From assembly GCF_947496385.1 (NCBI RefSeq), contig NZ_CANMCP010000002.1, forward strand, positions 293,035 to 357,034: DNA of 64,000 nt, in the 5' to 3' direction. Below the pieces are notes generated by a model. The model was not told where the DNA came from. It saw only the letters and a program-made list of their open reading frames with translations, and did not search any database. Numbering within the stretch: position 1 is the first letter of the stretch; every line of letters begins with the position of its first letter. The DNA comes from an uncultured Croceicoccus sp. (lineage in GTDB: Bacteria > Pseudomonadota > Alphaproteobacteria > Sphingomonadales > Sphingomonadaceae). A program made the position numbers and the translations under genes. Of this stretch, positions 1 to 64,000 are shown in pieces.

Positions 1-56
1 CATCGGGGCGACAAGAAACTTAATTACGCCGCCGCGCAAATTTCCCGGCGCCGCGT

Positions 57-440
57 TCAGTTTGCAGACAGCATCGGCCCCATCACCCGCCCGCCGAGCA
101 GATGCACGTGAAGATGCGGCACGATCTGCCCTCCGTCCGGACCGATATTGTTGATGAGCCGGTAGCCCGCATCGACGAGATCGAGATCGCGCGCGACGGT
201 CCCCACCGCGCGGACGAAACCGGCGATTTCCTCCGCGCTCGCGTTCGCGCTGAAATCGTCCCAGGTGACGTAGCGCCCCTTGGGAAGCACGAGCACATGC
301 GTATCGGCGACCGGCGCGATGTCGTGGAACGCAAAGGCCCAGTCATCCTCGTACACCTTTTCACACGGCAGATCGCCGCGCAGGATCCGGGCGAAGATAT
401 TGTCGTCGTCATAGGGTTGGCGCGGATCGACGGGGGTCAT
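57..440 (-). CDS. HIT family protein (histidine triad nucleotide-binding)
   Basis: The 127-residue product carries the histidine triad as HLHVHLLGG, with His109, His111 and His113 near the C-terminus. The N-terminal part (DNIFARILRGDLPCEKVYED) matches HinT-like proteins, which hydrolyse purine nucleoside phosphoramidates in the cytosol. Length is typical of the family. Its ATG overlaps the hisE stop codon by 4 bp, so it is the last gene of the histidine operon; this pairing of hisE with a HIT gene is common in alphaproteobacteria. The exact substrate cannot be read from sequence. Confidence 0.93.
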   Translation of the reverse strand: MTPVDPRQPYDDDNIFARILRGDLPCEKVYEDDWAFAFHDIAPVADTHVLVLPKGRYVTWDDFSANASAEEIAGFVRAVGTVARDLDLVDAGYRLINNIGPDGGQIVPHLHVHLLGGRVMGPMLSAN

Positions 441-790
441 GCCTCGCTCCTTTCGTGCGCTGCGTTGCGCGATGCCTTTTCCACGATGCCCGAAACGCCG
501 TCGCGGCGGTCAAGCTCGGTCAGCGCATCGCCGATCGACAGGCCGCGCGCCGCCATCACGACCGAGAGGTGGAACAGCACGTCCGCCGCCTCCCCGATCA
601 GGTCCTCGTCCGAACCGTTCAGGGCGGCAACGATCGTCTCGACCGCCTCCTCACCCAGCTTGCGCGCGGGCAAAGCCGGCGCATCGGCGAGCAGTTTGGC
701 GACATAGCTGGAGGAGGGATCGGCGCCCTTGCGCGCGTCGATCGTCGCGGCCAGCCGGCTCAGCGTGTGGGGGTGGGTGGTTTCGGACAT
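437..790 (-). CDS. hisE: phosphoribosyl-ATP pyrophosphohydrolase
   Basis: HisE hydrolyses phosphoribosyl-ATP to phosphoribosyl-AMP, the second step of histidine synthesis. The 117-residue product has the family's acidic metal-binding helices (GEEAVETIVAAL and GEAADVLFHLSVVM) typical of MazG-like pyrophosphohydrolases. I chose the ATG at 790 (MSETTHPH) rather than the one six codons upstream, because the protein then starts at the usual place. It lies 68 bp after hisF and overlaps the HIT gene by 4 bp. Fusion to hisI is absent, as usual in alphaproteobacteria. Confidence 0.95.
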   Translation of the reverse strand: MSETTHPHTLSRLAATIDARKGADPSSSYVAKLLADAPALPARKLGEEAVETIVAALNGSDEDLIGEAADVLFHLSVVMAARGLSIGDALTELDRRDGVSGIVEKASRNAAHERSEA

Positions 791-858
791 GGTCGGAAGG
801 ATTGGCAATTTGCCCGGCGGAATGCAAGCGGCCCGAACGCGAAACGCACCCGCGTTCC

Positions 859-1641
859 CTACCCCCGCGCCGGAAGCCCCGCGGCGCGCAGGGCGTCATG
901 CGCCTCGGCAATCGAATGCTGCCCGAAATGAAAGATCGACGCGGCGAGCACGGCGCTCGCATGCCCCTTCGTCACTCCCTCCACCAGATGGTCGAGCGTG
1001 CCCACACCCCCGCTGGCGATGACGGGCACGCGCACCGCATCGGCAATCGCGCGGGTGAGGTCGAGGTCGTAGCCCCGCTTGGTCCCGTCGCCATCCATGG
1101 AGGTCACGAGCAATTCCCCCGCGCCCAGATCGGCGAGCCGCCGCGCATGGTCGATCGCGTCGATGCCGGTCGCCTTGCGCCCGCCATGGGTAAAGATTTC
1201 CCACCGTTTTTCCCCGGAATTGTCACCGGAGTTATCCACACGCCGCGCATCGACGCTGGCAACGATGCACTGGCTCCCGAAACGTTCGGCGATTTCGCTC
1301 ACCACTTGCGGACGGGACACGGCGGCGGAATTGACCGCGACCTTGTCCGCACCGGCCAGCAACAATGCGCGCGCATCCTCCGCCCCGCGCACGCCGCCCC
1401 CGACCGTGAGCGGCATGAAGCACACCTCCGCCGTACGGCGCACCATGTCGATCAGCGTGCCGCGCCCTTCGTGGCTGGCCGAAATGTCGAGGAAGCACAA
1501 TTCGTCCGCGCCCGCCGCGTCATAGGCGCGCGCCTGTTCGACCGGATCGCCCGCATCGACGAGATCGACGAAATTCACGCCCTTCACCACGCGGCCATCC
1601 GCCACGTCGAGGCAGGGGATGACGCGAACCCGGACGGTCAT
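859..1641 (-). CDS. hisF: imidazole glycerol phosphate synthase, cyclase subunit
   Basis: HisF is the (beta/alpha)8 cyclase subunit that, with the glutaminase HisH, converts PRFAR and ammonia to imidazole glycerol phosphate and AICAR. The 260-residue product has both catalytic aspartates: Asp12 ([14 protein letters not shown]) and Asp131 ([10 protein letters not shown]), and phosphate-binding loops such as TVGGGVR and VIASGGVG. A short Ser/Gly/Asn-rich insertion follows Asp131. Its start overlaps the hisA stop by 4 bp, indicating translational coupling. Confidence 0.97.
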
Positions 1642-2378
1642 CCGCGCCCCTCGCTCTTGGCCGCGATCTGCAATGCCGCGGCAAGGTCGAGCCGCCCGTC
1701 ATAGATCGCGCGGCCGGTGATGACCCCCTCGATCCCGTCATTGGCATGGAGCGACAACATGCGAATATCGTCGATCCCCTTCACCCCGCCGCTCGCGATG
1801 ACGGGCAGGCTGCTGCCGCGTGCAAGTTCAACCGTCGCGTCGATATTGCAGCCTTTGAGCAGGCCGTCCCGCCCGATGTCGGTGAACAGGAGAGAGGCAA
1901 CGCCCGCATCCTCGAACCTTCTGGCCATGTCGGCGATGGGCACGTCGGACACATCGGCCCATCCCGCCGTCGCGACCATCCCGTCGCGCGCATCCACCGC
2001 GACGACGATGCCGCCGGGATATTCGCGGGCCATGTCCTTCACGAAATCGGGATCGGTCAGGGCCGCCGTGCCGATGACGATGCGCGACACGCCGAGGTCG
2101 AACCACCCCTCCACCGCCGCGGGCGTGCGGATGCCGCCGCCAAGCTGCACGTGGCCGGGAAAATCGGCGACGATGCTTTCCACCGCCTCGCGATTGCGGG
2201 CCTCCCCGGCAAAGGCCCCGTCGAGGTCGACGACATGCAGATGCATGGCGCCTGCCTCGGCAAAGAGGCGGGCCTGCGCGGCGGGGTCGTCGCCATAAAC
2301 GGTGGCGCGGTTCATGTCGCCTTCGGCAAGGCGGACAACCTGCCCACCCTTGAGGTCGATTGCGGGAAATACGATCAT
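1638..2378 (-). CDS. hisA: ProFAR isomerase (1-(5-phosphoribosyl)-5-[(phosphoribosylamino)methylideneamino]imidazole-4-carboxamide isomerase)
   Basis: HisA catalyses the Amadori rearrangement of ProFAR to PRFAR. The 246-residue (beta/alpha)8 protein shows the catalytic Asp8 in [20 protein letters not shown], the second Asp in VVAVDARDG, and the phosphate-binding motifs LGGGIR and VIASGGV. The ATG at 2378 is preferred to one six codons upstream because it gives the conserved N-terminus. It is separated from the upstream GH130 gene by 21 bp and overlaps hisF by 4 bp. Confidence 0.97.
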
Positions 2379-2399
2379 GGAAGCAGCGCGTAGCACCGT

Positions 2400-3536
2400 C
2401 TATGCGGGACGAAAAGCACCCTTGGGCACATGGGTGATGCGGCAGGCAAGATCCGCCTCCCCCGACGCCACCACGAAATGGTCGCCCGCATCGGCGATGC
2501 CGGTGGTGAACACGACATTGTCGATATACATCGCATCGGACAGCGGCTGCGTCAGCGCTTCATTCGCCTCGATCAAGGGTTCATGCTGCGTGGCCAGCGT
2601 TTGCGACGGATCGCCGGGGTCGAGCAGCGACCAATAGGTCCGATAGGTGCCCACGATGCCGCCGGGCTCCACCCCGTGCCAGAGGGATAGCCAGCCGCGC
2701 ATCCCCGCAATCTCGGTCAGGATCGGCGGCGTCCCCCCGCCCATGCGCGCGGTCGCGATCGTCGCGGCATGGGGACGGATGCCCGGCTTGTCATGGGGTT
2801 TCCAGTGCAGCGCGTCGGGGCTGCGGGACAGGTTGATCGACGGGCCGGCGCGCCATTCGCTCCCCGGCGGATAGGCGAAATAAAGATCGCCCAGCGGCCG
2901 CGTCTGCGCCCAGAACTTGCCATCGACCTGCCCTTCGAAGATCAGCATGTCCTTGTTCTGATGGTCGAGGACGATCCCCTCCAGCGTCCAGTCCAGCGCA
3001 TTTTCGGAGGTATAGAGCGTGGTCGAATGCCGCTCCGGCGAGACGGAGCAGGTCGTCATGTAACAACGCTCGCCCACGCGCGAAATCCGCGCATCCTCCA
3101 CGCCATAGCATTGATAAGCGGCAGCAGGCGCAATGGCGCGGTCGTAATGGACGGCGACCACCTGCAACCCGTCCGCAGACAATTCCACCGGCAAAAGCCA
3201 TGACAGGCTGGTCAAGGCCATCACCTTCCACCCGCCGCCCGGCACCATGAACTTGCGCGGGTCGGCGGTGTCCACCTCGGTGAGCGGCCATGAATCGAGC
3301 CGGTATGCGCCGCCGTCCCACCGGATCGCGCGAATATGGCCATCGTGCTTCGGGTGACGCAAGGCCTCCGCCACCCGCACCATGAGCAGCAGATTGCCAT
3401 TGGCAAGCCGTGTCATCCCCGGATTGAACGCACCCAGCACGTAGGTTTCGGCATCGAACGCTCCCGCCATCGGCGAACGGGACAGATCGACGTCGCCGGG
3501 CGCGAAGACCAGCCGGTCAGTCCGGTACTCAGGCAT
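2400..3536 (-). CDS. GH130-family glycoside hydrolase/phosphorylase-like protein
   Basis: This 378-residue protein resembles GH130 (DUF377) five-bladed propeller enzymes, which include beta-mannoside phosphorylases. Visible family features are an early NPGMTRLANGNLLLMVRVAE segment, the YGVEDARIS strand, NKDMLIFEGQVDGKFWAQTRP-like blade (residues about 193-214), GGGTPPILTE, LWHGVEP and a final blade with NVVFTTGIADAGDHFVVASG. No signal peptide is apparent, so a cytoplasmic role acting on a manno- or related oligosaccharide is likely; the substrate is not readable. It overlaps the upstream SDR gene by 8 bp and lies 21 bp before hisA, so it should be co-transcribed with histidine genes, an odd context. 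Confidence 0.82.
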   Translation of the reverse strand: MPEYRTDRLVFAPGDVDLSRSPMAGAFDAETYVLGAFNPGMTRLANGNLLLMVRVAEALRHPKHDGHIRAIRWDGGAYRLDSWPLTEVDTADPRKFMVPGGGWKVMALTSLSWLLPVELSADGLQVVAVHYDRAIAPAAAYQCYGVEDARISRVGERCYMTTCSVSPERHSTTLYTSENALDWTLEGIVLDHQNKDMLIFEGQVDGKFWAQTRPLGDLYFAYPPGSEWRAGPSINLSRSPDALHWKPHDKPGIRPHAATIATARMGGGTPPILTEIAGMRGWLSLWHGVEPGGIVGTYRTYWSLLDPGDPSQTLATQHEPLIEANEALTQPLSDAMYIDNVVFTTGIADAGDHFVVASGEADLACRITHVPKGAFRPA

Positions 3537-4302
3537 CGGTGTCGCGCTGCACCAGCACCATTTCCTGCACCACGGTGCGGCGCGGCTGCGTCAGGGCGAA
3601 ATGAACGCCGACGGCGATGTCCTCGGCCCGCATCATGGTCTGCGCGTTGATACGCTCGGCCTGCTTTTCGGGCGGGATGTCGGGCTTCTGCATGTCCGAT
3701 CCGGTGAGCGCCGGCACGATCAGCGTGACCTTGATCCCTTCCTGCGAAACCTCGCGGCGCAGCGCCTCGGCAAAACCGTGGATGCCCGACTTGATCCCCG
3801 CATACACCGTCGATCCGCCGCCCAGCTTGTGCACCGAATAGCTGCCGATCATGACGATATCGCCATGGTCCCGCATGTGGGTCACGGCCTTGTGCGCGCC
3901 GACGACATATTGCGTGAAATCCTGCGCGATGGCATAGCGCAGTTCATCCTCGTCCACGTCGGTCAGGCCGCCATAACCCGCCGCCGCGTTCAGCACGGCA
4001 ATGTCATAGCCGCCCAGCGTCGCCTCGGCCTCCCGGTAAAACCGGTCCAGCCCGTCCTTCGTCGCGAGGTCGCAGGCGATGCCATGGCCGGTGCCCACTT
4101 CCGCAATGCGGGCGAGCGCGTCGGCAAGGTGATCCTCGTCCCGGCCGCAGATGAACACCTCCACCCCTTCGGAGGCGAGCAGCACCGCGATGGCGCGCCC
4201 GATGCCGGTGGTGCCCCCGGTGACGATCGCCTTTCGCCCGGTGAGCGGGGTGCGGGCGGTGTGCGCGTCGGACGCGTTCGTCGGCGTGGTCGTATCGGTC
4301 AT
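3529..4302 (-). CDS. SDR family NAD(P)-dependent oxidoreductase
   Basis: A classical short-chain dehydrogenase/reductase with the Rossmann glycine motif VTGGTTGIGRA, the NAAAG strand-4 motif, the catalytic Ser in IGSYSVHKLGGG and the YAGIK (YxxxK) active-site pair. The 257-residue form starts at the ATG at 4302 (MTDTTTPTN); a start nine codons upstream is possible but adds only an Arg-rich stretch. Substrate unknown. It lies between hisH (66 bp upstream) and the GH130 gene (8-bp overlap), so the two form a coupled pair within the his operon, perhaps acting on a common sugar. Confidence 0.9.
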   Translation of the reverse strand: MTDTTTPTNASDAHTARTPLTGRKAIVTGGTTGIGRAIAVLLASEGVEVFICGRDEDHLADALARIAEVGTGHGIACDLATKDGLDRFYREAEATLGGYDIAVLNAAAGYGGLTDVDEDELRYAIAQDFTQYVVGAHKAVTHMRDHGDIVMIGSYSVHKLGGGSTVYAGIKSGIHGFAEALRREVSQEGIKVTLIVPALTGSDMQKPDIPPEKQAERINAQTMMRAEDIAVGVHFALTQPRRTVVQEMVLVQRDTDA

Positions 4303-4368
4303 GCGGGAAATTCTCCTTCGCCTTCGCAAAGGATCGGCAGGCGCGCAGGTTCCCGATGCAATCCGGGT

Positions 4369-4998
4369 TCAGGGCCGCCAGTCGAGAAAGCGTTCAAGCA
4401 GCGCGATGCCGTAACGCTGGCTCTTTTCCGGGTGGAACTGCACGCCGAGCAGGTTGTCGCGCGCCACCGCCGCCGTGATCGCCCCGCCATGATCGGTCAG
4501 CGCGGCAATATCGCGCCCGTCGTCGGCGGCGAAATGATAGCTGTGCAGGAAATAGGCCTCGCCATCCTCGATCAGCTCGGCGCCGTCGTGATGGCGCATT
4601 GGCGCAACGTCGTTCCATCCCATGTGCGGCACCTTGATCGCCGGATCGGTCACGGCAATGGCGCGCACCTCCCCGCCGATCCAGTCGAGCCCGTCATGCA
4701 CGCCGCGTTCGACCCCGCGCGTGGCCAGCAATTGCATGCCCACGCAAATGCCGAGGAACGGCGCCCTGCCGGACAGGACGCGTTCCTCCATCGCGGCGAC
4801 CATGCCGTCGATGCTGCGCAGGGCATTGGCGCATGCCCCGAACGCGCCGACGCCGGGCAGCACGACGCGTTCGGCATCGCGCACCGTTTCGGGGTCGGCG
4901 GTCACGCGAATATCGCCCGCGCCCGCGGCTTTCAGCGCATTGGCGACCGAATGAAGGTTGCCCGCGCCATAATCGATGAGAGCAAGATGCCCGCCCAA
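4369..4998 (-). CDS. hisH: imidazole glycerol phosphate synthase, glutaminase subunit
   Basis: HisH supplies ammonia from glutamine to HisF. The 209-residue class I glutamine amidotransferase has the nucleophile Cys85 in FLGICVGMQLL and the His189/Glu191 pair in GVQFHPEKSQ. No ATG or GTG precedes the conserved ALIDYGAGN start; a TTG at 4998 does, and a GGAGG Shine-Dalgarno sequence ending 9 nt upstream inside the end of hisB supports it. That start gives a normal length. The gene begins 4 nt after the hisB stop. Confidence 0.95.
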   Translation of the reverse strand: MGGHLALIDYGAGNLHSVANALKAAGAGDIRVTADPETVRDAERVVLPGVGAFGACANALRSIDGMVAAMEERVLSGRAPFLGICVGMQLLATRGVERGVHDGLDWIGGEVRAIAVTDPAIKVPHMGWNDVAPMRHHDGAELIEDGEAYFLHSYHFAADDGRDIAALTDHGGAITAAVARDNLLGVQFHPEKSQRYGIALLERFLDWRP

Positions 4999-5002
4999 GC
5001 GA

Positions 5003-5611
5003 TCAGACCTCCAGCGTGCCGGAGCCGAGCATCCCCTTGGTCGAGGGGACGGCATCGGCCTTGCGCGGGTCGATTTCGACCGCCTGCCGCATGGCGCGGG
5101 CGAAACCCTTGTAGATCGCCTCGATGATATGGTGGTTGTTCTGCCCGTAGAGGAGCTCGATATGCAGCGTGATGCCGCACGCCTGCGACACCGAATGGAA
5201 CCAGTGGTCGAACAGCTCGGTATCCATCTCGCCGAGCCGGCTCTGCGAAAAGCCGGCCTTCCATACCAGATACGGCCGTCCCGAAATGTCGAGCGCCACG
5301 CGCGCCAGCGTTTCGTCCATCGGCGAATAGGCGGTGCCGTAACGGCTGATTCCCTTGCGGTCGGCCAAGGCCTGGTCGAGCGCCTGTCCCAGCGCAATGG
5401 CGCTGTCCTCGACCGTGTGATGCTGATCGACATGCAGGTCGCCGTCGATCCGCATCCGCACGTCGATCAGCGAATGGCGGGAGAATTGCTCCACCATGTG
5501 ATCGAGAAAACCGATGCCGGTCGAAATGTCGTAAAGCCCGGTGCCATCGAGATCGACCGAAACGTCGATGTCGGTTTCGTGGGTCTTGCGCTTGATATGG
5601 CCTGTCCGCAT
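5003..5611 (-). CDS. hisB: imidazoleglycerol-phosphate dehydratase
   Basis: HisB dehydrates imidazole glycerol phosphate to imidazole acetol phosphate using a di-manganese centre. The 202-residue protein has the His-rich metal motifs [16 protein letters not shown] and NNHHIIEA and ends with the usual [11 protein letters not shown] chose the ATG at 5611 ([15 protein letters not shown]), the conserved family start. It is the monofunctional type, without the phosphatase domain seen in enterobacteria. It is the first gene of the minus-strand operon; the promoter should lie in the 83 bp shared with the divergent SspB-like gene. Confidence 0.97.
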
Positions 5612-5694
5612 GCGCCCGCTATAGGCACGCGGACAGGCGGCGCAACCTGTTTTGCCGCTTGACCGGAGGCGGACGGGTTGCCAATTCAGCACGC

Positions 5695-6228
5695 ATGACA
5701 GAGACCCCGCCAGACAGCATGATCCCCTATGACGAAATCGTGCAGGAAGCCCTGCGTGCCGTCGTGGGCCGCGTATTGGGACAGGTGCAAGCCAATGGCA
5801 GCGTCCTGCCCGGCGGACACCATTTCTACATCACCTTCAAGTCGCAGGCGCCCGGCGTCGACATTCCCGACCATCTGCTCGCGCGTTTCCCCGATGAAAT
5901 GACCATCGTGTTGCAGAACAAGTTCTGGGACCTGGTCGTGGCCGATGATTTCTTCTCGGTCGGGCTGAGCTTCAACCAGATGCCGGCAAAGCTGGTCATT
6001 CCCTACGCCGCGATCACCGCTTTTGTCGATCCGGCGGTGGATTTCGGCCTTCAGTTTCAGCCCGTCGGCCATGATGCGGAGCCCGAACCCCACGAGGATG
6101 CGAACAATGACGCAATCCGCGGGCCGGGGGCCGATGCGGAACAGGGCGGCAATCCGGGCGTTGATGATACGACCGATGGCGATGACGGCTCCAATGTCGT
6201 GACCGTCGATTTCGGAAAGAAGAAATAG
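5695..6228 (+). CDS. SspB-like ClpXP adaptor family protein
   Basis: The 177-residue protein matches the alphaproteobacterial SspB family, adaptors that deliver ssrA-tagged or other substrates to the ClpXP protease. Residues 9-130 hold the substrate-binding fold with [25 protein letters not shown] and [18 protein letters not shown]. The tail is long, acidic and disordered, ending in [10 protein letters not shown], which fits the ClpX-binding tail of SspB. The ATG at 5695 (MTETPPDS) is preferred to an upstream non-family extension. It is transcribed divergently from hisB. Confidence 0.88.
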
Positions 6229-6296
6229 GGGGCTCGACGCGTTTTCGTTGTGGGGCCAGATTTTACCAGCCCTGATTTGAACAGCGAGGAATTCCC

Positions 6297-6656
6297 ATGG
6301 CCAAGCGTCGCCGCCTTCCGGGTATCAGCCCGAACCCGATGACCAATCTGATCATCACCGACATCGTCCTGCGCGGGGTGGGCCGGCTCACCCGGCGCGT
6401 GGCGGAAAAGCAGCTCTTGAAGGTCCGCTATAACGACAGCGCCGCCGACAAGGTGGTCAAGGGCCGCTCGCTCCCGCGCATGCTGTCCTCGGCCGTGCTG
6501 GCCCGCGTGGCGACAGGCTCCGTGCCCGGCGCGCTGGCGGTTGGCGGCGGGCTGGTCGCCAAGACGATCTACGACCGCGCCCGCGGCAGCGATGCCAAGC
6601 GCGAAGGCCGCAAGCAGGTGCGCAAGCAGATCCGCGAAGGCCGGTCCAAGGGCTGA
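6297..6656 (+). CDS. small basic protein of unknown function
   Basis: This 119-residue protein is rich in Lys and Arg, especially at both ends (MAKRRRLPG and a C-terminal KREGRKQVRKQIREGRSKG). A glycine/alanine-rich hydrophobic stretch (PGALAVGGGLVAKTIYD) near residues 78-95 could be a weak membrane or amphipathic segment. An AGGA Shine-Dalgarno motif precedes the ATG. I do not recognise a family function; homologues seem likely in related sphingomonads. It lies between the SspB-like gene and gmk on the same strand. Confidence 0.7.
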   Translation: MAKRRRLPGISPNPMTNLIITDIVLRGVGRLTRRVAEKQLLKVRYNDSAADKVVKGRSLPRMLSSAVLARVATGSVPGALAVGGGLVAKTIYDRARGSDAKREGRKQVRKQIREGRSKG

Positions 6657-6740
6657 TCCCCCGGTTTTTCCAGGACCCTAATTTCGCCATGAGGGCTGTC
6701 CCGGCTTGACCGGGGTGGCCCATGGCGCGCATCTGCCGCC

Positions 6741-7424
6741 ATGGACAGAACTTCAGATTCGCCCGACACCGGCACGCACGAACGCCCCGCCCTGCAACGC
6801 CGGGGCCTGATGTTCATCCTGTCCTCGCCCTCGGGAGCGGGCAAGACCACCATCGCGCGCAAGCTGCTCACCGCCGATCCCGCGCTCGCTTTGTCGGTAT
6901 CGGCGACGACGCGCCCGATGCGTCCGGGCGAGGTCGACGGACGGGATTACCATTTCGTCAGCCGCGAAAAATTCGACGCGATGATCGACGACAGCGCCTT
7001 TCTCGAATGGGCGCATGTCTTCGGGCACAGCTATGGCACGCCGAAATCGCACATCTGGGCCGGATTGAAGGAAGGGCAGGACTTCCTTTTCGACATCGAC
7101 TGGCAAGGGACGCAGCAATTGCACCAGCGGGCCGAGGCGGACGTGGTGCCGGTCTTCATCCTGCCCCCCAGCATCGACGAATTGCGCCGCCGCCTGACCG
7201 CGCGGGCCACGGACGATCCTCAGGTCATCGACGCCCGGATGGAACGCGCCCGCGCCGAAATCAGCCACTGGCACGATTACCAATATGTCGTCGTGAATGA
7301 CGATATCGACGCCTGTTACCGCCAGGTCCGCCAGATTCTGGAGGCGGAACGCCTGCGCCGCGCGCGTCAGACGGGGCTCGTCCGTTTCGTGCGCGAACTG
7401 ACCGAGGATGGCAATCGGGCCTGA
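6741..7424 (+). CDS. gmk: guanylate kinase
   Basis: Gmk phosphorylates GMP to GDP. The 227-residue protein has the P-loop SSPSGAGKTTIARKLL near residues 27-42, the GMP-binding TRPMRPGEVDGRDYHFVS segment and the FDIDWQGTQQL motif. An N-terminal extension of about 20 residues precedes the usual MFILSSPSG; the internal ATG at the start of that motif is an alternative start. The gene is convergent with the S8 protease gene, with 31 bp between their stops. Confidence 0.96.
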   Translation: MDRTSDSPDTGTHERPALQRRGLMFILSSPSGAGKTTIARKLLTADPALALSVSATTRPMRPGEVDGRDYHFVSREKFDAMIDDSAFLEWAHVFGHSYGTPKSHIWAGLKEGQDFLFDIDWQGTQQLHQRAEADVVPVFILPPSIDELRRRLTARATDDPQVIDARMERARAEISHWHDYQYVVVNDDIDACYRQVRQILEAERLRRARQTGLVRFVRELTEDGNRA

Positions 7425-7455
7425 GGGGGTTTGACGCCGCCGCAATCCCGGCGGA

Positions 7456-9978
7456 TCAGAAGCGGTGGGACCATTGCATCGCGACGCCCTTATCCGCGGG
7501 GAAGTCGGCGATATGGCCGGGGTCGGTCCTGTAATAAAGGCTCGCCGCCATCTCACCCAGCACGGTGCGCCCGCGCCATGCGATCTCGGTCGCGATTTCC
7601 CGCCCGGTGGGTGCAAGCGCCAGCGTGCGAACGCCGAAAACCGCCTGCTCCCGGTCGTAATCCCACGATACCGGCAGGTTGAAACGCACGCCCCCACCCG
7701 TCACGCGCAGCGGTTGCGATAGGCGCAGGGCCAGCGCGTCGCCCGATCCGAAGACGCCCCGCCGTTCCAGATCCACGTTCCATGCATTGGCGGACAGGCG
7801 CGATCCCCCTGCCACCGCGCCCGATTCGCGGGCATGGGTAAAGGCATGCCGATAACCGCCGCCGAGCCGCCATCGATCGCCTATCCGCCAGCCGAACCCG
7901 CCATCCAGCATCACGCTATCGGCGCCGCCCTGCCCCAGTGCGGCGTGGAAACGGCTGCCCAGAATGGTGCGATCCTCTGCCATCCAGCCGAGCGAGAGGC
8001 CGATGTCGACATCCTTCCATTGCCGGTCGAGCGTCGCGGCAAAGCGCGTCATCCGGTCGGGCCGGACCCGCGCATCGCGCAACGCGTCGCGGTCGGGCAT
8101 CTGCCACAATGTCCCGCCCTCGGCGCTCAGCGTGAGGCCGAAATCGCCGAGTTCGCGGCGCAAGGCGAGCGCGGCATCGGTGCGCGCGATCACGCCAAGC
8201 TCGCCGCGCGCATCGCCCGCGATCATGAAGGCGGGCTGCTGCGCGCCTTGGAGCATCGCCTGCAATCCCTCCGCGCCTTGTCGGAACCCGAAGGCAACCT
8301 TGGTATCCGGCGCAAGCCGCGCCGATACGCCCGCGGCCAGGACCTGCGCCTGCCGGCCCTGCTCCTCGGTCAGGGTGAGGCGCGACACCGGGTCGGGCGC
8401 CTGTGTCGAATCGTTCGATATGGTAAAGCCCAAGGCGACTTTCCCGGCATCGAACGCCAGGTTGCGCGTCGTCCCCGCCATCGCGCGGTGCAGGCGCGGC
8501 GTCGGCGAGGCCTCCCGTAGCGAGGCGGCAAGATCCATCGCATAGGCACGGTCATATCCATCCAGAATCACCGCGCCCATCCGGGCACCTGCGGCCGCAT
8601 CGCCCATCGCCGTGCCGGTGGTCCCGCCGACGTCGCTCAAGCTGACCGGCGTGGCGGAACCGGCGAGCGTGGTCGCCCCCTGCGGCGCGAACGCCGCGGC
8701 GATGTCGAGCAGCCCGCGGCCATAGATGGCATCGGCACCCGGATCGCCCAGATCGCGCGCACTGTTGAGCAGAATCTCGACAATCTGATCGCCCGAAAGA
8801 TTGGGAAACGCCTGCGCCAGCAAGGCCACGGCGCCCGAAATCTGCGGCGCGGCAAAGCTGGTGCCCGACACGACATAGACAAAGCTCGTGCCGTCCTCCT
8901 CCGTCGTGAAAACCTCCCCGTTTTCATAGACGCAGCACACGCGCCCGCCCCGCGCGGAGAGAAAGGATGCGGCGAAACTTCCGGCCCGGTTGCTGAAATC
9001 CGAAATGCGATTGTCGGCATCGACCGACCCGGCAATGATAACGTTGGCGGGCGCCCCGCTCAACGTATCGGTGGCGAAGGGATCGGGATTGTCCGGGTCG
9101 ATATCCACGTCGGTGGAATCGCCGTCATTGCCCGCCGACACGACCACCACGACGCCCATGGCCGCCGCACGCGCCACCGCGTCGCGCACCTCGCGCCCCG
9201 CCCTGCCGCCGCCGAGCGAGAGATTGACCACCCGCGCGCCCGCGTCGGCGGCGCGATTGATGCCGGCGGCGATGGCCCGGTCGCCGAAGGTGCAACCGGT
9301 GGAGGGATCTTCGGGATCTTCGGTGGCGCAGCTGCCCGGCGTGTCGGCGCGCAGGGCGATGATCGTCGCATCATACGCGATGCCGATCACGCCTGTATCA
9401 TTGCGAGCCGCCGCCGCGACCAGTGCGACCTGCGTCCCGTGCCCGTCCTCTGATTCCAACCCGCGACCTCCGGCGACATCGGCGGATGCGGCGGACAGGC
9501 GCCCGGCAAATTCCGGATTGTCCGGGTCGATGCCGGTATCGACGATCCCGATCGCGACACCCTTGCCGGTCACGCCCTTCTGCCAGGCGGAGATGACATT
9601 ATGCTGCTCCGGCCCGTCCGAGCGGCGATATTCCGCCGTATCGAAATTGGTCGGCACCGGCGTGAAGGTCGGGGTCGGGGTTGGACTAGGAGTCGGTGTG
9701 GGCGTGGGCGTCGGGCTGGGCGCAGGCGTAGGCGTCGGGCTGGGCGCGGGTGTTGGCGTCGGCGTCGGCGTCGGCGTGGGCGTGGGTGCCGGCGTCGGCG
9801 CCGGGGTTGGCGCGGGACTGGGCGCAGGGCTCGGCGCGGGGGCTGGCGGCGGCGCGGGCGTGCTCGTCATGCCGCCACCACCGCTGCCGCACGCCACGAG
9901 CAGCATCGAGCCCGACAGCGCCCAAGCCCATTTGCCATGCCGCGAGGGCTGTGCGTTTCGACCCGGCATTCTCGTCAT
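7456..9978 (-). CDS. S8 subtilisin-like serine protease with lipobox, Pro-rich linker and beta-barrel-like C-terminus
   Basis: The 840-residue exported protease has a lipoprotein-type signal ending in the lipobox LVAC (Cys30), then GSGGGG and a linker of about 70 residues made almost only of Pro, Thr, Ala and Ser. The S8 catalytic triad is Asp147 (GIVDTGID), His180 (EDGHGTQV) and Ser374 (VSGTSFAAP). A spacer of about 150 residues leads to a C-terminal region of about 290 residues with alternating amphipathic strands, ending in Trp-Ser-His-Arg-Phe, as in autotransporter or outer-membrane barrels. It is thus probably a surface-anchored or self-displayed protease. The start is uncertain: ATG at 9978 or 9969; the longer upstream frame looks non-coding. 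Confidence 0.88.
9655..9861 (-). repeat. low-complexity Pro-Thr/Pro-Ala dipeptide repeat region in the S8 protease gene
   Basis: About 207 bp of imperfect tandem 6-bp units encode alternating Pro-Thr, Pro-Ala and Pro-Ser. On the plus strand the unit reads like ggcgtc/ggcgtg. Such tracts are prone to slippage, so linker length probably varies between strains. The encoded segment is a stiff, extended spacer between the lipid-modified Cys and the protease domain. Confidence 0.9.
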
Positions 9979-10207
9979 GCGTTGTTTCGTCCCTGCCCCG
10001 TCTGCGTCTCTTCGATCCTTGCCCCGGCCTCCCTCCGCCCCATCGAAAGGTCGTCCGATCTTGCCGATAGCGCAGCGAGCGTGCATCGAAGCTGAACGAT
10101 GGCCTGCGTAACCGCCCTAGGCTCTTGTCCTGTCGCGATACGGGCGATAGGCGAACCATCGCAAACCATTGGCCCCACCGGGCCGTCGCCAGAGGATGCC
10201 GCCCATC

Positions 10208-11053
10208 ATGACCGATCACGCCGACCTGATATCGCAAATCGACGCCGCGTTCGAGGACCGCGCCAATGTCACGCCCGAAAGCGTCGACGTCCGCCGTCCG
10301 GTCGAGGCCGCGCTGCAAATGCTCGACAATGGCGAGGCGCGGGTGGCCGAACGCGGTGCCGATGGCGAATGGGTGGTGAACCAGTGGCTGAAAAAAGCGG
10401 TGCTGCTGTCCTTTCGCCTGAATGACAATGAAATCGTGCCGGACGGTTCGGGCGGCGCGCCCGCCTATGACAAGGTGCCGTCGAAATTCGCCGGATGGAC
10501 CGATGCGCGTTTCGAAGAAGCCGGTTTCCGGGTCGTCCCCGGCGCCGTCGCGCGGCGGGGCAGCCATATCGGCAAGGGCGTCGTGCTCATGCCCAGCTTC
10601 GTCAATATCGGCGCGTTCGTCGACGAAGGCGCGATGATCGACACCTGGGCGACCGTCGGCAGCTGTGCGCAGATCGGCAAGAACGTGCATCTGTCGGGCG
10701 GCGCGGGCATTGGCGGCGTGCTCGAACCGTTGCAGGCGGATCCGGTCATCATCGAGGACGGCGCCTTCATCGGTGCGCGTTCCGAAGTGGCCGAGGGCGT
10801 GCGCGTGGGCGAAGGCGCGGTTCTTTCCATGGGCGTGTATCTGGGCGCATCGACCCGCATCGTCGACCGTGCGACGGGCGCGGTGCACACAGGCTACGTT
10901 CCGCCCTATTCCGTGGTCGTGCCGGGCACCATGCCGGGCAAGCCGCTGCCCGACGGGAGCGAGGGGCCGTCGCTCTATTGCGCGGTCATCGTGAAAACCG
11001 TGGATGCGCAGACCCGCGGCAAGACCGCGATCAACGAGTTGCTGCGCCCGTAA
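10208..11053 (+). CDS. dapD: 2,3,4,5-tetrahydropyridine-2,6-dicarboxylate N-succinyltransferase
   Basis: DapD succinylates tetrahydrodipicolinate in the lysine/meso-diaminopimelate pathway. The 281-residue protein has the N-terminal helical domain ([17 protein letters not shown]) and a left-handed beta-helix of hexapeptide repeats (about residues 105-240: [47 protein letters not shown]). The ATG at 10208 (MTDHADL) gives the family start. Divergent from the S8 protease gene; no operon partner is evident. Confidence 0.97.
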
Positions 11054-11081
11054 CACGCAGGCGCAGATCCATGGCGGCGGA

Positions 11082-11107
11082 GGAACGAAACCGCGCCGTC
11101 ATGCGTT
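11082..11107 (+). promoter_or_regulatory. EcfG-type (general stress response) promoter
   Basis: A perfect match to the alphaproteobacterial sigma-EcfG consensus: GGAAC at 11082-11086, 17 nt spacer, CGTT at 11104-11107. It lies 84 nt upstream of the start of a five-gene run of small stress-type genes (11192-12688). Two further perfect copies occur within 5.5 kb. Consensus known from Sphingomonas and Methylobacterium; activity here is inferred. Confidence 0.75.
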
Positions 11108-11191
11108 CGAATACCACTGTTATAAATCCCTGACAGGCCGTATCGCTGGGCGGGGATCAGACTTCAATCTTGGACAGGAGCCTCAAATACC

Positions 11192-11491
11192 ATGGAACGC
11201 CACGGCGAAGAAGTTGACGTATCGACCACCGAAGCGCGCGCGGGATCGACGCCGCATATCGTGCGCTGGGTGCTGATCATCAGCCTCGTTTTGATCGTGG
11301 GCGGCATGTCGGCCATCTGGATTTTCGGCGCGGCCACGACCGAGGATGATGTCGCCAGCGGCACTGCCCCCGAACAGCCTGTCCTGCCCGCCGGCGCCGC
11401 CGCGCCGAATGAGCCTGGCGATGCGTCCGATACCGCGATCCCCGGCGTCGGCACCGAGGGCGAGGAACCGGAGATGGTCGACCCGCAATAA
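11192..11491 (+). CDS. single-pass membrane protein, unknown function
   Basis: The 99-residue protein has a short cytoplasmic N-terminus, one transmembrane helix at about residues 24-46 (IVRWVLIISLVLIVGGMSAI) and a disordered, acidic, Pro/Ala/Glu-rich tail. No family is recognised. An AGGAG motif lies 12 nt before the ATG. It is the first gene after an EcfG-type promoter and 17 bp upstream of the DUF2945 gene, so a role in the general stress response is inferred from position only. Confidence 0.7.
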   Translation: MERHGEEVDVSTTEARAGSTPHIVRWVLIISLVLIVGGMSAIWIFGAATTEDDVASGTAPEQPVLPAGAAAPNEPGDASDTAIPGVGTEGEEPEMVDPQ

Positions 11492-11508
11492 CGAAAGGAG
11501 CCGGCATC

Positions 11509-11733
11509 ATGGCCGAGAACAAGTTTCAGAAAGACCAGTATGTCGCGTGGAACTGGGGCAACGGCACCGCGAAGGAACAGGTAAAGGAGCGTTTCGAGCG
11601 TGACGTGGAACGCACGCTCAAGGGCTCCAAGGTCAAGAAGAACGGCACCGAGGACAATCCTGCCTATCTCATCAAGCAGGAAGACGGTGACGAGGTTCTG
11701 AAACTCGGGTCCGAGCTTGAGGCGGCGAACTGA
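11509..11733 (+). CDS. DUF2945 / HVA1-type TUDOR-like domain protein
   Basis: A 74-residue protein with the DUF2945 (hypervirulence-associated TUDOR domain) pattern: F-x-K-x-D-x-V-x-W-N-W-G-x-G near residues 5-19 and DNPAYLIKQEDGDEVLKLGSEL at the end. Members are small stress-associated proteins in many bacteria and fungi; molecular role unknown. A strong AAGGAG ribosome-binding site lies 8 nt upstream. Its TGA and the next gene's ATG share one base, pointing to coupled translation. Confidence 0.88.
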   Translation: MAENKFQKDQYVAWNWGNGTAKEQVKERFERDVERTLKGSKVKKNGTEDNPAYLIKQEDGDEVLKLGSELEAAN

Positions 11734-11915
11734 TGCCGGCAAAATCCAAGGCACAGCAGAAGGCCGCCGGCGCGGCCCTTTCGGCAAAGCGCGGCGAGAC
11801 GAAAGTCTCCGACCTTCAGGGCGCGTCGAAGGACATGTACGATTCCATGTCGGAGGACGAGCTGGAGGATTTCGCCTCCACCGACCGGAAAGACCTTCCC
11901 GAAAAGAAGGACTGA
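11733..11915 (+). CDS. DUF3008 family protein
   Basis: The 60-residue protein begins MPAKSKAQQKAAGAALSAKR, the signature of DUF3008, and ends with a conserved DMYDSMSEDELEDFAST segment followed by a charged tail. These tiny proteins are widespread and often stress-induced; function unknown. The N-terminal half is basic, the C-terminal half acidic. It overlaps the DUF2945 stop by one base and is followed 6 bp later by the DUF3140 gene. Confidence 0.9.
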   Translation: MPAKSKAQQKAAGAALSAKRGETKVSDLQGASKDMYDSMSEDELEDFASTDRKDLPEKKD

Positions 11916-11921
11916 CCCGCG

Positions 11922-12251
11922 GTGGACGACGACGAGAAGAAGGAATGCCGCAAGCAATTCGGCGACTGCGTGAACATGCAGCCCAAGGAGCTTGAGGAAT
12001 GGCTCGACACCGACGAATCGAAATCGGTCGGTGACAGCGATGGCGGCGAAAGCACCGGCCATCGTTCGGGCCGCCGCATCGTCGAGATCAAGCGCCGCAA
12101 TGTCGATGAACTCACCGATGCCGATTACGACCATATGCAGAAGGTAATCGGCTACATCCATCGCCACCTGGAACAGCGGCCCGATGGCGATGTCGAGGAT
12201 ACGAACTGGCGCTATTCGCTCATGAACTGGGGGCATGATCCGCTGAAATGA
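11922..12251 (+). CDS. DUF3140 family protein
   Basis: A 109-residue acidic protein with a GTG start at 11922. Features of DUF3140 are the N-terminal metal-like CRKQFGDCVNMQPKELEEWL segment with Ser/Asp-rich linker, the GRRIVEIKRRNVDELTDADYDH stretch in the middle and the terminal YSLMNWGHDPLK. Role unknown; the family is often found with other small stress genes. The stop overlaps the ATG of the DUF1810 gene (ATGA). Confidence 0.82.
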   Translation: MDDDEKKECRKQFGDCVNMQPKELEEWLDTDESKSVGDSDGGESTGHRSGRRIVEIKRRNVDELTDADYDHMQKVIGYIHRHLEQRPDGDVEDTNWRYSLMNWGHDPLK

Positions 12252-12688
12252 GCGGGTCTGCATCCGCGCTCACCCGCTTTGTCGAGGCACAGGACAGCAT
12301 TTACGAACGTGCGCTTGGCGAATTGCGCGATGGGGCGAAGCGGTCCCACTGGATGTGGTTCGTCTTTCCGCAGATTGCCGGCTTGGGCCACAGCGCGATG
12401 GCGCGCCGCTATGCCATTGCCGATGCGGCGGAGGCGCGCGCCTATCTGCGGCACGATGTGCTCGGCCCGCGCCTCATCGCATGCACCGATGCCGTTCTCG
12501 ATTGGGCGGGACGACGCGGCGCGGTGGAGATCATGGGCGAAGTCGATGCGATGAAACTGCGCAGTTCGATGACCCTGTTCGAGGCGTACAGCGATACGCC
12601 GACGACCGGCCAACGCTTTGGCGCGGTAATCGACGCATTTTACGATGGGCAGCGCGACGCGGCGACCCGCGCGCGCCTCGGCCTATAA
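12248..12688 (+). CDS. DUF1810 family protein
   Basis: The 146-residue protein matches DUF1810: FVEAQDSIYERALGELRDGA, the hallmark SHWMWFVFPQIAGLGHS, and MKLRSSMTLFEA. DUF1810 is all-helical and, from memory, distantly related to NADAR/ADP-ribose-type or YbiA-like biology in some fusions, but no activity can be assigned. It is the last gene of the run starting at 11192. Its stop (12686-12688) overlaps by a few bases the original end of the convergent DUF72 gene. Confidence 0.9.
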   Translation: MSGSASALTRFVEAQDSIYERALGELRDGAKRSHWMWFVFPQIAGLGHSAMARRYAIADAAEARAYLRHDVLGPRLIACTDAVLDWAGRRGAVEIMGEVDAMKLRSSMTLFEAYSDTPTTGQRFGAVIDAFYDGQRDAATRARLGL

Positions 12689-13468
12689 ACGTTCGGCGAG
12701 GGCAATTGCGGCGGCAGGTGCGCGTTCCTTCGCCCCGTCGATGACGAAAACATAGACGTCGTCCATAGCCCCCATGCGCGCCGGGGTGATCCGGTTGACG
12801 CCATTGGGAGCGACCCCCTGGTCCTAATCCGCCGCGATACGGGCCATGTCGTCCAGCGCCGCATCCTCATATCCGGCGGCAAGGTCGGACCGCGCCCCCT
12901 TCAACCGCATATAGCCAAGCCCACCCGAAAGATCGGCAATCGCCAGCCCGCCCGGCCCGTCGACATAGGCGATGGCAATATCGTACGCCCGCGCCAGATC
13001 GACAAATTCGGCGCAGCGGAAGCTGTCATGCTGCACCTCCATCACGTGCCGCAGCGGCAGGCCGTCCCGTTCGCGGGGGATAAGCGCGAAAAACGCAGCC
13101 AGATCCTCGGCATCGAACGCGCGGTAATCGGGCAATTGCCACAGGATCGGGCCCAGCGCATCGCCCAGCTCGGTCAACCCCTGCGCAAAGAACCGCTCGA
13201 CCGCTTCGCCCGCGTCGGCGAGCTTGCGGCGATTGCAGATATAGCGCGATGCCTTGAGCGCGAAAACGAAACCGTCGGGCACATCCGCGCGCCATTCGGC
13301 GAACGTTTCAGGCTTTTGCAAACGGTAATAGGTCCCGTTCACCTCAATCGCGGAGAGCTGCCGCGACGCGAAATGCAGTTCCTTGCGGCGGGGCAGATCG
13401 TCGGGATAGAACACGCCCCCGCGCCAACCGCCAAAGCGCCAGCCGCCGATGCCTGTTCGAACGCTCAT
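12683..13468 (-). pseudogene. DUF72 (YecE-like) protein gene interrupted by an in-frame amber codon
   Basis: The first 214 codons encode a DUF72 protein: GIGGWRFGGWRGGVFYP at the start, IEVNGTYYRLQKPETFAEW, FALKASRYICNRRKL and LGPILWQLPD. A TAG at 12824-12826 stops it. Without any frame change the next codons read on as DQGVAPNGVNRITPARMGAM and then DDVYVFVIDGAKERAPAAAI, the typical DUF72 C-terminus, to a TAG at 12683-12685. The full length would be 261 residues. The family often has Trp at the interrupted site, so TGG to TAG is the simplest event. It could be a real nonsense mutation, amber readthrough or a sequencing error. Confidence 0.85.
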
Positions 13469-13488
13469 GGCTGCGCTATGCCCCGGCG

Positions 13489-13923
13489 ATGGATAGGACG
13501 CGCCCCATTCGGCAAGGGAGAGGCAGGACCGCGGCGCGGTGGCTGCTCGCGCTTGCGTATTTCGTGGCGGGGGTGCTTCACCTCGCGGCGCCGGCGCCGT
13601 TTCTCGGCATCATGCCCGATGTGGTGCCCTGGCCCGAGGCGGTCGTGGCGTTGACGGGAATTGCCGAAATTCTCGGTGCGATCGGCATGGTGCAACCCGT
13701 GTCCGGCCGCCTGCGGAAGGCGGCGGCGGTCGGGCTTGCGCTTTATGCCGTGTGCGTGTTTCCGGCCAATATCAACCATTTCGCCATGGACATGGGCCTC
13801 GCGGATCACGGGCTTGGCCTTGCCTATCACCTGCCGCGCATGGTGGCGCAGCCGGTGCTGGTCTGGCTGGCATTGTGGTCCGGCGGCGTCATGGACTGGC
13901 CATGGCGCCGCCGGACCGGGTAG
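13489..13923 (+). CDS. DoxX-like integral membrane protein
   Basis: The 144-residue protein has four predicted transmembrane helices (about residues 17-38, 48-68, 76-96 and 110-132) and the DoxX-family pattern: LALAYFVAGVLHLAAP, VALTGIAEILGAIGMV and ALYAVCVFPANINH. DoxX-like proteins are often linked to redox or membrane stress; no activity is assigned. It is divergent from the DUF72 gene, with 20 bp between starts, and convergent with SWIB. Confidence 0.85.
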   Translation: MDRTRPIRQGRGRTAARWLLALAYFVAGVLHLAAPAPFLGIMPDVVPWPEAVVALTGIAEILGAIGMVQPVSGRLRKAAAVGLALYAVCVFPANINHFAMDMGLADHGLGLAYHLPRMVAQPVLVWLALWSGGVMDWPWRRRTG

Positions 13924-13933
13924 GTGCGGGCAA

Positions 13934-14185
13934 TCAGCCCAGATGCTTCGAGACCTGCGCAGTCATCTTGAACATCGAGATCTTCTCGGTCCCGATGACC
14001 TTGCCGAGCTTTTCATCAGGCTCGATCATGCGCTTGTCATCCGCGGCCTGAAGATCGTGCTTCTTGATATATTCCCACACCTTCGCGGTCACTTCGCCGC
14101 GCGGCAGTGGCCCCTTGCCGACGATCGCTTCGAGATCCTCCGAAACGGCGACGGGCTTGTTGATAGCGTTATTCTTGGCAGCCAT
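13934..14185 (-). CDS. SWIB/MDM2 domain protein
   Basis: An 83-residue stand-alone SWIB domain: LEAIVGKGPLPRGEVTAKVW, EYIKKHDLQ, DDKRMIEPDEKLGKVIG and MFKMTAQVSKHL. In bacteria this domain occurs alone or fused to topoisomerase I and in chlamydiae; chromatin-associated in eukaryotes. A nucleoid or DNA-topology role is possible but unproven. It lies 51 bp downstream of the YbhB-like gene on the same strand and may share its EcfG-type promoter. Confidence 0.93.
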   Translation of the reverse strand: MAAKNNAINKPVAVSEDLEAIVGKGPLPRGEVTAKVWEYIKKHDLQAADDKRMIEPDEKLGKVIGTEKISMFKMTAQVSKHLG

Positions 14186-14236
14186 GTGCTGATCCTCTCG
14201 TTCGGGCGTCCTGATCGGAACCGCCCCTTGTGAATG

Positions 14237-14815
14237 TCAATCGTGGTCGTCGCCGTCTTCGCGGGCATAGGTTCCCGTCAGGACGGCCGCGGCGAGCACG
14301 TGCCCTTCCATCTGGCGAACCAGATCTGAACGGCCCGCGCCCGGCGGCAACGCCAGCGGCATGTCGACCGCGTAAAGCTGGAACACGTAATCATGGCTCC
14401 CGTGGCCCGTGGGCGGGTCGGGGAGCAGCCATTCGGCCTTCATGTAGGAATTCTTGCCGACCTTGGGCGGCGTTTCGCCTTCGAGCAGCTTGCCCCGCTG
14501 CGGCGCGAGGCCCCACACGAGCCAGTGACAGAACGGTTCGGCGCCCGGCGCATCGGGATCCTCGACGATGAGCACGAGCTCCTGCGTGCTGGGCGGCGGA
14601 TCGCTCCACTCCAGCGGCGGTGCGACGGCATCTTCCTCGTCGGCGGTGAACGAGGGGTCCAGCGCGGCGCCATCCTGAAACGCGGGGGATTTCAGCGTGA
14701 AGCCCTTGGCTCCCAGCACATTCTCCCCGCCGAGACGGGCAATGGTCAGCTTGGCATGGCCGGCACGCACATTTTTAAGCGCAGAGCCCAGCCAGGCGGG
14801 TACTTTTTCAAGCAT
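14237..14815 (-). CDS. YbhB/YbcL family (PEBP, Raf-kinase-inhibitor-like) protein
   Basis: The 192-residue protein is a phosphatidylethanolamine-binding-protein fold member: LKSPAFQDGAALDPSF, the ligand-site motifs LVLIVEDPDAP and CHWLVWGL, and GSHDYVFQLYAVD. An N-terminal part of about 30 residues precedes the domain. I chose the ATG at 14815 (MLEKVPAW). No secretion signal. An EcfG-type promoter lies 66 nt upstream, suggesting induction in the general stress response. Confidence 0.9.
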   Translation of the reverse strand: MLEKVPAWLGSALKNVRAGHAKLTIARLGGENVLGAKGFTLKSPAFQDGAALDPSFTADEEDAVAPPLEWSDPPPSTQELVLIVEDPDAPGAEPFCHWLVWGLAPQRGKLLEGETPPKVGKNSYMKAEWLLPDPPTGHGSHDYVFQLYAVDMPLALPPGAGRSDLVRQMEGHVLAAAVLTGTYAREDGDDHD

Positions 14816-14880
14816 CGGGTTCGATTCTCCAACAGACAATGCCGCCACGTACGGGGACGCCCGCGACTTTCGAACCCATC

Positions 14881-14906
14881 AACGGTTTGTAGCCCCGGTC
14901 CGTTCC
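14881..14906 (-). promoter_or_regulatory. EcfG-type promoter upstream of the YbhB-like gene
   Basis: On the minus strand GGAAC (14906-14902), a 17-nt spacer and CGTT (14884-14881) match the sigma-EcfG consensus exactly. The -10 element is 66 nt before the ATG at 14815. It would also serve the SWIB gene if the two are co-transcribed. Confidence 0.75.
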
Positions 14907-14940
14907 GGTCATTTCGAGCGTCCCTCATGGAGGAACGCGA

Positions 14941-14977
14941 AAAGCATGCCCCCGCCGTCATCCGGCGGGGGCGTGCC
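14941..14977 (-). terminator. intrinsic terminator of the cold-shock gene
   Basis: A 14-bp stem (one G-T pair) with loop of 5 nt spans 14946-14978; arms are rich in G and C (GCCCCCGCCG and its complement). Read on the minus strand the hairpin is followed by TTTT (14944-14941), and it begins soon after the cold-shock stop codon at 14985. Confidence 0.8.
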
Positions 14978-14984
14978 AGGGGGA

Positions 14985-15191
14985 TCACGCCTCGGTGAGG
15001 TTGATCGCAGCCTTCTTGCCGTTACGGCCGGTTTCGACTTCGTAGTTCAGGCGCTGATCACGCTCCAGCGTGTGCATGCCGGCGGCCTGCACCGCGGAGA
15101 TGTGGACGAAGCTGTCTTCGCCGCCATCTTCGGGCTGAATGAAGCCATAACCTTTTTCGGTGTTGAAGAATTTGACTGTACCAGTGGGCAT
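14985..15191 (-). CDS. cold-shock domain protein (CspA family)
   Basis: A 68-residue single cold-shock domain with RNP1 (KGYGFIQPE) and RNP2 (DSFVHIS) nucleic-acid-binding motifs after MPTGTVKFFN. It should bind single-stranded RNA or DNA as an RNA chaperone. A strong terminator follows, so it is probably monocistronic. The 5-prime region to the next gene is about 210 bp, long enough for a regulatory leader as in cspA, but I see no defined element. Confidence 0.96.
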   Translation of the reverse strand: MPTGTVKFFNTEKGYGFIQPEDGGEDSFVHISAVQAAGMHTLERDQRLNYEVETGRNGKKAAINLTEA

Positions 15192-15402
15192 AGATGTTTC
15201 CTTTCCAGAAACGATAGGTTTCCGCCCCGCAAAATCGCGGGCCGGGTCGTGCGTCATGTCGTCAAGAGAAAGGAAGTTGTCGTCAGAGGCGAGTTTTTGG
15301 CCCGACCGGCACCGATATATCCGTCGCAATTGTGACGTCAGCGATTGCATGGGTAGCACGCCCGCGCCCGTTCCGGCAAACGCATTCGGCGAACAGGGCC
15401 CA

Positions 15403-15608
15403 TCATTCGTCGCGATTGCGCCGGCCGTCCGGCTCCTCCGCGACGCCTTTGAACGGCTCGCCGTCCGATTTCTGCTCCAGAACTGGCCCGCGGTGGCGCT
15501 GCCCTCTTCGCGGTCGCGCTTGGTCCAGCGTTTCGTCTGCGGGTTCCGCACCTGCGTGCGGTCGTCGATGGAACCGGCGCGGTGTCCCTTCCCCGTGTTC
15601 GTCGCCAT
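15403..15608 (-). pseudogene. small conserved basic protein gene with a single-base frameshift
   Basis: The gene starts at 15608 with MATNTGKGHRAGSIDDRTQV and continues RNPQTKRWTKRDREEG to Gln-Phe at codon 43. From 15479 the sensible sequence is in another frame: (x)EQKSDGEPFKGVAEEPDGRR up to a stop at 15403. Restoring one base at 15479/15480 gives a 68-residue protein with GQF-x-EQK, the arrangement I remember for small sphingomonad proteins of this kind (TGKG...RTQ...KRD...GQF(M)(D/E)QK...PFKGV). Function unknown. A true 1-nt deletion or a sequencing error are both possible. Confidence 0.7.
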
Positions 15609-15635
15609 GGCTGTATCCCGTCCTTTTCACATAAC

Positions 15636-15669
15636 AAGAAGGGCGGGCCTGTGCATACAGGCCCGCCCC
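15636..15669 (-). terminator. intrinsic terminator after the fasciclin gene
   Basis: A perfect inverted repeat (GGGCGGGCCTGT, loop GCAT, complement; 15641-15668) lies 30 bp after the fasciclin stop. On the minus strand it is followed by TTCTTGTTATG, a T-rich tail. It separates the fasciclin gene from the frameshifted small gene. Confidence 0.8.
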
Positions 15670-15698
15670 TTGGCAAATCATCGTTCCGTAATGCGCGA

Positions 15699-16277
15699 TC
15701 AGCTCGGCATCAGGACCGCGTCGATGGCGTGGATCGTGCCGTTGGAGGCATCCATGTCGGCCTGCGTGACGGTTGCGGTATTGCCCGCCGCGTCGGTCAG
15801 GATGACATTGCCGCCCTCGGTCGTGGCGGTAAGCATCGCGCCGTTGACGGTCGTCAACTCGGCCGAACCGCCGCCCTGCTCGATCTGCTGCATCAAGGCT
15901 TCGGCGGTGACGTCGCCCGACACCACGTGATAGTTCAGGATGCCGGTCAGCTCTTCCTGGCCTTCAGGCGCGGTGAGTTCGGCCAGCGTGCCCTCGGGAA
16001 GCGCGTCGAATGCCTCGTTCGTGGGTGCAAAAACGGTGAAGGGACCGGGACCCGAAAGCGTATCGCCGAGGTTCGCGGCGGTAATCGCGCTCACCAGGGT
16101 CGAGAAATCGGAATTGCCCTGCGCCATCTGGACGATATTCTCGCCGTCCATGACCATCGTGTCGTCGGTGGCCATGGTATCCATGGTGGCGTCGGCTTCG
16201 GGCGCTTCGGCCGTGTCGCCACATGCGGACAGAGCCAGCGCAGCGGAAGCCATCAGTGCGGTTGCAATATGTTTCAT
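15699..16277 (-). CDS. fasciclin domain lipoprotein
   Basis: A 192-residue protein with a lipoprotein signal (MKHIATALMASAALALSACG, lipobox LSAC) and a Met/Asp/Thr-rich spacer, then one FAS1 domain: FSTLVSAITAANL, GPFTVFAPTNEAFDALPEGT, ILNYHVVSGDVTAEAL and the final NGTIHAIDAVLMP. FAS1 proteins mediate adhesion or matrix binding; this one should sit in the outer membrane or periplasm. The ATG at 16277 is chosen because it begins the signal peptide. An EcfG-type promoter lies 65 nt upstream. Confidence 0.95.
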   Translation of the reverse strand: MKHIATALMASAALALSACGDTAEAPEADATMDTMATDDTMVMDGENIVQMAQGNSDFSTLVSAITAANLGDTLSGPGPFTVFAPTNEAFDALPEGTLAELTAPEGQEELTGILNYHVVSGDVTAEALMQQIEQGGGSAELTTVNGAMLTATTEGGNVILTDAAGNTATVTQADMDASNGTIHAIDAVLMPS

Positions 16278-16341
16278 GGTGAATCCTTTCGTGAACCCAT
16301 TGTAGAATTTGCGGCCATTTCGGGCCGGGAATTGCTTCAAC

Positions 16342-16367
16342 AACGAAAGGATGTCGGCATTCGTTCC
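16342..16367 (-). promoter_or_regulatory. EcfG-type promoter upstream of the fasciclin gene
   Basis: On the minus strand GGAAC (16367-16363), a 17-nt spacer and CGTT (16345-16342) match the sigma-EcfG consensus exactly, 65 nt before the fasciclin ATG. It is the third perfect copy in this region. Confidence 0.75.
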
Positions 16368-16432
16368 AAGAAAGTGGCGAAACTGGGGCAAAACGCTTTC
16401 CGCGTGCTGAACCGCAAGGGTTTACGCCCGCA

Positions 16433-16915
16433 TCAGGCCGGCCCGGTGAACTCCTCCGCCCCGGTCCAGCCGCAGCCAAGCCGCGTTTCATCGCCCAGTT
16501 GCAAGGTCACCGCAAAAGGATAGCGCCGCCCCGACATGCCGTCATTGCACGCCCCCGGCGTGGCGGCGAGCGTCAGGCTTTTCCCGTTCAACGTGCCGCT
16601 GAACGATACGCCGTTGCGCCCCGCAAACCGGTCCACCGCGATCGCCGTGTCGGACACGCCATCGTCCGCCGGCACGGTATAGGTGAGGACGCCGCCCGCC
16701 ACCTCCCCGCTCCAGAACGGTTCGGTTCCGGTAAAATGGAGCGTCTCGTTTTCCGCAATGCCGGAAAAGGGGCGATTGTCATTCCTGTCGCCCGGCGCGC
16801 CATCGGGGGTGTCGCCGCCCGACTGGCACCCGGCAAGAGCGAGAGCGGCGAGCAGAGGGATGGCGATCCCCGTTCGCAGGGGGCGACAGACGCATGGTGT
16901 GCACGAATTCGACAT
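16433..16915 (-). CDS. COG3650-type lipoprotein
   Basis: The 160-residue protein has a lipoprotein signal with lipobox ALAGC (Cys at about 30), then a Gly/Asp-rich spacer. The mature part carries FTGTEPFWSGEVAGG and the Cys-containing ACNDGMSGRRYPFAVTLQLG / LGCG pattern of COG3650 proteins, which are related to membrane-bound lysozyme-inhibitor-like domains; two Cys residues may form a disulfide. Envelope location is inferred. It is separated from the HPF gene by 62 bp on the same strand. Confidence 0.8.
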   Translation of the reverse strand: MSNSCTPCVCRPLRTGIAIPLLAALALAGCQSGGDTPDGAPGDRNDNRPFSGIAENETLHFTGTEPFWSGEVAGGVLTYTVPADDGVSDTAIAVDRFAGRNGVSFSGTLNGKSLTLAATPGACNDGMSGRRYPFAVTLQLGDETRLGCGWTGAEEFTGPA

Positions 16916-16977
16916 GGCGCGCTTATCGGCGACGCGGGCGCCCCGCGCAACCGTGCCGTGATCGGTGCGGCGCGGGT

Positions 16978-17322
16978 TCAGAACGTCTTTTCAGGGCGGC
17001 GATCGCGGCTATGCCGCTCGCTCTTGCCGAAATGGCTCTGCAACCGCTGCGCCAGCGTGCTGGCGGCCTTGCGCGCGGCATCGTCCACCGTGGCGGCATG
17101 GGCGGTCACGCCGATGGGCTTGCCGCCCGCGGGGCGCGCCTCGATCGTGCAGGCCTTGTCGTCCGCGCCGCCTTTGGGGCCGTTTTCGTCGCGCACATGG
17201 ATTTCCAGCCTGGTCAGGCGATCCTCGAACCGGGCGATCTTTTCGCGGACCTGCGCCTCGATCCGTTCGGCGACGTTTTCGGTGCCCATGACGCTGCTGT
17301 CGGAATTGAATTGCACATGCAT
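16978..17322 (-). CDS. short HPF/RaiA-type ribosome hibernation factor-like protein
   Basis: A 114-residue protein with the HPF/RaiA fold: MHVQFNSDSSVMGTENVAER, FEDRLTRLEIHVRDENG, DKACTIEARPAGGKPIGVTA and a long C-terminal helix with basic tail. It lacks the extra dimerisation domain of long HPF. It could bind the 30S decoding centre in stationary phase, or be a paralogue with another role. No operon partner is clear. Confidence 0.8.
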   Translation of the reverse strand: MHVQFNSDSSVMGTENVAERIEAQVREKIARFEDRLTRLEIHVRDENGPKGGADDKACTIEARPAGGKPIGVTAHAATVDDAARKAASTLAQRLQSHFGKSERHSRDRRPEKTF

Positions 17323-17461
17323 GACGCGGTTCCTCTCGATTGTTTATACCAACCAAGATGGTGCGTTTCGCGCCGTTTGAAAGGACGCGCGGCGCCCGTT
17401 GCACAGTTTGTCACAATTGGTTCACACGGGTCGTTCGTACCTGCGACGCAAAGGCGCGGGG

Positions 17462-17809
17462 TCAGGGCGTGTCGCCCCCCTCACCCCCGCCGGCGATGCG
17501 GCGATGTTCGTCCACGCTGCGCCGCATTTCGCGCGCCTGCAGATGCAGCGCCTTGCCCGACAGGCGGATCTCGCGGCTCTGCTGAAAAAAGCCGAGGACG
17601 AGCCACAGGAACGCCAGCGGGCTGGACACCCCGCCGAGGAAATCGCCCAGCTCGTTGAGCCTGAGATCCGCCGGGTTCTGCCCCTGCCAGAACAGATAGG
17701 CGACCAGCCCCGCCACATAGAGCGCGGTAAGCGCGAGCCCGATCATGGGCAGGCGGCGGCGATCCTTGCGGTCCGCGTCCTGTTCCACGATCGAGTCCGT
17801 GCCGTCCAT
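17462..17809 (-). CDS. small membrane protein, unknown function
   Basis: The 115-residue protein has an acidic N-terminus, two transmembrane helices (about residues 22-42, LALTALYVAGLVAYLFW, and 57-76, GVSSPLAFLWLVLGFFQQS) and a basic amphipathic, possibly coiled-coil C-terminal part (LSGKALHLQAREMRRSVDEH). The pattern resembles short membrane proteins adjacent to phage or metabolic genes, but no family is recognised. Its start lies 7 bp after the thiC stop, so it is probably co-transcribed with thiC under the TPP riboswitch. Confidence 0.7.
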   Translation of the reverse strand: MDGTDSIVEQDADRKDRRRLPMIGLALTALYVAGLVAYLFWQGQNPADLRLNELGDFLGGVSSPLAFLWLVLGFFQQSREIRLSGKALHLQAREMRRSVDEHRRIAGGGEGGDTP

Positions 17810-17816
17810 CGTGCGC

Positions 17817-19910
<2,094 letters not shown>

Positions 19911-19996
19911 CTACCCGCTTCGAGGCGCGAGGTAAAGCATTGCCGGGCGGCGCCATCGCGCTTGCGCCCCGGCCTGTCCCGTGTAAGCAGGCGGTA

Positions 19997-21199
19997 ATGG
20001 GCCGGACATTCGATATTCTCATCGCGGGCGGCGGGCTTTCGGGCGGGCTGATCGCGCTGACCCTGCGCCGGCTTCGTCCCGAATTGTCGGTGGGCGTGGT
20101 GGAACGCGGGGCTGCGATCGGCGGCCATCATCTGTGGTCCTTTTTCGAAAGCGATATTGCGCCCGAACATCGCGCAATTCTCGACCCGTTGATCGCGATG
20201 CGGTGGGACGATGGCTACGACGTCGTCTTTCCCGAATATCGCCGCATGTTGCGGACGCCTTATCGCACGATCGCCTCCGAAAATCTCGACAGGGCGGTGC
20301 GCGATGCGCTTGGTGGCGACGCGATGGTAACGCGGGCCGACATCGCGGCGCTGGACGCCGACGGCGCCACGCTGAGCAATCAGCAGCGGATCGCGGCCAA
20401 GGGCGTGATCGACGCACGCGGACTGGCCCGGGGCGATCTTGCCCCTCTCACCGGTGGGTGGCAGAAATTCGCCGGGCGCATGCTGACCCTGCGCGCACCC
20501 CACGGTGTCACGCGCCCGGTGGTGATGGATGCCGACGTGGCGCAGCACGATGGCTATCGCTTCGTCTATCTCCTCCCGTTTTCGGACCGCGAGATATTCG
20601 TCGAGGATACCTATTACAGCGATACGCCCGACCTCGACCGGGACACGCTGACCCGCCGGATCGACGCCTATGCCGCGCGGCGCGGGTGGCGCATCGAGAC
20701 CGTCACGCGGGAGGAAACCGGCGTCCTGCCGGTGGTGGCCGGCGGCGATTTCGATGAATTTCTCGGGCGCCGCGCGGGCGACGTCGGCGTGGCGGGCGTG
20801 CGCGCCGGATTGTTTCAGCCGCTCACGAGCTATTCGCTTCCCGACGCGGTGCGGTTCGCGCATCACGTCGCCGCCCTGCCCTCCCTCGACAGCGCGTCGC
20901 TGGCCGCGGCGAGCCGGGATTACGCGGCGCGGCACTGGCGGCGCGGGCGGTTCCATCGCATGTTGACCGCGATGCTCTTCGATGCGGCGGAGCCGGAGGA
21001 GCGATACAAGGTTCTGCAAAGGTTCTATACTTTGGATGAAGGTTTGATAGAGCGGTTCTATGCCGGTCGGGGCACGGGGCGCGATGCCCTGCGCATTCTT
21101 TCGGGAAAACCGCCCGTGCCGGTCCGGCGCGCCATCGCCACGCTTTCGGGCATGCGCGGCCCCGCCTCCCTTTCGCTGCCCACGGAGAACACGCAATGA
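19997..21199 (+). CDS. crtY: lycopene beta-cyclase
   Basis: CrtY cyclises both ends of lycopene to beta-carotene. The 400-residue flavoprotein has the N-terminal dinucleotide-binding motif FDILIAGGGLSGGLIALTL, GGHHLWSFFESD, the RTPYRTIASENLD segment and PLTSYSLPDAVRFA, all typical of CrtY-type cyclases. The ATG at 19997 is preferred to earlier in-frame starts that overlap the riboswitch-side leader. The stop overlaps crtI by 4 bp. Confidence 0.96.
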   Translation: MGRTFDILIAGGGLSGGLIALTLRRLRPELSVGVVERGAAIGGHHLWSFFESDIAPEHRAILDPLIAMRWDDGYDVVFPEYRRMLRTPYRTIASENLDRAVRDALGGDAMVTRADIAALDADGATLSNQQRIAAKGVIDARGLARGDLAPLTGGWQKFAGRMLTLRAPHGVTRPVVMDADVAQHDGYRFVYLLPFSDREIFVEDTYYSDTPDLDRDTLTRRIDAYAARRGWRIETVTREETGVLPVVAGGDFDEFLGRRAGDVGVAGVRAGLFQPLTSYSLPDAVRFAHHVAALPSLDSASLAAASRDYAARHWRRGRFHRMLTAMLFDAAEPEERYKVLQRFYTLDEGLIERFYAGRGTGRDALRILSGKPPVPVRRAIATLSGMRGPASLSLPTENTQ

Positions 21200-22713
21200 A
21201 CACCACCACAGCGGACGGCGATACGCCCATGCGCCGCGCGGCGGTGATCGGCGCAGGGTTCGGCGGGCTCGCGCTCGCCATCCGGCTGCAATCGGCGGGG
21301 GTCGCGACCACGGTGATCGAGGCGCGGGACAAGCCGGGTGGCCGGGCCTATCACTGGGAACGGGACGGCTTTACCTTCGATGCCGGGCCGACGGTCATCA
21401 CCGATCCCGATTGCCTGGCCGAATTGTGGCGCCTGTCCGATCACGACATGGCCGACGATATCGAATTGCAGGAAGTGCAGCCGTTCTACCGCCTCCATTG
21501 GGAGGATGGCACCACCTTCGATTACACCAACGACATCCCGAAACTCGCCGCCGAGATTTCCAAGCTCAACCCCGCCGACCTCGCCGGATACGAGGAATTC
21601 CTCCAATATTCGGCCGCGGTTTACGAGGAAGGCTATGTGAAGCTCGGCCACGTCCCCTTCCTCAGCTTTGCCAGCATGATGAAGGCCGCGCCCGCCATGA
21701 TCAAGAACCAGGCGTGGCGCTCGGTCTATTCCATGGTGTCGAAATACATCAAGAACGAGAAACTGCGCGAGGCGCTCTCGTTCCACACGCTGCTCGTCGG
21801 CGGCAATCCGATGAGCACGAGTGCGATCTACGCTCTCATCCACAAGCTGGAGAAGGATGGCGGCGTGTGGTGGGCCAAGGGCGGGACCAACCGGCTGATC
21901 GCCGCGATGGTGCGCCATTTCGAGCGGATCGGCGGCACGGTCCGGATCGGCGATGCGGTCGCGTCCATCGACACGGTCGGCAACCGCGCCACCGGCGTCA
22001 CCACGAACAGCGGCTGGCACGAGAATTTCGACGCGGTGGCCACCAATGGCGATTTGATGCACAGCTATCGCGACCTGCTGTCCGAAAATCGCCGCGGCGC
22101 GAAAATGGCGAAATCGCTGGCGAAGAAGAAATGGTCGCCCAGCCTCTTCGTCGTGCATTTCGGGGTCGAGGGGACATGGCCAGGCATCCCGCATCACATG
22201 ATCCTGTTCGGCCCGCGCTACGAAGGCTTGCTCGACGATATCTACAAGCATGGCGTGTTGCCGCGCGATTTCTCGATCTATCTCCACCATCCCAGCGTCA
22301 CCGACCCGTCGATGGCGCCCGAAGGGATGAGCACGTTTTACGCGCTCGTGCCCGTGGCGCATCTGGGGCAATTGCCGGTGGACTGGGTCGCGGTCGGCAA
22401 GGAGCTGGAAAAGCGCGTGCTGGACGAGGTGGGCCGCCGGCTCATCCCCGACATCCATTCGCGCATCGTGACGAAGTTCCACTATACCCCGACCGATTTT
22501 TCGAACGATCTGTCCGCCCATCTGGGCAGCGCGTTCAGCCTGCAGCCGATCCTCACGCAGAGTGCGTTTTTCCGTGCGCACAACCGCGACGATGAAATCG
22601 GCAATCTCTATATCGTGGGTGCGGGCACGCATCCGGGCGCGGGCATTCCCGGCGTCGTCGGCAGCGCCAAGGCGACGGCGCGGCTGATGCTGTCGGATCT
22701 CGCGCGGGGCTGA
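21196..22713 (+). CDS. crtI: phytoene desaturase
   Basis: CrtI desaturates phytoene to lycopene in four steps. The 505-residue protein has the N-terminal FAD motif AAVIGAGFGGLALAIRLQSA, the KPGGRAYHWERDGFTFDAGP segment and the C-terminal bacterial-type desaturase signature with LYIVGAGTHPGAGIPGVVGS. A GGAG motif lies 9 nt before the ATG, which overlaps the crtY stop by 4 bp. Membrane-peripheral location is expected. Confidence 0.98.
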   Translation: MNTTTADGDTPMRRAAVIGAGFGGLALAIRLQSAGVATTVIEARDKPGGRAYHWERDGFTFDAGPTVITDPDCLAELWRLSDHDMADDIELQEVQPFYRLHWEDGTTFDYTNDIPKLAAEISKLNPADLAGYEEFLQYSAAVYEEGYVKLGHVPFLSFASMMKAAPAMIKNQAWRSVYSMVSKYIKNEKLREALSFHTLLVGGNPMSTSAIYALIHKLEKDGGVWWAKGGTNRLIAAMVRHFERIGGTVRIGDAVASIDTVGNRATGVTTNSGWHENFDAVATNGDLMHSYRDLLSENRRGAKMAKSLAKKKWSPSLFVVHFGVEGTWPGIPHHMILFGPRYEGLLDDIYKHGVLPRDFSIYLHHPSVTDPSMAPEGMSTFYALVPVAHLGQLPVDWVAVGKELEKRVLDEVGRRLIPDIHSRIVTKFHYTPTDFSNDLSAHLGSAFSLQPILTQSAFFRAHNRDDEIGNLYIVGAGTHPGAGIPGVVGSAKATARLMLSDLARG

Positions 22714-22733
22714 ACCGGGATGGCGGGGGACGC

Positions 22734-23699
22734 ATGGTTACCATAGCGGCGCGATCCGAGCTTGTCGCGCATGCCGCGGATACGATCGCGCGCGGCTCGA
22801 CAAGCTTTGCGGTGGCCAGCCGCCTGTTCGGGCGGCGGGAGCGGGAGCGCGTATGGCTGCTCTATGCCTGGTGCCGGGCGTGCGACGATCTCGCCGATGC
22901 GCAGGACATGGGCGGCGCGCTCGGCGATCAAAGCAATCCGCACGAACGGCTCGCCACCATCCGTCAGCGCACCGCATTGGCGTTGCAGGGGGTGGCGACC
23001 GGCGATGCCAGTTTCGACGGGTTCGGCGTGGTGGCGCGCGAATGCGGGATCACCGCGGCCGATGCCGATGACGTGATCGCGGGCTTCGCTCTCGACAGCG
23101 AGGACTGGCGCCCCCGGACCGAGGCCGACATGATGCAATATTGCTATCACGTCGCGGGTGCGGTGGGGGTGATGATGGCGCTGGTCATGGGGGTGCCGCG
23201 TTCGGACGAGGATACGCTCGACCGCGCATGCGATCTCGGCCTCGCGTTTCAGCTCGCCAATATCGTGCGCGATCTGTGGGAGGATGATGCGGCGGGGCGG
23301 TGCTATCTCCCCATCGAATGGCTGGTGGAGGCGGATATTCCGCCGGGACAGCATATGAAGCCGCATTACCGCGCCGCTCTCGTCGATCTGGTCGCGCATG
23401 CCTGCGCCATCGGGCGCTGTCACGAGGCGTCGGCACGGGTCGGCGCCGGGCGGCTGCCGTTCCGGGCGCGCTGGGCAATCCTGTCGGCGACGGGGATTTA
23501 CGGCGACATCGCACGCATGGTCGAAAGCGCAGGACCGAACGCATGGAACGCGCGGGTGCACACCGGTGCACTGAGCAAGGCAGGCTGGGTCGCAAAATCG
23601 GTCGTCGCGGCCATGCGGCCCCCGCCGCGCGATTGCGGCGAGACGGCGCGTGGCCGGCTGTGGACCCGGCGGCAACTGGCGGAAAGGGCGCGGGGATGA
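22734..23699 (+). CDS. crtB: phytoene synthase
   Basis: CrtB condenses two geranylgeranyl diphosphates to phytoene. The 321-residue squalene/phytoene-synthase-type protein shows LYAWCRACDDLADAQD, with the first Asp-rich DDLAD motif, MMQYCYHVAGAVGVMMALVM, and the second motif LANIVRDLWEDDAAGRCYLP. It starts 20 bp after crtI. The operon thus makes beta-carotene; the hydroxylase genes (crtZ, crtG) that sphingomonads usually have are not in this window. Confidence 0.97.
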   Translation: MVTIAARSELVAHAADTIARGSTSFAVASRLFGRRERERVWLLYAWCRACDDLADAQDMGGALGDQSNPHERLATIRQRTALALQGVATGDASFDGFGVVARECGITAADADDVIAGFALDSEDWRPRTEADMMQYCYHVAGAVGVMMALVMGVPRSDEDTLDRACDLGLAFQLANIVRDLWEDDAAGRCYLPIEWLVEADIPPGQHMKPHYRAALVDLVAHACAIGRCHEASARVGAGRLPFRARWAILSATGIYGDIARMVESAGPNAWNARVHTGALSKAGWVAKSVVAAMRPPPRDCGETARGRLWTRRQLAERARG

Positions 23700-24259
23700 T
23701 GGGGAACCGGCGCCAGTCGCGCTATGCGAAGCGCAAGCCCGACATCGCGTTCTGGCCTGAAAAGCGGCGCCCGAATTACGGGGCGTGGATGGTGGTTGCG
23801 GCCTCTGCGGTCCTGATCGTGCTCGGGCTGTGGCTGCGGTTCGATCCCGGCCTGTTTTCGCCCGCACGCCCCGAACAGGTCGCGTCCCCTGCGCCCGGCC
23901 CTGCCGACGATCTGCGCCAGCAATTCGTGATGTGCGACGGCCCGGCGCGCACCAATTGCGTGGTCGATGGCGACACGTTCTGGATGGATGGGGACAAGAT
24001 CCGGATCGCCGACATCAACACGCCGGAAACCAGCACGCCGGAATGCGACGCGGAGCTGGCCCTTGGCGAGCAGGCGACGCTGCGCTTGCAGGAATTGCTC
24101 AACGCCGGTCCGTTCAGCCTCGCTCGGATCGACCGCGATACCGACATGTACGGGCGCAAGCTGCGCATTGTGGAACGCGGCGGGACATCGCTCGGCATGA
24201 TCCTGGTGCGCGAAGGGCTGGCGGAGGAGTGGCAGGGGCACCGTTCGGGCTGGTGCTGA
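23696..24259 (+). CDS. membrane-anchored thermonuclease (SNase-like) protein
   Basis: The 187-residue protein has a basic N-terminus, one transmembrane helix at about residues 30-50 (YGAWMVVAASAVLIVLGLWL) and a staphylococcal-nuclease-like domain from about 85 to the end: CVVDGDTFWMDGDKIRIADI with the active-site Asp/Arg/Asp pattern, NTPETSTPECDAELALG, and DMYGRKLRIV. It probably cuts extracytoplasmic nucleic acid. The ATG overlaps the crtB stop by 4 bp (a second ATG follows immediately), so it is the fourth gene of the carotenoid operon. Confidence 0.9.
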   Translation: MMGNRRQSRYAKRKPDIAFWPEKRRPNYGAWMVVAASAVLIVLGLWLRFDPGLFSPARPEQVASPAPGPADDLRQQFVMCDGPARTNCVVDGDTFWMDGDKIRIADINTPETSTPECDAELALGEQATLRLQELLNAGPFSLARIDRDTDMYGRKLRIVERGGTSLGMILVREGLAEEWQGHRSGWC

Positions 24260-24385
24260 ACCCCGGTACCGAACCGCTGTTCTGAACCCTTGCGTAGCGC
24301 GGCGTTAAGCGGGCGTTCGCTTTCGCCTCTTAATTTAATGCGTGAAAAGCACGGAACGCTTTTCGTCGCTGGCGTTGATATTGAC

Positions 24386-25018
24386 ATGAGCGTATCTGTC
24401 CAACTGCACGAGATCACCGGCGCGAACGACGCCGAGGAAGCATTCATCCGCGAATCGGTCCGGCTCCTGCGCGAAGCGGTGTCGATGCCCGGCTTCGGCG
24501 CCAGCGTCCGAAAGGCCGATTACGGCGACACGCAGTGGAAGGGCGCGCATGGCTCCGTCCGCCGCCTCACCGGCGAGGAGATCTGGCAACGCGTGCAGAT
24601 CGGGCAGGAAGCCGGCGTGACCGGCGACCACACGCTCAACCTGTCCATCGCGGTCGTGGATCTGCCCGGCCCGGACAGCAACAGCGACGGTCCACCCGTC
24701 ATCGGCGCGACCGAGCTTGGCACGCTTCCCATCCGCACCGCGCGCTGGTTCCTGTCGCAATGCATGATCGCCGGGGACCATGTGAACATGGCCGCGCATC
24801 TGATGCATCAATGGATGCACGTGTCGGGCTTCGTCCATGGCGCGGACGGGCACGACAGCCGCGATGCCCCCGCCATTCTGGGCCGGTTGGTCCGCCGCGC
24901 GCTCGAATGGAATTACGGCGACAGGATCGATGCCGAAATCACCGCCATGTTGATCGGCGGGCACACTGGCTGTTCATGCAAATTGCCAGCCGAGAAAACG
25001 CAGACGGCCATCGCCTGA
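24386..25018 (+). CDS. metzincin-like protein with HQxxHxxGxxH motif (Glu replaced by Gln)
   Basis: The 210-residue cytosolic-looking protein has HQWMHVSGFVH at residues 141-151 (24806-24838), the spacing of the zinc-binding HExxHxxGxxH motif of metzincins, followed by DSRDAPAILGRLVRR. I recall small bacterial proteins with HEYMHxxGFSH...DVPYxxG. Here the catalytic Glu is Gln, so it may bind zinc but not hydrolyse. There is a CxC near the C-terminus (HTGCSCKLP). Start uncertain: ATG 24386 or 24338. Function unknown. Confidence 0.6.
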   Translation: MSVSVQLHEITGANDAEEAFIRESVRLLREAVSMPGFGASVRKADYGDTQWKGAHGSVRRLTGEEIWQRVQIGQEAGVTGDHTLNLSIAVVDLPGPDSNSDGPPVIGATELGTLPIRTARWFLSQCMIAGDHVNMAAHLMHQWMHVSGFVHGADGHDSRDAPAILGRLVRRALEWNYGDRIDAEITAMLIGGHTGCSCKLPAEKTQTAIA

Positions 25019-25114
25019 TCGGGCGCGGCCTTTCGGCATGGGCCTTCGCGCGATCAACGGGTTTCGCGCGCTGCGCCGTTTCATTCTGGCGTGACGCCGC
25101 CTATGTTGGGGCGA

Positions 25115-27946
25115 ATGTCCGCCCCCCTTCCCCCTGATACCACCGGCCTCGCCGATGCGCTGGCCCTGCCGGCCCTGCATGCGAGCCATTCGGGGTGCTG
25201 GCTCGCCTCGCGCGACGGCGAGGTGCGCGGTCTTTCGCGGGGTGAGGCGATCATGGCGGCGGCGGAAACACCGCTGCTGATGCTGAATGCGCCGCTGGTG
25301 GCGAGCCGGCTCGGCTATCCCGAATTGTCGGGGCTGGATCTGCTCGAACTGTTTGCCTTCGTTCACCCGGCCCGCTTCATGGTGCCCACGCCCCGCGGGC
25401 TGGCCGAAGTTCTAGGCCTCGCCATTCCGCACGACGAGGCCGAAGTGCCGCATCTGCTCGCCCGTGCGGCGGGTGTGCTGTTCGCGCAGGTGGAGGCGGA
25501 GGACTGGATCGAGCGGCCCGGCGCGTGGAGCACGCTGCAATCGCTGTCCCGCCTGCGCTGGCCCTGGGCGAGCCTTTTGGCCCCGCATGTCCGCCGGCCC
25601 GAGCGCGCCGAGCCCTGGCTTTTTGCAAAGCTGCCCGAATGGGAGGAGCGCCCGCCGCGCCCGCAACCGGCGCATGTCGCCATTGCGGAGGATGAGGTGA
25701 CCGCTCGGCTCGACCAGCTCACCGGCGAAGGGTCCGAACGCCGCGAGGGGCAGCGCGAATATGCCTGTGCCGCGGCGCGCATTTTCGCACCCCGGCCCGA
25801 AGTCGGCCAGCCGAACATGCTGCTCGCGCAGGCCGGGACGGGGGTGGGCAAGACGCTGGGCTATCTCGCGCCCGCCTCGCTCTGGTCGCAGGCGGCCGGC
25901 GGCACGGTGTGGGTGAGCACCTATACGAAGGCTCTCCAGCGTCAGCTCCGCCGGGAAAGCCGCCGCGCATGGCCCGATGTCGATGCGGGCGAGGCGCGCG
26001 AAACCCCCGCCGTCGTCGTGCGGAAGGGGCGGGAAAACTATCTCTGCCTGCTCAATCTGGAGGATGCCTTGCAAGGCGGCTTCGCAGGCCGCCCCGGCAT
26101 TTTCGCACAGATCGTCGCGCGCTGGGCCGCGTTCAGCGAGGACGGCGACATGGTGGGCGGTGATCTGCCCGGATGGCTGCCGACCTTGTTCCGGCGGCGC
26201 GGCATGGCGGCCGTGACGGACCGGCGCGGCGAATGCGTCTATGCCGGGTGCCCGCACTACCGCAAATGCTTCATCGAGCGCGCCGCCCGCCAATCCGCGC
26301 ATGCCGATCTCGTCATTGCCAATCACGCGCTGGTCATGGTCCACGCCGCGCGTGGGTCGGGCAATGGCGACGAACGCGAGGGGCAGCAGCGCCCCGCCCG
26401 CATCGTGTTCGACGAAGGGCACCATCTGTTCGATGCGGCCGATTCCACCTTTGCCGCCGCCCTGTCGGGGAGCGAGGCGATCGAGATGCGCCGCTGGGTC
26501 ATCGGGCCGGAGGGCAAGTCGAAGGGCCGCCGCCGGGGCCTTGCCGCGCGCCTCTCCGACGTTGCGAGCTATGACGATGCGGGCGATGCGGCGATTGGCA
26601 AAGCGCGCGAGGCCGCCGACCTGCTGCCCGCCGATGGCTGGCTTTCGCGCATTGCGGAGGGCGAACCGTGGGGCCCGATCGAACGTCTGCTCGCTGCGGT
26701 GCGCACGCTGACCTTCGCCCGCGATGCGAGCGCGCAGGACGCGGGCTATGGCATAGAAACCGAAGTGACCGATCTCGACGCTGCGTTCATCGGCGCGGCG
26801 AGCGATGCGAAGGATGCGCTGGCCCGCCTGCGGCAACCGTTGATGGCGCTGTCGGCCCGGCTGGAAGCGATCCTCGCCGATCCGCCCGACTGGCTCGATG
26901 CTCAGGGGCGGCAGCGTATCGACGGGGCGCGCCATTCGCTGCGCTGGCGGATCGACACGCTGATCGCGTGGGAGGCGATGTGTGCGCGCATGGGCGGTCC
27001 GGTGGATGCGGACTTCGTCGACTGGTTCGCCGTGGAACGCGCTGAGGCGCGCGAATTCGACATCGCAATTCACCGCCGCTGGCTCGATCCGATGCGGCCG
27101 TTTGCCCGCACCGTGCTGGAACCCGCGCATGGCGTGATGCAGACCAGCGCCACGCTATGCGATCGGCAGGAGGACGGACCCGACTGGGCGCGCGCGCTGG
27201 AACGCTCGGGCGCGGTGCAGCTCGGCGTGGCGGCTGCGCTGACCGAGGCGGCAAGCCCCTTCGATTATGCCAGGCAGGCGCAGGTGATCATCGTCACCGA
27301 TGTGAAGAAGGGCGATATCGCCGGCCTTGCCGCCGCCTATGGCCGCTTGATCGAACACTCGCGCGGCGGCGTGCTGGGCCTGTTCACCGCCATCCGCCGG
27401 TTGCGCGCGGTGCATGCCCGCATCGCCGATCGGCTGGCGCGCGGCGGGCTGCCGTTGTTTGCACAACATATCGACCCGATCGACACCGGAACGCTGGTCG
27501 ATATTTTCCGCGACGATCCGAAGGCCAGCCTGCTGGGCACCGATGCGCTGCGCGACGGGGTGGACGTGCCGGGCGAATCGCTGCGGCTGGTGGTGATGGA
27601 GCAGGTGCCCTGGCCCAAACCGTCGATCCTGCACCGCGCGCGCCGCGCCGCCCACATGGTGCCGGGTGCGAAGAGCGGCGAGAAAGGCGGCAAGCAAGCC
27701 TATGACGATGCGATCGTGCGCGGCCGGCTGGCGCAGGCATTCGGGCGGCTCATCCGCAGCCGTGCCGATTCGGGGGCATTCGTCGTGTTATCGCCGGCTT
27801 TTCCGTCGCGGCTGTTGTCGGCCTTTCCCGAAGGCACGCCGGTTTCGCGGGTCACTCTGGACGAAGCTTTAAAAATGTTAGACAGCCGTGTTTCGGACAG
27901 GGACATTTCCGGTCACGAGCCGGGTGTAGAGGAAGAAGCGGTTTGA
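25115..27946 (+). CDS. DinG/Rad3-family ATP-dependent DNA helicase
   Basis: A superfamily 2 helicase of 943 residues with an extra N-terminal domain of about 200 residues. Motif I is AQAGTGVGKTLGYLAP at about residue 245; the iron-sulfur cluster cysteines are in ENYLCLLN and GECVYAGCPHYRKC (about 311-386); the Walker B box is VFDEGHHLFD (about 433). C-terminal motifs include DGVDVPGESLRLVVMEQVPW and QAFGRLIRSRAD. The XPD-like FeS architecture implies 5-prime to 3-prime unwinding. The start could instead be GTG 25091 or ATG 25103. The stop overlaps the sixA-like start by 4 bp. Confidence 0.93.
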   Translation: MSAPLPPDTTGLADALALPALHASHSGCWLASRDGEVRGLSRGEAIMAAAETPLLMLNAPLVASRLGYPELSGLDLLELFAFVHPARFMVPTPRGLAEVLGLAIPHDEAEVPHLLARAAGVLFAQVEAEDWIERPGAWSTLQSLSRLRWPWASLLAPHVRRPERAEPWLFAKLPEWEERPPRPQPAHVAIAEDEVTARLDQLTGEGSERREGQREYACAAARIFAPRPEVGQPNMLLAQAGTGVGKTLGYLAPASLWSQAAGGTVWVSTYTKALQRQLRRESRRAWPDVDAGEARETPAVVVRKGRENYLCLLNLEDALQGGFAGRPGIFAQIVARWAAFSEDGDMVGGDLPGWLPTLFRRRGMAAVTDRRGECVYAGCPHYRKCFIERAARQSAHADLVIANHALVMVHAARGSGNGDEREGQQRPARIVFDEGHHLFDAADSTFAAALSGSEAIEMRRWVIGPEGKSKGRRRGLAARLSDVASYDDAGDAAIGKAREAADLLPADGWLSRIAEGEPWGPIERLLAAVRTLTFARDASAQDAGYGIETEVTDLDAAFIGAASDAKDALARLRQPLMALSARLEAILADPPDWLDAQGRQRIDGARHSLRWRIDTLIAWEAMCARMGGPVDADFVDWFAVERAEAREFDIAIHRRWLDPMRPFARTVLEPAHGVMQTSATLCDRQEDGPDWARALERSGAVQLGVAAALTEAASPFDYARQAQVIIVTDVKKGDIAGLAAAYGRLIEHSRGGVLGLFTAIRRLRAVHARIADRLARGGLPLFAQHIDPIDTGTLVDIFRDDPKASLLGTDALRDGVDVPGESLRLVVMEQVPWPKPSILHRARRAAHMVPGAKSGEKGGKQAYDDAIVRGRLAQAFGRLIRSRADSGAFVVLSPAFPSRLLSAFPEGTPVSRVTLDEALKMLDSRVSDRDISGHEPGVEEEAV

Positions 27947-28491
27947 AGATCATCGGTCTGTTGCGGCATGCCAAATCCGAAGACCACCAGCCGAGCGGTC
28001 GGGATTTTGATCGCGGGCTCAATGCAAAGGGCCGCCGGGCCGCTACCGTGATGGGGGCGCATATCGGCACGCGTGGTCCGGCCTTCGACCGTATCGTCGC
28101 CTCACCGGCGCAGCGTGTGCGTGAAACGCTCGATCTCGCGCTCGATGCGATGGGGCGGCGCGCGCCGGTCGACCGGGCGGAGGATCGCCGGCTCTATCTC
28201 GCCACCTCCGAAGTGATCGCGGAGGTCGCCGCCGAGATGGGCGGGTCGTGCGATTCGCTGCTGATCGTTTCGCACAACCCGGGGCTGGAAGATTTCGTAC
28301 TCGACCACGTTCCCGACGATGCCGGCAATGCCATGCGCGATACGGTCGCGGTGAAATATCCCACGGGGGCGTTCGCCGTTCTGGAATTCGATATCGACGA
28401 TTGGGCCGACCTGCCCGATGCGAAGGGGAGGATTGTCGCGCTGACGCGGCCCCGCGATCTCGACCCCGCGCTCGGCCCCGATCTAAACTGA
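27943..28491 (+). CDS. SixA-like phosphohistidine phosphatase
   Basis: The 182-residue histidine-phosphatase-superfamily member has the catalytic RHG-type motif GLLRHAKSEDHQ near the N-terminus, SPAQRVRETLDLAL, and SLLIVSHNPGLEDFVL with the second catalytic His. SixA removes phosphate from histidine in phosphotransfer proteins. It begins with TTG at 27943 overlapping the helicase stop (TTGA), with GAGGA 7-8 nt upstream; no ATG or GTG precedes the catalytic motif. Its 3-prime end overlaps the convergent MerR-family gene by 9 bp. Confidence 0.88.
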   Translation: MKIIGLLRHAKSEDHQPSGRDFDRGLNAKGRRAATVMGAHIGTRGPAFDRIVASPAQRVRETLDLALDAMGRRAPVDRAEDRRLYLATSEVIAEVAAEMGGSCDSLLIVSHNPGLEDFVLDHVPDDAGNAMRDTVAVKYPTGAFAVLEFDIDDWADLPDAKGRIVALTRPRDLDPALGPDLN

Positions 28492-28908
28492 GATGTCGGC
28501 GGGCTTGGTCTCGTCCGTGATCTGAGACAGCGTTTCGCGAATCGCGCGCAGACGCGTCAACATTTCCTCGTCGCTCATCATGCCGGGACGCTCGCCGCGT
28601 GGGGGTGCAGGACGCGCCTCGGCCGCGGTCGTCGCGGCCGGTTCGGGCTCGGCCAGCGCCTTTGCCGCGCCGCGAATCGTGTAGCCTTCGTGGTTGAGCA
28701 GGCGATCGATCCTCTGCACGACCGCGACGTCCTCAGGCCGGTAATAACGCCGGTTCCCGCTGCGCTTGATCGGCGCGAGGGCGGAAAACTGCGTCTCCCA
28801 ATAGCGCAGGACATGCGGCTTTATCGAAAGCGCGGACGCCACCTCCCCGATCGTGCGGAACGCCTGCGGATCCTTTCCATCGTCAAACAGATCGTCACTG
28901 TTTTTCAT
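28483..28908 (-). CDS. MerR family transcriptional regulator
   Basis: The 141-residue protein has a winged helix-turn-helix MerR domain ([55 protein letters not shown]) and a Pro/Ala-rich linker followed by a C-terminal helix. It is of the type found next to ihfA in alphaproteobacteria. The ATG at 28908 overlaps the ihfA stop by 4 bp, so the two are co-transcribed. No ligand-binding cysteines are seen. Targets are unknown. Confidence 0.92.
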
Positions 28909-29207
28909 CGTGCGCTTATACGTTCCTTGAGAAGCTGGCTGGCACGGAAGGTCATGACCCGGCGCGGGGTGATGGGAACCTCCACCCCGGTCTTCGGATT
29001 GCGGCCGATTCGTTCGCTCTTGTCGCGAAGAAGGAATGTCCCGAACCCGGAAATTTTGACGTTTTCCCCCGAATGCAGCGCATCGCACATCAAGCGCAGG
29101 ATCGCCTCAACCATGTTGAGCGATTCCGCACGGCTAAGCCCCTGCTTGCGGTGGATAATATCGGCAAGATCGGCGCGGGTCAGAGTTCCGGCTGATCGCA
29201 TCGGCAT
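28905..29207 (-). CDS. ihfA: integration host factor subunit alpha
   Basis: A 100-residue HU/IHF family protein with IHF-alpha features: [40 protein letters not shown] and [18 protein letters not shown] (the beta-arm inserting Pro). It bends DNA as a heterodimer with IhfB. It is the first gene of an ihfA-merR operon behind a near-consensus sigma-70 promoter. Confidence 0.97.
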
Positions 29208-29244
29208 TTCCTTTGTATAGAAGCGACCCTGGAAGAACCCTTAC

Positions 29245-29273
29245 ATTATCATAGGTTATCAATTTGACGTCAA
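29245..29273 (-). promoter_or_regulatory. sigma-70-type promoter of ihfA-merR
   Basis: On the minus strand TTGACG (29273-29268), 17 nt, then GATAAT (29250-29245) is close to the housekeeping consensus. The -10 lies 38 nt upstream of the ihfA ATG. The region is unusually AT-rich for this genome. Confidence 0.75.
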
Positions 29274-29287
29274 GCGACGTAGGGAAT

Positions 29288-30277
29288 TTACACCCGAAGC
29301 AGGCTCGCCCCCCAGGTGAAGCCGCCGCCCATCGCCTCGAGCATGACCAGATCGCCCGATTTGATTCGCCCGTCGCGCACCGCCACGTCATAGGCCAGCG
29401 GTACGCTCGCCGCCGACGTGTTCGCGTGGATGTCGACCGTCTTGATCACCTTTTCGGGCGGAAGCGAAAGCTTTTTCGCCGTCGCGTCGAGGATCCGGGC
29501 ATTGGCCTGATGCGGCACCACCCAGTCCACCTCGGCCCCCGTCATCCCCGCATCGTCCAGCACTTCGCGCAGGACGTGCGCCAGGTTGACGACCGCGTGG
29601 CGAAACACCTCGCGCCCCTTCATCCGCAGCTTGCCGACAGTCCCCGTCGTCGACGGACCGCCATCGACATAGAGGAGCGAACCATGCTCCCCATCGGTAT
29701 GCAGCCGCGTCGCGATCACGCCCGGCGCGGATGCGGCATCCGCCGCAGCGACGTCGCGCGCTTCGAGCACGAAGGCCCCCGCGCCATCGCCGAAGAGCAC
29801 GCATGTACCCCGGTCGTCCCAATCGAGAATGCGCGAAAACGTCTCTGCGCCAATCACCAGCGCGCGTTTCGCCATCCCGGTTTTCAGCATCGATTCGGCC
29901 GTGCCGAGCGCATAGAGAAAACCCGAACACACCGCGGCCACGTCGAACGCAAAGGCATTCTTCGCGCCGATTTCATGCTGCACCCAGCTCGCGGTGGAGG
30001 GAAACGTCTGATCCGGCGTGGCGGTGGCCAGCACGATCAGGCCGATGTCATCCGGCTCCACCCCGGCGGCGGCCATGGCCTTGCGCGCGGCCTCTGCGGC
30101 GAGCGTGCCGGTCGTCTCGCCATCGCCGGCGATATGCCGCTGCCGAATCCCGGTGCGCTCCACGATCCACGCGTCGCTGGTATCGACGGTCTCGGCAAGC
30201 TCGGCATTGGTGACGCATCGCGCCGGAAGCGCGGAGCCACATCCCAGCACGATGGCGCGGCGGATCGTGTCGGTCAT
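29288..30277 (-). CDS. fabH: 3-oxoacyl-ACP synthase III
   Basis: FabH starts fatty-acid synthesis by condensing acetyl-CoA with malonyl-ACP. The 329-residue thiolase-fold enzyme has the catalytic triad: Cys in [13 protein letters not shown] (about 113), His in [11 protein letters not shown] (about 255) and Asn in [11 protein letters not shown] (about 286). Start overlaps the plsX stop by 4 bp; the rpmF-plsX-fabH-(ihfA) order is the classical alphaproteobacterial arrangement. Confidence 0.98.
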
Positions 30278-31356
30278 CGTATGTCGCTGCCTGCGGACGG
30301 GGCGGTTTCGCCAGCCGCCGGCATGCTGCCCTGCAGCGCGGCGCCCTCGGCAAGATCGGCCGTGATGCGTTCAGTCAGGTTTTCCTCAAGAAGGCGCGCG
30401 GTCACCGCGACCGCATTGGCCACGCCCGCCGCATTCGCATTGCCGTGGCTCTTCACCACGATGCCGTTGAGGCCCAGGAAAACGGCGCCATTGTGATTGT
30501 TGGGATCAAGATGATGCTTCAGCAATTCGGTCGCCGGGCGGCTGATGAGAAAGCCGAGCTTCGAGCGCAGCGAACTTTGAAAGGCATCCTTCAGAAGGTC
30601 GGTGACGAAGCGGGCCGCACCCTCCACCGCCTTCAACGCGATATTTCCGGAAAAACCGTCGGTGACGACGACATCGGCGCTCCCGCGGGCGAGCTTGTCC
30701 GCCTCGATGAAGCCGTCGAAACTCAGCGCGAGAGTCTGCGAGGCCTCGCGCAGCTTTTCCGATGCGCCGCGCAGGGCATCGGTGCCCTTGATCTCTTCGG
30801 TCCCGATATTGAGCAGGCGCACCCGCGGTTCGGCAAGGCCGGTCGCAATGCGCGAATAGGCCGCGCCCATGATTGCGAACTGCACCAGGTTGCGGGCATC
30901 GCATTCCGTGTTCGCGCCGAGGTCGAGCATGACGAGATCGGTGTCGCCCAGCGTAGGCAGCAGCGCCGCAAGCGCCGGCCGGTCGATCCCCGGCATCGTG
31001 CGCAGCGACACCTTCGCCATCGCCATCAGCGCGCCGGTGTTGCCGCCCGACACCGCGGCCCCGGCCTCGCCGCTTTTGACCGCGGCGATCGCCATCCCCA
31101 TCGAGGTACGGCGCGCCCGGCGCAGCGCCTGCGTCGGGCGTTCGTCGCCTTCGACCTGCTCCGGCGCATGGAGGATTTCCGACGCGTCGCGCAGGTTGGG
31201 ATGGTGATCGAGCGCAGACTTGATCTGCGTCTCGTCGCCGACGAGCAGGAACTTGAAACGGTCGTGACGACGGCGGGCCAGTGCCGCGCCTTCGATCATG
31301 ACACGCACACCCACGTCGCCGCCCATCGCATCGACGGCGATACGCGGCAAGCTCAT
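30274..31356 (-). CDS. plsX: phosphate acyltransferase
   Basis: PlsX makes acyl-phosphate from acyl-ACP for phospholipid synthesis. The 360-residue protein has the N-terminal [31 protein letters not shown], and [12 protein letters not shown] signatures. A GGGAG motif 8 nt upstream supports the ATG at 31356 rather than one 12 codons earlier. It starts 32 bp after rpmF. Confidence 0.98.
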
Positions 31357-31388
31357 CGAACTATCTCCCGGTTGCGAGTCGCCAGACG

Positions 31389-31568
31389 TCAAAGGCCGAC
31401 GGAAACGATCTCACGCCCGTTGTAATGGCCGCATGCGTCGCAGAGATTGTGGGGACGCTTCAACTCACCGCAATTGCCGCACTCGTGATACGCGGCAGGC
31501 TTGAGCGAATCGTGCGCGCGGCGGTTGCCACGGCGATGCGGCGATACTTTTCTTTTGGGGACAGCCAT
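31389..31568 (-). CDS. rpmF: 50S ribosomal protein L32
   Basis: A 59-residue protein reading [20 protein letters not shown], then [20 protein letters not shown] and [18 protein letters not shown]. The four Cys (CGNC and CDAC) form a zinc ribbon. It stands first in the rpmF-plsX-fabH operon. It was found by translating the gap upstream of plsX. Confidence 0.97.
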
Positions 31569-31757
31569 TTCGGCACCTGTGTTAAATCATGAATAAGACA
31601 ATTGCCGATGCCCTAGGCGAAGCATGACCGGACCACAAGGGGTGTCCCACAGGCGGTCGGCCAGACAGTCGCATCGGTTACGGCGAAGGCGCGCGCTATA
31701 CCGAATTGTGCACGATACGCAAGGGCGTGTCGTCACCCGCCCGCAACATGCGCGTCC

Positions 31758-32453
31758 TCAACCGGCCATCGCGACATCGCCGACAAACGGATTCGTCCGC
31801 CGTTCCTGACCGAACGTGCTCACCGGACCATGGCCGGGAATGAACGTGACATCATCGCCCAGCGGCCATAATTTGCCCGTGATCGCATCGAGCAGATCCT
31901 GATGACTGCCCATCGGAAAATCGGTGCGACCGATCGAACCCTTGAACAACACGTCGCCGACGACGGCAAATTGCGATGGCGCGTGGTAGAACACGACGTG
32001 GCCGGGCGTATGTCCGGGACAATGGATCACGTCGAGTGTCAGCGCCCCCAGCGTGACGGTATCGCCATCGTGCAACCACCGGTCGGGCTCGAAACACGTA
32101 CCCCGCAGCCCATATCTCCCGCCATCCTCCGGAAGCCGGGAAATCCAGAACCGGTCGGCCTCCTGCGGCCCCTCGATCGGCAGGTCCAGCTCCTGCGCCA
32201 GCAGCGCCGCCTCGCCGCAATGGTCGGCATGGCCATGGGTGATGAGGATTTTTTCAAGCGTCACGCCCGCCTTCGCCACGGCGGCCTTCAACCGGTCGAG
32301 ATCGCCGCCCGGATCGATCAGCGCGCCCTTCATCGTCTGTGTACACCACAGAAGGGAGCAATTCTGCTGCAACGGCGTCACGGGGAGGATCGCGGCCCGC
32401 ATGGGAGGCTCGGCCTTTGCGGGCGGCGTGGATTGCGGCGTGTCGTCTGTCAT
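31758..32453 (-). CDS. MBL-fold metallohydrolase (glyoxalase II-like/YcbL type)
   Basis: The 231-residue protein has the metallo-beta-lactamase zinc motif THGHADH (HxHxDH), later metal ligands in IHCPGHTPGHV and VVGDVLFKGSIGR, and a final FIPGHGP. It resembles glyoxalase II or short YcbL-type thioesterases and hydrolyses a thioester or similar. An internal ATG 17 codons in is an alternative start after a Pro-rich leader. Monocistronic by context. Confidence 0.88.
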   Translation of the reverse strand: MTDDTPQSTPPAKAEPPMRAAILPVTPLQQNCSLLWCTQTMKGALIDPGGDLDRLKAAVAKAGVTLEKILITHGHADHCGEAALLAQELDLPIEGPQEADRFWISRLPEDGGRYGLRGTCFEPDRWLHDGDTVTLGALTLDVIHCPGHTPGHVVFYHAPSQFAVVGDVLFKGSIGRTDFPMGSHQDLLDAITGKLWPLGDDVTFIPGHGPVSTFGQERRTNPFVGDVAMAG

Positions 32454-32520
32454 GCGCGGAATGTGGCCGCCGCTTCCCGCGAATGCAAGGCAGACGGGAG
32501 GCGCAGACAGGCGCGGGCGT

Positions 32521-32991
32521 TCAGATCACCGAACCGGCCGCCGCGGTCATCGCGATGGCGGGCAGGAAGCCGATCATTGTCGCAAAGGCGAAGGAACGGT
32601 GATTCAATGTGCTGAGCGCGCTGGCGCCCGTCACCAGGAAATGGGGTGTACCGGCAACGCGCAGGCCGATGATGTAGAGAAGGCCCCGCCGCTCGAACTG
32701 CCGCTCGAACCCGTCGAGCCGGTCGCCGAGCCGGTCGCGAACACGTGCCCGCATGCCATGCCGGGTGACCACGAACAGGATATGGCTGCCGAGCAAGGCC
32801 CCCAATGCGACGATCAGCCCGCCCTGCCATCCGCCGAGCAGCGCGGCGGAGGAAAAGGTCGCCGGCAGGATCACGCCCGGAACGCAACATGCGACGAGCG
32901 CCGTCGTCCCGACGAGGAAAATGATGGCGAGCATGACGGGATCCTGCACGAACCGCGCCCATTCCATCAAAATTTCCGTCAAGCCGTCCAC
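32521..32991 (-). CDS. VTT/DedA-like membrane protein
   Basis: The 156-residue protein has about four hydrophobic helices and a SNARE-associated (VTT, TVP38/TMEM64) domain pattern with the re-entrant VPGVILPATFSSAALLGGWQ, GALLGSHILFVVTRHGMR and GLRVAGTPHFLVTGASALS. DedA-like proteins are implicated in lipid flipping and membrane homeostasis. It is shorter than typical DedA (about 200 residues) and ends soon after the last helix, but no frameshift is seen. Confidence 0.75.
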   Translation of the reverse strand: MDGLTEILMEWARFVQDPVMLAIIFLVGTTALVACCVPGVILPATFSSAALLGGWQGGLIVALGALLGSHILFVVTRHGMRARVRDRLGDRLDGFERQFERRGLLYIIGLRVAGTPHFLVTGASALSTLNHRSFAFATMIGFLPAIAMTAAAGSVI

Positions 32992-33119
32992 GATTCGTCC
33001 CTCATCACATGACTATAGCATGAAGGACCGGTTGGTTCCCCCGCATATCGCCCGTTCGAACCAATCTCGCGCCGAAAGGTTAAAAAACAGGCACTGCGCT
33101 CCGGTCGCACCCCGCGCGA

Positions 33120-33809
33120 TCAAACCCGCCCGCCTTTCCACACCACCCGGCCGATCACCTCGATCTCGTCGAGCGGAACGCCATGTTCGGGCGGATAGGC
33201 TGCATTGTCCGAAATGATCGAGACCCGGCCCGGCGGGTTGAACTGCAACCGTTTGACCAGAAGCGTATCGTCGCGGCGCAGCACGTGAATCCCGTCGCGG
33301 ATCCGGGCGAGATCCCGATTCACGAGGATTTCGTCGCCATCCGAAAGGGTCGTCTCCATCGAATCGCCCGCCACGGTAATCGCGTTCAGCGTCTGGCTCG
33401 ACAATCCCAGCTCGCGCAGCCACGCGGCGGAAAAGGACAATTGCCCGACCGGCGATTCCTCGGCCGAAAACGCCCCCGGCCCCGCCGACGCACCAAGCGG
33501 CAAGCGCGGGATCTGCACCCATTTGAACGCACCGCGAATCGCGGCCCCCGGCCCCGCCGCCGGAGCACTCACCGCCTTGGCGTAGGATTTTTCTTTCCCG
33601 TCGGAGCCGCCAAGCTCCTCCTCGGCCACGCCGAAGAATTCCGCGAGGCGGCGGCGGTCATTTTCCTCCAGCTTCCGCGGGCTTCCCTTGCGTATGAATT
33701 GCTGAAGATAGCTCGCATTGCGCCCGATCAGCCGGGAAAGGGCCGCAAGCGTGGTGCCATTGCTTTCCGCCAGGGCCAGAAGCCGGGCGCGTGTCGGGTC
33801 GTCGATCAT
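33120..33809 (-). CDS. S24 family LexA/cI-like transcriptional regulator
   Basis: The 229-residue protein has an N-terminal helix-turn-helix (GTTLAALSRLIGRNASYLQQ) and a C-terminal S24 peptidase with the catalytic Ser in GDSMETTLSDG and Lys in TLLVKRLQF. The linker is Pro/Ala/Gly-rich. Such proteins repress targets until RecA-stimulated self-cleavage or sense another signal; the exact cleavage site is not evident. The intergenic region before it is AT-rich with a TCCTA-N6-TAGGA palindrome, a candidate autoregulatory site. Targets unknown. Confidence 0.88.
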   Translation of the reverse strand: MIDDPTRARLLALAESNGTTLAALSRLIGRNASYLQQFIRKGSPRKLEENDRRRLAEFFGVAEEELGGSDGKEKSYAKAVSAPAAGPGAAIRGAFKWVQIPRLPLGASAGPGAFSAEESPVGQLSFSAAWLRELGLSSQTLNAITVAGDSMETTLSDGDEILVNRDLARIRDGIHVLRRDDTLLVKRLQFNPPGRVSIISDNAAYPPEHGVPLDEIEVIGRVVWKGGRV

Positions 33810-33834
33810 TTTTCCTATGTAATCGAAAGTTTTT

Positions 33835-33850
33835 TCCTAGACAAGTAGGA
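33835..33850. promoter_or_regulatory. candidate operator palindrome TCCTA-N6-TAGGA
   Basis: A perfect 5-bp inverted repeat with a 6-nt centre lies between the S24 regulator and the divergent 70-residue gene. Another TCCTA half-site is at 33813-33817. A possible minus-strand promoter (TTGTCT, 17 nt, TACATA) overlaps it, fitting autorepression. Not tested. Confidence 0.4.
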
Positions 33851-33910
33851 TTTCTTTTTAGATCAAAAGGATATTCCCAAGGCGAATCACCGTAATCTTG
33901 GGGTCGCAGA

Positions 33911-34123
33911 ATGGAGGTTAGGTTGCTGATTCGGGACATCGAGAAATTTCTCCGCCGCACCGGAATGCCGGAAACGAAGTTCGGAAGGCTCGCCGTGCGC
34001 GATCCGCGTCTGGTCGTCGATTTGCGCAATGGTCGCGAACCGCGTCGTCGCACGATAATGCGGGTGGAACATTTCATGAACAAATACATCGCCAAGGGTG
34101 GGGAGACGCAGCATGTCCTATGA
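33911..34123 (+). CDS. small HTH-like protein, unknown function
   Basis: A 70-residue basic protein with the conserved-looking string IRDIEKFLRRTGMPETKFGR, then LAVRDPRLVVDLRNGREPRR and a C-terminal helix. Many sphingomonad genomes encode this type; the predicted helices resemble a small DNA-binding fold. A TTG at 33923 is an alternative start. It overlaps the next gene by 11 bp and is transcribed divergently from the S24 regulator. Confidence 0.7.
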   Translation: MEVRLLIRDIEKFLRRTGMPETKFGRLAVRDPRLVVDLRNGREPRRRTIMRVEHFMNKYIAKGGETQHVL

Positions 34124-34493
34124 AATGCCAATCCTGACCAAGAGCTTCGATTTCAAAAGGACCATGGCCATGCGCTCCAAACGCACGCCGGGCGAACGGC
34201 TCGCGGCCGCGGTGCTGGACCTCGCGGAAAACGAAGGGCGCATCGTCGTCCACTCGCAGCGTCCCTGGGCCAGCATCACCTTCACCGGATCGCGCCACAC
34301 CATGAGCCTCGCCTTTACCGGCGTCCACGCGGTGGAGGCGGGCGAACGCTTCGTCGCCAGCCTGGCCGATCACGAGTTTTCGATTCCCCGGCACCTCGTC
34401 GCCGATGCGGAGGTCCGCTCGGTCGAGCACAGCCTGCTGCCCGAACCCCGGCTCTGCGTGGAAATCGAGGTGCTGCTGCTCGACGAGGGTTGA
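34113..34493 (+). CDS. conserved protein, unknown function
   Basis: A 126-residue protein with no signal peptide; segments such as TPGERLAAAVLDLAENEGRI and VVHSQRPWASITFTGSRHTM suggest a compact alpha/beta fold. The start at ATG 34113 (MSYEMPILTK) overlaps the 70-residue gene by 11 bp, so the two form an operon. I do not recognise the family. It is convergent with cysS (16 bp gap). Confidence 0.7.
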   Translation: MSYEMPILTKSFDFKRTMAMRSKRTPGERLAAAVLDLAENEGRIVVHSQRPWASITFTGSRHTMSLAFTGVHAVEAGERFVASLADHEFSIPRHLVADAEVRSVEHSLLPEPRLCVEIEVLLLDEG

Positions 34494-34509
34494 GCGGGGC
34501 CGGCGGCGA

Positions 34510-35985
34510 TCAGCCGGGCTGCCACTCCCAGCCCAGCGGATCGCCGTCCATCACCTCGACCCCCTTGGCGGCCAGTTCGTCGCGGATCGCGTCGGAGGTC
34601 GCAAAATCCTTTGCCGCCCGTGCCGCCTTGCGCCGGTCCATCGCCGCCTCCACCTCGGTTTCGTCGAGCTGTGCGGATTGGGGACGGATCCGGAAATCCT
34701 CGCGCGCGAGCAGGGGCAGGCCCAGCACCGCCATCATCGCGGCGACAAGCGCGGCCTTCTCCTCCGCCGGCACTTTCTTCGCCGTCACCGCCTCATCCAG
34801 CACGGTCAGCGCGACCGGCGTGTTGAGATCGTCGGCCAGCGCGGCATCGAACCGGTCGAGCAGGGCGCGCAACCTGGCATTGTCGATCGCGAGATCGGCC
34901 ATCACCGCGCCCGACGCGACTGTTTCGCCGCTCGCGCCGATTGCATTGCGCGCACCCGTCAAAAGCCGCTTCACCCGCGTGAGCGCCGCCAGCAGCCCGT
35001 CCCAGGAAAACTCCAGCTCGCTGCGGTAATGCGCCTGCAGGCACATCATGCGATAGGCCAGCGGGTGATAGCCCCGATCGCGCAATAGTTTCAGGCGCAG
35101 GAATTCGCCCGAGGACTTGCTCATCTTTCCCGTCCGGTCGACGAGGAAATTGTTGTGCATCCAGATTTTCGCCCCCGAATGCACCGCCTCGTCCAATCCG
35201 CCGCAGCCGCAGAACGCCTGATTCTGCGCGATTTCGTTGGGGTGGTGGATTTCGCGGTGGTCGATGCCGCCGGTGTGAATGTCGAAGGGAAAGCCGAGTA
35301 CCTGCCCGCTCATCACGCTGCATTCGAGATGCCAGCCCGGCGCCCCCCGGCCCCATGGCGAATCCCATTCCATCTGGCGCGTTTCGCCGGGCGGCGTCCG
35401 GCGCCAGATCGCGAAATCGGCGGCGTTGCGCTTGCCTTCGACCGCGTCGATGCGCCCCTCGCCCTCCTCCGTGACGGCGCGGGCCAGGCGGCCATAATCC
35501 GCGACGCTGGCGGTATCGAAATACAGGCCGCTGTCGATTTCATAGCAATGCCGGTCCGCGATGGATGTCGCAAAATCGATCATCGCGTCGATGTAGTCGG
35601 TCGCGACGGTCCATTCGGCGGGCTGCCGGATATTGAGCGCGTCGACATCCGCCTTGAACGCATCGGTATAATGGCGCGCAATGTCCCAGATCGACTGTGC
35701 CCGCTCGCTGGCCGCCTTTTCCAGCTTGTCCTCGCCCGCATCGGCATCGTCGGTCAGATGGCCGACATCGGTGATGTTGATGACATGGGTCAGCCGGTAA
35801 CCGCGCCAGCTCAACACCCGCCCCAGCGTGTCGGCAAAGACATAGGCACGCATGTTGCCGATATGCGGGTAATTATAGACCGTCGGGCCGCAGCTGTAGA
35901 CCCGCGCCTCGCCATCATGGACAGGTGCGAAAGGCTCGGGCTTGCGAGTGAGCGAATTGAACAGGGTCAGGGGCGCATGGGTCAT
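34510..35985 (-). CDS. cysS: cysteinyl-tRNA synthetase
   Basis: The 491-residue class I synthetase has the zinc-binding start of YSCGPTVYNYPHIGN with the HIGN-type motif, HTGGIDHREIHHPNEIAQ and the KMSKSSGEF signature. The ATG at 35985 (MTHAPLTLFN) is the family start; an upstream ATG would add 36 non-homologous residues. It charges tRNA-Cys. Confidence 0.98.
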   Translation of the reverse strand: MTHAPLTLFNSLTRKPEPFAPVHDGEARVYSCGPTVYNYPHIGNMRAYVFADTLGRVLSWRGYRLTHVINITDVGHLTDDADAGEDKLEKAASERAQSIWDIARHYTDAFKADVDALNIRQPAEWTVATDYIDAMIDFATSIADRHCYEIDSGLYFDTASVADYGRLARAVTEEGEGRIDAVEGKRNAADFAIWRRTPPGETRQMEWDSPWGRGAPGWHLECSVMSGQVLGFPFDIHTGGIDHREIHHPNEIAQNQAFCGCGGLDEAVHSGAKIWMHNNFLVDRTGKMSKSSGEFLRLKLLRDRGYHPLAYRMMCLQAHYRSELEFSWDGLLAALTRVKRLLTGARNAIGASGETVASGAVMADLAIDNARLRALLDRFDAALADDLNTPVALTVLDEAVTAKKVPAEEKAALVAAMMAVLGLPLLAREDFRIRPQSAQLDETEVEAAMDRRKAARAAKDFATSDAIRDELAAKGVEVMDGDPLGWEWQPG

Positions 35986-36210
35986 GTCTCGTGCCTTACC
36001 GGCGCGTCGCCATGGGTCAAGGCGTCGCGCCGCGGCGCGCATCGGACCATTGTCGCCAGGATTCGCAAAACGCCAATCTTTCGCATTATGCATCGGTTAT
36101 TCGCAGCATGCCATGAAAGCTTCGGAGCATGAACCCGCTGTTTTGCGCCCTTTTGCAACCTGGCACGTTCGTTGCGCAGCATCTCGCCTATCCGAGCGAA
36201 AGGACAGAGC

Positions 36211-37155
36211 GTGACGCAATTCCCGAATTTCCTCATCGTCGGTGCCGCAAAATCCGGCACCACGGTTTTTCACCAATGGTTGAGCCGGCAATCCGCAATC
36301 TTCACGGCCCCGGTCAAGGAACCTCACTTCTTCTGTTTCGAAGGGCGAAACGCAGCGACGATCGGAACCCATGTCGACCCCCACTACGCAGCGGCGATGA
36401 CATTCGAGCAGACCGATTACGAACGCCTCTTCGCCGACGCGCAGGACCACCAGCTTAGGGGCGAGGCTTCTTCGGGCTACCTCTACTTTCCCGGCGTCGC
36501 GCGCGCCATTCGCAGGAGAAATCCCGATGCGAAAATCGTTTTTCTCCTGCGCAACCCGGTTGAGCGGGCGTACTCGCAATTCATGCATCACGTGCGGGAC
36601 GGATACGAACCGCTGCGCGATTTCACCGACGCGCTCTGCGTCGAAGGGGATCGCATCGCGCGCGGCTATTGGTGGGGTTACCATTACCGGGCGGGCGGGA
36701 TGTATGCGCGCCGGATACGCGAATATCTCGATGTGTTTCCCCGCGACAACCTGAAGTTCATCCTGTTCGACGATCTCGTCCGGCGCCCCGAAAGCGTGCT
36801 TCGCGAAACGCTCGAATTTCTCGGCGCGCCCTATGATTGTCGGCTCGACCTGACGGCGCGGCGCAATTGCGCATCGGGAATGAAACGGGTGCCGCGCTAT
36901 TGCTGGCACGCACGGATCGCAAGCGAGCATCGCGGTATTGCCCGGATCATGGAACGCGTCGGACTTTCCCCACAGAGCGAACGTTGCACCGTCCCGGCCC
37001 CGCCATTCGATCCCGGCCTGCGCCGCATGCTCCTGCACAGCTTCAGGCCCGACATGGAAATGACGGCCGAACTCATCGGCCGCGACCTGTCGCATTGGCT
37101 GTATGATCGGCGGGATGCAATGACACCGAATCGCCGCGAATTGCGCGCCGCATGA
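36211..37155 (+). CDS. sulfotransferase family protein
   Basis: The 314-residue protein has the PAPS 5-phosphosulfate loop FLIVGAAKSGTTVFHQWLSR and the 3-phosphate-binding VFLLRNPVERAYSQFMHHVR. It transfers sulfate from PAPS to an unknown, perhaps surface-polysaccharide or small-molecule, acceptor. Start chosen as GTG 36211, with AAGGA 7 nt upstream; TTG 36174 frame-in at 36172 is an alternative. Stand-alone between cysS and tRNA-Tyr; the flanking genes do not suggest a pathway. Confidence 0.85.
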   Translation: MTQFPNFLIVGAAKSGTTVFHQWLSRQSAIFTAPVKEPHFFCFEGRNAATIGTHVDPHYAAAMTFEQTDYERLFADAQDHQLRGEASSGYLYFPGVARAIRRRNPDAKIVFLLRNPVERAYSQFMHHVRDGYEPLRDFTDALCVEGDRIARGYWWGYHYRAGGMYARRIREYLDVFPRDNLKFILFDDLVRRPESVLRETLEFLGAPYDCRLDLTARRNCASGMKRVPRYCWHARIASEHRGIARIMERVGLSPQSERCTVPAPPFDPGLRRMLLHSFRPDMEMTAELIGRDLSHWLYDRRDAMTPNRRELRAA

Positions 37156-37174
37156 GAGCTTGATGGAACGGCGG

Positions 37175-37260
37175 TGGTGGACAGGGCTGGATTCGAACCA
37201 GCGTACGCTTGCGCGGGCAGATTTACAGTCTGCTGCCTTTAACCACTCGGCCACCTGTCC
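37175..37260 (-). tRNA. tRNA-Tyr (GTA), CCA encoded
   Basis: Minus-strand sequence folds as a class II tRNA of 86 nt with a 7-bp acceptor stem (GGACAGG / CCTGTCC), discriminator A, encoded CCA, T-arm GGTTCGAATCC, long variable arm and anticodon GTA (37226-37224). Confidence 0.96.
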
Positions 37261-37417
37261 ACACCGGTGCCGTATCGATGGGGCGTTTGCCCCTTCAAAA
37301 GCGACGAACCGCAAAGGTCCGTCCGGCCGAGAGGCGCACCCTTTGGCGAAGCTGCGCTTGCCTGTCAACAGGCAGGCTGGCACAGGCGGCGCACAAAACG
37401 GAACGAGGCGCGAGAAC

Positions 37418-38233
37418 ATGGCAAAAAAAGGCGAGAAAAAAGCACTGCGCGGACGCGCCGGCCGGATGCAGGGCGGACGCGGCAGCGGGCGCGCATCGAA
37501 AGGGGCGGTGCGCTTCTGGGGCCGGCACGCGGTCGCCGCGGCGCTGGCCAATGAGAATCGCACCATCCTGAAACTGTGGGGCACGCGCGAGGCGATCGAC
37601 GCCATGCTCGAAGAGGAGCAGATCGAGCTTCCGCAGGACGTGCGCGTCGAATATGCGCAGAATACCGACATGGCGCGGCTGGTCGCCCGCGATGCGCCGC
37701 ATCAGAACCTGGTGGTGGAATGCGATCCGCTCGACGATATCTTCCTCGACGATGTCGCATTGGGAGAGCCGGGCGCGCCGATCGTGGTACTCGACCATGT
37801 GACCGATCCGCATAACGTGGGCGCGATCATGCGATCCGCCGCCGCATTCGGCGCGGCCTGCATCGTGACGCAGGACCGGCACGCCCCGCCCGAATCGGGC
37901 GTGCTTGCCAAATCGGCATCGGGCGCGCTGGAAACCTTGCCATGGGTGCGCGTGGTCAATCTCTCGCGCGCGCTCGATGATCTGGCGGAGGCCGGATATT
38001 GGCGCATCGGGCTCGACGGCGATGGCGAGGCCACGCTTGCCGACGCGCTGACCACCGGGCCGGTGGCTCTCGTACTCGGCGCAGAGGGTGACGGGTTGCG
38101 CCACAATATCGGGCAGCATTGCGACCAGATCGCGCGTCTGCCGATCGCGACTGCGGTGGAAAGCCTGAACGTGTCGAATGCCGCGGCGATCAGCCTCTAT
38201 GCCTGTGCGATGCGGGACTTGCCCGAAAACTGA
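37418..38233 (+). CDS. rlmB: 23S rRNA (guanosine-2-O-)-methyltransferase RlmB
   Basis: The 271-residue SpoU-type (TrmH family, SPOUT knot) methyltransferase has a basic N-terminal tail, RFWGRHAVAAALANENRTIL substrate-binding domain and SPOUT motifs VVLDHVTDPHNVGAIMRSAA, LVLGAEGDGLR and PIATAVESLNVSNAAAISLY. RlmB methylates G2251 in 23S rRNA. The ATG at 37418 is supported by the conserved Lys-rich start. Confidence 0.95.
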   Translation: MAKKGEKKALRGRAGRMQGGRGSGRASKGAVRFWGRHAVAAALANENRTILKLWGTREAIDAMLEEEQIELPQDVRVEYAQNTDMARLVARDAPHQNLVVECDPLDDIFLDDVALGEPGAPIVVLDHVTDPHNVGAIMRSAAAFGAACIVTQDRHAPPESGVLAKSASGALETLPWVRVVNLSRALDDLAEAGYWRIGLDGDGEATLADALTTGPVALVLGAEGDGLRHNIGQHCDQIARLPIATAVESLNVSNAAAISLYACAMRDLPEN

Positions 38234-38255
38234 CGCCGCGGATTGCGCGCAACGA

Positions 38256-38291
38256 AAAACCGCGCGAGGGCCGGTGCCCTCGCGCGGTTTT
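38256..38291. terminator. bidirectional intrinsic terminator between rlmB and hup
   Basis: A perfect 16-bp inverted repeat (AAAACCGCGCGAGGGC, loop CGGT, complement) sits between the convergent rlmB and hup genes; the T/A run at both ends allows termination in both directions. Confidence 0.9.
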
Positions 38292-38312
38292 CATGTGCGA
38301 TGAACGCGCGTC

Positions 38313-38585
38313 TTAGTTGACGGCGTCCTTCAGGCCCTTGCCGGCCTTGAACTTCGGCTGGGTCGAAGCCTTGATTTCCATCGGCTCGCCCGTGCGCGGA
38401 TTGCGGCCGGTCGATGCCTTGCGCTCTGCGACCGAAAACGTGCCGAAACCGACGAGGCGCACTTCGTCACCCTTGGCGAGCGCCTCGGTGATGACGTCGA
38501 AAACGCTTTCGACTGCCTTGGTCGCGTCGTTGCGCGACAGGGCGCTGGCATCGGCAACCTGGCTGATCAGCTCGTTCTTGTTCAT
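38313..38585 (-). CDS. hup: DNA-binding protein HU
   Basis: A 90-residue HU-type nucleoid protein: MNKNELISQVADASALSRND, VRLVGFGTFSVAERKASTGR and NPRTGEPMEIKASTQPKFKA with the DNA-minor-groove Pro. It compacts DNA as a homodimer. Monocistronic, with a strong terminator just downstream. Confidence 0.97.
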   Translation of the reverse strand: MNKNELISQVADASALSRNDATKAVESVFDVITEALAKGDEVRLVGFGTFSVAERKASTGRNPRTGEPMEIKASTQPKFKAGKGLKDAVN

Positions 38586-38850
38586 GGTTCGAAAACCCCC
38601 TTGTATGATTGGCTAATAAAACTCGTGACCCTAACGGGCGGCTCGATAATGAATCGCCCCTAAGACGCACGGAATGGAGCGGTTTTCGGCCAGCGTGTCA
38701 AAGGCAAATCCGCGCCAAAGCCGCGGAAAAGATGCGATTTTGGATCCGTTTGCGGCAAAGAGGCGCCATCGGGCCACACCTCACGCGAAATACCGCGATG
38801 CAGCATTGTTGCCACATCGCGGTATTATCGTTCGCGGTAAAAACCGAGCT

Positions 38851-41292
38851 TTAATGCGCGGTGGGCACCGTTCCGGCCGTACCGATCGGCGCCGGCTGAC
38901 TGGCCAGATCGTCCGCCTCGCTCCAGTCGATCATCTCGGTCGGTTCGGCCAGGGCGCGGGCCAGCACCTCGTCCACATGCGAAACCGGGAGGATTTCGAG
39001 CCGCTCGGTAATGTTCGACGGGATTTCCACCAGATCCTTGCGGTTTTCTTCGGGAATGAGAACGGTGGTGATGCCGCCGCGCAACGCCGCCAGCAGTTTT
39101 TCCTTCAACCCGCCGATGGCCAGCACGCGGCCGCGCAACGTCACCTCGCCCGTCATGGCGACATCCGCGCGCACGGGAATCCCGGTCAGCGTGGAAATGA
39201 TCGAGGTGACCATGCCGACGCCCGCGCTCGGCCCGTCCTTCGGCACCGCACCTTCGGGAAGGTGGATGTGGATGTCCTTGCGCAGGAAGATCGACGGCTT
39301 GATGCCATAGGCGGGCGCGCGCGCTTTCACGAAACTGAAAGCCGCCTGCACGCTCTCGTTCATCACCTCGCCCAGCTTGCCGGTCGTGCGGACCTGTCCC
39401 TTGCCGGGCACGGTGACGCTTTCGATGGTCAGCAATTCGCCGCCCACCTCGGTCCAGGCGAGGCCGGTGACCGCGCCGACCTGGTTCTCCTCATCCGAAA
39501 CGCCGTGGCGGAATTTGCGCACGCCGGCAAATTCGCCTAGGTTTTCCGGCGTGATGGTGATGCTTTTCATCTCGCCTTCCAGGATCTTTCGCAGGCTCTT
39601 GCGCGCCAGCCGCGCGATCTCACGCTCCAGCGTGCGGACCCCGGCCTCCCGCGTGTAATAGCGGATGAGATCGCGCAGGCCTTCCTGAGTCAGGGTGAAT
39701 TCCCCTTCGGTAAGCCCGTGCTGCTCGACCTGCTTCTCGATCAGGTGGCGCTCGGCAATCTCGACCTTCTCATCCTCGGTGTAACCTTCGAGGCGGATGA
39801 TCTCCATCCGGTCGAGCAGCGGCTGCGGCAGGTTCAGCGAATTGGCCGTGCACACGAACATCACGTCGGAGAGGTCGTAATCGACCTCGAGGTAATGATC
39901 CTGAAACTTCGCGTTCTGTTCGGGGTCCAGCACCTCGAGCAGGGCCGAGGCCGGATCGCCGCGGAAATCCTGCCCCAGCTTGTCGATCTCGTCGAGCAGG
40001 AAGAGCGGATTGGATGCGCCTGCCTTCTTCAGATTGGTGACGATCTTGCCCGGAAGCGAGCCGATATAGGTGCGGCGATGGCCGCGAATCTCGGCCTCGT
40101 CGCGCACACCGCCCAGCGACTGGCGCACGAACTCGCGCCCCGTCGCACGCGCGATCGAACGACCAAGCGAGGTCTTGCCCACGCCCGGCGGCCCGACAAG
40201 GCACAGGATCGGCCCCTTCAGCTTGTTGGTGCGTGCCTGCACGGCGAGATATTCGACGATCCGGTCCTTCACCTTTTCCAGCGCGTAGTGATCGGCGTCG
40301 AGCACCTCCTGCGCCTTGGCGATGTCCTTCTTGACCTTGGATTTCTTGCCCCACGGCAGGCCCAGCAGCACGTCGAGATAATTGCGGATGACGGTGGCCT
40401 CCGCGCTCATCGGCTGCATCGCCTTCAGCTTCTTCAACTCGGCATTGGCCTTCGCCTTCGCCTCCTTGGATAGCTTCGTCTTTTCGATCTTCTCGGCCAG
40501 TTCGGACAGCTCGTCGCCATCCTCACCCTCGCCGCCGAGCTCCGACTGAATCGCCTTCAATTGCTCGTTGAGGTAATATTCGCGCTGCGTCTTCTCCATC
40601 TGCCGCTTCACACGGCCACGGATGCGGCGCTCCACCTGCAACACGCCGAGCTCGCCTTCCATGAAGGACAGCCCCATCTCCAGCCGCTTCACCGGGTCGC
40701 GCTCGGTCAGCATCGCCTGCTTGTCGCTCACCTTGGCGGCGATGTTCGCGGCGACCGCATCGGCGAGCCGCGAGGCATCGTCGATCTCGGCAAGCTGTTC
40801 GCCCGCATCGGCCGACAGCTTCTTGTTCAGCTTCGCATAATCGTCGAACTGTTCCATCACCTGGCGCATGAGGGCGGCGACCTCGCTGCCCGATGCGGTG
40901 ATCTCGTCGAGCACCTCGACCTCGGCGCGGACCATGGTGCCGGTATCCTCGACCGCGTTGAGCGCCGCGCGTTCCTGCCCCTCGACCAGCACGCGAACGG
41001 TGCCGTCCGGCAGTTTCAGCAATTGCAGCACGGTCGCGACCACGCCCATGTCATACAGGTCGTCCGCCGCCGGATCGTCGCAGGCCGGATCGATCTGCGA
41101 GACCAGCATGATCTGCTTGCCCGATGCGTTTTCATCCTCGTCGGCGTCGTCCGCATCGGGCGCGGCCATCGCAGCCTCCAGTGCGGCGACGGATTTTTCA
41201 CGTCCGACGAAAAGCGGCACGACCATGCCGGGAAATACGACGATGTCGCGCAAGGGTAGAAGCGGGTAGGAACTCATCCAGATATTTTCCAT
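38851..41292 (-). CDS. lon: ATP-dependent endopeptidase La
   Basis: The 813-residue LonA protease has the N-terminal substrate domain ([20 protein letters not shown]), AAA+ domain with Walker [14 protein letters not shown] (about residue 367) and [14 protein letters not shown], and C-terminal protease domain with catalytic Ser in [11 protein letters not shown] (about 686) and Lys nearby. Lon degrades misfolded and regulatory proteins. A second ATG five codons in is a possible start. Confidence 0.98.
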
Positions 41293-41395
41293 TCAGTGGC
41301 GCTTACGCCAATCGTCCGGCGCGCGCATTACGATCCGCATCCAATATGGTGCAGTATCGCGCGGGTGCAACCACGGCGGGGATCCCCGCCCGCGA

Positions 41396-41740
41396 TCAGA
41401 GACCGAGCTTGGAAAGGTCGAAGCCCGGCGGCAGGCCGGCCTGCGACTGCACCTTCTGCATCTCCTCGTTCGCGCGGGCGTCGGCGCGGGTCCGGCAATC
41501 GTTGAAGGCGGCGGTGATGAGATCCTCCAGCATCTGCTTGTCCTCCTTCACTATCAGGCTGTCGTCGATCGACACGCCCAGGATGCGGCCCTTCGCCGTG
41601 CTGCGGATCTTGACCATGCCGCCGCCCGACACGCCCTCGACCTCGATATTGTCGAGCGTGGCCTGCGCCTCGTTCATCTGCTTCTGAATCGTTTCAGCGG
41701 CCTGCTGCGCGGCCTGGATCATTTCTTCCATCGATTTCAT
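41396..41740 (-). CDS. YbaB/EbfC nucleoid-associated protein
   Basis: A 114-residue YbaB/EbfC protein with the Gln-rich first helix (EEMIQAAQQAAETIQKQMNE) and beta-hairpin VEGVSGGGMVKIRSTAKGRI. It binds DNA non-specifically. It begins 46 bp after dnaX, in the usual dnaX-ybaB operon, with an AGGAG motif before the ATG. Confidence 0.95.
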   Translation of the reverse strand: MKSMEEMIQAAQQAAETIQKQMNEAQATLDNIEVEGVSGGGMVKIRSTAKGRILGVSIDDSLIVKEDKQMLEDLITAAFNDCRTRADARANEEMQKVQSQAGLPPGFDLSKLGL

Positions 41741-41786
41741 CGTCTGGCTCCTGTCGTGCCTGTTATCGGGTCAATATATAGGGGCT

Positions 41787-43574
41787 TCAGGCGCGTTTGA
41801 AACGCCGCTCGTCCATCTGTTCCACTTCGGCCTCGTCCATGAGCCGCGCGTCGGGAAAGGCGGAAAGCGCCGCCTTCACCAGCGGCGCCTCGCGCACGAT
41901 GCGGGCTTCGTCCTCGGCCTTTGCGCGGGCAACCTCCGCCAGCGAAGGGCGTGTCGCCTCGCCCCCGTCCGCGCGGTGCAGTTCCCATCGCTCCCCCGTG
42001 GCGCGGTAGAGCGCGTCGCGCAATTCGGGGGCGACGTCCTCGCCATAGCCGGGCACGGTGGCGTAGCGCAGCATCCCGTATTGCAATTCGGCCACCCGGA
42101 TCCAGTCCCGCATGATCTGCCCCACGCGCAGCTGGCCGACATCCTCCACCTGTTCGATGAGATCGGTCCATTCCGGAGCGGGCTTCGTCATCGCGGCGGT
42201 GCCGGCGGTCGTGGCCGTGGGGGCGGCCTGCGCATCACCCCCGCCGCCCGCGGCAATCGCCGGGCGGGCGGCCATTTCGTCCAGCCTGCGCATCAGCGTG
42301 CCGGGATCGGGCATGTCCGCGGCGTGCAGGATGCGGAGCAGTGCCATCTGAGCCGCGACGAGCGGGTCGGGCGCGGTCCGCACCTCGTCATGTCCTTTAA
42401 GCAGCAATTGCCACAGCCGGTGCAATTGCGCCGCGCCCAGCGTGCCTGCCCATTGCTCGATCGCCGCGCGCTCCTCCGCCAATGGCGCATCGGCGGCGCC
42501 GCGCGCGAGCTGTGCCAGCGTGATGCGGTGGACGAGTTCCATCTGCCCCCGCATGAGCGCAACCGGCTCCACGCCGAGCGCATATTGCCGGTCGACCAGA
42601 TCGAGCAGCCCCGCCCCGTCGCCCGACAGCACGGCAGAGAGCAGGCGGCGCTGCACCCCCTTGTCGGCAAGGCCGAGCATGTCGCGCACCTGATCCGCGG
42701 TGACGCGGGTGGTTTCGCCCTCGCTCGCCATGTCGGCATGGGCGATCGCCTGATCGAGGATCGAGAGCCCGTCGCGCACCGATCCTTCGGCGGCGGCGGC
42801 GATCATGGACAGCGCCTCGTCCTCCGCCTCGACCTGCTCCTGCGCGCAGACCCACGCGAAATGCGTCTGCAACATGGGCGCGGTGATACGGCGCAGATCG
42901 AACCGCTGCGTCCGGGACAATACCGTCACCGGAAGCTTGTCCACCTCGGTCGTGGCGAACAGGAATTTCACATGCGCCGGCGGCTCCTCCAGCGTTTTCA
43001 GGAGCGCGTTGAACGCATTGCGCGAAAGCATGTGCACTTCGTCGATGATATAGATCTTGTAGCGCGCCGATACCGCGGAATAGCGCACTGCCTCGATAAT
43101 CTCGCGCACGTCGTCGACGCCGGTATGGCTGGCGGCGTCCATCTCGATCACGTCGATGTGGCGCCCCTCGGCAATGGCGACGCATGGCTCGCACACGCCG
43201 CACGGGTCGATGGTCGGCCCGCCCTGCCCGTCGGGACCGATGCAGTTCAGCGCCTTGGCAATCAGCCGCGCGGTGCTCGTCTTGCCCACCCCGCGCACGC
43301 CGGTCATCAGGAATGCATGCGCCAGCCGGTCGCGCCGGATCGCATTGGCCAGCGTCTGCACCATGGCGTCCTGCCCGATGAGCTGTCCGAAGGTCTGCGG
43401 CCGGTACTTGCGCGCCAATACGCGATAGGGTTGCGCCGGGTCGGGCACGGCCGCGGGCGGCGTTGCCGGTTCGCCCAGCCCGAGCCCGAGGGCATCGTCC
43501 GCCATGTCAGGTTCGCGCGGAGGCGGCGCCGGGGCAGGATCGCCGGCGCCAAAGATATCGGGTGAATCGGCCAT
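41787..43574 (-). CDS. dnaX: DNA polymerase III subunit tau/gamma
   Basis: The clamp-loader subunit: 595 residues with Walker A GVRGVGKTSTARL (about residue 95), zinc-binding Cys cluster CIGPDGQGGPTIDPCGVCEP, Walker B YIIDEVHMLS and an extended C-terminal domain. The ATG at 43574 (MADSPDIFGAG) precedes a Pro-rich N-terminal extension; earlier in-frame sequence overlaps the SRP RNA and is not coding. No obvious A-rich slippery site for gamma production is seen. Confidence 0.97.
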   Translation of the reverse strand: MADSPDIFGAGDPAPAPPPREPDMADDALGLGLGEPATPPAAVPDPAQPYRVLARKYRPQTFGQLIGQDAMVQTLANAIRRDRLAHAFLMTGVRGVGKTSTARLIAKALNCIGPDGQGGPTIDPCGVCEPCVAIAEGRHIDVIEMDAASHTGVDDVREIIEAVRYSAVSARYKIYIIDEVHMLSRNAFNALLKTLEEPPAHVKFLFATTEVDKLPVTVLSRTQRFDLRRITAPMLQTHFAWVCAQEQVEAEDEALSMIAAAAEGSVRDGLSILDQAIAHADMASEGETTRVTADQVRDMLGLADKGVQRRLLSAVLSGDGAGLLDLVDRQYALGVEPVALMRGQMELVHRITLAQLARGAADAPLAEERAAIEQWAGTLGAAQLHRLWQLLLKGHDEVRTAPDPLVAAQMALLRILHAADMPDPGTLMRRLDEMAARPAIAAGGGGDAQAAPTATTAGTAAMTKPAPEWTDLIEQVEDVGQLRVGQIMRDWIRVAELQYGMLRYATVPGYGEDVAPELRDALYRATGERWELHRADGGEATRPSLAEVARAKAEDEARIVREAPLVKAALSAFPDARLMDEAEVEQMDERRFKRA

Positions 43575-43693
43575 GACCCGCAATGTAGTGCGATAACCCC
43601 CCAATGTCGAAGGGCGCGGACGTGCAAATTGCGGATAGCTCGCTGGTTCCGGGCAGGAACCCGGACCGATCGCGGCAGATATGGGGTGATGAA

Positions 43694-43788
43694 GGAGCCG
43701 GGCGACCCGCAGCAATCCGTTGTGGCTGCTTCCTTCCGGACCTGACCAGGTTGGCGAACGCGAACGTCCACCCGACTCCCGGCCCGCG
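43694..43788 (-). ncRNA. ffs: signal recognition particle 4.5S-type small SRP RNA
   Basis: Minus strand contains the conserved SRP domain IV (GGAAGGAAGCAGCC at 43737-43724, preceded by CCTGGTCAGGTCC) inside complementary GC-rich arms (GCCGGGAGTCGGGTGG-like 5-prime and CGGGTCGCCCGGC 3-prime). It is a small bacterial SRP RNA lying just upstream of dnaX. Confidence 0.93.
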
Positions 43789-43846
43789 ATATGCCGATCC
43801 GCGCAATAAATGGCAAGGGTCAATCCGACATGCTATCGCCGCCGCC

Positions 43847-44134
43847 ATGATACGGACGGTAATCAACACCACCATGACGAGCAGAACCTTGCGCACCGCG
43901 GCCACCGCCATCCTGCTGACCGGGACGATGCCGGGCATGGCGCCTTCGGCCATGGCGCAAACGCCCGATTTCGGGGACGATAGCAGCGAATGGGCGCGCG
44001 ATGGCGAATGCGACGACATGCGTTTCGAAGGCGAAGCGATGACGACGACCGTATTGCGCGTCGAGGATGTGCAGCACGATGCCGGCGATTGCCGCACCGC
44101 GTATCAGGACGGGCTGATCACGCTCAGGCAATAG
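43847..44134 (+). CDS. small secreted protein
   Basis: A 95-residue protein (or 86 from ATG 43874) with a signal peptide ending in PSAMAQ and a mature part of about 55 residues: DFGDDSSEWARDGECDDMRF, then a central Thr-rich stretch, DAGDCRTAYQDGLITL. Two Cys may form a disulfide. The DFGDDSSxWAxDGECDDxRF pattern recurs in bacterial secreted proteins, some caspase-like; function here unknown. Confidence 0.75.
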   Translation: MIRTVINTTMTSRTLRTAATAILLTGTMPGMAPSAMAQTPDFGDDSSEWARDGECDDMRFEGEAMTTTVLRVEDVQHDAGDCRTAYQDGLITLRQ

Positions 44135-44164
44135 GGCCGGCCGGGCACGGACCCGGCGGACCGA

Positions 44165-44443
44165 TCAGCGAAAATTATCGGCGTAGGCCTGCAGCTTGAG
44201 CCGGCGCGGCGGGGTCGGCACGATATGCACCGCGATCCCGTATTTGTCGGCATAGGCCTTCGCCGCGTCGCAGTCGGGAAACTGCAACTGCACCTGCGCC
44301 TGCGTATCGCCGGACCCGGCCCAGCCCATCAGCGGGTCGGGCTTCTTCGCCTCCGACGCTTCGAATTCGAGGATCCAGTCGCTGGAACGCGCACGCCCCG
44401 ACTGCATGGCGTTTTTCGGACGCTGATAGATTCGTGCTGCCAT
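44165..44443 (-). CDS. NDUFS4-like complex I subunit family protein
   Basis: A 92-residue protein with the ETC complex I conserved region: ARIYQRPKNAMQSGRARSSD and WILEFEASEAKKPDPLMGWA, then GSGDTQAQVQLQFPDCDAAK and AYADKYGIAVHIVPTPPRRL. Alphaproteobacterial homologues are accessory subunits of NADH:quinone oxidoreductase. Start at ATG 44443; the longer frame upstream lacks the family pattern. It lies away from the nuo genes. Confidence 0.9.
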   Translation of the reverse strand: MAARIYQRPKNAMQSGRARSSDWILEFEASEAKKPDPLMGWAGSGDTQAQVQLQFPDCDAAKAYADKYGIAVHIVPTPPRRLKLQAYADNFR

Positions 44444-44477
44444 AATGCCCTTGCGATGCCCCGTGCCGCCGCCGAAA

Positions 44478-46949
44478 TCAAGCGCGGGATCGGCCCCGCC
44501 CTTCAAAAGCATTGCGGGTTTTAAGGCTGGCCTCCTCCTCCCACGGCCGTTCGGGCCAGCGATGGCGGGGATAGCGCCCCTTCATCTCGCGCCGCACATC
44601 GGCCCAGCTTCCGCGCCAGAATGCGGGAAGGTCGCGCGTCGCCTGGATCGGGCGGCCCGCGGGCGAGGTCAGTTGGAGGAGCAGCGGACGCGGCGGGCTG
44701 CCGAATTCGGGATGACGGTCCAGCCCGAACAACGCCTGCACCCGCAACTCAATCTGCGGGCCGCCTTCCGCTTCATAGTCGATGGCGTGGCTCGTCCCGG
44801 CGGGCGAGGTGAAGTTCGCCGGCGCCACCCGGTCGAGCGTCTGCTGCGCCGGCCAGTCGAGCCGCGCGCGCAGGGCATCGTGCAGTCCACGCGGGTCGAG
44901 CGCGTCGAAACTGCGCTTGCCCGCAAGCAGCGGCGCGAGCCATGTGCCCGCCTCGGCGCGCAAAGTCTCGTCCGACAGCGCGTCGATCCCTGCAAAACGC
45001 GCGCGCGCCAACAGGCCGTGCGCCGCGCGTCCCAATGGCAGCAATTGCAGCCCGTCCCGCGCCACGCGCGCCACCATCATGGCCGCGATCGCCTCTGGGT
45101 CGGGCTCCGGATCCGGCCCTTCGGCCAGCACGATCCGGCCCATCCGGCGTTGCAGCCGCGCCTCCGCCCGCCCCTCGTTCCAGCGCAGCGTGCGGCGCCG
45201 CTCGATCCGATCACCGAGCCAGCGCTCGACATCCTCCACCTCGATCTCGGCCGCGGCCATGATGCGCGCCCCGCCCGCGTGCCCCTGTGCCGCGCCGACC
45301 GCCAGCCATTCCGCCCGCGCCAGCGTCGAGAGCGGGTCGAGCCGCAACCCGCGCCCGCCCGCGGTCAGCCAGTCTTCGCCATTCGTGCCCCGCGCCCGCG
45401 CGACCCGGTCGGGAAAGGCATGGGCGAGCAGGATGCCTGGCGGCGGGACATCGCCGGTGTCCGCCCGGTCCGTTCCGACAAGGCTTTCGGCCCGGCGCGC
45501 CCACCGGGCGGCAAGCTTGCGACTGGCATCCGCACGCCCGCCCCGCGCGGCATTCCACCGCGACAGCCGCCCCGCGAGATCCTCGCCCCCGCCGCCGAGA
45601 TTGCGCTCCTGCAACAAAAGCGCGATCCGCGCCGCCGATTCCGCCGCGCCGTGCCGCGCCCCGAACAGGACCATCGCCGCAAGCGCAGGCTCGATCCCCA
45701 TCCGGTCGAGATCCGCACCCCGCGCCGTCAACCGCCCCTCGGCATCCAGCGCGCCCAGCGCCTCCAGCCTGTCCCTCGCGGCGCGCAGCGCGGCGGCCGG
45801 CGGCGGGTCGAGCCAGCGCAATTCGTCCGCCCCGCTCCCCCACCGCGTCAGCGTCAGCAGCAGCGGCGCCAGATCGGCCGTTGCGATTTCGGGCGGATCG
45901 TAGGGCTGAAACCCGCCTTCGGCTGCGCCCTCCCACATGCGGTAGCAGGTGCCGGGGCGCTGCCGTGCGGCGCGGCCCGCCCGCTGCGCAATGGCGGCGC
46001 GGCTGGCACGCACGGTGACGAGCCGGGTCAGCCCCGCCTCCGCATCGAATTCCGGTCGCCGCGACAGACCCGCATCGACGACCACCGAAACCCCGTCGAG
46101 CGTGAGCGAGGTTTCCGCGATTCCCGTGGCCAGCACGATCCGCCGCCGCCCGCCATCGTCGCGGCGCAGGGCGCGGCGCTGCTCCGCCGGGTCCACCTGC
46201 CCGTGGAGCGGCAGGACGAGCGCGCCCGGCAGCGCCGCCGTCACCGTGTCCATCGCCCGCTCGATCTCTCGCACCCCCGGCAGGAATACGAGAAGATCGC
46301 GGTCCGCCTCCGTCTCGCTCCACGCGCGGCGCACGGCGCCCGCCACCTGCTCCTCCAGCCGCAATTCCGCCCGCGCGCCGATATGCTCGATGGTAAGGGG
46401 GTGGATCTTGCCCTCGCTCTCGATCACCGGGGCGCCGCCCATCGTCTGCGCGAACCGCGCGCCGTCGATCGTCGCCGACATGACCAGAAGACGCAGATCG
46501 GGGCGCAGCACCGCCTGCGTCTCCAGCGCAAGGGCGAGGCCGAGGTCGCTATCGAGATGGCGTTCATGCGCCTCGTCGAACAGGACCGCCGACACACCGG
46601 ACAGTTCGGGATCGGCGGCGATGCGATTGACGAAGATCGCCTCCGTCATCACCGTGATGCGAGTGAGAGCCGATGTCCGGCTGTCCATGCGGGAAAGATA
46701 GCCGACCGTTGCGCCCGCCCGTTCGCCCAGTGTCTCGGCCATGCGTTCGGCGGCGGCGCGCGCGGCGACCCGGCGCGGGCTGAGCAGGAGGATTTCGCCG
46801 TCGCACCACGGCTCGTGCAGCAGGGCCGGGGCAACCGCCGTCGTCTTGCCCGCGCCCGGCGGCGCGATCAGGACGGCGCCGGCCCCCTCGCGCAGCGCGG
46901 CGGCAAGGTCGGGCAGGACGGCATTTATGGGGAGCGGCGCGCTCTCCAT
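44478..46949 (-). CDS. hrpB: ATP-dependent helicase HrpB
   Basis: An 823-residue DEAH/RHA-type helicase: Walker A APPGAGKTTAVAP (about residues 28-40), DEAHERHLDSD (about 122), SATIDGARFA, RAGRAARQRPGTCYRMW and the HrpB-specific C-terminal domain. Bacterial HrpB acts on RNA in ribosome or RNA metabolism. It starts 7 bp after the stop of the polyprenyl synthase gene and is probably co-transcribed with it. Confidence 0.95.
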   Translation of the reverse strand: MESAPLPINAVLPDLAAALREGAGAVLIAPPGAGKTTAVAPALLHEPWCDGEILLLSPRRVAARAAAERMAETLGERAGATVGYLSRMDSRTSALTRITVMTEAIFVNRIAADPELSGVSAVLFDEAHERHLDSDLGLALALETQAVLRPDLRLLVMSATIDGARFAQTMGGAPVIESEGKIHPLTIEHIGARAELRLEEQVAGAVRRAWSETEADRDLLVFLPGVREIERAMDTVTAALPGALVLPLHGQVDPAEQRRALRRDDGGRRRIVLATGIAETSLTLDGVSVVVDAGLSRRPEFDAEAGLTRLVTVRASRAAIAQRAGRAARQRPGTCYRMWEGAAEGGFQPYDPPEIATADLAPLLLTLTRWGSGADELRWLDPPPAAALRAARDRLEALGALDAEGRLTARGADLDRMGIEPALAAMVLFGARHGAAESAARIALLLQERNLGGGGEDLAGRLSRWNAARGGRADASRKLAARWARRAESLVGTDRADTGDVPPPGILLAHAFPDRVARARGTNGEDWLTAGGRGLRLDPLSTLARAEWLAVGAAQGHAGGARIMAAAEIEVEDVERWLGDRIERRRTLRWNEGRAEARLQRRMGRIVLAEGPDPEPDPEAIAAMMVARVARDGLQLLPLGRAAHGLLARARFAGIDALSDETLRAEAGTWLAPLLAGKRSFDALDPRGLHDALRARLDWPAQQTLDRVAPANFTSPAGTSHAIDYEAEGGPQIELRVQALFGLDRHPEFGSPPRPLLLQLTSPAGRPIQATRDLPAFWRGSWADVRREMKGRYPRHRWPERPWEEEASLKTRNAFEGRGRSRA

Positions 46950-46956
46950 CGCGGGG

Positions 46957-47967
46957 TCAATAGCGGCGGGCCACCGCGAATTGCACCGCCTCCATCATCG
47001 CGGCGCGCGCCTCGTTCGCGGGAAAACCCGATATGGCATCGATGGCGCGATTGGCGAAATGGCGCGCACGTTCGCGCGTGTCCGTCACCGCGTCATATTT
47101 CGCGATGAGCGCGATCGCATGGGCAAGATCCTCGTCCGAGTTCCGCTTGCCCCGGATCGCGTCCTGCCAGAAGGCGCGCTCCTTCGCATCGCCGCGGGCA
47201 TAGGCGAGGATGACCGGGAGCGTCATCTTTCCATCGCGGAAATCGTCGCCCTTGTCCTTGCCCGATTCGCCGACTTCGGAATCGTAATCGATGGCATCGT
47301 CGGCGAGTTGGAACGCAATGCCGAGATTGCGGCCGTAATCGTCGAGCGCTTCCTCGACCTTCGGATCGCGTTCGGCGACGACGGCGGCGATGCGGCAGGC
47401 CGCGGCGAACAGCGCGGCGGTCTTCGCACCGACGATGTGGAGATAGCGTTCCTCGCCCGTTTCCACCTTGCGCTGCGCGGTGAGCTGATCGACCTCGCCC
47501 TCGGCGATGACCGCGCTTGCCCCCGACAGGATCTTCAGCACCTTGAGGCTGCCGTCCTCGACCATCAATTCGAAGCTGCGCGAAAACAGGAAATCCCCGA
47601 CCAGCACGGCGGCAGGGTTGCCGAACACGATATTGGCCGCGTCCTTGCCCCGGCGCATGTCGGATTTGTCGACGACATCATCGTGCAGCAGCGTCGCGGT
47701 GTGGATGAATTCCACCGCCGCGGCGAGCTTGTGATGCCGTACGCCTTCATATTCGAGGAGTGCCGCGCTGGCGAGGGTCAGCATCGGGCGCATGCGCTTG
47801 CCCCCACCCGCGATGAGGTGCCCGGCCAAAGCGGGAATCAGCGGGATTTTCGACTGCATCCGGTCGAGAATGATGCGGTTCACCCCGCTCATCCCATCGG
47901 CGGTCAGCGCCAGAATCGGAGACAGCGACGGTTCGCCGGGGGTCAATTTGTGCACTGTTGCGCTCAC
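46957..47967 (-). CDS. long-chain polyprenyl diphosphate synthase (octaprenyl/decaprenyl type)
   Basis: A trans-isoprenyl diphosphate synthase of 336 residues with the first Asp-rich motif LLHDDVVDKSD and the second LADDAIDYDSE, and GGGKRMRPMLTLASAALLEY. It makes the ubiquinone side chain. Start GTG at 47967 (MSATVHKLTPGE) gives the typical sphingomonad N-terminus; upstream frame extends without homology. Sphingomonads usually make ubiquinone-10, so a decaprenyl product is likely. Confidence 0.93.
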   Translation of the reverse strand: MSATVHKLTPGEPSLSPILALTADGMSGVNRIILDRMQSKIPLIPALAGHLIAGGGKRMRPMLTLASAALLEYEGVRHHKLAAAVEFIHTATLLHDDVVDKSDMRRGKDAANIVFGNPAAVLVGDFLFSRSFELMVEDGSLKVLKILSGASAVIAEGEVDQLTAQRKVETGEERYLHIVGAKTAALFAAACRIAAVVAERDPKVEEALDDYGRNLGIAFQLADDAIDYDSEVGESGKDKGDDFRDGKMTLPVILAYARGDAKERAFWQDAIRGKRNSDEDLAHAIALIAKYDAVTDTRERARHFANRAIDAISGFPANEARAAMMEAVQFAVARRY

Positions 47968-48113
47968 GCAGCGTCGTTTGGGGGCGATAGCGCGCCAAAG
48001 CAAGAGACAAGTTGCCCATATCTCGACGAATCGCGCCGGAACGGCGGCGCCCCGCGACCGGGCATCGCCGCAATGCGCTTGCCAGCGGGCAAGGGCTTGG
48101 TAAGACGCGAGGC

Positions 48114-48446
48114 ATGACCGGATCGAAACAGACATCGAAACAGGCGCAAGCCGAGGGCGGCCGCTCGCCAACGGACGTCTTGTCCGCCTACCGCCGCAGC
48201 ATCGACAATATCGATGCAGCGCTCGTGCACATGCTGGCCGAACGGTTCCGCATCACGCAGGCCGTCGGCGAGTTCAAGGCGAAGGCCGAATTGCCCCCCG
48301 CCGACCCCGCGCGCGAGGAAAAGCAGATCGCCCGCCTGCGCGCACTGGCCGAGGATGCCGATCTCGACCCGGAATTCAGCGAGAAATTCCTGCGCTTCAT
48401 CATCGACGAGGTCATCCGCCATCATCAGCAGGCCCGCGGCGAATAA
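48114..48446 (+). CDS. AroQ-type chorismate mutase
   Basis: A 110-residue all-helical chorismate mutase: VLSAYRRSIDNIDAALVHML, AERFRITQAVGEFKAKAELP and PAREEKQIARLRALAEDADL, matching the AroQ class (Arg, Arg, Lys catalytic residues). It converts chorismate to prephenate. Start at ATG 48114. Divergent from the polyprenyl synthase gene. Confidence 0.93.
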   Translation: MTGSKQTSKQAQAEGGRSPTDVLSAYRRSIDNIDAALVHMLAERFRITQAVGEFKAKAELPPADPAREEKQIARLRALAEDADLDPEFSEKFLRFIIDEVIRHHQQARGE

Positions 48447-48474
48447 TCGGCGCAGGCCTTCGCCCGCGCGCCTT

Positions 48475-49959
48475 TTATCCCGCGCGCGGCAGGGCCAGCC
48501 GGACCAGCAGCCCGCCCAGATCCTCGCTTTCCTCGAGCGCGACCTCACCGCCGTAGATTTCCACCACGTCGCGCACGATCGCGAGACCGAGACCCGTGCC
48601 CGGCTTATTCGTGTCGAGCCGGGCGCCCCGGTCGAATATACGGATACGCTCGGGATCGGGAATGCCCATGCCGTCATCCTCGATCCATATTTCGCACAAT
48701 TCGCCATCGGGCACCGCATCGACGGTGACGAACACGCTGCCCCCGCCATATTTGGCCGCGTTCTCAACCAGATTGCCGAGCAATTCGTCGAGATCCTGCC
48801 GTTCCAGCGCGACCATGGCGGTATCGGCACCGTCGATGTCGAACCGCACGTCAGGATAGAGCCGGCCCACCACCCGCTCCACCGCGTCCGCCGCGCCGCG
48901 CACGTCGGCGCGCGCAAGCCCGCTGACCCTGCGGCCCAAGGCGCGGGCGCGGGCGAGATGGTGATCGACCTGCCGCCGCATGATCGCGGCCTCGCGCTTG
49001 ACCACCTCGTCGAGATCGGGCGCGCGGGCGGCGGCGGCATTGTTCACGACCGTGAGAGGCGTCTTGAGCGCATGGGCAAGATTGCCGGCATGGGTGCGCG
49101 CCTCCTCGGCCTGCCGCTGCGAATGGGCGAGCAGGGCATTCAGTTCGTCCACCATCGGCTGCACCTCGAGCGGGAGCGGTTCCTCCACCCGCGGCACGCC
49201 GGTCACGCGGATGCGATGGATGGCGCGCCTGATCCCGCGCAGGGGCGACAGGCCGAGCCATGTCTGCAACGCGGCCATCACGATCAGGCCAAAGCCCAGC
49301 ACGACGAAGCTGTAGATGAGGATCGAGCGCACCCGCCCGATCTGTGCATTCAGCTCGCCGCGCGACGCGGCCACGGTGAACCACCATGTCGTATCGCTGC
49401 CGGGAAGGATGATGGGCCGCTGTATCACGCGCAGCGGTTCATTCTCGAACGTGGCGGAATCGAAGATGACCGGGTCCATGCTGTCGGTCTCGCGCACCGG
49501 CAATTGCCTGTCCCACAAGGATCGCGACAGATAATCCTCGTGCCCTTCGCCGACGATCTGCCAGTAGAGGCCGCTCCCCGGCTCCAGGAAACGCTGATCC
49601 CCCAAGGGCCGCGAAAACCACACCGCATCGTCCGGCCCGATTTCGGCCGACGCGACCATCGCGGTCAGGATATATTCGAGCTGTTCGTCGAAACTGCGCG
49701 TGACATAGGAATTGAGCGTCCGGTCGAGCGCCACGCCGCCCGCCAGCAGCAGGATCGAGATCCACGCCAGCGCGATCAGCATCATGCGCCGCGAGAGCGA
49801 TCCCGTGTGCGCCCGCGGGAGGCGCGCACGCGTGTCGGTCAGGGCCGTGGACGCATCGCCCGACGGCCCTTCGACGCGATCCTTCGCGCCCTTACCCGCG
49901 CGGAGCGTCGGCGGGATCGTCGAGACTGTAGCCAAGGCCACGGATCGTGGTGATGACAT
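48475..49959 (-). CDS. sensor histidine kinase (PhoQ-like)
   Basis: The 494-residue kinase has two transmembrane segments (about residues 59-80 and 217-238), a periplasmic sensor domain between, a HAMP-like region, H-box NLAHALKTPLTVV, N-box NLVENAAKYGGG and ATP-lid motifs EDDGMGIPD and GTGLGLAIV. It is the partner of the response regulator upstream. The chosen ATG overlaps the regulator by 68 bp; a start closer to MMLIALAW is possible. Confidence 0.92.
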   Translation of the reverse strand: MSSPRSVALATVSTIPPTLRAGKGAKDRVEGPSGDASTALTDTRARLPRAHTGSLSRRMMLIALAWISILLLAGGVALDRTLNSYVTRSFDEQLEYILTAMVASAEIGPDDAVWFSRPLGDQRFLEPGSGLYWQIVGEGHEDYLSRSLWDRQLPVRETDSMDPVIFDSATFENEPLRVIQRPIILPGSDTTWWFTVAASRGELNAQIGRVRSILIYSFVVLGFGLIVMAALQTWLGLSPLRGIRRAIHRIRVTGVPRVEEPLPLEVQPMVDELNALLAHSQRQAEEARTHAGNLAHALKTPLTVVNNAAAARAPDLDEVVKREAAIMRRQVDHHLARARALGRRVSGLARADVRGAADAVERVVGRLYPDVRFDIDGADTAMVALERQDLDELLGNLVENAAKYGGGSVFVTVDAVPDGELCEIWIEDDGMGIPDPERIRIFDRGARLDTNKPGTGLGLAIVRDVVEIYGGEVALEESEDLGGLLVRLALPRAG

Positions 49960-50569
49960 CCGCGCCCAGCTTCTTGCGAATACGGGTCACGAACACTTCG
50001 ATGGTATTGGAATCGCGGTCGAAATCCTGATCATAGATATGTTCGATCAATTCGGTGCGGCTGACGACCTTGCCCTTGTGATGCATGAGATAGGACAGCA
50101 GCTTGTACTCCTGCGCGGTGAGTTTCACCGGCTCCCCGTCGAGCGTGACCCGGCCCGAGCGCGTGTCCAGCCGCACTTTGCCAGCGATGAGCTCGCTCGT
50201 CGCATTGCCGGTCGAACGGCGGATGAGCGCGCGCAGCCGGGCGATCAGCTCCTCTGTCTGAAACGGCTTGGCAAGGTAGTCGTCGGCGCCCGCATCGAGC
50301 CCGGCCACCTTGTCGGACCAGCTGTCGCGCGCGGTGAGGACCAGCACGGGAAAGGTCTTGCCCTCCTTGCGCCACATGCCCAGCACGGTCAGCCCGTCGA
50401 TCTCGGGAAGGCCGAGGTCGAGGATGACCGCGTCATATTCCTCCGTCGAGCCCATGAAATGCCCGTCTTCGCCATCGACCGACAGATCCACGGCATAGCC
50501 CGTCTGCTCGAGCGTGGTCTTCAATTGCTGACCAAGAGTGGGTTCGTCCTCGACGATCAGGATACGCAT
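49892..50569 (-). CDS. OmpR/PhoP-family response regulator
   Basis: A 225-residue regulator with receiver domain (MRILIVEDEPTLGQQL, phosphorylated Asp in AVILDLGLPEIDG, Lys in DDYLAKPF) and a winged-helix DNA-binding domain (VKLTAQEYKLLSYLMHHKGK, VFVTRIRKKLGADVITTIRG). Start at ATG 50569. The PepSY-containing gene upstream suggests a PhoP/PhoQ-type envelope or cation sensor. Confidence 0.95.
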   Translation of the reverse strand: MRILIVEDEPTLGQQLKTTLEQTGYAVDLSVDGEDGHFMGSTEEYDAVILDLGLPEIDGLTVLGMWRKEGKTFPVLVLTARDSWSDKVAGLDAGADDYLAKPFQTEELIARLRALIRRSTGNATSELIAGKVRLDTRSGRVTLDGEPVKLTAQEYKLLSYLMHHKGKVVSRTELIEHIYDQDFDRDSNTIEVFVTRIRKKLGADVITTIRGLGYSLDDPADAPRG

Positions 50570-50691
50570 GCATGTTCCCCGTTCATGCCCCCGCGAAAGG
50601 CGGGCGGTTCGTGACATGAACAGATGAAAGAGCGGAAAGGTCCGGTCAAGCGCATTGCAACGTCGCATCGCACGCCCGGAACCGGCCGGGT

Positions 50692-51030
50692 TCAGCGCAT
50701 GATATTGACGATATTCCCGGTGCGCGCATCGACATCGACGAATACCACGCGCCCGTTGCGGATGAATTTCAGGCGATAGGTATTGGCGGAAAATTCATCC
50801 ATGCCGAGATAATCCATCCCCTTCATCCGCGGCAGGACCCGCGATTCGATTTCGCGCAGGGTGTGCACGTTGCCGGCCCGCAATTCGCGGCGGGCCTCGC
50901 CCTGCCCGTCGCGCTTCCCCTGCTCCGCATGGGCGGGGACGGCAAGCGAAAGGCATGACACGGCGACCAGCACGGCGGCCACGGGCGCGCGCATGGCGAA
51001 GCGGGGACGATGGGATGTGCGAATTGTCAT
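50692..51030 (-). CDS. PepSY-domain periplasmic protein
   Basis: A 112-residue secreted protein with signal peptide ending in VPAHAEQ and a C-terminal PepSY domain (TLREIESRVLPRMKGMDYLG; NTYRLKFIRNGRVVFVDVDA; RTGNIVNIM). It lies 122 bp upstream of the two-component genes on the same strand; PepSY proteins of this kind often accompany PhoPQ-like systems. An ATG 12 codons in could also start the signal peptide. Confidence 0.88.
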   Translation of the reverse strand: MTIRTSHRPRFAMRAPVAAVLVAVSCLSLAVPAHAEQGKRDGQGEARRELRAGNVHTLREIESRVLPRMKGMDYLGMDEFSANTYRLKFIRNGRVVFVDVDARTGNIVNIMR

Positions 51031-51101
51031 GATGGTCGCCGTGTTAGTATCAAGCCATTGAACGCAATCTGAATATTGCCGCGTCCGCGTCGTGCCCGCC
51101 C

Positions 51102-51836
51102 CTATCGCGTCATTTCATATTTCAGGGTCAGCATGACCGCCGTGCCCACCTGCCCCGGTTTTACAGGGCTGCTGGCGGCCTCCGTTCGGCTGCCGGTGAC
51201 GACGATCATGTCCCGTTGCATCGGGCGGTTCTCGCTCACCGCTTCCTCGACCGAAAGCAGGCGCACACCGGTATAGCCGGCCATCCGTGCAAGCTCGGTC
51301 GCCTGGGTCATCCCGCGCTCGAACGCGGCGCGGCGGGCCTGCGCCTGGGCGCTCTTCGGGTCGATGAGCCCGAAATCCGGGCCGGAAAGATTGGTCGCAC
51401 CCGCCTCGACCAGAGCGTCGAGCACCGCGCCGACACGCTCCATGTCGCGAAGCTCGATCCGCACGTTGTTCGTCGCGTCATAGCCCAGGAACTGCGGCAC
51501 GTCGTCGTTCCGGTAATTATACCGGGGGTTGAGCGAGATGCCGGTCGTCTGGATCCGGTCGTCCGGAATGCCGAGCGCGGCGATCCGCTCGACCACGGCG
51601 GTCATCTTGCGCGCGTTTTCCTGCATCGCCTGGCTGGCGGTGGGTGCGCGGGTGGTGACGCCCGCACCAACGGTCGCCATGTCGGGATCGGCAAGCACCG
51701 TTTCGCTCACGCCGAGTTCGACGACGGGGCCGCTGGCCTGCAACTGCACCTCGGCCGCATGGGCGGAGATCGTGCCGCCGGACAGGGCGGCAACCGCCAT
51801 GGCGGGCGCGGCGAACAGGAATACGGGTTTGCGCAT
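51102..51836 (-). CDS. SIMPL (DUF541) periplasmic protein
   Basis: A 244-residue exported protein with a signal peptide (ends AHAAEV) and the SIMPL domain: VVELGVSETVLADPDMATVG, ALGIPDDRIQTTGISLNPRY and AEAVSENRP-type segments. Family members form channel-like rings and relate to oxidative-stress protection in some bacteria. Three in-frame ATGs exist; the third at 51836 has GGAGA 9 nt upstream and is preferred. Confidence 0.9.
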   Translation of the reverse strand: MRKPVFLFAAPAMAVAALSGGTISAHAAEVQLQASGPVVELGVSETVLADPDMATVGAGVTTRAPTASQAMQENARKMTAVVERIAALGIPDDRIQTTGISLNPRYNYRNDDVPQFLGYDATNNVRIELRDMERVGAVLDALVEAGATNLSGPDFGLIDPKSAQAQARRAAFERGMTQATELARMAGYTGVRLLSVEEAVSENRPMQRDMIVVTGSRTEAASSPVKPGQVGTAVMLTLKYEMTR

Positions 51837-51951
51837 GAGCATCATTCTCCAGATTACGGACGGTTCGATATCATGAAATCGTTCCGTGACTCGATGATGA
51901 TAGCATGATCACCGCTTGCGCAAGATGAACGGCGCGATTAGCTGCAAGCCC

Positions 51952-53763
51952 ATGGCACAGGCACCGATTTTGAGCTGGGAAGGCCTCGGCCTGCAACAAG
52001 GGGGCGGCTGGCTGTTCGGCGGTCCCGGCACGGGCGATGGCGATGGCGGGCTCGACCTGCACGTGCTCCCGCGCGACCGGCTCGCGCTGATCGGGCGGAA
52101 CGGCGCGGGCAAGACCACGCTGCTCAAGCTCATCGCCGGCGAAATCGAGGCGGATCGCGGCAAGCGCACGATACAGCCCGGCACGCGCGTCGTCATGCTG
52201 GAGCAGGAACCCGACTTCACCGGTTGCGCATCCCTCATGGATTATGCGCTCGGCGGGGACGACGCGCCGCAGCGCCACGAGGTGGAGGCCATCGCCGGCC
52301 AGCTCGGCATCGACATGGAGCGCGAGGCGCACAGCGCGAGCGGCGGTGAAAAGCGCCGCGCCGCCATTGCCCGCGCGCTGGCGATGGATCCGGATCTGCT
52401 GCTTCTCGACGAGCCGACCAACCATCTTGACCTCGCCGCGATCGACTGGCTGGAGGACTGGCTCAACCGGTACAAGGGCGCGTTCGTCACGATCAGCCAC
52501 GACCGCACCTTCCTCACCCGCCTGACCCGCGCGACATGGTGGCTCGATCGCAAGAGCCTGCGCCGCAACGAGGTCGGTTTCGGCGGGTATGAGGCGTGGG
52601 AGGAAAAGGTCTATGCCGACGAGGCGCGCGCGGCACAAAGGCTGGACGCGCGGCTCAAGATCGAGGCGCACTGGCTCGAACGCGGGGTCACCGCCCGGCG
52701 CAAGCGCAATCAGGGCCGCCTCGAAAAGCTGCACCAGATGCGCGCCACCCGCGCCGCCATGGTGCAGCCGCAGGGGCAGGCGAAGCTCGCCATCGTGGCC
52801 GACGGAACGAAGACGAAGGCGGTCATCACCGCCGAAAACGTCTCCAAATCCTATGGCGACCGCACGATCATCCGCGATTTCGACCTGCGGATTCAGCGCG
52901 GCGACCGCATCGGCATCGTCGGTTCCAACGGCGCGGGGAAGACCACGCTGCTCAAAATGCTGACGGGTGAAATTGCGCCGGACACCGGCACCGTCACGCT
53001 GGCGAAAACGCTGTCGGGCGTGATGATCGATCAGCAGCGCAGCCTGCTGTCCGATGAAAAGCGCCTGCGCGACGTGCTGGCCGAAGGGGGCGACTGGATC
53101 GACGTGCGGGGGGTTCGCAAGCATATTCAGGGCTATCTGAAGGAATTCCTGTTCGATCCCGGCCTTGCCGACGCGAGGGTCGGCACGCTGTCGGGCGGCG
53201 AACGTTCGCGCCTGTTGCTCGCCCGTGAATTCGCGCGGACATCGAACCTGCTCGTGCTCGACGAGCCGACCAACGATCTCGATCTCGAAACGCTCGACCT
53301 GCTCCAGGAGGTCATCGCCGATTACGACGGGACCGTCCTCATCGTCAGCCACGATCGCGATTTCCTCGACCGGACGGTGAACCTCACGCTCGGCCTCGAC
53401 GGGAGCGGCACGGTGGATATCGTCGTCGGCGGCTATGCCGACTGGGAAGCCAAGCGCGAGGATCGCACCCGGCAGGCCAAGGCCGCGAAGCCCGCCGCCC
53501 CGCCGCCCCCTCCCCCGCCGCAGCGCAAGACGAAGCTGTCCTACAAGGATCAGCGCGACTACGAATTGCTGCCGGAGCGGATCGAGGCGCTGGAGCTGGC
53601 GATGGCCGAGGACGAGGCCGCGCTCGCCGACCCCGATCTGTATAGCAGCGATCCGGACCGTTTCGCCGCGCTGACCGCCGCGCTCGACAAAAAGCGCGAG
53701 GAAAAGGACGCGGCCGAGGAACGCTGGCTCGAACTCGCCGAGGAGGTGGAGGCGCTGGGCTGA
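51952..53763 (+). CDS. ABC-F family ATPase (Uup-like)
   Basis: The 603-residue cytosolic protein has two ABC domains: Walker A GRNGAGKTTLLKL (about 48) with signature ASGGEKRRAAIARALAMDP, and GSNGAGKTTLLKM (second) with LSGGERSRLLLAREFARTSN, separated by a basic linker; C-terminal coiled-coil tail (KKREEKDAAEERWLELAEEV). No transmembrane domain, so it is an ABC-F protein acting on ribosomes or DNA. The ATG at 51952 (MAQAPILSWEG) is chosen over upstream non-standard starts. Confidence 0.93.
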   Translation: MAQAPILSWEGLGLQQGGGWLFGGPGTGDGDGGLDLHVLPRDRLALIGRNGAGKTTLLKLIAGEIEADRGKRTIQPGTRVVMLEQEPDFTGCASLMDYALGGDDAPQRHEVEAIAGQLGIDMEREAHSASGGEKRRAAIARALAMDPDLLLLDEPTNHLDLAAIDWLEDWLNRYKGAFVTISHDRTFLTRLTRATWWLDRKSLRRNEVGFGGYEAWEEKVYADEARAAQRLDARLKIEAHWLERGVTARRKRNQGRLEKLHQMRATRAAMVQPQGQAKLAIVADGTKTKAVITAENVSKSYGDRTIIRDFDLRIQRGDRIGIVGSNGAGKTTLLKMLTGEIAPDTGTVTLAKTLSGVMIDQQRSLLSDEKRLRDVLAEGGDWIDVRGVRKHIQGYLKEFLFDPGLADARVGTLSGGERSRLLLAREFARTSNLLVLDEPTNDLDLETLDLLQEVIADYDGTVLIVSHDRDFLDRTVNLTLGLDGSGTVDIVVGGYADWEAKREDRTRQAKAAKPAAPPPPPPPQRKTKLSYKDQRDYELLPERIEALELAMAEDEAALADPDLYSSDPDRFAALTAALDKKREEKDAAEERWLELAEEVEALG

Positions 53764-53767
53764 GGTC

Positions 53768-54244
53768 TCAGCCCGGTATCCGGTAATAGCCCGCCACCCG
53801 GTCGAGCGCGAGTTTCAGCACGAGCTTCCCGCTGCGCGCAGGCCAGGCCAGCGCCTTCTCCGCATCGGGAAGCGTTTCGCCCGCACACACCACGCGCCAC
53901 AGCACATCGGCGAGCCCCGGCCCGGCGGCCGCGGTGGCCTCGTCAAAGCGGCGCCTGGCCGACATCTGCTTTTCCGTCGGGGTCAGGCCATTGTCGCCGC
54001 TCCCCTTGATCCGCACCGGGTCCCAGCTCATCGTGACGGACGGGGCGAGCTGCGCCCGCTCGTAATCGGCGCGCAGCCGCTCGCCCGCATCGGATTGCCG
54101 TTCGTCGAGATGGCCGCGCGAATGCAGCCAGGCGATAGGCGATTCGCGCAGGTTGACCGTCACCCCGCGTGCCCGGCGCCCGATCCCGCCGGTCCGGCGC
54201 GGCCCCTCGCTCGTCAGCTCGCGATTCGCATATTCGCCTGCCAT
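53768..54244 (-). CDS. DUF6456-domain protein, possible GTA-type transcriptional regulator
   Basis: A 158-residue basic protein with the DUF6456 pattern: LRADYERAQLAPSVTMSWDP followed by VRIKGSGDNGLTPTEKQMSA, RRRFDEATAAAGPGLADVLW and a C-terminal helical part. From memory DUF6456 occurs in GafA/GafZ regulators that activate gene-transfer-agent genes; I infer, not prove, a similar role. It is small compared with GafA. GGGAG lies 7 nt before ATG. The 21-bp element (54291-54311), shared with the holin gene, begins 47 nt upstream. Confidence 0.65.
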   Translation of the reverse strand: MAGEYANRELTSEGPRRTGGIGRRARGVTVNLRESPIAWLHSRGHLDERQSDAGERLRADYERAQLAPSVTMSWDPVRIKGSGDNGLTPTEKQMSARRRFDEATAAAGPGLADVLWRVVCAGETLPDAEKALAWPARSGKLVLKLALDRVAGYYRIPG

Positions 54245-54290
54245 GTCATGTCTCCCTTTCGTTCGGCGGGAGCGGAATGGACCCGGTTCA

Positions 54291-54311
54291 ATGCTGTAGG
54301 AAAATAAAACC
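54291..54311 (-). repeat. 21-bp shared upstream element, copy 1
   Basis: An exact copy of 63160-63180 in inverted orientation; core TTTTATTTTCCTACAGC on the minus strand. It lies 46 nt before the DUF6456 ATG (54244) and 36 nt before the XRE gene start (54347) on the other strand. It is a candidate operator or activator site. Confidence 0.8.
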
Positions 54312-54346
54312 TGTGCGGTTCGTCGCGATGGTGGTAGTCACCCGGC

Positions 54347-54919
54347 ATGATCAATCGCATCCGCGCCATACGCAAGCAGCAGGGCCTGACCCTGGCCGAC
54401 CTCGCCGAGCGGTGCGATCCGCCCACCACGCCGCAGACGGTCGGCCGGCTGGAAACCGGAATGCGCACGCTGTCCATCGACTGGCTCAATCGCATTGCCG
54501 CCGCGCTCAAGGTGGAGCCGCAGACCTTGCTCACGAGCGAGGCGCGCGAGGCGACGATGGTGGTGGCGCGCCTGTCCGATAGCGGCGCCGAACCGCTGTC
54601 CTCCCCGCGGGAGGCGATCGCACCGGCATCGCTCCTGGGCGAGGCGAAGCTGACCGTGATGGAGGTATCGGCCAGCGCCGGGGAATATCGCGCCGGCGAT
54701 CAGGTCTGGCTGCGCGCGATGGACGATGCGGAGACGCCGCGTGCGATCAATCGCGACGTGCTGGTCCCGCGCCCCGGCGGGCGATTCGTGTTCGGCCGGA
54801 TGATCGACCGCGATGCGCAATCGGTCGCCATCCTGCCCACCGGCGCCGGGCAGCGGCAGACGGTCGTGACCAATCCCGCATGGGTGGCGGTCGCCGTCAT
54901 GCTGGTCCGTAAATTGTGA
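54347..54919 (+). CDS. XRE family HTH transcriptional regulator
   Basis: The 190-residue protein has an N-terminal Cro/cI-type HTH (INRIRAIRKQQGLTLADLAE; TVGRLETGMRTLSIDWLNRI) and a C-terminal beta-rich domain of unknown ligand specificity with LGEAKLTVMEVSASAGEYRA. It is divergent from the DUF6456 gene; the shared 21-bp element between them could be its operator. Its GTGA-type overlap with the next gene shows co-transcription. Confidence 0.9.
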   Translation: MINRIRAIRKQQGLTLADLAERCDPPTTPQTVGRLETGMRTLSIDWLNRIAAALKVEPQTLLTSEAREATMVVARLSDSGAEPLSSPREAIAPASLLGEAKLTVMEVSASAGEYRAGDQVWLRAMDDAETPRAINRDVLVPRPGGRFVFGRMIDRDAQSVAILPTGAGQRQTVVTNPAWVAVAVMLVRKL

Positions 54920-55344
54920 AACGCGCGGGCGCCGCACTGGTGCTCACGCTATGGCATGGCGGCGCCGGCGCGGCATTCGCGCAGAATACGCCCGCCGATA
55001 TCGACGCCATGCTCGCCCGGCAAAAGGCGATGGCGCTCCCGCCCGCCCCCGCCCCGTGCAAGCCGTCAAGCGGCGATGAAATCGTCGTTTGCGCCCCGGT
55101 TGTCCGGGATCAGCGTGTCGCCTCCTTCACCATGCGCAACCCCACCTCGCCCGAGGCGCGCAACCTCGGTGTTCCGGATGTGGTCGATGTCGACGGCATG
55201 CCGCCCTGCCTCGCATTCTCCGTGACCTCGAAATTCGGCTATGCCCCGCCGCCCGTGTATATCGTGGATTTCGGCGCCCTGCCCGATGCGCCGCCGGGAT
55301 CGGACGCGGACCGCATCGCCCGCGGCGTGCTGCGCGCCGACTGA
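54916..55344 (+). CDS. exported protein of unknown function
   Basis: A 142-residue protein starting with GTG at 54916, overlapping the XRE stop by 4 bp. It has a signal peptide ending AAFAQN and a mature region with Pro-rich stretch and two or three Cys (PCKPSSGDEIVVCAPVVRDQ; MPPCLAFSV). No family recognised; periplasmic location expected. Confidence 0.7.
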   Translation: MKRAGAALVLTLWHGGAGAAFAQNTPADIDAMLARQKAMALPPAPAPCKPSSGDEIVVCAPVVRDQRVASFTMRNPTSPEARNLGVPDVVDVDGMPPCLAFSVTSKFGYAPPPVYIVDFGALPDAPPGSDADRIARGVLRAD

Positions 55345-55395
55345 CCGGACCCAAACCGGTCCACGCTCGTTCCCAATGGCGAAGGAGACGGACCG

Positions 55396-55947
55396 ATTTT
55401 CGAACCGAACGACTGGATCAGCGACTGGCCCCGCCTAGCCGAGGTGGCGCTCGGCGGTGTGTTCTTCTTCATCGGCATCGTCGCCTTCGTCCGCATATTG
55501 GGCAAGCGGACCACGGGACAGATGAACAATTTCGACTGGATCATCACGGTCACTGTCGGCGCGCTGGCGGCGTCCGGCATATTGAGCCGGGATATCTCCT
55601 TTGCCGACGCCGTGCTGGGCATCGTCGTGCTGGGCCTCATGCAATATGCGACGACCTTGCTCGTGCTGCGCGGGGGGATGGTCTCGAAACTGGCCGAGGC
55701 CTCGCCGACGCTGCTGCTGCACAAGGGCCGCGTGCTGGAGGACGCGATGCGCCGCACGCGCATTTCACCCGAGGAGCTGCGCGGTGCCCTGCGTCAGAAG
55801 GGGATCACCCGGTTCGAGGATGCCAACTGGGTCATCCTCGAAACCAATGGCGTGCTCAGCGTCATCACGAAATGCGACATGACCATCGACGAGGCCGAAA
55901 CGCTCGCCGATGTCCGCGCGCCGGACGAGCTGCCCGGCCCGCGCTGA
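55396..55947 (+). CDS. DUF421 (YetF-like) membrane protein; candidate ATT start
   Basis: The conserved protein begins IFEPNDWISDWPRLAEVALG and shows the DUF421 hallmarks: LGGVFFFIGIVAFVRILGKR, TTGQMNNFDWIITVTVGALA and the soluble C-terminal domain with ITRFEDANWVILETNGVLSV. No ATG/GTG/TTG lies upstream; ATT at 55396 follows AAGGAG by 8 nt. A GTG at 55444 would start within the first helix. The 183-residue form is therefore preferred. Confidence 0.65.
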   Translation: MFEPNDWISDWPRLAEVALGGVFFFIGIVAFVRILGKRTTGQMNNFDWIITVTVGALAASGILSRDISFADAVLGIVVLGLMQYATTLLVLRGGMVSKLAEASPTLLLHKGRVLEDAMRRTRISPEELRGALRQKGITRFEDANWVILETNGVLSVITKCDMTIDEAETLADVRAPDELPGPR

Positions 55948-55960
55948 CCTTTTTGAGCGC

Positions 55961-56941
55961 TCAGCCCTCGCCCCGGACGATCCGTTCCTGGCGGTCGGTT
56001 GCGCTTTCCTTCGGCACGAAACTGTTGGAATCGACCTTCAGCCAGATGAGGATCGGCGCCGCCATGTAGATCGAGGAATAGGTGCCCACGAAAATACCCA
56101 GCGCGATCGCCGCCGCGAAACCGAAGGTCGCCTGCGGCCCGAGAACGAGCAGCGCCGTCAGCACGGTCAGCGTCGTAAGCGAGGTGACCACCGTGCGCGA
56201 CAGCGTTTCATTGACCGACAGATCGAGCAGTTCCTCCATCGGCATCCGGCGATATTTCTTCAGGTTTTCACGGATGCGGTCATACACCACGATCGTATCG
56301 TTCAGCGAATAGCCGATGATGGCAAGGATCGCCGCCACGATATTGAGGTCGAATTCCAGCTGCGTAATCGCAAAAAATCCCATGGTGAGCGACACGTCGT
56401 GGATCAGCGCGAAAAGCGCCCCCACGCCGAACTGCCACTCGAACCGGACCCAGATATAGATGGCAATCGCCACCATCGCGGCGAGCAGCGCATACATCCC
56501 GGTGGAAAACAGCTCCTCCGACACCTTGCCCGACACCGAATCGACGCCGTCGATGCGCACGTCGGGATGCTCCGTCTCCATGGCGCGGGTGATGTCCTGC
56601 GTCATGCGGTCGGCGAGCGTGGTGGAATCGGGGCCGGTCCCTTCGGGCAGGCGCATGCGGATCGACACCTCGTTCGGCTGTCCGAAACGCTGGATCACCG
56701 GGTCGCCATAGCCGAGCCCGCCGATGCTGCGTCGCAATTCGGCGACCGGTGCCTCCGCCGTTTCGGTGAAGGTCGCGCGGATCATCTGCCCGCCGACGAA
56801 ATCGACGCCGAGGTTGAGCCCGTTCGTCGCCACCAGCGCCCAGCTCGCCGCCATCAGCAGCAGCGAGACGATGTAGAACGGCACGCGCAACCGCAGGAAG
56901 CGGATATTCGTATTGTCGGGAACGAGTTTGAGCAGTTTCAT
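55961..56941 (-). CDS. secF: protein translocase subunit SecF
   Basis: A 326-residue RND-type translocase partner of SecD with six transmembrane segments and typical motifs: DFVGGQMIRATFTETAEAPV, GYSLNDTIVVYDRIRENLKK and a final FVPKE tail. It uses proton motive force to complete protein export. Its stop is 14 bp from the convergent DUF421 stop. Confidence 0.97.
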   Translation of the reverse strand: MKLLKLVPDNTNIRFLRLRVPFYIVSLLLMAASWALVATNGLNLGVDFVGGQMIRATFTETAEAPVAELRRSIGGLGYGDPVIQRFGQPNEVSIRMRLPEGTGPDSTTLADRMTQDITRAMETEHPDVRIDGVDSVSGKVSEELFSTGMYALLAAMVAIAIYIWVRFEWQFGVGALFALIHDVSLTMGFFAITQLEFDLNIVAAILAIIGYSLNDTIVVYDRIRENLKKYRRMPMEELLDLSVNETLSRTVVTSLTTLTVLTALLVLGPQATFGFAAAIALGIFVGTYSSIYMAAPILIWLKVDSNSFVPKESATDRQERIVRGEG

Positions 56942-56951
56942 GGCACGTCCC

Positions 56952-58550
56952 TTAGATATTCAGCTCGGCGGGGCGGTTTTTCCGCAGATAGCTTGCCACC
57001 CACATGCGGGTCAGCGTGACGGCGGTGAAGACCGAGGTGACGATGCCGATGATCAACACGATGGCAAACCCGCGGATCGGCCCGGAGCCGAAGAGGAACA
57101 ACAGCACGCCCGCGATGAAATTGGTGATGTTCGCATCGAGAATGGCGCGCTGCGCCTCGCGATAGCCGACCTCGACCGCCTGCACCACGCGGCGACCGCG
57201 GCGGCGTTCCTCGCGTATGCGTTCGTTGATGAGCACGTTGGCATCAACCGCCGTACCGATGGTCAGCACGAAGCCGGCAATCCCCGGCAGCGTCAGGGTG
57301 GAGCCGAGAATCGCCATGATACCGAGGATAATCAACACGTTGAGCACGATGGCGATGTCGGCGTAGATGCCGAACCGGCCATAGCTCACGAACATGAACG
57401 CCATGACCGCCGCGCCCCCCACGATCAGCGCGAGCAGACCCTTGCGGATCGAATCGGCGCCGAGATCCGGGCCAACGGTGCGCTCCTCCACGATCTGAAG
57501 ATCGATCGGCAGCGCGCCGGAGCGCAGCGAGATGGCGAGCGCATTCGCGCTGTCGACGGTGAAATTGCCGCTGATCTGCGCCGATCCGCCGAGGATCGGT
57601 TCGTTGATATTGGGCGCCGACAACACCTCGCCGTCGAGGATGATGGCGAACGGCTTGTTGACGTTATCGGTGGTCAGCTGCGCGAACTTGCGCCCGCCTT
57701 CCTGGTTGAAGGTGATATTGACGACGGGGGCGCCGTTCTGATCGTAGCCCTGCCGCGCGTCGGTCAGGTTGTCGCCCTGAATTCCGCCCAGCCGGCGTAC
57801 CGCGATCGGGCCGGTCTGCTGACCACCGGCGGCAAAGTTCAGGATCTCGCTGCCCGGAGGGGCGATACCCTGCGCCAGATCGGCCGGCGCCGCGGAACCA
57901 TCGACCAGCTTGAACTCAAGCTTCGCCGTCTGCCCCAGAAGATCCTTCAACTGTTGCGGATCGTCGAGGCCGGGGACCTGCACCACGATGCGATTGTCGC
58001 CCTGCCGGATGATCGTGGGCTCCCGCGTGCCAAGCTCGTCAATGCGGCGGCGCACGACATCGGTGGCGGTGTCCATCGCCAGCTCGACACCCTGCTCCAG
58101 CCCCGCCTCGGTCGGGACGACAATGAAACGCGTGCCATCGACCACGTTGATGGTCCAGTCGCGCTGTCCGGTAAGCCCCGCGCCATCGGTCAGCGGCAGC
58201 AGCGCCTCACGCGCGGCGTCGACCTGATCGGCGTCCTGCACCATGAAGGACAGGCGCCCGTTGCTGCGGGAAATATCGCCGATCTCGACTTCGTCATCGG
58301 CCTCGCGCAGGACGCGGCGCACGTCCTCTTCCATCGATTCGAGCCGAAGCCCGCGCACCTGCCCCGTATCCGCCTCCAGCAGGATGTGACTGCCGCCTGC
58401 GAGATCGAGGCCGAGATTGACCTCCGGATCGGGCAGCGCATCGGGCCAGGTCCCGCCCGCGATGGAAACGAGCGACGGCAGGGCGAAGAACACCCCGATC
58501 GCGGTAATCGCGGAGAGCCAGATGACTTTCCAGCGCGGGAAATCGAGCAT
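56952..58550 (-). CDS. secD: protein translocase subunit SecD
   Basis: The 532-residue SecD has the N-terminal helix, the P1 periplasmic region (GLDLAGGSHILLEADTGQVR) and the transmembrane part with SLRSGALPIDLQIVEERTVG, IGTAVDANVLINERIREERR and a final SYLRKNRPAELNI. It starts 8 bp after yajC and is followed by secF. Confidence 0.98.
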   Translation of the reverse strand: MLDFPRWKVIWLSAITAIGVFFALPSLVSIAGGTWPDALPDPEVNLGLDLAGGSHILLEADTGQVRGLRLESMEEDVRRVLREADDEVEIGDISRSNGRLSFMVQDADQVDAAREALLPLTDGAGLTGQRDWTINVVDGTRFIVVPTEAGLEQGVELAMDTATDVVRRRIDELGTREPTIIRQGDNRIVVQVPGLDDPQQLKDLLGQTAKLEFKLVDGSAAPADLAQGIAPPGSEILNFAAGGQQTGPIAVRRLGGIQGDNLTDARQGYDQNGAPVVNITFNQEGGRKFAQLTTDNVNKPFAIILDGEVLSAPNINEPILGGSAQISGNFTVDSANALAISLRSGALPIDLQIVEERTVGPDLGADSIRKGLLALIVGGAAVMAFMFVSYGRFGIYADIAIVLNVLIILGIMAILGSTLTLPGIAGFVLTIGTAVDANVLINERIREERRRGRRVVQAVEVGYREAQRAILDANITNFIAGVLLFLFGSGPIRGFAIVLIIGIVTSVFTAVTLTRMWVASYLRKNRPAELNI

Positions 58551-58558
58551 GGGCGGTC

Positions 58559-58891
58559 TCAGTCGTTGGCGGGCTTGACGCCGCCCTTGGGCATCACGTC
58601 GCCGATGGTCTGGCGCACGGCCTGAACCCGGACGTTGGGGGCAATCTCGATCTCGACGAAATCATCGTCCAGCTTCGTGATCTTGCCGACGAGCCCGCCT
58701 GCGGTCACGACGCGGTCGTTACGCTGCAATCCGGCGATCTTGGCCTGATGCGCCTTCTGCCGCTTGATCTGCGGGCGGAAGACGAGGAACCAGAAAATGA
58801 GGCCCATCGCGGCCAGCAGGATGAGGTTCATGAAGGCGGGCGGTCCGGCGGCGGCGGGCGCCGCGGCGAGGATGAGCAGGGAACTGTTCAC
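58559..58891 (-). CDS. yajC: preprotein translocase subunit YajC
   Basis: A 110-residue single-pass membrane protein: the helix MGLIFWFLVFRPQIKRQKAH, then GLQRNDRVVTAGGLVGKITK and a C-terminal Lys-rich end. It is part of the SecDF-YajC complex; the yajC-secD-secF order is typical. Confidence 0.96.
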   Translation of the reverse strand: MNSSLLILAAAPAAAGPPAFMNLILLAAMGLIFWFLVFRPQIKRQKAHQAKIAGLQRNDRVVTAGGLVGKITKLDDDFVEIEIAPNVRVQAVRQTIGDVMPKGGVKPAND

Positions 58892-59108
58892 GGTTTACCG
58901 GCTTCTTTCGATCAGAAATGAAATGGCTCGGGACGGCGCCATCACGGCACCGCCAGCGTCCAGGGCGCGGCGATTAGCAGCATTGCACAGGCGTGGCAAT
59001 GCGCCCCCCGCCCGGTGCCGTCGCCCGATGGTCCGTGAGCCATATCGCATATTCTGTCCCGCAAGCCTTGCCAAGCGATCCGCGCCCCGCTATTGGCGCC
59101 GTTCCGGT

Positions 59109-59185
59109 CGGGACGTAGCGCAGCCTGGTAGCGCATCACACTGGGGGTGTGGGGGTCGGAGGTTCGAATCCTCTCGTCCCGACCA
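59109..59185 (+). tRNA. tRNA-Pro (GGG), CCA encoded
   Basis: 77 nt fold as a tRNA: acceptor stem CGGGACG/CGTCCCG, anticodon stem TCACA/TGTGG with loop CTGGGGG and anticodon GGG at 59143-59145, T-loop GGTTCGAATCC and encoded CCA. Confidence 0.95.
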
Positions 59186-59318
59186 AAATTTCCTTTCATC
59201 ATCGCCGTCTGAATGCCCCACCCGCCGCGTACTCGCGCGTGGGAAGCGGGCCCGCGCGCCGCGATGGAAACCGAATCGCGCCTGATGCGCTTTCCCTTCG
59301 AACGAAGGGGAGACGACA

Positions 59319-60155
59319 ATGGCCGCACGCGCCTATTGGAAGGGTCAGATCCGGCTCGCGCTGGTATCGATTCCGGTGGAAATCTATACCGCCGTCAAAT
59401 CGGGGTCGAAGATCAGCTTTCGCCAGATCCACGAACCGAGCGGCAAGCCGATCAATTACGAGAAGATCGTGCAGGGCATCGGCCCCATCGACCGCGACGA
59501 CATCATTCGCGGCTACGAAATTTCGAAAGACAATTACGTGCTCCTCGACGATGAGGAGATCGAGGCGGCGAAGGTCGAAAGCCGCAAGACGCTGGAACTC
59601 GTTCAGTTTGTCGACGCGCATGACATCGACGCCCTCTATTACGAGAAACCCTATTTCGTGGTGCCTGCGGACGATCTGGCGATGGATGCGTATGTCGTGC
59701 TGCGCGACGCGCTGCGACAGACGAAGAAGGTCGCGCTGGGGCAGATTTCGGTGCGCGGCAAGGAATTGCTCGTCGCGCTCAAACCCTGCGGCAAGGGGAT
59801 ATTGCTCGAAACGATGCGCTATGCCGACGAGGTCCGCAAGGGTCAGGCCTTTTTCGGCGAAATCGGCGAGGACGAGCCCGAGGACGAATTGCTCGAACTC
59901 GCCACGACACTGATCGAGAAGAAGAGCGCGCCGTTCGATCCGTCGGAATTCCACGACCGCTACGCCGACGCGCTCGAGCGGCTGATCGAGAAGAAGGCGA
60001 AGGACAAGGGCGGCAAGATCCTAGAGGATGTCGAGAAGCCGGAAAGCGGCAAGGGCGGCAATGTCATCGACCTCATGGCCGCGTTGAAGAAATCGGTGGG
60101 CGACGATGATGGCAAATCGCCTTCGAAGAAGACATCGCGCAAGAAGAGCGCCTGA
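59319..60155 (+). CDS. ku: Ku protein (non-homologous end joining)
   Basis: A 278-residue bacterial Ku homologue: core beta-barrel start [40 protein letters not shown] and the C-terminal basic, Lys/Gly-rich tail ([15 protein letters not shown]). It binds DNA ends and recruits LigD. It is 14 bp upstream of an MgtC-like gene, and LigD follows, so it heads an end-joining operon. A degenerate EcfG-like sequence (GGAAA-N17-CGCT, 59266-59291) precedes it but is not scored as a promoter. Confidence 0.97.
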
Positions 60156-60169
60156 ACGGCGGGACGACC

Positions 60170-60670
60170 ATGGAACTCAACCCATCGATCGCGCTCCAAT
60201 GGCTTGACTGGCAATTGATGCTGCGGCTGGGCGTCGCGGCGGTGCTCGGCCTCGTCCTGGGGCTGGATCGCGAATTGCGGGGGCATGCGGCCGGAATGCG
60301 CACGCATGGGCTGATCTGCTTTACCTCCGCGGCGGCGACCGTTTCGATCATTGCCCTTTATCTGCAACTCGGTCCGGAACGAATGGACCCCCTTCGCCTG
60401 TTCGAGGCGGCGGGTTCGTTCATCGGTATCGTCGGTGCCGGGTTGATCGTATTTTCGCGTGGGCAATTGCACAATATCACCACCGCCGCCAATCTCTGGC
60501 TTGCCGCGATCATCGGGGTGGCTTGCGGGGCGGCGCAATGGCCGCTCGTGCTGGTCGCGACGATCATTTCGATCGTGATGCTGAGGCTCCTTCGCATTCT
60601 CGAACGGCACATGGGTCCCGATCGACGATTGTCACAGGACGACGGCACCGCGCCGCGCGAACGCCGATGA
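60170..60670 (+). CDS. MgtC/SapB-family membrane protein
   Basis: A 166-residue membrane protein with about four helices and the MgtC N-terminal pattern: LMLRLGVAAVLGLVLGLDRE, LRGHAAGMRTHGLICFTSAA and AGLIVFSRGQLHNITTAANL. MgtC-like proteins are involved in magnesium limitation and virulence. Here it lies between ku (14 bp) and ligD (4-bp overlap), an unusual partnership. Confidence 0.88.
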   Translation: MELNPSIALQWLDWQLMLRLGVAAVLGLVLGLDRELRGHAAGMRTHGLICFTSAAATVSIIALYLQLGPERMDPLRLFEAAGSFIGIVGAGLIVFSRGQLHNITTAANLWLAAIIGVACGAAQWPLVLVATIISIVMLRLLRILERHMGPDRRLSQDDGTAPRERR

Positions 60671-63144
60671 CAAAACCATCCGACCCGCTCGCCGACTATA
60701 ACGCGAAGCGCGATTTCAGCAGGACCGCCGAGCCCACCGGCGATGCGGGCGCGCCGGGCGGCAATCGTTTCGTCGTTCAGAAACACGATGCGACCCGCCT
60801 GCACTGGGATCTGCGGCTGGAGAGCGATGGCGTTCTGAAAAGCTGGGCGGTGACCAAGGGCCCCTCGCCCGACCCCGATATAAAGCGGCTGGCGGTCCGG
60901 ACCGAGGATCACCCACTCTCCTATGCCGCGTTCGAGGGCACCATTCCGGACGACGAATATGGCGGTGGCACGGTCATGATCTGGGACCACGGAACATGGG
61001 CACCTGTCGAGGGGAAGAGCGCGGACGACCTTGCCGACGGGCATCTGCATTTCATCCTGTCGGGCGAGCGGATGAAGGGCGAATGGCTGCTCGTCCGGAT
61101 GAACCCGCGCAAGGGCGAACGCCGCGAAAACTGGCTGCTGCGCAAGATCGAAGATGCGCATGCGCAGAGCGGCGATCCGCTCGTCGAGCGTTGCCTCACC
61201 AGCGTATCGACAGGGCGTTCCATGGCCGAAATCGCCGCGAATGCCGACCCGAAATCCGGCGGCGGTGATGAAAAGACGGGCGGCCAGAAACGCGCCCGAA
61301 CGCGGCGCAATCCCGATGCGAAACCGCCCGCCTTTGCCAAGCCGCAGCTTGCCACGCTGGTCGACGCGGTTCCGACCGGCAATGGCTGGATGCACGAGAT
61401 CAAGTTCGACGGCTATCGTGCCATCGTCGCGGCGGCGGGTGACGCGGTGACGATCTATACGCGCAGCGGAAAGGACTGGACCGACAAATTTGGACCGCTC
61501 GCCGCGCATATTGCGGCGCTCGACCTTCCGCCATCGCTGCTCGACGGGGAAATCGTGGCTTATGGCAAGGATGGCAATCCCGATTTTTCGGCGCTGCAAT
61601 CCGTGCTGAAACGCGGGGCCGGGGCGCAGGGGGATGGCGATGCGCTCTCGTTCCACGCCTTCGATTTGATCGCGAGTGGCGGCGAGGATCTGGCTGCGCT
61701 CCCCAATATCGAGCGTAAGGAGCGGCTGGAAGCGCTTCTGCGCCACGCCGCGCCGCCGGTGCATGTCGCCGATCATGTCATCGGCGCGGGCGAGCGGCTG
61801 TATCGGACCATGTGCGATGCCGGGCAGGAAGGCATCATCTCGAAACGGATCGACGCGAAATATCGCCACGCGCGCAGCAAGGCGTGGGTCAAGGTGAAGT
61901 GCACGCGGCGGCAGGAGTTCGTCATCGTGGGGTATAGCGAATCAAAGGCGAAGGGACGCCCGTTCGCCTCCTTGCTGCTGGCGCAGAACGAAGGCGGCGA
62001 ATTGCAGTACAAGGGCAAGGTCGGCACAGGCTTCGACGCCGATACGCTCGACGATCTTTCGTCACAAATGAAGCGGATCGCGCGCAAGACGCCGCCGCTC
62101 ACGGTCGCGAAAACCGACGCGCGCGGCGCGCATTGGGTGACGCCGAAACTCGTTGCCGAAGTCGCCTTCGCCGAGTTCACCGCGGATGGGAAGGTACGTC
62201 ACGGCAGCTTCCTCGCCCTTCGCGAGGACAAGGATGCCGGTGAGGTGCGGCCCGAAACCGCCGCCGCCCCACCGCCCGCGCCGCATCCGGTCGAGATCTC
62301 CAGCCGCTCGCGCATCGTCTTTCCCGATAGCGGACAGACGAAGGGCGAGCTTGCCGATTATTATGCGGCGATCGCCCCGCTCATGCTGCCGTTTGCCGCA
62401 CGGCGCCCAATAAGCCTCGTGCGCTGCCCGCGGGGCCGCGCAAAGAAATGCTTTTTTCAAAAACACGACAGCGGCGCGTTCGGGCCGCATGTGCACGCCG
62501 TCGCCATCGCCGAAAAGGACGGCGGGATGGAGGATTACCTCTATCTGGAGGATGACGCCGGCATTCTGGCCTGCGTGCAGATGGGAAGCGTGGAATTTCA
62601 CGGCTGGGGCAGCCGCACCGACGATGTCGAAGCGCCCGACCGCATGATCTTCGACCTCGACCCCGATGAGGCCGTGGATTTTGCCGACGTAAAAAAAGCC
62701 GCGAGCGATATTCGCGACCGGCTGGCCGATATCGGCCTCGTCAGCTTTCCCATGCTTTCGGGCGGCAAAGGCGTGCATGTCGTCGTTCCGCTATCGCCGG
62801 CGCACGGTTGGGACGCGCACAAGGATTTCGCCCGCCGCTTTGCCGAGGCGCTGTCCCTGACCGAACCCGATCGCTTCGTCGCGACGATGAGCAAGGCCAA
62901 GCGTAAGGGCCGCATTTTCATCGACTGGCTCCGCAATCAGCGCGGGGCGACGGCGGTGCTGCCCTATTCCGCCCGGGCACGAAGCGGGGCGCCCGTCGCG
63001 GTGCCGATCACCTGGGACGCGTTGAACGATGCCAAGGATGCGCACCCGTTTTCAATCGATGACGCAGATCGGTTGTTGCGGCGGGCCGAAGACGACGCGT
63101 TGGCGGGATGGGGTTTTGCAGAGCAGGAACTGCCCGACATCTAA
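60667..63144 (+). CDS. ligD: multifunctional DNA ligase D (PE, ligase, polymerase domains)
   Basis: The 825-residue LigD has an N-terminal phosphoesterase domain with RLHWDLRLESDGVLKSWAVT near residues 44-65, a central ATP-dependent ligase with nucleophile Lys246 in MHEIKFDGYRAI and later VVKVKCTRRQEFVIVGY-type motif, and a C-terminal primase-polymerase domain from about residue 545 with the catalytic acidic motif MIFDLDPDEAVDFAD. Together with Ku it performs non-homologous end joining. It overlaps the MgtC-like gene by 4 bp. Confidence 0.97.
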   Translation: MTKPSDPLADYNAKRDFSRTAEPTGDAGAPGGNRFVVQKHDATRLHWDLRLESDGVLKSWAVTKGPSPDPDIKRLAVRTEDHPLSYAAFEGTIPDDEYGGGTVMIWDHGTWAPVEGKSADDLADGHLHFILSGERMKGEWLLVRMNPRKGERRENWLLRKIEDAHAQSGDPLVERCLTSVSTGRSMAEIAANADPKSGGGDEKTGGQKRARTRRNPDAKPPAFAKPQLATLVDAVPTGNGWMHEIKFDGYRAIVAAAGDAVTIYTRSGKDWTDKFGPLAAHIAALDLPPSLLDGEIVAYGKDGNPDFSALQSVLKRGAGAQGDGDALSFHAFDLIASGGEDLAALPNIERKERLEALLRHAAPPVHVADHVIGAGERLYRTMCDAGQEGIISKRIDAKYRHARSKAWVKVKCTRRQEFVIVGYSESKAKGRPFASLLLAQNEGGELQYKGKVGTGFDADTLDDLSSQMKRIARKTPPLTVAKTDARGAHWVTPKLVAEVAFAEFTADGKVRHGSFLALREDKDAGEVRPETAAAPPPAPHPVEISSRSRIVFPDSGQTKGELADYYAAIAPLMLPFAARRPISLVRCPRGRAKKCFFQKHDSGAFGPHVHAVAIAEKDGGMEDYLYLEDDAGILACVQMGSVEFHGWGSRTDDVEAPDRMIFDLDPDEAVDFADVKKAASDIRDRLADIGLVSFPMLSGGKGVHVVVPLSPAHGWDAHKDFARRFAEALSLTEPDRFVATMSKAKRKGRIFIDWLRNQRGATAVLPYSARARSGAPVAVPITWDALNDAKDAHPFSIDDADRLLRRAEDDALAGWGFAEQELPDI

Positions 63145-63159
63145 ATAGTTAACCTATAT

Positions 63160-63180
63160 GGTTTTATTTTCCTACAGCAT
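63160..63180 (+). repeat. 21-bp shared upstream element, copy 2
   Basis: Exact copy of 54291-54311 read on the other strand; core TTTTATTTTCCTACAGC on the plus strand. It begins 67 nt and ends 46 nt upstream of the holin ATG at 63227. The surrounding region is AT-rich. Confidence 0.8.
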
Positions 63181-63226
63181 ATAACCATTCTAGCGATCCA
63201 GCGTCCATCGGCAAAGGAGCGCAGCC

Positions 63227-63637
63227 ATGCCCATTCTCGAATCCCTCATCGGGCCCATCACCCGCATCATCGACAAGGTCATCCCCGACAAGGAAGCCCG
63301 CGACCGGGCCAAGCTGGAACTCCTGAGCCTCGAAGCGGATCACGAGCTCAAGCAGATCGAGGCGCGGCTTTCGGCGATCGTCACCGAGGCGCAATCGCCC
63401 GACCCATGGACCAGCCGGGCGCGACCCGGATTTCTCTACGTCATGTATCTCATCATCCTGTTCGCCATCCCCATGGGCGTGATCGGCGCCTTCAATCCCG
63501 CGACGGCGCATGCGATCGGCAATGGCATGACAAGCTATCTCAACGGGCTTCCCGAACCGCTCTATGCGCTCTTCGGGACGGGCTATCTCGGCTATACCGC
63601 GGCGCGCCAGTGGGGCAAGGTGAAGGGCGTCGACTAG
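63227..63637 (+). CDS. 3-TM holin of the gene-transfer-agent release type
   Basis: A 136-residue protein with an N-terminal amphipathic helix, cytosolic charged segment (VIPDKEARDRAKLELLSLEA), then hydrophobic segments (residues about 68-90, VMYLIILFAIPMGVIGAFNP, and a C-terminal region ending TARQWGKVKGVD). The pattern matches the holin family named for GTA release (GTA_holin_3TM). Isolated between ligD and accB, with no endolysin or phage structural genes visible. AAGGAG lies 8 nt upstream of ATG 63227. A canonical holin forms lesions in the inner membrane. Confidence 0.78.
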   Translation: MPILESLIGPITRIIDKVIPDKEARDRAKLELLSLEADHELKQIEARLSAIVTEAQSPDPWTSRARPGFLYVMYLIILFAIPMGVIGAFNPATAHAIGNGMTSYLNGLPEPLYALFGTGYLGYTAARQWGKVKGVD

Positions 63638-63749
63638 GCGCGAACAGACCCTCGGGGCGGTGCGTACCGGCGCCGCCCCCTTGTCATTGCGATTTTCGGC
63701 GCGCATAGCGCCAGACTTTGACAGGCTGGATTTACAGCGAGGGACTTTC

Positions 63750-64000
63750 ATGGGCGAGAAAACCGCCGAGAATTCGGGCATGAACATCGACAGCGCGCTC
63801 GTGCGCGAACTGGCCGACATGCTCAACGATACCAATCTTACCGAAATCGAGGTCGAGGAAGGCAGCCGGAAAATCCGCGTTTCGCGCGCCGCGCCCGCTG
63901 GCGCCTACGCCATGGCCCCCGCGCCGGCCGCCGCCGCACCAGCGGTCGGCGCGCAATCCGCCGGTACCGCTCCGGCGGAACAGGCCGAATTGCCCGGCAC
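63750..64000 (+). CDS. accB: acetyl-CoA carboxylase biotin carboxyl carrier protein, partial
   Basis: The first 83 residues of AccB: an N-terminal segment with MNIDSALVRELADMLNDTNL, TEIEVEEGSRKIRVSRAAPA and an Ala/Pro-rich linker, running off the window before the biotinyl domain. The ATG at 63750 is used; 63780 is possible. The 3-prime end is cut by the window edge. Confidence 0.9.
   Translation, partial: MGEKTAENSGMNIDSALVRELADMLNDTNLTEIEVEEGSRKIRVSRAAPAGAYAMAPAPAAAAPAVGAQSAGTAPAEQAELPG

Follow-up and report, generated by a model that had tools for sequence, protein, structure and literature searches.

Genes and repeated element of the locus

The window, by which we mean the whole 64-kb stretch of DNA analysed here, comes from a marine bacterium of the genus Croceicoccus and carries two copies of a 21-bp element, one before a gene encoding a DUF6456 protein, which is divergent to a gene for an XRE regulator, and one before a holin gene. 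The features are as follows.

53768 to 54244, minus strand: DUF6456 protein, 158 aa, stand-alone GafA C-terminal/GafZ type (PF20057, E 3.4e-40, residues 29-155)
54291 to 54311, minus strand: 21-bp element, copy 1 (exact match)
54295 to 54307, minus strand: 13-bp core TTATTTTCCTACA before DUF6456, -35-like (exact core in 14/14 genus genomes; shorter core at 78/80 named family loci)
54308 to 54320, no strand: palindrome AACC-N5-GGTT, probable XRE operator (at most one mismatch at 14/14 genus DUF6456 promoters and 65/80 family loci)
54347 to 54919, plus strand: divergent XRE regulator, 190 aa, CI-like, with HTH and LexA/CI-like C-terminal domain (HTH_3, E 2.2e-11; Foldseek)
63151 to 63163, no strand: palindrome AACCTATATGGTT before the holin core (4/7 genus holin sites; at most one mismatch at 33/37 family holin promoters)
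63160 to 63180, plus strand: 21-bp element, copy 2 (exact match)
63164 to 63176, plus strand: 13-bp core before the holin (among 13 genus holins found, 7 exact and 6 with 1-2 mismatches in a 15-mer)
63227 to 63637, plus strand: GTA_holin_3TM holin, 136 aa (PF11351, E 4.8e-29, 101.8 bits against a cut-off of 24.8; phrog_3427 holin, E 2e-26)

The first-pass annotation had reported that the 21 bp recur exactly, in the same orientation relative to the downstream genes and 46-48 nt before their start codons. Both copies are indeed exact and equally oriented, and the distance is precisely 46 nt each time (ATG at 54244 on the minus strand and at 63227 on the plus strand); the identities proposed for the DUF6456, holin and XRE genes agree with the profile matches listed above. 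With up to three mismatches allowed, the window holds these two matches only, compared with a mean of 0.00 in 100 shuffles, in keeping with the earlier judgement that a chance origin of the pair is unlikely. The whole 3.34 Mb genome gave three matches, the third lying 48 nt 5' of an ATG at which we take an SLT transglycosylase gene to begin (chosen for a signal peptide judged by eye; an alternative in-frame ATG exists earlier). At the same tolerance the 21-mer was found in 13 of the 14 Croceicoccus genomes among 60 relatives (the exception being G006) and in two of the 46 genomes outside the genus (G039 and G057, a single three-mismatch site each), the reversed 21-mer giving two sites over the 60 relatives.

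Comparison with relatives divides the 21-mer into GGTT, which is the right half of the palindrome, the 13-bp core and a terminal GCAT. The last is not shared by the holin promoters of two close relatives, genomes G002 and G009 (CCAT in L019 and CCAG in L022). As the GCAT is not kept in relatives, no more than 17 bp can count as conserved.

A side observation concerns the setting of the holin gene, which in the window directly follows ligD (59319-63637), with ku further upstream, both being genes of non-homologous end joining; in G002 and G009, too, ligD lies 5' of the holin gene.

The core in the genus Croceicoccus

The pattern TYATTTTCCTACA occurs at 75 sites in the genus, with 2-9 sites in each of the 14 genomes, and its reversed form at none. 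All 75 were read for assignment to classes. Fourteen precede DUF6456 genes, nine GH24 endolysin genes, seven holin genes and four SLT transglycosylase genes, and 21 precede TerS-like genes (a two-domain class with 12 sites, one of them cut by a contig end, and smaller classes with five and four); the TerS-like classes match the phrog_4044 terminase small subunit at E 5e-26 to 2e-10, with one representative scanned per class. The others lie at a conserved non-coding element (nine sites) or before genes for 150-156-aa proteins of unknown kind (four), small XRE proteins (three), a 772-aa protein (two), and a GTA-type spike base protein of the RCAP_Rcc01079 family (one site, E 1e-26, in G008 at L047:1563-1823); one site is unassigned (L083). 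The seven sites of this genome are at DUF6456, the holin, the endolysin, two TerS-like genes, SLT and the 772-aa protein. The motif offers a means of searching for unrecognised GTA accessory genes.

Only the DUF6456 class shows the exact core in all genomes of the genus. All six further holins and all five further endolysins that are without an exact core have a near core with 1-2 mismatches (in 15 for the holins), so that, inexact copies included, the core precedes DUF6456 in 14/14, the endolysin in 14/14 (5 inexact) and the holin in 13/13 cases (6 inexact); no holin was found in the fragmented genome G012. Spacing is regular in the four main classes, the distance from core end to start codon being 48-56 nt at all 41 of their readable sites; it differs at the small TerS-like, 772-aa and non-coding sites. 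An information profile, for which a 70% identity cut-off reduced the 75 sites to 56, shows an excess of A 16-17 nt past the core (31 and 30 of the 56 sites at +16 and +17); by eye the -10 is poor in copies 1 and 2. Since start codons follow at about 50 nt and A is enriched at this distance, we assign the core to a putative -35 position.

Judged by this sequence context, the element is a conserved promoter element common to lysis, DNA-packaging and regulator genes. The identity of the terminal GCAT in the two copies looks coincidental and could be taken to favour chance, or recent duplication of a single site, as the source of the pair. Such an origin is extremely improbable and is already refuted by the comparative data: shuffled sequence gave no matches, the flanks of the 75 sites are mostly unrelated (56 remain at 70% identity) and the element is conserved in the family.

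Core and palindrome across the family

The 13-bp form TTATTTTCCTACA was found in three of 117 family genomes of other genera, at one site each, and its reversed control at one site in the 119 family genomes searched. The family-wide form is the shorter core TTTCCTACA: [TG]TCCTAC[AT] lies within 150 nt of DUF6456 at 78 of 80 named loci, and in the two exceptions the core is further upstream (L189) or TTTCCTATT is present (L181). The family holin is found in 37 of the same 80 loci, with the core before it in 35. A perfect palindrome occurs at 52 of the 80 DUF6456 loci and 28 of the 37 holin loci; in 16000 random 150-nt windows of these loci the core occurred 91 times and the perfect palindrome 127 times. 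Endolysin-like genes of 19 other-genus genomes were represented by distant relatives only (28-37 bits, in seven genomes) and had no clear core, the nearest case being TTTTCCTACT in L292, 244 nt off. The first-pass annotation had named scattered hits, or failure of homologues to keep the motif before both genes, as what would count against its main proposal, a shared regulatory site linking lysis with a GTA-type regulator. The core is not scattered in the genus or family genomes and is preserved before both genes, throughout the genus and in shortened form across the family, and the proposal stands.

The two elements are arranged differently at the two promoters. The palindrome is directly 5' of the core at all 14 genus DUF6456 promoters, and the same order is found at DUF6456 in the family, whereas in 29 of the 31 family holin promoters with both elements the core comes first and the palindrome follows after exactly 2 nt. 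This composite holin pattern has 37 sites in 35 of 119 family genomes (reversed control, none); among the 30 sites read, 28 are directly 5' of a holin, one has a holin 655 nt downstream and one precedes a TerS-like gene. Genomes G000 and G009 have no composite match, the element order being reversed there. Many other-genus DUF6456 promoters (L150-L229) also show, by eye, a conserved TTTGGCAAG-like stretch some 10-12 nt past the core, perhaps the -35 from which the oppositely oriented XRE gene is read.

At the genus core sites a palindrome with at most one mismatch within 40 nt of the core was found for DUF6456 (14/14), the holin (4/7), the 150-156-aa proteins (3/4), the 772-aa protein (2/2) and one smaller TerS-like gene, and at none of the others, including endolysins (0/9) and two-domain TerS-like genes (0/12); 474 of 20000 random windows contained one. 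As the core stands before genes without the palindrome, a factor other than XRE should read the core.

This bears on the earlier suggestion that the XRE protein itself binds the element. An XRE homologue is divergent to DUF6456 at all 80 named loci and at all 30 loci read among the PF20057 matches, and one half of the palindrome is contained in the 21-mer as 4 of its bp, so that the suggestion has some basis. For the entire 21 bp, however, it is improbable: in addition to endolysin and two-domain TerS-like promoters with core and no palindrome, palindrome-like sites without the core occur in XRE-GafA intergenic regions of other families (by eye) and before the GTA cluster, and the order of the elements at DUF6456 is opposite to that at most holins. 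What survives is a narrower form, in which the divergent XRE protein probably binds the overlapping palindrome, of which the 21-mer holds one half, and not the 13-bp core; the observation behind the first-pass annotation is confirmed and its interpretation supported in part. The structure model of the XRE protein (pLDDT 88) has as its top Foldseek matches a lambda-186 hybrid repressor and phage 186 CI. Its recognition region is nearly invariant across loci, so covariation between XRE and operator is no real test; in some Novosphingobium the palindrome is absent though the recognition region is unchanged, which counts against this reading. Two alignments, A1 and A2, comprised 42 and 33 of the 80 named loci, respectively, plus the window protein.

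The DUF6456 protein as candidate activator

The DUF6456 protein has no N-terminal DnaA-like domain, the DUF6456 region beginning at residue 29 of 158, while relatives in other families have about 280-305 aa. Its structure model (pLDDT 74) resembles sigma factors and Q21 at moderate Z, with a putative sigma-region-4-like HTH; a PDB sequence search with the protein gave no match at E 1. The PF20057 profile also matches in the Caulobacter control genome, and Caulobacter GafZ is presumably a DUF6456 protein. According to the available part of one survey, a gafA homologue annotated DUF6456 is present in 196 of 208 alphaproteobacterial genomes (PMC9765227).

Excerpts of work on R. capsulatus report that the C-terminal 162 aa of GafA bind a gafA-promoter fragment with a predicted -35, that residues 87-382, from which the N-terminal domain is absent, activate the gafA promoter, and that residues 221-382 alone do not induce GTA production (PMC9638019). 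The 162-aa fragment is about the size of the entire DUF6456 protein here. From the binding of this fragment at -35 and from the models of the two proteins we infer that DUF6456 acts on the core as activator and XRE on the palindrome as repressor. On balance we favour, with limited confidence, two-part promoter control of a dispersed GTA/lysis regulon, in which DUF6456 reads the core and XRE binds the palindrome. The comparisons above establish the two elements, how they are conserved, oriented and spaced, and which genes they precede; what follows on protein partners, regulatory direction and induction is a model. The core (TTTTATTTTCCTACA in the genus, TTTCCTACA family-wide), in -35 position about 50 nt before the start codon, would be read by the 158-aa protein as a GafA C-terminal-type factor with a putative sigma-region-4-like HTH, which would switch on its own gene (positive feedback) together with the holin, endolysin and TerS-like genes. 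The palindrome beside the core would be the operator of the divergent CI-like XRE repressor, holding off the regulator and the holin and probably also the GTA head-tail cluster. Were repression to fail, DUF6456 would activate itself and the cell would be committed to packaging and lysis.

The reader of the core might instead be a different activator or an alternative sigma factor (e.g. a GafY-like protein elsewhere in the genome), with DUF6456 just one of its targets. We consider this possible but lean against it. Dispersed Caulobacter promoters are bound by GafY and not GafZ according to excerpts of PMC9632790, and the genes that follow the core are diverse in function, SLT and small XRE genes among them. 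On the other hand, the DUF6456 class alone has the exact core in each of the 14 genus genomes, the GafA fragment alone binds at -35 as the excerpts of PMC9638019 describe, and no GafY-type homologue was found in the locus sequences examined, which is a weak test.

Returning to DUF6456 as the reader of the core, a bolder form of the model, which we offer only tentatively and think rather doubtful, is that the stand-alone protein is a minimal sigma-region-4 surrogate, reading TTTCCTACA as a -35 in place of sigma70 region 4 and redirecting RNA polymerase towards a regulon of dispersed packaging and lysis genes. The element would then drift by genus (TTATTTTCCTACA in Croceicoccus), and the regulon would persist as a programmed-lysis circuit without a particle in those Croceicoccus species where no GTA-type capsid was detected.

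Comparison with known systems

The regulation of GTAs has been elucidated in Rhodobacter and Caulobacter. The RcGTA activator GafA of Rhodobacter capsulatus resembles the protein described here in its DUF6456 C-terminal region; it activates its own expression, and its overexpression raises capsid and endolysin transcripts, according to excerpts of two studies (PMC9638019, PMC6363796). In contrast, the protein here corresponds to the C-terminal part only, a defined short core motif is found, and a CI-like repressor gene adjoins, whereas R. capsulatus gafA is under CtrA and GtaR. The GafYZ/RogA/IHF system of Caulobacter crescentus is similar to the arrangement proposed here in having a repressor over the gaf promoter with inverted-repeat sites and dispersed targets, as described in the available parts of PMC9632790 and PMC11150451; its GafZ is presumably also of the DUF6456 type. 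However, the palindrome conserved here is AACC-N5-GGTT and not the RogA-type operator GGAA-N4-TTCC, no GafY gene lies beside DUF6456, and holin and endolysin genes are targets, while the authors' text as available recognises none in Caulobacter; a motif is definable here, and in the same excerpts none is predictable for GafYZ (PMC9632790). The XRE protein shares with phage 186 CI and lambda CI the HTH and, by fold, the LexA/CI-like C-terminal domain, a palindromic (here candidate) operator and a divergent promoter, but there is no surrounding phage genome, and the genes under its control would be GTA and lysis genes borne by the host at dispersed sites. Q-type antiterminators such as Q21 also differ, the core being at -35 here and the GafZ element between -10 and -35.

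No prior report of the motif or of a Croceicoccus GTA regulon was found among the matches listed in searches of the open-licence PMC literature. A sharp repeated motif defines a GTA/lysis regulon of the Sphingomonadaceae from sequence alone and names a likely activator and repressor, enabling direct tests of the identity of the binding protein and of the trigger of release.

Relation to GTA clusters and phages

The GTA head-tail cluster of this genome is on another contig (L040), with a capsid gene (E 1.5e-85), TerL and TerS; the wider GTA Pfam set (Rcc01698_C, DUF2460, tail tube and portal) is shown for the relative G001 only. No core was found in the promoter region of the cluster, which holds only an operator-like AACCTATATGGCA (AACC-N5-GG(T/C)A) before TTGACA. 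The motif points to lysis genes distant from the GTA cluster. In loci of other families of the order (e.g. L120, L125, L136), as well as in two genomes of this family, G030 and G020, the divergent XRE gene and DUF6456 (or a longer GafA-like protein) are followed by TerS and TerL; the core lies 51 nt before DUF6456 in G030 and farther, about 175 nt before the open frame, in G020.

By one marker family, no GTA-type capsid was found in seven of the 14 genus genomes (G004-G007, G010-G012), four being without a PF05065 match and three having weaker ones; by eye, the neighbourhoods listed for two of these three, G005 and G006, look like prophages. All seven retain DUF6456 and the core, and a circuit kept without a detected GTA-type capsid raises the question of whether lysis is retained for its own sake. 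Frame changes interrupt the DUF6456 gene of the one-contig genome G009 (L015) and the holin of G007 (L050), which may point to decay of the circuit in some species. GTA_TIM (PF13547) was tried as a GTA marker and rejected: it had no match in 60 genomes, matching in the Caulobacter control, yet RcGTA-type clusters are present, and as the gp15-like protein of G001 is without the domain the test is uninformative.

DUF6456 is found in two of 50,697 phage records, at 35% and 30% identity, and the DUF6456-type composite in no viral contig. Use of the core by phages was considered and rejected. The holin-type composite occurs in 62 viral contigs, mostly in one AT-rich repeated context; no holin, DUF6456 or TerS homologue was found in any of the 62 at E 1e-4, and the two GC-rich contigs most alike had no clear target.

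Non-coding elements and other repeats

Nine non-coding elements of about 180 nt in seven Croceicoccus genomes (L009, L056, L073, L053, L080, L091, L092, L078 and L103) begin with the core and terminate in TGTCACC/GGGTGACA repeats. A gene starting MPLYEHVF, which we take to be rpsF-like, follows L078 and probably L092, and what we take to be a yebC-like gene follows L103. The elements had no Rfam match, and none of eight predicted pairs was changed on both sides. They bear on whether the core could act in RNA, where it would serve loading or antitermination in the leader, GafZ-type proteins being antiterminators. Caulobacter GafZ is described as an antiterminator in excerpts of PMC11150451, the DUF6456 model matches Q21 weakly, the distance to the start codon is constant and the same core begins all nine elements. 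We nevertheless hold a role in RNA to be very improbable, given the -10-like A enrichment 16-17 nt after the core, the binding of the GafA C-terminal fragment to DNA at -35 (excerpts of PMC9638019) and the position of the sole predicted stem of the elements, about 170 alignment columns from the core.

A second, ATGTTCTATATATGTTCT-like repeat was seen by eye beside the core at SLT genes (L003, L012, L055, L066) and small XRE genes (L069, L101, L072), and is perhaps the operator of a second regulator. The SLT gene of L003 adjoins a Toprim gene and an integrase-like frame (the latter by eye); given this repeat and these neighbours, the core sites at SLT and small XRE genes may have to be considered apart from the rest. 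Rfam matches in the window itself comprise a TPP riboswitch (19797-19904), a bacterial small SRP RNA (43688-43782) and two tRNAs (37178-37260 and 59109-59182).
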